A DNA stretch of 20,044 bases from a virus. Where the stretch lies: positions 1-20,044 of IMG/VR virus record IMGVR_UViG_3300032677_001088; one strand, given 5' to 3'. The position numbers and the translations under genes are program-made. How positions within the stretch are numbered: the first letter of the stretch is position 1; every line of letters begins with the position of its first letter. This document shows, piece after piece, positions 1 through 20,044 of the stretch. The notes beneath the pieces are model-generated. The model was not told the DNA's origin. It ran no database searches and was given only the letters and a program-made list of their open reading frames with translations.

Positions 1-86
1 ATTTGTTGTCACTGCCCTAAGGTAGTAAGTGTATAAAATATCAGTTGCAAATACTAATACAAATGTTTCTAAGTATAACATATAAT

Positions 87-171
87 TGGTGCCCCCTGAG
101 TGAATCGAACACTCTCTATCTTACGAAGACGGATTACAAATCCGTTGCCATCCCATTCGGCGCAAAGGGGC
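87..171 (-). tRNA. tRNA-Thr(UGU), class II-like
   Basis: Minus-strand cloverleaf with acceptor GCCCCTT/AGGGGGC, discriminator A and encoded CCA. The T arm is GAGTG-TTCGATT-CACTC. The anticodon stem ACGGA/TCCGT holds the 7-nt loop TTTGTAA, giving anticodon UGU. Unusually for Thr, it has a 3-bp D stem and a 14-nt variable region that can form TCTT/AAGA. This is the architecture of Tyr, Leu and Ser tRNAs. The loop differs from a Tyr loop (CTGTAAA) by what looks like a one-base register shift. It is the last tRNA of the array in the window. That it is a tRNA is well supported; Thr identity rests on the anticodon only. Confidence 0.8.
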
Positions 172-257
172 GAAATTTGTCCAACTGTTACCTTACGCTC
201 TCTCCGTTGGCGATTGAGCACCCCGCATTTTTAAAGTCATCCGGGAACTGACTTGTT

Positions 258-334
258 TGGCTCCCTAGCGAGGGCACGATCCTCGGACCTTCTGATTAAC
301 AGTCAGACGCTACTACCAGCTGAGCTACTAGGGA
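258..334 (-). tRNA. tRNA-Asn(GUU)
   Basis: Perfect acceptor stem TCCCTAG/CTAGGGA, discriminator G and encoded CCA. The anticodon stem TCTGA/TCAGA encloses loop CTGTTAA, giving GUU. The T stem is CGAGG/CCTCG, with loop ATCGTGC departing from the usual TTC. It is the first tRNA after the internal promoter at 344-372. Confidence 0.92.
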
Positions 335-343
335 ATATTCTAT

Positions 344-372
344 ATTATATATGACAACTCGTTTGTTGTCAA
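344..372 (-). promoter_or_regulatory. consensus sigma70 promoter for tRNA-Asn/Thr
   Basis: On the minus strand, TTGACA (372-367) and TATAAT (349-344) are separated by exactly 17 nt, a perfect sigma70 match. The -35/spacer region holds the dyad GACAAC-N6-GTTGTC, which could be an operator. Predicted initiation is near 337, just upstream of the tRNA-Asn 5' end at 334. The last two tRNAs can therefore be transcribed independently of the rest of the array. Confidence 0.85.
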
Positions 373-380
373 ATCAAATT

Positions 381-454
381 TGGTGCCTGGACTAAGAATT
401 GAACTTAGAATAATCGCTTATCAAGCGACCGTTATACCATTTAACTATCCGGGC
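381..454 (-). tRNA. tRNA-Ile(GAU), copy 1
   Basis: Acceptor GCCCGGA/TCCAGGC with one C-A mismatch, discriminator A and encoded CCA. The anticodon stem GTCGC/GCGAT encloses TTGATAA, giving GAU. The T arm is CTAAG-TTCAATT-CTTAG. A second Ile(GAU) gene lies at 1810-1884. This copy directly follows the large structured RNA region in the direction of transcription. Confidence 0.88.
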
Positions 455-603
455 AATAAATACACTATGATAGATCCCAACGAAGATGACTTCATTAGTC
501 TCTACGCACATTCAAACAAGCCATATAAACAACGAATGTTTACGTGCTTGCCAGCAGAGTTTGTGTTGGATCCACAACCTCCACAAGATAAAGATTTTCG
601 GGA

Positions 604-1155
604 AACTAATCTAAAGTCGTCTGTATTGCCACTTCCCAATACAGAAGATTAGTCTGCGTCTCGAATACAAGAGTTTAACAACCTTTGATTCTACTGCCGT
701 GTCACACATGCCTCCATGTGCTAGAATAAAAGGGACTCATCGTACCGTCTATCCCGAAACTTGGTGGTCAAGAAAGCACTCGAAGCTTCACATTCATCCT
801 TATGAGGGATGCTCTCTTCCTCTTAAGATACCTGACCATATAGAAACACACTAGGCCACGCTCTGAACCTGGACTCTTAGTAATGTGTTTTTATATGGAT
901 GGTTCTGAGTTCCCGTCATTCGGGCCAAATATACGGTGCTTATTCCGTGCTATTCACACTATCACCTAAGAGTCGTCCTCCGGGATACCTTGCGGCTTGT
1001 ATATTCATCCAACACAGATTACTTTGCTGTTAGGCTTTTTATCTGCTGGCAGTCAGTACCATATAGAAACACACTTAGTCTTTAATCCGAGACTCTGCAT
1101 CCTGGCTCGGCTTCAATTTGACTATTACCTGGAGGCAAGTCAGTGTGTTTTTATA
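604..1155 (-). ncRNA. candidate giant structured RNA (GOLLD/ROOL-like)
   Basis: This stretch between tRNA-Lys(UUU) and tRNA-Ile has no convincing gene but many perfect stems. Examples are 604-611/646-653 (8 bp) nested around 620-627/636-643 (8 bp); 688-693/722-727 (6 bp) around 705-710/715-720 (6 bp); 765-770/833-838 (6 bp); the long hairpin 836-850/884-898; 912-915/921-924; 929-934/999-1004; and the long hairpin 1057-1074/1143-1160 enclosing 1087-1091/1106-1110. Loop bases 872-880 are perfectly complementary to 966-974 (9 bp), which predicts a pseudoknot. GOLLD and ROOL RNAs are known large ornate RNAs of lake and phage DNA, typically beside tRNAs. Family assignment is inference from size, context and structure. 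The strand is taken from the tRNA operon. The one non-Watson-Crick pair in each long hairpin is G-U on the plus strand but A-C on the minus strand, so the plus strand stays possible. The RNA may extend to about 456. Confidence 0.55.
836..898. repeat. inverted repeat, long hairpin copy 1
   Basis: The arm ccatatagaaacaca (836-850) pairs with 884-898 over 15 positions, one being G-T. The loop (851-883) includes the 9 nt that can pair with 966-974. Both arms recur almost unchanged in copy 2 at 1057-1160, while the loop contents differ. Confidence 0.85.
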
Positions 1156-1160
1156 TGGTA
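1057..1160. repeat. inverted repeat, long hairpin copy 2, ending in the tRNA-Lys CCA
   Basis: The 18-position stem 1057-1074/1143-1160 has a single G-T pair and encloses a smaller stem 1087-1091/1106-1110 and a possible 1076-1080/1120-1124 pairing. The arm at 1156-1160 is the CCA, discriminator and last acceptor base of tRNA-Lys(UUU). In the precursor the tRNA 3' end would therefore be base-paired. The arms match copy 1 at 836-898. Confidence 0.85.
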
Positions 1161-1229
1161 GGGGTGTTCGGGAACGATCCGAATTTTACCGGTTAAAAGC
1201 CGGTTACTTCACCTTAAAGTTTCACCCCC
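1156..1229 (-). tRNA. tRNA-Lys(UUU)
   Basis: Acceptor GGGGGTG/CACCCCT (first pair G-U), discriminator A and encoded CCA. The anticodon stem ACCGG/CCGGT encloses CTTTTAA, giving UUU. The T arm is TTCGG-ATCGTTC-CCGAA. It lies 4 nt from a second Lys tRNA with CUU anticodon, so both AAA and AAG codons have a dedicated tRNA. Confidence 0.92.
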
Positions 1230-1357
1230 GTATTGGTCCACGCTCTGAGAATCGAACTCAGTTCCTCCGGTTAAGAGCCGGTTACTTCGCCACTAAAGTT
1301 TAGCGTGGTTGGTCGTAATTAAATTGATTTAATGTGCCAACCAGGACCAATACGGGG
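1226..1357. repeat. 14-bp inverted repeat enclosing tRNA-Lys(CUU)
   Basis: ccccgtattggtcc at 1226-1239 and its perfect reverse complement at 1344-1357 flank tRNA-Lys(CUU). The left arm covers the 5' bases of tRNA-Lys(UUU), the 4-nt spacer and the 3' end of tRNA-Lys(CUU). The stem therefore competes with both mature tRNA folds in the precursor. A shorter hairpin, 1309-1314/1345-1350, is an alternative pairing of the same leader. Confidence 0.8.
1234..1308 (-). tRNA. tRNA-Lys(CUU)
   Basis: Perfect acceptor CCACGCT/AGCGTGG, discriminator A and encoded CCA. The anticodon arm ACCGG-CTCTTAA-CCGGA has one A-A mismatch at its base and gives CUU. The T arm is CTGAG-TTCGATT-CTCAG. The D and anticodon arms are nearly identical to those of the adjacent tRNA-Lys(UUU), which suggests tandem duplication. 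Confidence 0.92.
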
Positions 1358-1414
1358 TCAAGGTTGACACTAACGTTTAGCACGTTTCATGTCATTCTCC
1401 ATTTAAAATAAACT

Positions 1415-1490
1415 TGGCGCCGTGGACGGGAATCGAACCCGCCTAAGTCTCATCGACAGTGAGGTGCCCTACCCAGAGAGCTACCACGGC
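1415..1490 (-). tRNA. tRNA-Asp(GUC), copy 1
   Basis: Perfect acceptor GCCGTGG/CCACGGC, discriminator G and encoded CCA. The anticodon arm CCTCA-CTGTCGA-TGAGA gives GUC, with a C-A mismatch at the base of the stem. The T arm is CGGG-type with TTCGATT. A second, different tRNA-Asp(GUC) is at 2021-2095. Confidence 0.92.
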
Positions 1491-1498
1491 ATATTAAA

Positions 1499-1573
1499 TT
1501 GCGACCAAAGGACTCGAACCTTTGCGGGAAACTAGTATACACCAGCATTGCCGGCTACCCCTCCATTATCGCA
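1499..1573 (-). tRNA. degenerate or non-canonical tRNA-like gene
   Basis: The 5' TTGCGAT region pairs with a 3' GTCGCAA region, and there is a perfect T arm AAAGG-TTCGAGT-CCTTT. Spacing between neighbours is tRNA-like (3 and 8 nt). No CCA is encoded, unlike every other tRNA here. The D stem is weak, and the anticodon arm only forms as a 5-bp stem with a 6-nt loop (TGTATA), with extra bases before it. By position the anticodon would read GUA (Tyr), but a normal Tyr(GUA) gene lies at 2102-2187. It may be a decaying tRNA or an atypical tRNA-like RNA. Confidence 0.5.
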
Positions 1574-1576
1574 AAC

Positions 1577-1652
1577 TGGTATTGCGTACGGGAATCGAAC
1601 CCGCCTAGATAGGTTGAAAGCCTATTGACCTAGCCCAGAAGTCTAACGCAAT
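1577..1652 (-). tRNA. tRNA-Glu(UUC)
   Basis: Perfect acceptor ATTGCGT/ACGCAAT, discriminator A and encoded CCA. The anticodon arm ATAGG-CTTTCAA-CCTAT gives UUC. The T loop is TTCGATT. It lies 6 nt from tRNA-Gln. Confidence 0.93.
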
Positions 1653-1658
1653 ATAATT

Positions 1659-1735
1659 TGGCAGGGGATATCAGATTCGAACTGATGATGACGATTTCAA
1701 AGACCGTTGCCTTAGGCCAACTAGGCGAATCCCCA
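1659..1735 (-). tRNA. tRNA-Gln(UUG)
   Basis: Acceptor TGGGGAT/ATCCCCT with an unpaired U1-U72 end, which suits Gln tRNAs with their weak first pair. Discriminator G and encoded CCA. The anticodon arm ACGGT-CTTTGAA-ATCGT gives UUG. The T arm is ATCAG-TTCGAAT-CTGAT. Confidence 0.93.
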
Positions 1736-1747
1736 ACAGAAATAAAC

Positions 1748-1805
1748 AGGATAGCATCTTTTTTCATCCAATTGAAAGTTGATTTAAATTTGCTGTTGCT
1801 ATCCT
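1748..1805. repeat. spacer hairpin between tRNA-Ile and tRNA-Gln
   Basis: Perfect 9-bp inverted repeat, aggatagca (1748-1756) with tgctatcct (1797-1805), filling most of the tRNA spacer. No uridine tract follows, so it does not look like a terminator. A role in precursor folding or processing is possible. Confidence 0.6.
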
Positions 1806-1809
1806 AAAC

Positions 1810-1884
1810 TGGTACCCACGAAAGGAATCGAACCTTAGATCTACCGGTTATCAGCCGGTTGCTTGACCATTAAGCTACATGGGT
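1810..1884 (-). tRNA. tRNA-Ile(GAU), copy 2
   Basis: Acceptor ACCCATG/CGTGGGT with one G-U, discriminator A and encoded CCA. The anticodon arm ACCGG-CTGATAA-CCGGT gives GUA-family loop bases with anticodon GAU. T loop TTCGATT. The body differs from Ile copy 1, so the two are not a recent tandem duplicate. Confidence 0.92.
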
Positions 1885-1928
1885 AAAAAAGATAGTCTAC
1901 CGTGGACGTGTGACCTCAGACATAGACT
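1885..1928 (-). terminator. weak terminator/attenuator-like hairpin between tRNA-Pro and tRNA-Ile
   Basis: On the minus strand, AGTCTA (1928-1923) pairs with TAGACT (1899-1894), followed by ATC and a T6 run (1890-1885) just before tRNA-Ile. The large loop and short stem make it weak. It could reduce transcription of downstream tRNAs relative to Tyr, Asp and Pro. Confidence 0.35.
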
Positions 1929-1935
1929 TTGAAAG

Positions 1936-2012
1936 TGGTCGGAGTACAAGGATTCGAACCTTGGACCTCCTGGTCCCAAACCAGGCGCACTACCAGGCTG
2001 TGCTACACTCCG
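1936..2012 (-). tRNA. tRNA-Pro(UGG)
   Basis: Acceptor CGGAGTG/TACTCCG, discriminator A and encoded CCA. The anticodon arm CCTGG-TTTGGGA-CCAGG gives UGG. The T arm is CAAGG-TTCGAAT-CCTTG. Reading frames across this gene on either strand are artefacts of the tRNA. Confidence 0.93.
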
Positions 2013-2020
2013 AAAGATTA

Positions 2021-2095
2021 TGGCGGCTCCAAGGGGAATCGAACCCCTATTAATGGCGTGACAAGCCACCGTACTAACCATTATACTATGAAGCC
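2021..2095 (-). tRNA. tRNA-Asp(GUC), copy 2
   Basis: Acceptor GGCTTCA/TGGAGCC, discriminator G and encoded CCA. The anticodon stem GTGGC/GCCAT encloses TTGTCAC, giving GUC. The T arm is AGGGG-TTCGATT-CCCCT. The sequence is clearly distinct from Asp copy 1 at 1415-1490. Confidence 0.9.
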
Positions 2096-2101
2096 AAATT
2101 T

Positions 2102-2187
2102 TGGTGGAGGAAGTAAGATTCGAACCTACTCATCCTTAGGAAACAGATTTACAGTCTGCCGCGCCTCTCCAACTGCGCCGTTCCTCC
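2102..2187 (-). tRNA. tRNA-Tyr(GUA)
   Basis: Class II tRNA with perfect acceptor GGAGGAA/TTCCTCC, discriminator A and encoded CCA. The anticodon arm GCAGA-CTGTAAA-TCTGT gives GUA. The long variable arm contains TCC-TAA-GGA. It is the first tRNA after the main promoter, with its 5' end only about 9 nt from the -10 box. Confidence 0.93.
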
Positions 2188-2195
2188 ATGTGTTA

Positions 2196-2224
2196 ATTGT
2201 AACACTCTCCTTTGACTATGTCAA
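2196..2224 (-). promoter_or_regulatory. main promoter of the tRNA array
   Basis: Minus-strand TTGACA (2224-2219), 17-nt spacer, TACAAT (2201-2196): a near-perfect sigma70 promoter. Initiation is expected about 2 nt upstream of the tRNA-Tyr 5' end. The -35 box is part of a dyad, TTGAC-ATA-GTCAA, and a 6-bp hairpin (2223-2228/2236-2241) adjoins it. Confidence 0.85.
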
Positions 2225-2424
2225 CAGCTTTCAGGGCTGTTAGGAAAGTGTGTATTAAAAAGTTCTTTAATATATTTTTACAAATTAAAGAACACTTTAA
2301 TACGCTACCATTTTACAATTCTAGTTATCGCCTAGAACTTACCATCCGGTAGGCCGCCCACATTAAGCCGATGTTTTAAGTGCCAGCAGGGTCGCGTTCC
2401 CTATACACACTTTTTCGAAAGTCT
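2225..2424. other. non-coding, hairpin-rich region upstream of the tRNA promoter
   Basis: No gene is seen. An 18-bp interrupted hairpin has perfect stems 2262-2271/2284-2293 and 2252-2259/2296-2303 around a 2x2 internal loop. A 6-bp hairpin lies at 2319-2324/2332-2337. Smaller stems follow (for example acat-N7-atgt near 2360). It may be a leader, a small RNA or a transcription-factor site; the sequence does not decide. Confidence 0.45.
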
Positions 2425-2460
2425 AAAAACAAAAAACCCCAGGGTTGTTAATCCTAGGGT
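2425..2460 (-). terminator. intrinsic terminator
   Basis: Minus-strand stem ACCCTAGG (2460-2453) with CCTGGGGT (2443-2436), one T-G pair, followed by T5-G-T5. It lies about 30 nt after the stop of the small gene at 2492 and insulates the tRNA array from upstream transcription. Confidence 0.85.
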
Positions 2461-2491
2461 CCTTAAAGTTTTGGAAATTTGTTAGTTGTTA

Positions 2492-2644
2492 CTAACCATC
2501 CCAGCCCTCCGTGGACCCTAAAATCTCTGGTAAACGATCATTTGATAGACTGACTGTACTATTAATCGTTAGCCAATAAGAGGGCATAAAGCCTTCCGCC
2601 TGGGCTATCGAATGTTTAATACATTGTCTATTGAGTGATTGCAT
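2492..2644 (-). CDS. small protein of unknown function, 50 aa
   Basis: No family recognised. The frame is open back to an ATG at 2695 (67 aa). However, a promoter at 2702-2730 would start RNA right at that codon, while the ATG at 2644 has an AAGAG Shine-Dalgarno-like element 6 nt upstream. The shorter form starting MQSLNRQC is therefore preferred. If translation is leaderless, the 67-aa form is real. The gene has its own tandem promoters and a strong terminator 30 nt downstream, so it is a monocistronic unit. That favours a real gene despite its small size. No membrane segment or known motif is visible; the C-terminus is acidic with GWDG. Confidence 0.6.
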   Translation of the reverse strand: MQSLNRQCIKHSIAQAEGFMPSYWLTINSTVSLSNDRLPEILGSTEGWDG

Positions 2645-2701
2645 TTTTTGCTCTTGTTTACTTTCTGAAAATTTTGTTAGCGGAATTGCTAACATGTTCT
2701 T

Positions 2702-2730
2702 ATTGTAGTGCCTCTTGGCACTGTTGTCAA
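2702..2730 (-). promoter_or_regulatory. promoter P1 of the 50-aa gene
   Basis: Minus-strand TTGACA (2730-2725), 17 nt, TACAAT (2707-2702), the same two boxes as the tRNA promoter. The spacer holds a 6-bp dyad with tetraloop (2707-2712/2717-2722), a possible operator. Confidence 0.8.
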
Positions 2731-2746
2731 CTACTCTTTAAATCTT

Positions 2747-2768
2747 TTTGTTGTTTTTGGACAACAAA
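2747..2768. repeat. 8-bp hairpin between tandem promoters
   Basis: tttgttgt (2747-2754) pairs with acaacaaa (2761-2768). On the plus strand it is followed by C and T6, so it could act as a weak plus-strand terminator, although no plus-strand gene precedes it. Confidence 0.5.
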
Positions 2769-2801
2769 CTTTTTTAACTAGTTCTTAACAACGATGATTC
2801 T

Positions 2802-2830
2802 ATTGTATGTTTATTTAGTCTTTGTGTCAA
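2802..2830 (-). promoter_or_regulatory. promoter P2 upstream of the 50-aa gene
   Basis: Minus-strand TTGACA (2830-2825), 17 nt, TACAAT (2807-2802). It lies 100 bp upstream of P1, giving tandem promoters with identical boxes. It follows the end of the long operon whose last gene stops at 2865. Confidence 0.78.
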
Positions 2831-2864
2831 TACCATATATGAAATGTGGTATTTTTACAACGAT

Positions 2865-3035
2865 TTAAAACAAAACAGTATAACCACCCATTGATCTCAA
2901 TTCTGATACAAGCCGACGATGTGTCATTACACGTTCGTACTCCTGTGTCATTCTTATGAAAACATCTTCGTCGCTTTCATAATTTAGAGATATTTGTTTG
3001 ATCCACTGTAGTAATTGTATTATCTTTTGTTTCAT
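2865..3035 (-). CDS. small protein of unknown function, 56 aa, last gene of the operon
   Basis: The start ATG (3035-3033) overlaps the upstream stop codon as TGATG, and AGAGG lies 7 nt before it, so translational coupling is likely. The product begins MKQKIIQLLQWIKQ, has an acidic centre (ESDEDVF) and a helical basic segment with MTHRRLVSELRSMGG, and ends YTVLF. No family recognised. Placement, ribosome site and stop overlap are the reasons to call it. Confidence 0.65.
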   Translation of the reverse strand: MKQKIIQLLQWIKQISLNYESDEDVFIRMTQEYERVMTHRRLVSELRSMGGYTVLF

Positions 3036-3589
3036 CAGTCAACCTCTAGTAAGTCTTTAACTTTCTTTGGCAGTACAGGATGTTTCATTCTCTCTGGATG
3101 CCAAACGATACCGTAGATTGGCTTTGACGTATGTTCAAAGGCTTCGGTGTTACCGTCTATGTCTGTAGCAGTAGTTATCATATCAGCACCCATGGTCTTA
3201 ATGAACTGGCTGTGATAGCTGTTTACAGTATGTGTACTGCCTTCCATGTTTATTAAGTGTGATGTATCTGTATGATCATCAATGTAACCGTTTACTCCTC
3301 CGGTCAGATCATTCACAGTAAAAGCGCCGTGGCAAACGCCAACAATAGGTTTGCCCAATTTAAGTGCATGAGCAAATAATAAATCTTCGGTAGTATGTCT
3401 TGCAATACTATCGGGTCCTCCTGTAAGGACTAGGCAATCAAATTCTATACTTTCATCGATTGCGCCAATATTGGCAACAGGTATAAGTGTATGTTTATGT
3501 AACAGTTCATACCAACTGCGTTCTAGTGCGTCAAATAAAAAGTTATTGGGAGGGATGCGAACATCCCTCTGACTCATTAAAATCCGCAT
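3035..3589 (-). CDS. class I glutamine amidotransferase-like hydrolase (peptidase C26/PuuD type)
   Basis: The 184-residue product has the layout of a stand-alone class I glutamine amidotransferase or gamma-glutamyl hydrolase. There is an oxyanion-type stretch LVLTGGPDS near 53-61, the nucleophile elbow GVCHGAF with Cys86, His126 in NSYHSQ, and the catalytic His164/Glu166 in WHPER. Such enzymes cleave gamma-glutamyl amides, for example in polyamine catabolism or removal of a gamma-glutamyl group during capsule phosphoramidate synthesis. The substrate cannot be read from sequence. It is shorter than PuuD (about 250 aa). It starts 9 nt after the diiron protein A gene, with AGGA before the ATG, and overlaps the following 56-aa gene. 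In this operon it may remove or transfer a glutamine-derived amino group (inference). Confidence 0.82.
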   Translation of the reverse strand: MRILMSQRDVRIPPNNFLFDALERSWYELLHKHTLIPVANIGAIDESIEFDCLVLTGGPDSIARHTTEDLLFAHALKLGKPIVGVCHGAFTVNDLTGGVNGYIDDHTDTSHLINMEGSTHTVNSYHSQFIKTMGADMITTATDIDGNTEAFEHTSKPIYGIVWHPERMKHPVLPKKVKDLLEVD

Positions 3590-3598
3590 AAAGTCCTA

Positions 3599-4363
3599 TT
3601 AGGCTACAGCTTCCTTGCCATTGAACGCAACACATAGGTTACGATGTGGCTCGCCATATGCTTCTAGCATAATTTGTTGAACTTCTGGACTAGCTGTCTT
3701 GAAGTCGCCTAAACTTGTGCATGAACACTCGAATAGATCCCAAATCATTTCTTTAACATAAGATAGGCACTCTTGCTGTGCTTCTTCTGTTGTGCATAGT
3801 TTTTCTAACATCATACGGCCAATATTGCTGTGGAACTTTTCGTCACGTGCAACACGGTCATAACGCTTTTGAATGAACTCATCGCCAGCACAATCAGCCA
3901 TTGTAGCCCAAACATGGCTAGCACGACCTTCAGCCATATACTGATACAAGTGCATCATGATTGGATTGTTTTGTGCTTCGTATTTCTGGATCAAGCTAGC
4001 ACCCATACGAACGTCAACTTTACCATATGATTTCCAAATTTCTTCTAGATCTGGCTTTTCACCTGTCAAATGTTCTAGGATTTCGTATACAATACGGAAG
4101 TGTTCTGCTTCATCCCATGCTTGCTTTGATAGCAAACGGCAATCTTCTGGATCTGTCAAAGCTGGTAATTCGCTTACTTTTTTTGACAATTCAATCATAT
4201 TCATACGCTCGTTGCTTAAACGAATATGAAAGAAATTTTCTAATTCTTTTTTGTCCTTACCGCGTTCTGCGAAGAACTGACGTGTTTGGATTTCAGCCAC
4301 TTTGTGTAACGGCATGAATGAATCCCACAAATCGTCTAAAAATTCTTTTGCTGGCTTTGTCAT
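3599..4363 (-). CDS. ferritin-like diiron protein A
   Basis: 254 residues, almost all helical. It has the full ferritin-like diiron ligand pattern: Glu52 (NERMNM), Glu85-x-x-His88 (DEAEH), Glu145 (AEGR) and Glu175-x-x-His178 (RDEKFH). The E, ExxH, E, ExxH pattern is that of diiron oxidases and oxygenases of the ferritin-like superfamily, which activate O2 to hydroxylate, epoxidise or oxidise a substrate. It is not a close match to MiaE, PaaA or rubrerythrin that I can recognise. A paralogue (diiron protein B, 6204-6911) shares each motif almost verbatim. AAGGA precedes the ATG. It sits between Bug protein 1 and the amidotransferase-like gene. Diiron enzyme is well supported; the reaction is unknown. 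Confidence 0.8.
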   Translation of the reverse strand: MTKPAKEFLDDLWDSFMPLHKVAEIQTRQFFAERGKDKKELENFFHIRLSNERMNMIELSKKVSELPALTDPEDCRLLSKQAWDEAEHFRIVYEILEHLTGEKPDLEEIWKSYGKVDVRMGASLIQKYEAQNNPIMMHLYQYMAEGRASHVWATMADCAGDEFIQKRYDRVARDEKFHSNIGRMMLEKLCTTEEAQQECLSYVKEMIWDLFECSCTSLGDFKTASPEVQQIMLEAYGEPHRNLCVAFNGKEAVA

Positions 4364-4404
4364 GTTAATTCCTTAATTTTAATGAGTGAGTAAAGTACTC
4401 TTTT

Positions 4405-5367
4405 TTATTTATCCGTTTTTTTCAGGACCGTATCTACTAAAGGTTTCCACTGAATTTCACGATCTTTTACATATTTAGTATATGCTGTTTGAGTGCTTAA
4501 TTCGGGTGTTTCTAGCATTAAGTTGTTTTCGTACATTGTACGCACATCCTCACTCTTTAAAGCTCTAGTAAATTCTGTATGGTACCAGTCTTGCACATCC
4601 TTGGGAGTGCCAGCAGGCAACATTAGCCCCCAAGTTCCGCTAATGTTAAATCCAGGAATCGCTTCACTTAAGAGTGGTACTTCTGGCATCTGCGATAATT
4701 TGTGATTACCAGACAATGCTATGATACGGATTTTATGATCCTTATAAAAAGCATTGGCAACTAGTACAGGTACAACTGCAAAACGCACACTTCCATTGAC
4801 TACATCAGTTAGTGCCGCTACAGGACTTTGATGATCAACACGTACAATATGTTCCTTGTCTTCTTTCAAGTTTAATTTAACAGCCATTTCTTCGTAGACT
4901 AGTCTGGCGCCGCCTGTGGCCGCAATACTTACTTGTCTAGTTTGTATTGCTCTTGTAAAAAGTTTAACATTATCGATAGGATCGTTGATATTTGCAACTA
5001 TAGCAAACGGACTGCTGGCCGCAAAAAACGGATAATCAAAACTGGCAGTAGTATATGTACGCCCTGGTCCTGGAACAGCAATTTTGTCCATTGCGGCTAG
5101 TCCTGGAATACTTACCATTGTAACACTATATCCATCTGCGGGCTTGTGACTAAGTTCTTCTGCTCCAACTACACCGCCAGCACCGCCTCTGTTAATAACA
5201 ACAAATTTAGCACCTGTGTTTTCTTCTACCTGTTTGCTCAATGCACGAAACACTAGTTCGTTGACACTACCTGGTGCCCATGCAATTATAGCTTCGATAG
5301 GTTTAACTGGTTCCCATGCAAAGCATAGTGTTGGTACTAGTAATAGTACTGCTAATAACTTTTTCAT
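4405..5367 (-). CDS. Bug/TctC-type periplasmic solute-binding protein 1
   Basis: 320 residues from the ATG at 5367, which overlaps the upstream DUF2061 stop as ATGA and has AGAGG 7 nt before it. A longer frame from 5412 would bury the signal peptide and is rejected. The N-terminus is a textbook signal peptide (MKKLLAVLLLVPTLCFA, cleavage before WEP), followed by the Bug-family start PVKPIEAIIAWAPGS. The family forms two-lobed periplasmic receptors for carboxylates and similar small molecules. They normally feed a TctAB tripartite transporter and are greatly expanded in Betaproteobacteria. No TctA or TctB gene is in the window, so it would have to use a host transporter or act as a sensor or scavenger. 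A paralogue lies at 7599-8564. Confidence 0.88.
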   Translation of the reverse strand: MKKLLAVLLLVPTLCFAWEPVKPIEAIIAWAPGSVNELVFRALSKQVEENTGAKFVVINRGGAGGVVGAEELSHKPADGYSVTMVSIPGLAAMDKIAVPGPGRTYTTASFDYPFFAASSPFAIVANINDPIDNVKLFTRAIQTRQVSIAATGGARLVYEEMAVKLNLKEDKEHIVRVDHQSPVAALTDVVNGSVRFAVVPVLVANAFYKDHKIRIIALSGNHKLSQMPEVPLLSEAIPGFNISGTWGLMLPAGTPKDVQDWYHTEFTRALKSEDVRTMYENNLMLETPELSTQTAYTKYVKDREIQWKPLVDTVLKKTDK

Positions 5368-5621
5368 TCTTGTACCTCTATAATTTCTCGTCCCCATTGG
5401 AACATGTTCCATACTCTATCATGTACATAATACATCAATGCATTGATAGTAAACTGACAAACAAAAATAACACTTGCTGTTTCGCCAGCACTTGCTCCTG
5501 ATTTAGCAACAAAATATACAATCGCGGCAGTTGTCGATCCGCCGATTATTCTCCAACTTACAAGTCTTGCAATACTACGTTTACGCCAATCATTAAATTT
5601 TTTCTTCACTTTCGTCTCCAT
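5364..5621 (-). CDS. DUF2061 membrane protein
   Basis: 85 residues resembling DUF2061: the opening RSIARLVSWRIIGGSTTA, one or two membrane segments (about 25-40 and 48-66), and the closing YYVHDRVWNMFQWGR, matching the family's YYxHERxW signature. In bacteria, DUF2061 proteins are often found near sulfate-assimilation genes. That is interesting beside a sulfotransferase-like gene, but the link is only suggestive. It overlaps the methyltransferase gene before it by 16 nt and the Bug gene after it by 4 nt, so it is part of the coupled operon. Confidence 0.8.
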   Translation of the reverse strand: METKVKKKFNDWRKRSIARLVSWRIIGGSTTAAIVYFVAKSGASAGETASVIFVCQFTINALMYYVHDRVWNMFQWGREIIEVQE

Positions 5622-6142
5622 TCCGAATATATTCTATTTCCAGTGTCCCATCGTAGTTCTAAAATCTTGAATCCAAATAAGTCAGCTAATCTGATATGTT
5701 CCTCAAAGCTCCATGGATAAAATTCTATATATTTACATTCCTCTGTTCCATGATCTTTTAATCCTGGATTGCAACGCCAAAAGATACGTCCTTCGGGTCC
5801 TACTAAACTTGTTACCAATCCAACTTGCTGTTCAATATAATCTTTATCTCCAAAATTAATACTACCTAGACACAATGCTACATCATATGTCATGGTAAAT
5901 TTTTTGCAATACTGTTCCAAGGTCAACTGATAGTCAGCTTCTGGAAAAGCAGGATCGATACCAATTACATTTGGTAAATGCTTTTTGAATTCGTTAGTAC
6001 CACAGCCGATGTCTATAACAGTCTCTGATGATTTAATTTTATTCAATAAAGCCATGCCCGAGAACTCAGGCAAGTTCAAATTGTTGTATTGTGTGTTGCG
6101 CCACACTTTACCAAAGTAGTTGTTTAAATAATTTTGATCCAT
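5606..6142 (-). CDS. class I SAM-dependent methyltransferase
   Basis: 178 residues. Motif I VIDIGCGTNEF (about 42-52) binds S-adenosylmethionine. The following acidic position is in IGIDPAF (about 60-66), and a motif IV-like DVALCLGSINFG lies near 87-98. The fold and length suit a small-molecule or nucleotide methyltransferase; the substrate is unknown. The start is poorly supported by a ribosome site (A/T-rich upstream) and lies just after the terminator hairpin at 6154-6186. Expression may depend on readthrough. The 3' end overlaps DUF2061. Confidence 0.78.
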   Translation of the reverse strand: MDQNYLNNYFGKVWRNTQYNNLNLPEFSGMALLNKIKSSETVIDIGCGTNEFKKHLPNVIGIDPAFPEADYQLTLEQYCKKFTMTYDVALCLGSINFGDKDYIEQQVGLVTSLVGPEGRIFWRCNPGLKDHGTEECKYIEFYPWSFEEHIRLADLFGFKILELRWDTGNRIYSEWRRK

Positions 6143-6153
6143 AATTTTTCGAG

Positions 6154-6186
6154 ATAAAAAAACTGCGGGGTATTACGCCCGCAGTT
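6154..6186 (-). terminator. intrinsic terminator inside the operon
   Basis: Minus-strand 9-bp perfect stem AACTGCGGG (6186-6178 complement) with its partner at 6169-6161, 8-nt loop, then a T run. It follows the diiron protein B stop (6204) and lies 12 nt before the methyltransferase start. No convincing -35 box accompanies the TATAAT-like bases at 6190-6195, so downstream genes probably rely on partial readthrough. Confidence 0.85.
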
Positions 6187-6203
6187 GTTATTATACTACC
6201 TTT

Positions 6204-6911
6204 TTAGGCGTATGTATAGTTATACGCTTTTTCCATCATCTCACGTGCTTCTGGAACTGGCTTGGTGTTAATACAACTAATTTTATATAGTTTCTTACGC
6301 ATTTGATCTGCCAATGCTAGTGCATGTGCTTGAGCTTCTGGAGTGTCAACTAACTTCTCTAGTTTCCACTGTCCAATATTACTGTGAAATCCTTCATCAC
6401 GAGCAACCTTAGTATAACGATGGCTGATAAAATCATCTTCGATGGTTTCAGCCATTTGGTGCCAAACTGCTTCTGCACGACCTTCAGCGATTGTTTGATA
6501 CAATGCTAGGGCGATCGGATCTTCGTGTGCATTGAATTCATCAATCAATGCGGCACCTTTACTAGTAATACGTGTTTCCCAGCTATCGATAGCCGCTTCT
6601 AGGTCAACTTCTTCACCTGAAATGTGTTCGATAACTTCTTTAACTAGACGATAGTGTAGTGCTTCGTCCAAAACTTGCTTGCTCAATAACTGTAGTTCGA
6701 TAACATCTGTATCTTTTGGCATTTCTGAAATTGTTTTTGCAATTTCTACCATATTCATACGTTCATTAACCATACGTCCAGTAAAGTGATCAATTAGTTC
6801 TTCTTTGCTTGGTTTGCTTTCAAAGTATGCTTTAACTTGCATCGCACTGGCTTTGAAAAGGGTTTGATTGTTCTCAACTAATTCGTTGACGAACTGTTTT
6901 GCTGTTTTCAT
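6204..6911 (-). CDS. ferritin-like diiron protein B
   Basis: 235-residue paralogue of diiron protein A (3599-4363). All six predicted iron ligands are kept: Glu50 (NERMNM), Glu83/His86 (DEALH), Glu143 (AEGRAE) and Glu173/His176 (RDEGFHSNIG). The N-terminus is shorter and the C-terminal tail ends NYTYA, without the Cys-containing tail of A. Two intact paralogues suggest either a heterodimeric enzyme or two sequential oxidations (inference). The 85-nt leader carries two hairpins and a short direct repeat. The gene is followed by a strong terminator. Confidence 0.8.
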   Translation of the reverse strand: MKTAKQFVNELVENNQTLFKASAMQVKAYFESKPSKEELIDHFTGRMVNERMNMVEIAKTISEMPKDTDVIELQLLSKQVLDEALHYRLVKEVIEHISGEEVDLEAAIDSWETRITSKGAALIDEFNAHEDPIALALYQTIAEGRAEAVWHQMAETIEDDFISHRYTKVARDEGFHSNIGQWKLEKLVDTPEAQAHALALADQMRKKLYKISCINTKPVPEAREMMEKAYNYTYA

Positions 6912-6996
6912 TTTTTAGGTCCTTAAATTGAAAAATTAAAGGCCGCTGGGGTAAGAGCTTACCGCTGGGGAATAACACATCCTGTGTTATAACTAT
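6912..6996 (-). promoter_or_regulatory. structured leader of diiron protein B
   Basis: The intergenic segment contains two perfect hairpins: 6972-6979/6983-6990 (8 bp, 3-nt loop) and 6950-6955/6958-6963 (6 bp, 2-nt loop). A 9-nt direct repeat, ccgctgggg, lies at 6943-6951 and 6962-6970. TTGCAA and TATAAC spaced 16 nt could form a weak promoter at its 5' edge. There is no uridine tract, so it is probably not a terminator. It may be an RNA processing or regulatory site. Confidence 0.45.
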
Positions 6997-7602
6997 TTAT
7001 CTTATAATTGCAACACTTATATCTTCTTGAAAATAGTATTGATAATATTCGTCAGGAGGACGTTTTATTTGCAAAAAGTCGCATAATTCTCTGTTACTAG
7101 ATGGAGTAAGAGTATCGTGTACATGTTGGGCAGTTACGATATTAAAATTTTGCTCTTCTATATGACTGGCCATGGTAGCTAGATCAACATAGTAATCATA
7201 GCAAGGATACTTGATATTAAAGTGCCCGCATTTAACCCACCAACCTAAACATGCATCGTCACCACGATAAACTAACACTACAGGGCAGTTGGGCCATGTA
7301 GTTCTTAAAAAATCTATGTGATTACTTAGTACATGGCTTTTAATAATGCGTGTGCCTGTTCCTGTAAATGGGCTATCGAATAATTGTTCAACAGCTTCTT
7401 TAGGCATGTCTTCTATGTTAGCAGGAATTTCAAATTCCATACCTGGATCAAAGTATGCACCCATGTGCATGACACCTGCGTGATGCTTATAAGTACGATC
7501 TTCTGTATAATCGCTACGATCTATATCTGGACTAAAATAAATGTTCTTAGCAACACTTGACCATTTACTGCCAGGAGCACCTACTACGAATATGTACTTC
7601 AT
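6997..7602 (-). CDS. sulfotransferase-like P-loop protein
   Basis: 201 residues. The N-terminal FVVGAPGSKWSSVAKNI (4-20) fits the 5'-phosphosulfate-binding loop of PAPS sulfotransferases. The segment with RIIKSHVLSNH (about 84-94) and PVVLVYRGDD (about 107-116) resembles the 3'-phosphate-binding strand-helix, including the Arg. Such proteins transfer sulfate from PAPS to hydroxyls or amines of glycans or small molecules. Some family members in phages are divergent and may instead be kinase-like, so the activity is a moderate call. It is joined to Bug protein 2 by a 4-nt ATGA overlap and is the last gene of that coupled block. Confidence 0.6.
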   Translation of the reverse strand: MKYIFVVGAPGSKWSSVAKNIYFSPDIDRSDYTEDRTYKHHAGVMHMGAYFDPGMEFEIPANIEDMPKEAVEQLFDSPFTGTGTRIIKSHVLSNHIDFLRTTWPNCPVVLVYRGDDACLGWWVKCGHFNIKYPCYDYYVDLATMASHIEEQNFNIVTAQHVHDTLTPSSNRELCDFLQIKRPPDEYYQYYFQEDISVAIIR

Positions 7603-8564
7603 TGTTTAATATCCTTTAGTACAGGATAAAATGTCTTGCGTAGACGTTCTCTGTAGACTTGTACACCTTGTGGAGTTAGTTCACGTTCGTCTATAGTAAT
7701 TAAATTATCTTCACGCCATTTTTTATATTCATCGCTACGCACAATAGGAGCAAATGTTTTTGCGTACCAGTCTACAATTTCTTTAGGTGTGTTAGGCGGT
7801 AAAGTTAGTACCCATGCACCGTAAACATTGATACCGGGAGCGATATCATTAAGTAAGGGAACATCTGGTAATTGTGCTAGTTTGCGTTCGCCAGCAACAC
7901 CAATAGCTTTTACTTTGCCTGCATCTATAAATGGTTTAGCAATAGCAACAGGAATCATTCCAAACTCCGTTCCAGACTTGCCATCATACTGTGCTACGCT
8001 TAACAATGTAGGATTAGGTCCATTGAATATAATGAACTGTACTTGACTTTTATCGCCTTTAGTTTTTGCCATTAGATATTCATAACCTGTACGATGTGCT
8101 CCGCCGCCGATTGCAAAATTAATAGGGCGAGTAGGTTTGTGTATTAACTGTGCAAACTCCTTAGGAGTGTTTATAGGACTTTTAGGACTTGCAATTAGGA
8201 TTAAAGGACTTTTGCCTGTTGTTAGCACTTCGCTAAAGCTATCGTAATTGTATTTCTTTACTCCAGCTTCCCATACATCATTTGTAATCCATAAACTCAT
8301 ATGACTTAATACTGCTACAGTATAACCATCTGGTGCGGCTTCGTATAAAGTGTTGGCCGCAATAGCACTATCGGCACCTGGTTTGTTTTCAACAACAAAC
8401 TTAGTTTTATCGCCTGTGCTTTCTAATATTTTTGCTAGTTCTCTAAAACTAATTTCGTTACCACTACCCGGGGCAGTTCCAATAATAACTTTGACAGGCT
8501 GTGTAGGTTCCCAAGCGAATGCTAATGCTGGCACTAATAAGAGTATTGCTAGTAGTCTTTTCAT
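7599..8564 (-). CDS. Bug/TctC-type periplasmic solute-binding protein 2
   Basis: 321 residues with signal peptide MKRLLAILLLVPALAFA before WEP and the Bug opening PVKVIIGTAPGSGNEISF. A central AIGGGAHRTGYEYLMAK and a C-terminal DVPLLNDIAPGINVYGAW match the same regions of Bug protein 1, though overall sequence has diverged well. It overlaps both neighbours by 4 nt (ATGA). As with copy 1, no transporter membrane subunits are encoded nearby. The divergence between copies suggests different ligands (inference). Confidence 0.88.
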   Translation of the reverse strand: MKRLLAILLLVPALAFAWEPTQPVKVIIGTAPGSGNEISFRELAKILESTGDKTKFVVENKPGADSAIAANTLYEAAPDGYTVAVLSHMSLWITNDVWEAGVKKYNYDSFSEVLTTGKSPLILIASPKSPINTPKEFAQLIHKPTRPINFAIGGGAHRTGYEYLMAKTKGDKSQVQFIIFNGPNPTLLSVAQYDGKSGTEFGMIPVAIAKPFIDAGKVKAIGVAGERKLAQLPDVPLLNDIAPGINVYGAWVLTLPPNTPKEIVDWYAKTFAPIVRSDEYKKWREDNLITIDERELTPQGVQVYRERLRKTFYPVLKDIKQ

Positions 8565-9583
8565 TTAAAGTCCTTTAAGTATAAATTTGTTCCATCTTCT
8601 AACATCATTACCCATTCATGTTCTAGTATGTGATAATGACTAGTTTGTACAATCTTGTTCATAGGGTAATCATCCGATTTCATTAATTTTTGAAGCAGTA
8701 ATTTAATTGCCCACTTGTGTGTTGTTTTATCTGCACTGAGATATTTTTTAGCGTAGCGACCAATACTCCATTTTTGAAAGTCTACAGTTTCGTAAAAATT
8801 AATCATACGGTCTGCAATATCTTTAGGCATATTACGCATACGATTAGTCTTGCCCATTTGCCACTTGCTGTTAAGTTCATTAAATGACAAAAATTCAGGA
8901 ACTGTAACAATAGGTTCACCTGGAAAATTTGCTACAATACGTTCCATTACTTCTACTTGATCCTTGTTCAAGTAGTCTTTCCAATTCATTGTAAAGTGCT
9001 CAGGTTGTAGATTATGATATTGACCAAACAACTGGTCGCCTAAATATCCACTTACAATAAGTCCTTCATCAAATGTAGGATGCATAAGCGGAGTTGTTAG
9101 AGAATACTCTATACCTCTACCTTTAATATAAGTATCAAATACCGAACCTGATTCAACTATACTATTATAGTTACAAAATACTTTTAACTGCTTAGGGTCT
9201 GCAAATTCCATTAGACTAAACAATGCACCTGTACTGTCTAACCCGCCACTCCAACTTACACTTATTCTTTGTCCGTCAGCACGTTGAACGATTGCCTGTG
9301 CGGCTCCTAATGCTATATCGGTAAATGATTTATTATAGCTAGGATCATATTCTGGCAATGGTTCCCAGCCGCCCATCTTTAAATAGTGTGGCAATGTTCT
9401 GGTACGATCTTGAAACATGCCCATATTGCCCATGCTACAACGGCTACCTAACTCAGTCCAGTTTTCTAATTCGCATCGCTGATATAATTCTAACAACTCG
9501 TCAAAATTATCAGCCTTGTAAGGATCTAATTTTGGACTGTTAATAATTTCTTTAAGTCTATGTACTAATACATTTACTATCAT
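8561..9583 (-). CDS. PP-loop ATPase, asparagine-synthase C-terminal-domain-like
   Basis: 340 residues. SVSWSGGLDSTGALF (about 109-123) is a clear SGGxDS PP-loop for ATP pyrophosphate binding, as in asparagine synthetase, argininosuccinate synthetase-like and other amide- or adenylate-forming enzymes. A downstream SGYLGDQLFGQY fits the second conserved region of asparagine-synthase-type domains. The usual N-terminal glutaminase domain (Cys2) is missing: the first 100 residues are unrelated to it. A separate amidotransferase-like protein is encoded at 3035-3589. It could make an amide or adenylated intermediate (inference). The start overlaps the preceding gene as ATGA. Confidence 0.75.
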   Translation of the reverse strand: MIVNVLVHRLKEIINSPKLDPYKADNFDELLELYQRCELENWTELGSRCSMGNMGMFQDRTRTLPHYLKMGGWEPLPEYDPSYNKSFTDIALGAAQAIVQRADGQRISVSWSGGLDSTGALFSLMEFADPKQLKVFCNYNSIVESGSVFDTYIKGRGIEYSLTTPLMHPTFDEGLIVSGYLGDQLFGQYHNLQPEHFTMNWKDYLNKDQVEVMERIVANFPGEPIVTVPEFLSFNELNSKWQMGKTNRMRNMPKDIADRMINFYETVDFQKWSIGRYAKKYLSADKTTHKWAIKLLLQKLMKSDDYPMNKIVQTSHYHILEHEWVMMLEDGTNLYLKDFK

Positions 9584-9885
9584 AGATCAGTCCTTATAAA
9601 CGGACGCAAGCGCCAACTGCCATTGTAGTCTGTAACAAGTATGGGTTCTTGTGTTGAGATAAATTTTTCTTTGTTTGTTCTAACGTACTCTAAATCTTCT
9701 GGAGTATTTTGTATAATAGATTCTGGAACTAGTATTTCGTATCCTTCTGTAAATGGTACAAAGGCAAGAGGATCACTACTGTCGTACCAAAAAATGCTTT
9801 TGAGTATTCTGTAGTCTCGATTGAATTTAGGGCTGACAGGATAAAAAGGTATCTCCCATACCCAGCCTTTTAGAGTAGGTTCCAT
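9580..9885 (-). CDS. unknown 101-aa protein, first gene of the long operon
   Basis: Not recognised. Soluble, rich in aromatic residues and prolines, beginning MEPTLKGWVWEIPFYPV; it contains no internal Met that could serve as an alternative start. The promoter at 9893-9920 would start RNA about one base before the ATG, so the message is probably leaderless or nearly so. The stop overlaps the PP-loop start (ATGA), which implies coupled expression and possibly a partner role for that enzyme. Confidence 0.7.
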   Translation of the reverse strand: MEPTLKGWVWEIPFYPVSPKFNRDYRILKSIFWYDSSDPLAFVPFTEGYEILVPESIIQNTPEDLEYVRTNKEKFISTQEPILVTDYNGSWRLRPFIRTDL

Positions 9886-9892
9886 ATCACTA

Positions 9893-9920
9893 ATTATACT
9901 ATCTTAGAAATTTTAGTCAA
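9893..9920 (-). promoter_or_regulatory. promoter of the long auxiliary-metabolism operon
   Basis: Minus-strand TTGACT (9920-9915), 16-nt spacer, TATAAT (9898-9893). The 15-mer AAGATAGTATAATTA covering the -10 box (9905-9891) is identical to that of the tmRNA promoter at 13719-13746. Predicted initiation is at about 9886, immediately before the start codon at 9885. Confidence 0.75.
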
Positions 9921-9922
9921 GA

Positions 9923-9946
9923 ATAAGGCTACCGAAATAGCCTTAT
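9923..9946 (-). terminator. terminator hairpin after ahpD
   Basis: Perfect 9-bp stem ataaggcta (9923-9931) with tagccttat (9938-9946) and a 6-nt loop, directly after the AhpD stop at 9950. The following tract on the minus strand is only moderately T-rich and overlaps the -35 box of the next promoter. Confidence 0.7.
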
Positions 9947-9949
9947 CTT

Positions 9950-10456
9950 TTAACCGTTCAATACTTTTGCTACTGAATTCATAACACTGGCAATACGACC
10001 AATGTCGCGTAAGTTTTCTACTGTGTAGCCTTCTTGCTTGAGTGTGTCATAGTGTGCCTTAACACAGAAATGACATTTACCAACAATACTTGCGGCAAGA
10101 CTGAATGCCTCAAAGTTTGCCTTTGTAGTTCCACCATGTGACGCAATAGCATTCATGCGTAACTGTGCTGGCAAGCCTTTTAACTGTTCATCATCAGCCA
10201 TTTCAACATAGGGGTACCAGATATTGTTTTGCGACATGATGCTTGCGGCAGTCATTGCTGAGTCAGCAAACTTTGGTGCGTCTGCTAACATAACACTTAA
10301 TACTTTTCCGTTACCAGTTGCGGCAAGTGCGGCCACTGCACATCCTATGGCCACATCTGCATCCAATGTACTACGCAAAAGGACAGCGTCCAAGTTTAAC
10401 TTGGTGTCCTTTGCATAGTCTGGTAATGCCGGTTTAACTGTTTCAATAAAACTCAT
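9950..10456 (-). CDS. ahpD: alkylhydroperoxidase AhpD
   Basis: 168 residues of the carboxymuconolactone decarboxylase/AhpD family. The active site GKCHFCVKAHYDTL has Cys128, Cys131 and His135 in CxxC-x3-H spacing. Glu116 sits at the expected proton-relay position about 12 residues before the first Cys. Length is close to mycobacterial AhpD (about 177 aa). AhpD has weak peroxidase activity and serves as the disulfide reductant of AhpC. It lies two genes downstream of an AhpC whose C-terminal CAC motif is the type that uses AhpD. AAAGGA precedes the ATG. Confidence 0.88.
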   Translation of the reverse strand: MSFIETVKPALPDYAKDTKLNLDAVLLRSTLDADVAIGCAVAALAATGNGKVLSVMLADAPKFADSAMTAASIMSQNNIWYPYVEMADDEQLKGLPAQLRMNAIASHGGTTKANFEAFSLAASIVGKCHFCVKAHYDTLKQEGYTVENLRDIGRIASVMNSVAKVLNG

Positions 10457-10485
10457 TTTGTTTTCCTTTTAATGTTATTCATTCG

Positions 10486-10842
10486 TCAACTCCATTGTAT
10501 TGCCGCTATCGTAGCATACTTGGCATATTTCTGTCTAATCTTTATTGTTAGGCGATTTTCGGTGGCATCCATATTAGCCATACCCCAATTCCAATCCCAT
10601 CCTTGACGACCTACATGCTGTTCCATCCAAGGGCGATAGTGATCGTTCGGGTCTGCTGATTCTGCTGATACTTTAGATCCATCTAGTGATTCGTGCAAGA
10701 CTACCCAGCCTTTGGGCCAACGCACATTGATAACAACTCCGGGCATGAATCTCCACCAAAGTTTCTCTTTGATGTTGAGCCCGCAAGGCAACCAATAGTT
10801 TTGTTTCCAGAAGTATAACCCGTTGATTTCTAGTTTACTCAT
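10486..10842 (-). CDS. Trp-rich protein of unknown function, 118 aa
   Basis: Not recognised. It contains 11 tryptophans in 118 residues, including GWDWNWG near 80-86, and a basic helix KIRQKYAKY near the C-terminus. No signal peptide. It overlaps the stop of the GIY-YIG endonuclease gene by 4 nt (ATGA) and so is probably translated with it. It may belong with the mobile endonuclease rather than with ahpC/ahpD. Confidence 0.7.
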   Translation of the reverse strand: MSKLEINGLYFWKQNYWLPCGLNIKEKLWWRFMPGVVINVRWPKGWVVLHESLDGSKVSAESADPNDHYRPWMEQHVGRQGWDWNWGMANMDATENRLTIKIRQKYAKYATIAAIQWS

Positions 10843-11588
10843 ACTCTACTCTTACAGTTATCAAAGTGTCTTCTAACGATATTATGTTTAACTCCAGTAG
10901 CACCACAATGTGGGCAAGATACTACTTGTAATATCCTACCATTTTTCCATCCTAAGTCTGTATAACCTGATAGAGCACTTACGCTAACCTTCTTTTGTTC
11001 GGTGCCGTTGTTGATCCATCTTGTCTGACTCACTATATCAGACAGTTTAGACTTAGTATCGGTATTGTGACTTCTACCAATTGCCTTTTCTCTTATTTTG
11101 TTTCTTCTGCTTTCTTCTCTATCTGCCGGCCTATTAAGTTGAGACAACGACATACGCTTTTTTGTATCTTCAGAAATAACTCTACCCATCAATGACGCTG
11201 ATCGTTTGGCGTTCCCTTCCGGAGTCTGTTTTTTCTTTCTTTGCGATGCTAATGCTTTTTCACTTGCTGGTCCAACATTTCTAAACTTTTCACCGCCGAG
11301 GTTTTCATTGAGCCACTCACTCTTGTCAAGAGCACCGACTTTCTTGAGAAACCTATATTCATAATTAAGTGCTTGGTCAGGACTTTCAAATACTTTCCTT
11401 ACCTCAGCCTTAAAAGAATCTATTCCGTATTCGTTTAATAAGTTCTTAACCTTAACAGAAGAAGTAAAATACCCACCGGACCTCCAAAATGTTTCAGGGT
11501 TTGAACCCTTTCCATATTTAGATCCGTAATATTTCAATCCGGTGGGTATGTGTAAAACAAAATAAGTGTAGGGTATTCGATCAGACAT
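10839..11588 (-). CDS. free-standing GIY-YIG-type homing endonuclease
   Basis: 249 residues. The N-terminal YTYFVLHIPTGLKYYGSKYG resembles the GIY-YIG nuclease core (first strand Y-x-Y, second strand YYGSK), with a likely metal-binding Glu in LNYEYRFLKK near 93-102. The centre is basic with NUMOD3-like short repeats (TPEGNAKRSASLMGR, SEDTKKRMSLSQLN). The C-terminus is a zinc-finger-like CPHC-x13-H-x3-C (about 225-246). The architecture is that of phage homing endonucleases: nuclease, flexible DNA-binding modules, zinc finger. It is inserted directly downstream of ahpC. Its start codon is locked in an 11-bp hairpin (11582-11617), with AGGAAC in the loop. Confidence 0.8.
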   Translation of the reverse strand: MSDRIPYTYFVLHIPTGLKYYGSKYGKGSNPETFWRSGGYFTSSVKVKNLLNEYGIDSFKAEVRKVFESPDQALNYEYRFLKKVGALDKSEWLNENLGGEKFRNVGPASEKALASQRKKKQTPEGNAKRSASLMGRVISEDTKKRMSLSQLNRPADREESRRNKIREKAIGRSHNTDTKSKLSDIVSQTRWINNGTEQKKVSVSALSGYTDLGWKNGRILQVVSCPHCGATGVKHNIVRRHFDNCKSRV

Positions 11589-11617
11589 AAATGTTCCTGT
11601 TAGTATATTTATGTCTG
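11582..11617 (-). promoter_or_regulatory. start-codon hairpin with embedded late-promoter-like box
   Basis: An 11-bp perfect inverted repeat (11582-11592 with 11607-11617) surrounds a loop holding the ribosome site AGGAAC; the ATG of the endonuclease is in the 3' arm. The 5' arm contains CATAAATA (11613-11606), 7 of 8 matches to the T4 late box TATAAATA. RNA started from that box would begin near 11600, lack the 5' arm, and leave the ATG free. T4 I-TevI is known to be controlled in this way. Confidence 0.7.
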
Positions 11618-11627
11618 TCCTACGGAC

Positions 11628-12167
11628 TTACAGCGTTTCGCCCCCGATAGTTCTTGAACAGGCACACAGTTCCCCCGTTTGAAGACTATCTAAGATTCGA
11701 AGTGTTTCTTCTGGACTACGACCTACATTTAGGTTATTGACTGTGACATGTTGGATAACATTATCTGGGTCAACGATAAATGTTGCTCTCAGTGGTGCTC
11801 CTGCCGGGGCAAAAAATACACCCAATTGCTCGACTAAACTTAGTTCGCCTCGTTGTGTATCGGCAAACTGAGTATGTGTAATTTTCTTCAAGTCTGCGTG
11901 GGCATTTTGCCAGGCAACCGCACAGAATTCGTTATCTGTTGAGCCTGTAAGTAATACAGCATCTCTATCAATAAAATCTTGGTTCAATTTGTCATACCCA
12001 ACAATTTCTGTGGGGCAAACAAAAGTGAAAGATTTTGGATAGTAAACGATTACTTTCCACTTGCCTTCAAAACTTTGATCGGTAATTGTAAAGTATGCGT
12101 CTTCTGGTTGTCCTGGCTTAACACCAGTAATTGCGAAAGCTTCTAATTTATTTCCAACTGTTTTCAT
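11628..12167 (-). CDS. ahpC: alkyl hydroperoxide reductase AhpC, three-cysteine (AhpD-dependent) type
   Basis: 179-residue 2-Cys peroxiredoxin. The peroxidatic Cys51 is in FTFVCPTEI, preceded by the conserved YYPKSFTF. The C-terminus GELCACSR has Cys168 and Cys170. The C-x-C arrangement is that of actinobacterial AhpC, which is recycled by AhpD rather than AhpF, and ahpD is encoded two genes away. It reduces peroxides and would protect the infected cell. AAGGAG lies just upstream of the ATG. A promoter is likely near 12225-12255. Confidence 0.93.
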   Translation of the reverse strand: MKTVGNKLEAFAITGVKPGQPEDAYFTITDQSFEGKWKVIVYYPKSFTFVCPTEIVGYDKLNQDFIDRDAVLLTGSTDNEFCAVAWQNAHADLKKITHTQFADTQRGELSLVEQLGVFFAPAGAPLRATFIVDPDNVIQHVTVNNLNVGRSPEETLRILDSLQTGELCACSRTIGGETL

Positions 12168-12224
12168 ATCATTCTCCTTATGTGTGTGTTTGAAAACTAA
12201 TAACTCAGTGTTTGTACTGATATG

Positions 12225-12255
12225 TTATTGTAATAGTATTTAACAATAAGATCAA
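12225..12255 (-). promoter_or_regulatory. probable promoter of ahpC
   Basis: Minus-strand TTGATC upstream of TACAAT (-10 at about 12230-12225), with near-optimal spacing. It gives a leader of about 50 nt before the AhpC Shine-Dalgarno. The surrounding sequence to 12317 is very A/T-rich and has no gene. Confidence 0.45.
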
Positions 12256-12317
12256 GCATTTTAATTGATTTTTTCAATAATTATTTCAATGACCGTTATT
12301 AAAAAAATCAATAATGA

Positions 12318-12524
12318 TTATGATATTTTTGGTTCTTCTTTATGTTCTGCCAAATCTTCTCGAGTAACATACATTGGATGATCCATGATACGCATCCACT
12401 TGATTGGTTTCCAATATTTGGAAAGAAGATTATTGATGATTACTACGCCAATAAAAATTACGATAAACCCTAAGGTTGTTAAAATACTGCCAGCTAAAAA
12501 TACTGCCGCTTGATCCATGTCCAT
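12318..12524 (-). CDS. small single-pass membrane protein, 68 aa
   Basis: Not assigned to a family. A short N-terminus (MDMDQ) precedes one strong membrane helix (about 7-33, FLAGSILTTLGFIVIFIGVV). A basic/aromatic stretch SKYWKPIKWMR and an acidic cytoplasmic tail (EDLAEHKEEP) follow, so the N-terminus probably faces outward. It resembles small gamma-subunit-type membrane proteins in layout only. AGAGAG lies upstream of the ATG. It sits between the beta-barrel gene and ahpC, after the terminator at 12541-12563. Confidence 0.65.
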   Translation of the reverse strand: MDMDQAAVFLAGSILTTLGFIVIFIGVVIINNLLSKYWKPIKWMRIMDHPMYVTREDLAEHKEEPKIS

Positions 12525-12540
12525 TTTAATACTCTCTTAA

Positions 12541-12563
12541 TAAAAAAGGGCCCGTAGGCCCTT
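12541..12563 (-). terminator. intrinsic terminator of the beta-barrel gene
   Basis: Minus-strand 7-bp stem AAGGGCC/GGCCCTT with a TACG tetraloop and a following T run (12547-12542). It lies about 20 nt after the stop of the gene at 12582-13154. Confidence 0.92.
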
Positions 12564-12581
12564 ATACTGTCTAATCAAAGA

Positions 12582-13154
12582 TTAGAATGAATGTGCATAA
12601 CCTACACGAGTAATACCAGCTTGTGTATCACCACGCATACGATCATAACCTACATACACGTTGTCTGCCTTGGTAATGTTGTAACCAAGATCGGCACGCC
12701 ATGTACGTGTTTCCCACTGATTTGCATCTTGATCAAACGGAGCACGATAACGCCATGCTACTGTTGCTGTTACACCTGTCGATGCAACTGGAATATTCAC
12801 ACCTGGCTCAATAGAGTAGTATGAATAATTTGTAGTTGTTGTATAACGCTCACCTAGACCTACACGAACATATGGTGTAGCTAGACCCATAACATTATAC
12901 TGACCTGTAACACCTGCTTCTAGTTGTGAACTAGAAAGTCCTGTTTCAGTGTTGTCAGTCTTACCAACAACTGTCAAAGTTTTAACATCAACTGCAAAGT
13001 TATCGTTAACTGCTTGCTTAACGCTTAACTGATAGTTGTCTGATTTTGGGCCATTGTTTTTACCCAATTGGTCTTGAAATTCAACACCAACTTCGACAGC
13101 ACTTGCTGTTACTGCCACTAGGGCTAAAAGAGTTGCTAATGCAATTTTCTTCAT
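12582..13154 (-). CDS. outer-membrane beta-barrel protein (porin-like)
   Basis: 190 residues with a clear signal peptide (MKKIALATLLALVAVTASA, cleavage before VEVG). A mature part of about 171 residues has alternating polar/hydrophobic strands, frequent aromatic girdle residues (for example YVRVGLGERY, RADLGYNI, NVYVGYDRM) and a C-terminal YAHSF ending in Phe, the usual BAM recognition end. The size fits an 8-stranded barrel. In a phage genome such a protein could alter host surface receptors or permeability (inference). Ribosome site AAGGAAG, with its own promoter region upstream and terminator downstream. Confidence 0.82.
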   Translation of the reverse strand: MKKIALATLLALVAVTASAVEVGVEFQDQLGKNNGPKSDNYQLSVKQAVNDNFAVDVKTLTVVGKTDNTETGLSSSQLEAGVTGQYNVMGLATPYVRVGLGERYTTTTNYSYYSIEPGVNIPVASTGVTATVAWRYRAPFDQDANQWETRTWRADLGYNITKADNVYVGYDRMRGDTQAGITRVGYAHSF

Positions 13155-13184
13155 TTGTTTTACTTCCTTTTTATTAATAAAAAT

Positions 13185-13232
13185 GACATGTTGTCATGTC
13201 TCTATTATATATCCGTATTAGTACAGAGAGCA
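13185..13232 (-). promoter_or_regulatory. promoter region of the beta-barrel gene
   Basis: TATAAT (13209-13204) on the minus strand with a weak -35 (TTGCTC, 18-nt spacing). A perfect 6-bp dyad, gacatg-ttgt-catgtc (13185-13200), covers the predicted start of transcription and may be an operator or a 5' stabilising hairpin. Confidence 0.6.
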
Positions 13233-13236
13233 ATAG

Positions 13237-13262
13237 AAAATGGCTACTTTCGTAGCCATTTT
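13237..13262 (-). terminator. terminator of the tmRNA transcript
   Basis: A 10-bp perfect stem aaaatggcta (13237-13246) with tagccatttt (13253-13262), 6-nt loop. On the minus strand the stem ends in TTTT. It directly follows the tmRNA coding piece. Confidence 0.82.
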
Positions 13263-13615
13263 GGTTAAGTTGGGTGACAAGGATCAACCAATCCTCGCGA
13301 GGGCAGTTTCTTAGGCTGCGATTGCAAATTCGTCATTAGCACTGATGCTAACTGGAACTTGGAAATACTCGAATGTATTTGCTTTTGCATTTACGTTATT
13401 TGCTTGATTTACAGTCATCGCCTACTGTGTTGCCGTCTCTACTATCTCGCCACGTCGAAGCCAATACAGGCCCATCAAAAGAAAACTCAGATCCTTTCAC
13501 GGTTGGCTCCATTACTGGTTAGCCGCAGTATGCATCCTGCCGAATTTTCTTTTGGTGGACCTGCCGGGGGTCGAACCCGGGTCCGCAACGCCTTCGCTTT
13601 GAAGGGATTACAACA
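13263..13615 (-). ncRNA. ssrA: circularly permuted (two-piece) tmRNA
   Basis: On the minus strand the acceptor half comes first: GGACCCGGGTTCGACC T arm, CAGGTCC acceptor strand (13563-13557), discriminator A and CCA ending at 13553. After a 79-nt intervening segment the coding half starts with GGGCCTG (13473-13467). GGGCCTG pairs with CAGGTCC over 7 bp (one G-U), and GGCTTCGACG follows as in other tmRNAs. The ends of the intervening segment form a 10-bp helix (CAAAAGAAAA with TTTTCTTTTG) stacked on the acceptor stem, as expected of a permuted precursor cut into two pieces. The likely tag frame is 13340-13311, ANDEFAIAA then TAA, preceded by CATCAGT. An in-frame GCA further upstream would give a 30-residue tag and is less likely. 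tmRNA with host SmpB rescues stalled ribosomes. The outer ends of both pieces are approximate. Confidence 0.9.
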
Positions 13616-13625
13616 ATTCTTTAAA

Positions 13626-13694
13626 TTAACGCTTTTTCTTAGTAGCTCGCATTGCGGCTTCACGAATACGTTTTTTTGCGATTGGTCTAGTCAT
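13626..13694 (-). CDS. 22-aa highly basic peptide upstream of tmRNA
   Basis: ATG at 13694 preceded by AAAGGAG at ideal spacing and by a strong promoter (13719-13746). The product MTRPIAKKRIREAAMRATKK plus KR has about half Lys or Arg residues. The stop is within about 12-15 nt of the tmRNA acceptor piece, so both share one transcript. It could be a leader peptide, a tiny RNA-binding protein, or a coincidence, but a ribosome site this good makes translation likely. No family recognised. Confidence 0.6.
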   Translation of the reverse strand: MTRPIAKKRIREAAMRATKKKR

Positions 13695-13718
13695 TTTGGA
13701 CTCCTTTGTTAAAATTTA

Positions 13719-13746
13719 ATTATACTATCTTTTGTTTATAAGTCAA
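13719..13746 (-). promoter_or_regulatory. promoter of the 22-aa ORF and tmRNA
   Basis: Minus-strand TTGACT (13746-13741), 16-nt spacer, TATAAT (13724-13719). It shares the 15-mer AAGATAGTATAATTA (13731-13717) with the promoter at 9893-9920. Confidence 0.8.
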
Positions 13747-13756
13747 TTATTTCGAA

Positions 13757-16564
13757 TTAACTCATCGCTTCCTGTGTAATCAAATGAGCACCAACGTTAG
13801 CTGTTGAACCACTAGTATTAGTAATAGCAATAGTCAACGTATCAACTTGGTTACCACGAACGCTGTTGTACATGGCAAAGAAGAATGACAAATCAATCTG
13901 TTGTAAACCTGAACCGCCAGCTGGTGATACAAACGCAAACACAACTTCGCCGCCGTTAGCGTTAGTACCAGGGTTAACTGCTGGAGTAAGTGCGGTCATA
14001 CTAGTAGCTGTTGTATCACGTTCGGCAAATGAATAAGCACTACCTAACTGGTTCAAAGGTGTCCATGCTGGATTAGTCAATGTTGCTGTGTTACTTACTG
14101 ATCCTGCAATTAATTCTACCACGCACTTTTGGTCAGCTGTAATAAACATAGTCTTAGGCAATAACTGTCCACGGTTGGCCAGTCCAACGATGTAGCCTTG
14201 TACAAATGTATATGTACTTGCTGTAACGTTAGTAGTTAATGGCAAACTGATAGTGATATAACTGTTGGTAACAACGCTGGATACAACTGTACCTGCCTGT
14301 ACGCCAACACCAGTTACACTCTGTCCTGCAAAAATACCAGAAGTATTTGCAATCTGGATAATTTGGCTACCTGTAGCACCAACGGTATAACCATTAACTG
14401 TTGATACGCTTGAACCGTTATATGTGATTGAACCACCGCTAGCTGAAGCTGATGCTGTTACAGCTGAAGTAGCTGGTGATGCTAATGTAGTTCCGCTTGG
14501 AGCCGCACCAATTACATAGTCTGCCATATAAAGCGTAGCTGTACTATTTGTTGTAATACGAGCTATTTGTCCAAAACCATTTGAACCTAATCCTGGGAAG
14601 TAAATTGCACGACCTTGGAATTGGTTAATTGATAATACTGCTGTCAGTGTACCGCTAACTGCACCTGTTACAAGTGTGTCAACTTGAATAGTAAAGTTTG
14701 GACTTGTACCTGATATTGTTAGAATCTTTGAACCAACTCCGATACCCGTTCCACTTACTGTATCGCCTACTGCAAATACACCAGTTTGTGTACCACTAGT
14801 AGTTAGTGTATATGGGTTGGTATACCATGTAAATGTTTGATTGCTAGTACCTGCTGTTGTTGTTACTACTGTTGTACCGCCTTGTGTTGTTACTAGTGTA
14901 AAACTATTTGATGTAGCTTGTGCTACACTAAGTGGAGCAACATAATAAGTACCTGCCGCGATATAAGTTGCAGTACCACCTGATATAGTAACAGGAGTTC
15001 CAGTTGGTAATGGGTTCGCAGTGGCAGTACCATAAGTTATTACTCCACCTACTGCTATAGTAATTGTACCACCTAGCGTTGTAGTTGCAGTAGCAACTGC
15101 TGTATTGTTAACAGTATTGTTTAAACCCAATGTTAGTACGTTTGCGTAAATCGGTGTTGATGTAATAGCTGTGATGTGATTTTGACTTACTTGATATGTA
15201 CCAACACTGCCTGGCGTGTAAAAACTAATTGCGGTTGTGCTTAGTGCGGCTGTTGTCGCAACTGGCAAACCAAATTTATCAACCAAGTTAACTGTTGTGC
15301 TAGTTGTGTAATTGCTTGGTACAAATGTTCCTGCTGGAATACCTGCGGCTGTAATTAATTGTCCTGCTACAATACCTGTACTAGCTGATACTGTAATACT
15401 TGTGGCGCCCAGTGTAGCTGTTGCGGTTAATCCACTAGTTGCACTTGAACCAGTTGATGTTAATTGTGTAACAACAAAAGTTCCCCACAGGACACCAGTA
15501 CCTTGTAGCTGTTGTCCTGTTACAATTGATCCACTATTCACGTTTGTAACTGTCATCGTAGTGCCTACGATACTAGCCGCTACGTTGCCTGCTGTATTGG
15601 TTGCTGATGTAATAGCACCACCATTACTTAAACCATTGATGTTTCCGTATTCTTGTGTTCCCATAGGACGACTACGAATACTCAATAATGGAAAACGTGT
15701 AGTACCTGTTGGAATAGCACGAGTTGGTGCATTTAATGGCATACCATAAGAGTACGTAAATCCACGCTGATCGTTTTGTCCACCTTCAATAATAACTGAC
15801 ACACCATAATGGTACATGTCGTTAGTACCAGCTGTGTTGGTTGTATTGCGTTGTTCGTAACGAACCGGTAAGTTACCAGTACGTGCCCACGGTGCCAATT
15901 GTCCGCCACCTGTTAATGGGTTAGCATAGTTACCCCATCCAATTTGGTGAGCAATGATTGGTTCACCGTTGACCCAGAATCCCCAACGTGTTGCACCAGC
16001 ACCGTACCATCCGTATTCTAACCAGAACATCTGAATACGTGTAAAATCGATAGTAGCCAATGTAGCACGGTCGCCGTTCCATTGATCTAAACCTACACGA
16101 GTTTCTTGTATCACACCGTTTACGTCTGTACGCACTACAGCATAGATACCAAATGGATTATCTGGAGTCACTACGCTTTGTTCAAAAAATACACCGTTGG
16201 AATCGTCAAAGAATCCCACACGTTGTACGTTACCCGATAATGCAGTACCTAAGTTACAACCTGTAGCCATAAACATAGTCTTACCTGGTTGGTAGCGATG
16301 ATATGGACGTGACTGACGAATTGTCATATCTCCTGGACTTGAACCTAAACGCATACGTACACCGCCACTTGATGGAACTTGTTGTACGCTAGTCAATCCG
16401 CTGACGTTGTTGGTAAAAATCTCCCAACGCATTGGCTGTGTGCCGTATTCAAAGTCAGCTTCATAAATGTTTTGATGCATTGTGACTTTTAAACGCCCTA
16501 GTACATCACGTACACGTGGGGGCATTGCACTGCCGAATCTGTCGCTATTATTGGTATATGCCAT
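13757..16564 (-). CDS. large virion-type structural protein with inserted beta-repeat modules
   Basis: 935 residues without signal peptide. Residues 1-310 form a conserved-looking domain, including RQSRPYHRYQPGKT (83-96) and WFWVNGEP-type strands near 195-202, of a kind seen in T4-like phage structural proteins. Residues 790-935 are a second globular part (MFITADQKCVVELIAGS). Between them (about 320-790) is a Thr/Ser/Gly/Val-rich array. Variants of G-x-GQ-[IVL]-x-G-x-G-[IV]-x-AGT-x-V occur near 346-364, 397-415, 597-614 and 743-761. Likely a tail fibre, adhesin or capsid-decoration protein. AGAGAG lies upstream of the ATG. The repeat region is biased in codons (many ACT/GTT/GCT), as is typical of such arrays. 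Confidence 0.72.
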   Translation of the reverse strand: MAYTNNSDRFGSAMPPRVRDVLGRLKVTMHQNIYEADFEYGTQPMRWEIFTNNVSGLTSVQQVPSSGGVRMRLGSSPGDMTIRQSRPYHRYQPGKTMFMATGCNLGTALSGNVQRVGFFDDSNGVFFEQSVVTPDNPFGIYAVVRTDVNGVIQETRVGLDQWNGDRATLATIDFTRIQMFWLEYGWYGAGATRWGFWVNGEPIIAHQIGWGNYANPLTGGGQLAPWARTGNLPVRYEQRNTTNTAGTNDMYHYGVSVIIEGGQNDQRGFTYSYGMPLNAPTRAIPTGTTRFPLLSIRSRPMGTQEYGNINGLSNGGAITSATNTAGNVAASIVGTTMTVTNVNSGSIVTGQQLQGTGVLWGTFVVTQLTSTGSSATSGLTATATLGATSITVSASTGIVAGQLITAAGIPAGTFVPSNYTTSTTVNLVDKFGLPVATTAALSTTAISFYTPGSVGTYQVSQNHITAITSTPIYANVLTLGLNNTVNNTAVATATTTLGGTITIAVGGVITYGTATANPLPTGTPVTISGGTATYIAAGTYYVAPLSVAQATSNSFTLVTTQGGTTVVTTTAGTSNQTFTWYTNPYTLTTSGTQTGVFAVGDTVSGTGIGVGSKILTISGTSPNFTIQVDTLVTGAVSGTLTAVLSINQFQGRAIYFPGLGSNGFGQIARITTNSTATLYMADYVIGAAPSGTTLASPATSAVTASASASGGSITYNGSSVSTVNGYTVGATGSQIIQIANTSGIFAGQSVTGVGVQAGTVVSSVVTNSYITISLPLTTNVTASTYTFVQGYIVGLANRGQLLPKTMFITADQKCVVELIAGSVSNTATLTNPAWTPLNQLGSAYSFAERDTTATSMTALTPAVNPGTNANGGEVVFAFVSPAGGSGLQQIDLSFFFAMYNSVRGNQVDTLTIAITNTSGSTANVGAHLITQEAMS

Positions 16565-16607
16565 GGAATTGCTCTCTTAAAATAAGTATCTTTGTATTTA
16601 GCTTGTA

Positions 16608-17297
16608 TTATGTAAGTTTTCTAAAGTGCTCGTTATCCTTTTTTGCAAGATACACATTTTCAGGTATTATGTCAAAGGATATAGTAATTCTAGAAATAGT
16701 TGTTTCATTTTTGGCAGTTTTATGGTTAACCCAACTAGGAAAAAATAAACATTCTCCATCGATGTTGTCGATACCCACTATATCTCTCTGCGCCTTAGGC
16801 CCGCCGCCTAGTGTAAAAGAGCTTTTAAAATAAGTTTGTGTATTATTTGTGCGTATGGGTATATTTCCGCTGACATGCGGGCACGGACCTGGTTTGATAT
16901 CAGTATTACTAACCGCATCAAAATGAGTATGCCATGTTATTTCATGCTGAAATCTTAATTCATTCGCCCACATACGTATATACGATCCAGCTGTTTCAAA
17001 ACCCATGGCAGACATATAGTTTTTGTATTCTTCTGCAACGAAATCTTTCAAATATCTTATTTCTTCATAATCTAAATCTAAAAAATTATAACTGCCGTAT
17101 CTTCCAGTGAGCCAAACTGGACTTTTAATAAAATCTGGCTGTTTTGAAATTTCTAAAATGAAGTCTTTTTCTTTTAAAACAATTTCAGCTAGAGCTGTAT
17201 GAACTCCAGGCTTCATCATGGCTGTATAGAAACACACATCTACCGATGGTATTAAGGGAGGCTGTCCTGGAAAATTAATAGTTAACAGTTTCGTCAT
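16608..17297 (-). CDS. 2OG-Fe(II) dioxygenase-like protein
   Basis: 229 residues from the ATG at 17297. An upstream TTG at 17369 would extend into the divergent gene and is rejected. The iron triad is visible: His125-x-Asp127 in WHTHFD, distal His192 in SWVNHKT, and Arg203 (ISRITISFDI) to bind the 2-oxoglutarate carboxylate. A double-stranded beta-helix is expected, as in the phage family usually labelled 2OG-Fe(II) oxygenase. It would hydroxylate a protein, nucleotide or sugar; the target is unknown. It lies between the virion gene and the divergent plus-strand genes, so possibly it modifies a virion component. Confidence 0.8.
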   Translation of the reverse strand: MTKLLTINFPGQPPLIPSVDVCFYTAMMKPGVHTALAEIVLKEKDFILEISKQPDFIKSPVWLTGRYGSYNFLDLDYEEIRYLKDFVAEEYKNYMSAMGFETAGSYIRMWANELRFQHEITWHTHFDAVSNTDIKPGPCPHVSGNIPIRTNNTQTYFKSSFTLGGGPKAQRDIVGIDNIDGECLFFPSWVNHKTAKNETTISRITISFDIIPENVYLAKKDNEHFRKLT

Positions 17298-17317
17298 CTT
17301 GTATTTACGCCTGCTAT

Positions 17318-17325
17318 TATAAATA
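17318..17325 (+). promoter_or_regulatory. T4-type late promoter box TATAAATA
   Basis: An exact TATAAATA 26 nt before the DUF4337 start. Initiation is predicted near 17331, leaving a 20-nt leader that contains GGGAG. T4-type late promoters are read by a phage sigma (gp55-like), which is not in this window. A sigma70-like TATAAT also occurs at 17330-17335. Confidence 0.65.
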
Positions 17326-17350
17326 CTACTATAATCCGGGAGCGAATCAA

Positions 17351-17941
17351 ATGGCTTTAATAGACTCAATTTTAAATTTAGTTACTAAACAACCAAAAGA
17401 CCCAAACGCAGTAAAACCACCAATAGGTAGTCGTAGTGAGCGTGAGGCAAAAATCAAAGACAAGGCAGGTATGGTTATCAGTGTATTTGCCCTGATACTA
17501 GCTGTCAACAGTTGGTACGGCGGTAAGTTAAGCAGTTTAACACTTAATAACACTATTGCGGCCAACGATGTTTGGAGTTTTTACGAAGCTAAAAGCATCA
17601 AACAAATGCTAGCTGAACAATCATTAGATGATGCTATTGTTCGTAAAGACACAGCTAAGATCGAAAAACTAGAAGCTAAGATTGCACGTTACGAAAGTGA
17701 ACCTGCAACTGGTGAAGGTAAAAAAGAACTAATGGCCAAGGCCAAAAAATTAGAAGCTGAACGTGATCAAGCTAAAAAGCAAAGCCCATGGATTGGTTAT
17801 GCCAGTACACTTTATCAGTTGAGTATTGTTGTATTATCAGCAAGTATATTAGCAGTAAGTATGTCTATGTTCTGGGGTAGTTTCTTTGTCGCAGGATTAG
17901 GATTACTGTTGTCAGCACAAGGTGTATTCCTCTGGTTCTAA
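17351..17941 (+). CDS. DUF4337-like membrane protein
   Basis: 196 residues. Membrane segment 1 is at 39-58, followed by NNTIAANDVWSFYEAKSIKQ (66-85), the hallmark of DUF4337 proteins. A charged coiled coil follows (about 100-145), then two closely spaced helices (153-171 and 175-196). Function of the family is unknown. GGGAG lies 8 nt upstream of the ATG. The downstream gene begins 12 nt later and also has a membrane helix, so the two may form an envelope complex (inference). Confidence 0.78.
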   Translation: MALIDSILNLVTKQPKDPNAVKPPIGSRSEREAKIKDKAGMVISVFALILAVNSWYGGKLSSLTLNNTIAANDVWSFYEAKSIKQMLAEQSLDDAIVRKDTAKIEKLEAKIARYESEPATGEGKKELMAKAKKLEAERDQAKKQSPWIGYASTLYQLSIVVLSASILAVSMSMFWGSFFVAGLGLLLSAQGVFLWF

Positions 17942-17953
17942 GGAGCCAGTGGT

Positions 17954-18724
17954 GTGGATCCGTTAACACTCTTTGCCCTTGCCAACGGAGCCGTATCTGC
18001 GGTTAAAGCAGGGTGTAAACTATACAAGGACATCAAAAGCGCCGCAGGCGATATTAAAGACGTCCTTAAAGATTTAGATAATCAATTTAGCAGTCGACAT
18101 AAAGACGCTCCTCCTACCGTTGAACAACGTAATCAATACGTACAAGAACGCAATCGTGTAGTCGAATTAAACAAAAAAGCCAATGCCGAAGAGCATACTG
18201 GAATTTATCAAGAAATTGGCGACAAACTAGGTGAATATTACGATAACATGTACAAATGCATGGCTATCTTTGCCGAAGAAGAACGCCGTGCTAAAACTGA
18301 AATTTACAAAGGTGATGCCAGTCTAGGCAAACGTGCTCTACAGCGTGTTCTAATGCGTAAACAATTAGAGCAAATGAGTACAGAACTACGTGAGCTAATG
18401 GTTTATCAAAGTCCTCCTGAACTAGGTGCATTGTACACCGAAGTCGAAACAATGATGAAACAAATGGGTGAAGACCAAAAGGTTCTTATTGCTCGTCAGA
18501 TGCAGGCTCAGGCTAGACAAGAAGCACGTAAAGCGGCACGTATGAAACGTCTTACTGAAGAAGCAATAATTGGAGTTATCATACTCATACTATTATTGTC
18601 TATCATGTTTATGATGATGTGGGTAGCTTGGGACCGACAACAAAAATATCCTCAATATGGAAATGGTATCATTCCAATTAATCCTAATCATAAAGAAGAA
18701 AAATACATTTACATAGGTAGGTAA
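17954..18724 (+). CDS. coiled-coil protein with C-terminal membrane anchor, unknown function
   Basis: 256 residues starting at GTG (17954), with AGGAG at 17941-17945. An N-terminal amphipathic helix (LTLFALANGAVSAVKAG) is followed by long charged helices (about 45-200, rich in Glu, Lys, Arg and Gln), a membrane helix near 205-226, and a short polar tail. The amphipathic start and coiled coil recall conserved hypothetical proteins of T4-like phages of aquatic bacteria. Not assigned. Probably co-transcribed with the DUF4337 gene. Confidence 0.75.
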   Translation: MDPLTLFALANGAVSAVKAGCKLYKDIKSAAGDIKDVLKDLDNQFSSRHKDAPPTVEQRNQYVQERNRVVELNKKANAEEHTGIYQEIGDKLGEYYDNMYKCMAIFAEEERRAKTEIYKGDASLGKRALQRVLMRKQLEQMSTELRELMVYQSPPELGALYTEVETMMKQMGEDQKVLIARQMQAQARQEARKAARMKRLTEEAIIGVIILILLLSIMFMMMWVAWDRQQKYPQYGNGIIPINPNHKEEKYIYIGR

Positions 18725-18856
18725 ATAAAGTATCACCTTAGGACCGGTACTCGTTACCGTGGTGTAGGAGGCTCCTGCCTTGGAACAAGCGATTCGCTAC
18801 CGCGACTTTCTAAAGTGGCACTTGTAATTTCAACGTAATCTTAATCTGCTACTATT
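18725..18856. other. structured intergenic segment
   Basis: No gene. Short perfect hairpins follow one another: cggta-ctcgt-taccg near 18744-18758 inside a cacc/ggtg pairing, aggag-g-ctcct, agcg-att-cgct and acttt-ct-aaagt. No uridine tract marks a classic terminator. A small RNA or processing site is possible. Confidence 0.4.
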
Positions 18857-18859
18857 ATG

Positions 18860-18867
18860 TATAAATA
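18860..18867 (+). promoter_or_regulatory. T4-type late promoter box for the glycosyltransferase
   Basis: An exact TATAAATA. It overlaps the first codons of the longest possible reading frame (ATG at 18857), which is why the start at 18893 is preferred. The expected leader would be about 20 nt and includes GAGAG. Confidence 0.68.
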
Positions 18868-18892
18868 CATGAAATTAAGTAGCGAGAGCCAA

Positions 18893-19951
18893 ATGTCAAA
18901 AAAAGTCCTATTCCTTTTAAAACGTAGAGAAGATTATCACGCCATTGTACATGCTGAGGTTGGCCTCAGCACAGGTCTATATAATAGTGCAAAATTTATG
19001 CACGACATGTTAGAAGAAAATAAAATAGCAAGTGTATTAGAAGTTGCTATAGATAATAATTGTATAGATAGATTAGTTACAAAACATCAACCAACACATG
19101 TGATTATTGAAGCGTTATGGGTAGTGCCTACTAAGTTTGCAGTTCTATGTAAACTACATCCTAATGTAAAATGGATTATTCGTCTACACAGCGAAATGCC
19201 ATTTATGGCAGGCGAAGGTATGGCTATGGATTGGATTGGCGATTATAGCGGATTTAAAAATCTTATTATTGGTGTAAATGCTCCACGTATGATGCGTGAG
19301 ATAGCTATGTATTTGCAACACAGAAACAGTTGGACTGACGAACAAACTGCTGAAAAAGTAATTTATCTCCCCAATTTCTATCCGCAAGAATACAAACCCT
19401 ACAGTAAAATTGATAAAAAAAGCGATACTATAGATATTGGGTGCTTTGGTGCTATCCGTCCATTAAAAAATCATTTGCTACAGGCATTTGCCGCGATTGA
19501 TTTTGCTAATCAAATTGGCAAAAAATTACGTTTTCACGTAAATGCAGGACGTATTGAAATGCAAGGACAACCAGCTATCAATAATCTTAAAGGATTATTT
19601 GAACAAATTAGCGGGCACGGTCATCAATTAATTAACCATCAGTGGCGTCCTAGAGAACAATTCCTAGAGTTGTGTGCAGAAATGGACATAGGTATGCAAT
19701 GCAATTTTAGTGAAACATTTAATATTGTTAGTGCAGATTTGATTAGCCAAGGAGTTCCTATTGTCGGAACAGCTGATGAAATTCCATGGGCTGTACCTGC
19801 TTTCTGTGCAGATCCTAACGACAGCGTAGATATAGTTAAAACATTAAAAACTACTTATAGTGCTCCTTGGATTAATGTTAAATCCAATCAATGGAACTTA
19901 ACTCGTTATACTAACCAAACTACTAAAATTTGGACTAAATACTTCAGTTAA
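18893..19951 (+). CDS. GT-B/GT4-like glycosyltransferase
   Basis: 352 residues from ATG 18893 (MSKKVLFLLKRRED). The N-terminal domain has an opening beta strand and GLSTGLYNSAKFM, typical of a GT-B acceptor domain. The C-terminal domain has IDIGCFGAIRPLKNHLLQ (about 180-197) and NFSETFNIVSADLISQGVPIVGT (about 270-293), with the E-x7-E-like donor-sugar motif of GT4 enzymes. T4-like aquatic phages commonly carry such genes to glycosylate virion, DNA or cell surface. Ribosome site GAGAG; late promoter upstream. The stop is 10 nt before the next ATG. Confidence 0.82.
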   Translation: MSKKVLFLLKRREDYHAIVHAEVGLSTGLYNSAKFMHDMLEENKIASVLEVAIDNNCIDRLVTKHQPTHVIIEALWVVPTKFAVLCKLHPNVKWIIRLHSEMPFMAGEGMAMDWIGDYSGFKNLIIGVNAPRMMREIAMYLQHRNSWTDEQTAEKVIYLPNFYPQEYKPYSKIDKKSDTIDIGCFGAIRPLKNHLLQAFAAIDFANQIGKKLRFHVNAGRIEMQGQPAINNLKGLFEQISGHGHQLINHQWRPREQFLELCAEMDIGMQCNFSETFNIVSADLISQGVPIVGTADEIPWAVPAFCADPNDSVDIVKTLKTTYSAPWINVKSNQWNLTRYTNQTTKIWTKYFS

Positions 19952-19961
19952 GGAGACATTC

Positions 19962-20044
19962 ATGTCAAAACATAAAGTTAAAACACATAATTGGAATAAC
20001 GGGATTTTAGAAACTCTCGATCATTTCTTTGATGATTTACGTTC
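19962..20044 (+). CDS. start of another gene, partial
   Basis: ATG with AAGGAGA 6 nt upstream, directly after the glycosyltransferase stop. The visible 27 residues start MSKHKVKTHNWNNG and include DHFFDDLR. The gene runs off the window. Not identified. Confidence 0.7.
   Translation, partial: MSKHKVKTHNWNNGILETLDHFFDDLR

Follow-up and report, generated by a model that had tools for sequence, protein, structure and literature searches.

A permuted tmRNA gene on a phage contig, with an apparently long tag that looks exchangeable among related phages

Whether a virus can carry a working permuted tmRNA gene, and what peptide such a gene would add to unfinished proteins, is the question raised by the DNA described here, a 20,044-base virus record from IMG/VR (G000), the whole of which is called the window. 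An initial annotation, made from the letters, had placed a circularly permuted, two-piece tmRNA at 13263-13615. A tmRNA does lie there, but on the minus strand and extending beyond the quoted span: ARAGORN calls a circularly permuted tmRNA at 13645-13220 (minus), and the match to the Rfam model RF01850 (beta_tmRNA) spans 13654-13235. The search with permuted models that had been suggested as a check gave 124.9 bits for RF01850 against a cut-off of 84, over the full model (1-331), and 135.4 bits for RF04321 (permuted tmRNA) against a gathering cut-off of 47, again over the full model (positions 1-213). Since the ARAGORN call is joined by two full-length matches to permuted models, both far over their cut-offs, chance is excluded. 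The betaproteobacterial RF01850 is the best clade-specific Rfam model for this RNA. Two stretches are not modelled in its alignment, namely 57 nt in the spacer (against 7 model positions) and 51 nt covering the resume site and the first tag codons (against 2 model positions).

The features of the locus are collected in Table 1. The gene order, with the CCA-bearing acceptor piece before the coding piece, is that of permuted tmRNA (RF04321). The acceptor piece ends ...GGTCCACCA, its last A being 13553, and the coding piece begins with GGGCCTG at 13473, both on the minus strand and both where the initial annotation had put them. The 7-bp acceptor stem that it had drawn, GGGCCTG with CAGGTCC, is also found in the sequence; it contains a G3-U70 pair, the alanine signal of the acceptor stem, and carries the discriminator A. 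For the 79-nt intervening segment (13552-13474) the computed folding energy is -24.7 kcal/mol, where shuffled versions average -15.2 (z -3.25) and one of 200 folds as well. The helix that closes this segment, described earlier as having 10 bp, has at least that number. Removal of this segment by processing is expected. No long ORF and no microprotein ORF preceded by a Shine-Dalgarno (SD) sequence was found within the window spacer (13474-13552). The hairpin near the 3' end of the coding piece was not among the listings of the terminator scan. Three promoter-like sites occur in the tmRNA region, against a shuffle mean of 1.6. The peptide encoded by the micro-ORF just upstream is very basic (22 aa), and like or identical basic ORFs precede the tmRNA in some relatives. 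Upstream of 216 unique viral tmRNAs, a cold-shock-type protein was found in 51 and a basic micropeptide, under a strict filter, in 12 others.

Table 1. Features of the permuted tmRNA locus in the window
Feature	Position	Strand	Basis
Acceptor (3') piece: T-arm, CAGGTCC, discriminator A, encoded CCA	13553..13620 (5' end approximate)	-	ARAGORN, Rfam, sequence
Intervening segment, 79 nt, with A/T-rich closing helix of at least 10 bp	13474..13552	-	fold z -3.25, sequence
Acceptor stem 5' strand GGGCCTG, G3 paired with U70	13467..13473	-	sequence, core extraction
Coding piece before the tag frame: D-like region, first helices, GTAAAT resume context	13389..13473	-	
Tag frame, 25 codons AKANTFEYFQVPVSISANDEFAIAA plus TAA	13311..13388	-	ARAGORN coding part 258-335
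N-terminal extension, 16 codons AKANTFEYFQVPVSIS, missing from 10-aa tags	13341..13388	-	comparison with relatives
Canonical-looking C-terminal degron ANDEFAIAA plus stop	13311..13340	-	ARAGORN, bacterial tags
Hairpin, 9 bp, GGCTAC-GAAA-GTAGCC core, near the 3' end of the coding piece	13239..13260	-	fold z -3.73
Sigma-70-like promoter TTGACT-16-TATAAT	13719..13746	-	consensus match only, 11/12 positions
Basic micro-ORF, 22 codons MTRPIAKKRIREAAMRATKKKR, AAAGGAG Shine-Dalgarno, immediately 5' of the tmRNA	13626..13694	-	sequence

The assignment of the gene to a viral contig also held. The RNA adjoins a gene for a 935-aa phage head/packaging protein of the virion-protein family PHROG 1645 (E 6e-61); the best match of this protein to cyanophage structural or virion proteins is 33% identical over one third of the length. 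A second contig (L036) repeats 8.8 kb of the window at 99.99% identity, which argues against an assembly error. The window further contains, all on the minus strand, thirteen tRNA genes in a cluster at 87-2187, with the Ile and Asp anticodons duplicated, and genes for a TctC-type solute-binding protein (7599-8564), an AhpC-type peroxiredoxin (11628-12167) and a 2OG-Fe(II) oxygenase (16608-17369). The host-like TctC and AhpC genes would fit a bacterial contig wrongly classed as viral, but this reading is given next to no weight, given the virion protein beside the RNA, the 13-tRNA cluster, and viral records as large as 383 kb that carry long-tag relatives.

For comparison, 40 related viral records were chosen by size from the viral loci; by ARAGORN, 31 of them have a long tag, six a short tag and three no tag. 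TctC occurs in 14 of the 40. The TctC family is rich in Burkholderiales, and together with the fit to the betaproteobacterial model this makes Burkholderiales the best guess for the host, although the evidence is suggestive only. The source of the window is likely a T4-like myophage relative. SmpB was found in none of the 40 records, none of which is known to be complete; host SmpB is therefore presumably used. The window is a 20-kb fragment, and phage genes for SmpB or a protease may lie outside it.

In the comparisons below, the core is the acceptor piece together with the coding piece up to the resume codon. The closest core from a bacterial genome is 81% identical to that of the window; it comes from a contig (L080/L375) that was binned as an Alteromonadales MAG, has a spacer ORF and may itself be viral. 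The next, from a Pelistega MAG, is 77% identical. With nine further phage entries the identity to the window core is 95.8-99.3%. The gene thus seems to pass between phages, and a recent capture from a host is uncertain. Extraction of cores by pairing succeeded for 292 of 300 tmRNAs (eight gave no core), and all 292, of which 278 are viral and 14 bacterial, have G3-U70. Under a stricter extraction, in which 110 were lost, the 3-70 pair of the remaining 203 cores was G-U in 192, C-U in nine and G-C in two. The CCA is encoded in 243 of the 292 cores and its third base differs in 49 (CCT in 27, CCG in 18, CCC in 4); in L097, L110 and at least six others, T-loops such as GGCAGAG or GGCGGAG replace TTCGANN. 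These data bear on the proposal that the window holds a non-functional remnant of a captured host gene, for which it can be said that phages can acquire ssrA fragments at integration sites, as PMC9004378 describes. A remnant is very improbable, however, given a complete structure scoring 135 bits, the copy in the second contig, acceptor pairing and G3-U70 kept in 278 viral cores, and no integrase among the 14 window proteins scanned.

The tag had first been read as ANDEFAIAA alone, and this reading is probably truncated. From the resume position the frame runs from GCA 13388 to the stop TAA at 13313-13311 and has 25 codons (AKANTFEYFQVPVSISANDEFAIAA), a 16-residue extension being followed by the host-like degron ANDEFAIAA. 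The tag seems to be 25 aa long, about two and a half times the usual length. In the beta_tmRNA family the tag habitually has some 10 aa and is of the ANDExxALAA type, a habit outside the Rfam definition, and in the window only the last 9 of the 25 residues are similar to such a tag. The longer reading is favoured by the relatives. The GTAAAT-GCA resume context of the window occupies the scaffold position that it has in relatives with 10-aa tags, and in two of these (L008 and L021), with cores 96.5% identical to that of the window, the tag begins at this same position after GTAAAT, which argues for the longer frame. The same goes for the lack of an inner AND start in many long tags, among them most of those of types B and C (the tag of the window is of type A), and for the bimodal distribution of lengths: in two tag-independent scans of IMG/VR, among the matches listed, 51 of 148 tags had at least 22 aa, 97 had at most 17 and none had 18-21, one false ARAGORN call being left out. 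By scan, tags of at least 22 aa made up 29 of 63 and, among the matches listed, 22 of 85; scans conditioned on the tag start were kept out of these fractions.

Alternatively, the same permuted tmRNA could resume at the inner GCT (13340) to give ANDEFAIAA, the 48 nt upstream serving as RNA structure. This tag would resemble the normal betaproteobacterial one, small hairpins occur in the 48-nt segment, and type-A extensions show a weak codon signal. The position of GTAAAT-GC at 13388, with scaffold spacing as in the 10-aa-tag relatives, speaks against it, as do the type-B and type-C long tags lacking an inner AND start and the in-frame constraint on their extensions described below; on balance an inner start is unlikely.

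ARAGORN itself is imperfect in placing tag starts, as is evident from L090, for which it gave 12 aa where 27 aa are read from the resume site, so that at least this one of the tags called short is in fact long. It called no tmRNA in 72 of 374 sequences, and its calls in L126, L286 and L395 were left out as false. A tblastn search of the loci with nine tags gave 236 rows outside ARAGORN-called tmRNAs; the 79 of these that were listed, which cover only two of the queries, were tags in uncalled tmRNAs, bacterial tags and weak short matches. Many long tags share the prefix A-[KN]-A-[NSD]-T, a start for which two of the four viral scans had selected. At the C-terminus, the 98 distinct long tags end in LAA in 44 cases and in LAV or FAV in 34. 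A cyanophage origin for the type-C tags, which resemble cyanobacterial tags, was considered and rejected; the psbA family was found in none of the 40 related records.

Codon-level constraint on the extensions was assessed as pN/pS in the tag frame and in the +1 and +2 frames, leaving out those codons by which rows had been selected. For type B the values were 0.54 against 1.65 and 1.73 (26 distinct sequences), and 0.56 against 1.43 and 2.27 when restricted to tag-independent loci (14). Type C gave 0.56 against 1.01 and 1.35 (15). For type A, codons 2-13 of tag-independent loci gave 0.67 against 0.98 and 0.99 (15), codons 9-13 gave 0.76 against 0.93 and 1.09 (23), and codons 9-16 gave no signal (0.83 against 0.82 and 1.13). 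A first type-A subset, from which L251 and L316 were left out, had 0.83 against 0.69 and 2.26, and the VP subset, itself picked by two residues within the tested stretch, had 0.48 against 0.70 and 2.81 over codons 9-16 (11). Extensions of type B are thus clearly constrained in frame, those of type C moderately and those of type A weakly, and the occurrence of such constraint in relatives favours the longer reading of the window tag. The same constraint in types B and C bears on the idea that the phage RNA is a decoy or inhibitor, titrating SmpB or the host rescue system with no productive trans-translation. There is a precedent in phage DS6A, whose RNA consists of the TLD only and for which such a role has been suggested; a TLD molecule like that of DS6A inhibits the endogenous tmRNA (PMC4131195, PMC11915505). 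In the window, however, the full frame, the resume context, the stop codon and a degron-like end are all kept, and we regard a decoy as rather improbable.

The tags were then set against their cores in the 216 unique viral tmRNAs, in pairs taken after a length and k-mer prefilter. Among 318 pairs with cores at least 95% identical, which are drawn from few loci and are not independent, the tags were less than 50% identical (over the longer tag) in 152, 50%-80% identical in 77 and at least 80% identical in 89. The 152 pairs with unlike tags comprise 112 long-long and 40 long-short pairs and involve 66 loci. The window gives examples of both kinds: L041 and L038 match its core at 99.3% and have another tag family, and the cores with 10-aa tags mentioned above match it at 96.5%. 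In L008 and L024 the cores are 97.9% and the spacers 94% identical, the tags have 10 and 28 aa, and divergence begins at the resume codon and continues onward. On a weakly resolved core tree (fasttree, 227 rows, 145 columns) the long label changes 26 times, at least nine of these changes being forced by starred branches. Since unlike tags are found on cores at least 95% identical, the tag looks exchangeable, and the tag region looks like a module that related phages swap while the scaffold stays nearly the same. The simplest reading would be that the tag has repeatedly been exchanged together with the 3' domain.

In bacteria the tags were short with one exception. The scaffold pattern occurred in 14 stretches of bacterial genome contigs, all with tags of 10 aa, and a second bacterial set of 13 permuted tmRNAs, sharing three genomes with the first, had tags of 10-11 aa in 12; one permuted ARAGORN call beside a standard tmRNA was left out as false. 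The exception (L386) is a chromosomal permuted tmRNA of Burkholderiales with a 28-aa frame, a GGT resume codon and a canonical-looking last ten residues. It is flanked by ordinary chromosomal genes, and the same genome has, at another place, a second and weaker match to RF04321. Long tags are thus not strictly confined to phages, and in what was sampled they appear to be mostly phage-specific. In a narrow test, none of 369 genomes from the class that includes an Advenella genome contained the exact tag-start pattern. Two phage genomes contain permuted tmRNAs that are not annotated as such in the stretches inspected, Pseudomonas phage PA_L9 (Samunavirus; L002, 1479-1899; tag ANDTSFDVRLAA) and Stenotrophomonas phage vB_Sm_QDWS359 (Bosavirus; L003, 1450-1867; tag ANDSVYAQAIAA).

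Some relatives have spacers that resemble protein-coding microgenes set within a non-coding RNA gene; such an arrangement would be unusual. Of 197 unique viral spacers, 30 contain in full an SD-preceded ORF of 15 codons or more, against 4.8 on average and at most 10 in 200 shuffles. These ORFs belong to several unlike families and often encode a single hydrophobic stretch (for example MNDDLTHLGIGVVVVLVVFALVLL); the SD lies a few bases past the CCA, and the stop is often in a TGAT preceding the coding piece. Examples are found in L010, L041, L202, L035, L242, L104, L056 and L090, and in L110, L049 and L137 the ORF extends beyond the spacer into the coding piece. In small groups formed by shared residues, pN/pS in frame and in the other frames was 0.42 against 0.72 and 2.3, 0.24 against 2.81 and 2.0, 0.27 against 0.70 and 0.98, 0.28 against 2.91 and 0.55, 0.52 against 5.52 and 2.24, and 0.56 against 0.57 and 1.45. 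A further group gave 0.46 against 0.71, its other frame being without synonymous change, and three more groups had one to three changes each, all of them non-synonymous in frame.

In the tmRNA family, RNases release the pieces, alanyl-tRNA synthetase charges the RNA, SmpB delivers it, the tag frame is translated and the product is degraded. We think it fairly probable that the window carries a working phage-borne permuted ssrA of this kind, giving a two-piece tmRNA that would use host SmpB and add a phage-modified tag of 25 residues, the tag being an exchangeable module. One precursor would be transcribed from the sigma-70-like promoter, through the small basic ORF, and host tRNA-processing enzymes would cut it at the CCA and at the acceptor 5' end. 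Judging from the family, the host alanyl-tRNA synthetase would charge the two-piece RNA by way of G3-U70, and host SmpB would carry it to stalled ribosomes. Translation would resume at GCA 13388 and append the 16-residue phage-type extension followed by ANDEFAIAA. The likely effect would be that ribosomes are kept cycling during infection and that unfinished proteins are routed by a signal that the phage has modified. What the extension provides could be a site for a protease or an adaptor, or one at which unfolding is initiated.

A broader proposal, possible though doubtful, is that of a modular tagging system in a group of environmental phages, in which tags of 22-33 residues, each made of an N-terminal specificity module and a degron-like tail, are swapped on an almost fixed scaffold and lead to a protease, adaptor or fate unlike that of the host tag, and in which the spacers of relatives nest membrane microproteins. 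If this were true, truncated proteins in infected cells would go to another protease, adaptor or fate than the one set by the host tag. Tags of tmRNA are usually regarded as short conserved degrons, and many environmental phage contigs appear to lengthen, diversify and exchange them. Such diversification suggests selection on the destination of unfinished proteins in infection, and each tag type offers a natural variant for probing protease and adaptor specificity.

The tmRNAs of the RF04321 and RF01850 families agree with that of the window in gene order, acceptor stem, T-arm, G3-U70, intervening segment, resume codon and stop; the tags of bacterial permuted tmRNAs mostly have 10-11 aa, whereas the window has an apparent tag of 25 aa and a viral location. 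The tmRNAs of mycobacteriophage, of Bacillus phage G and of Mesoplasma florum are one-piece, unlike that of the window. The first two are phage-borne, as in the window (PMC4131195 lists ssrA in both). In Mesoplasma florum, a mycoplasma and one of the bacteria without ClpXP, the ssrA tag is read by Lon and, as described in PMC8138137, departs from the usual in length and sequence, as does the window tag. This divergent Lon-read tag makes a protease switch for phage tags conceivable, and recognition of the window tag by Lon may be put forward as an idea only. Among 79 unique phage tmRNA sequences the commonest tag length was 10 aa, and a tRNA gene was located within one tmRNA spacer (PMC11915505). 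PMC9004378 reports 402 tmRNA-bearing phages among 18,146 phage genomes. Of the 133 unique tmRNA structures, 53 are two-piece, and marine or aquatic samples account for 50 of those 53. Since two-piece tmRNAs of phages were already described there, including the ssrA of phage Melnitz (MZ577097), the existence of a phage permuted tmRNA is not new. Melnitz is T4-like, its authors found no integrase, and its gene is permuted like that of the window; it is alphaproteobacterial-like and described with a glutamine riboswitch (PMC9004378), whereas the window best fits the betaproteobacterial model. The Melnitz tag has 14 aa (ANDNYVPVDYALAA). Among the titles and abstracts that searches of open-licence PMC papers brought up, none dealt with long phage tmRNA tags or spacer microgenes, and what is apparently new in the window, by comparison with these systems, is a long and seemingly modular tag on a phage permuted tmRNA.
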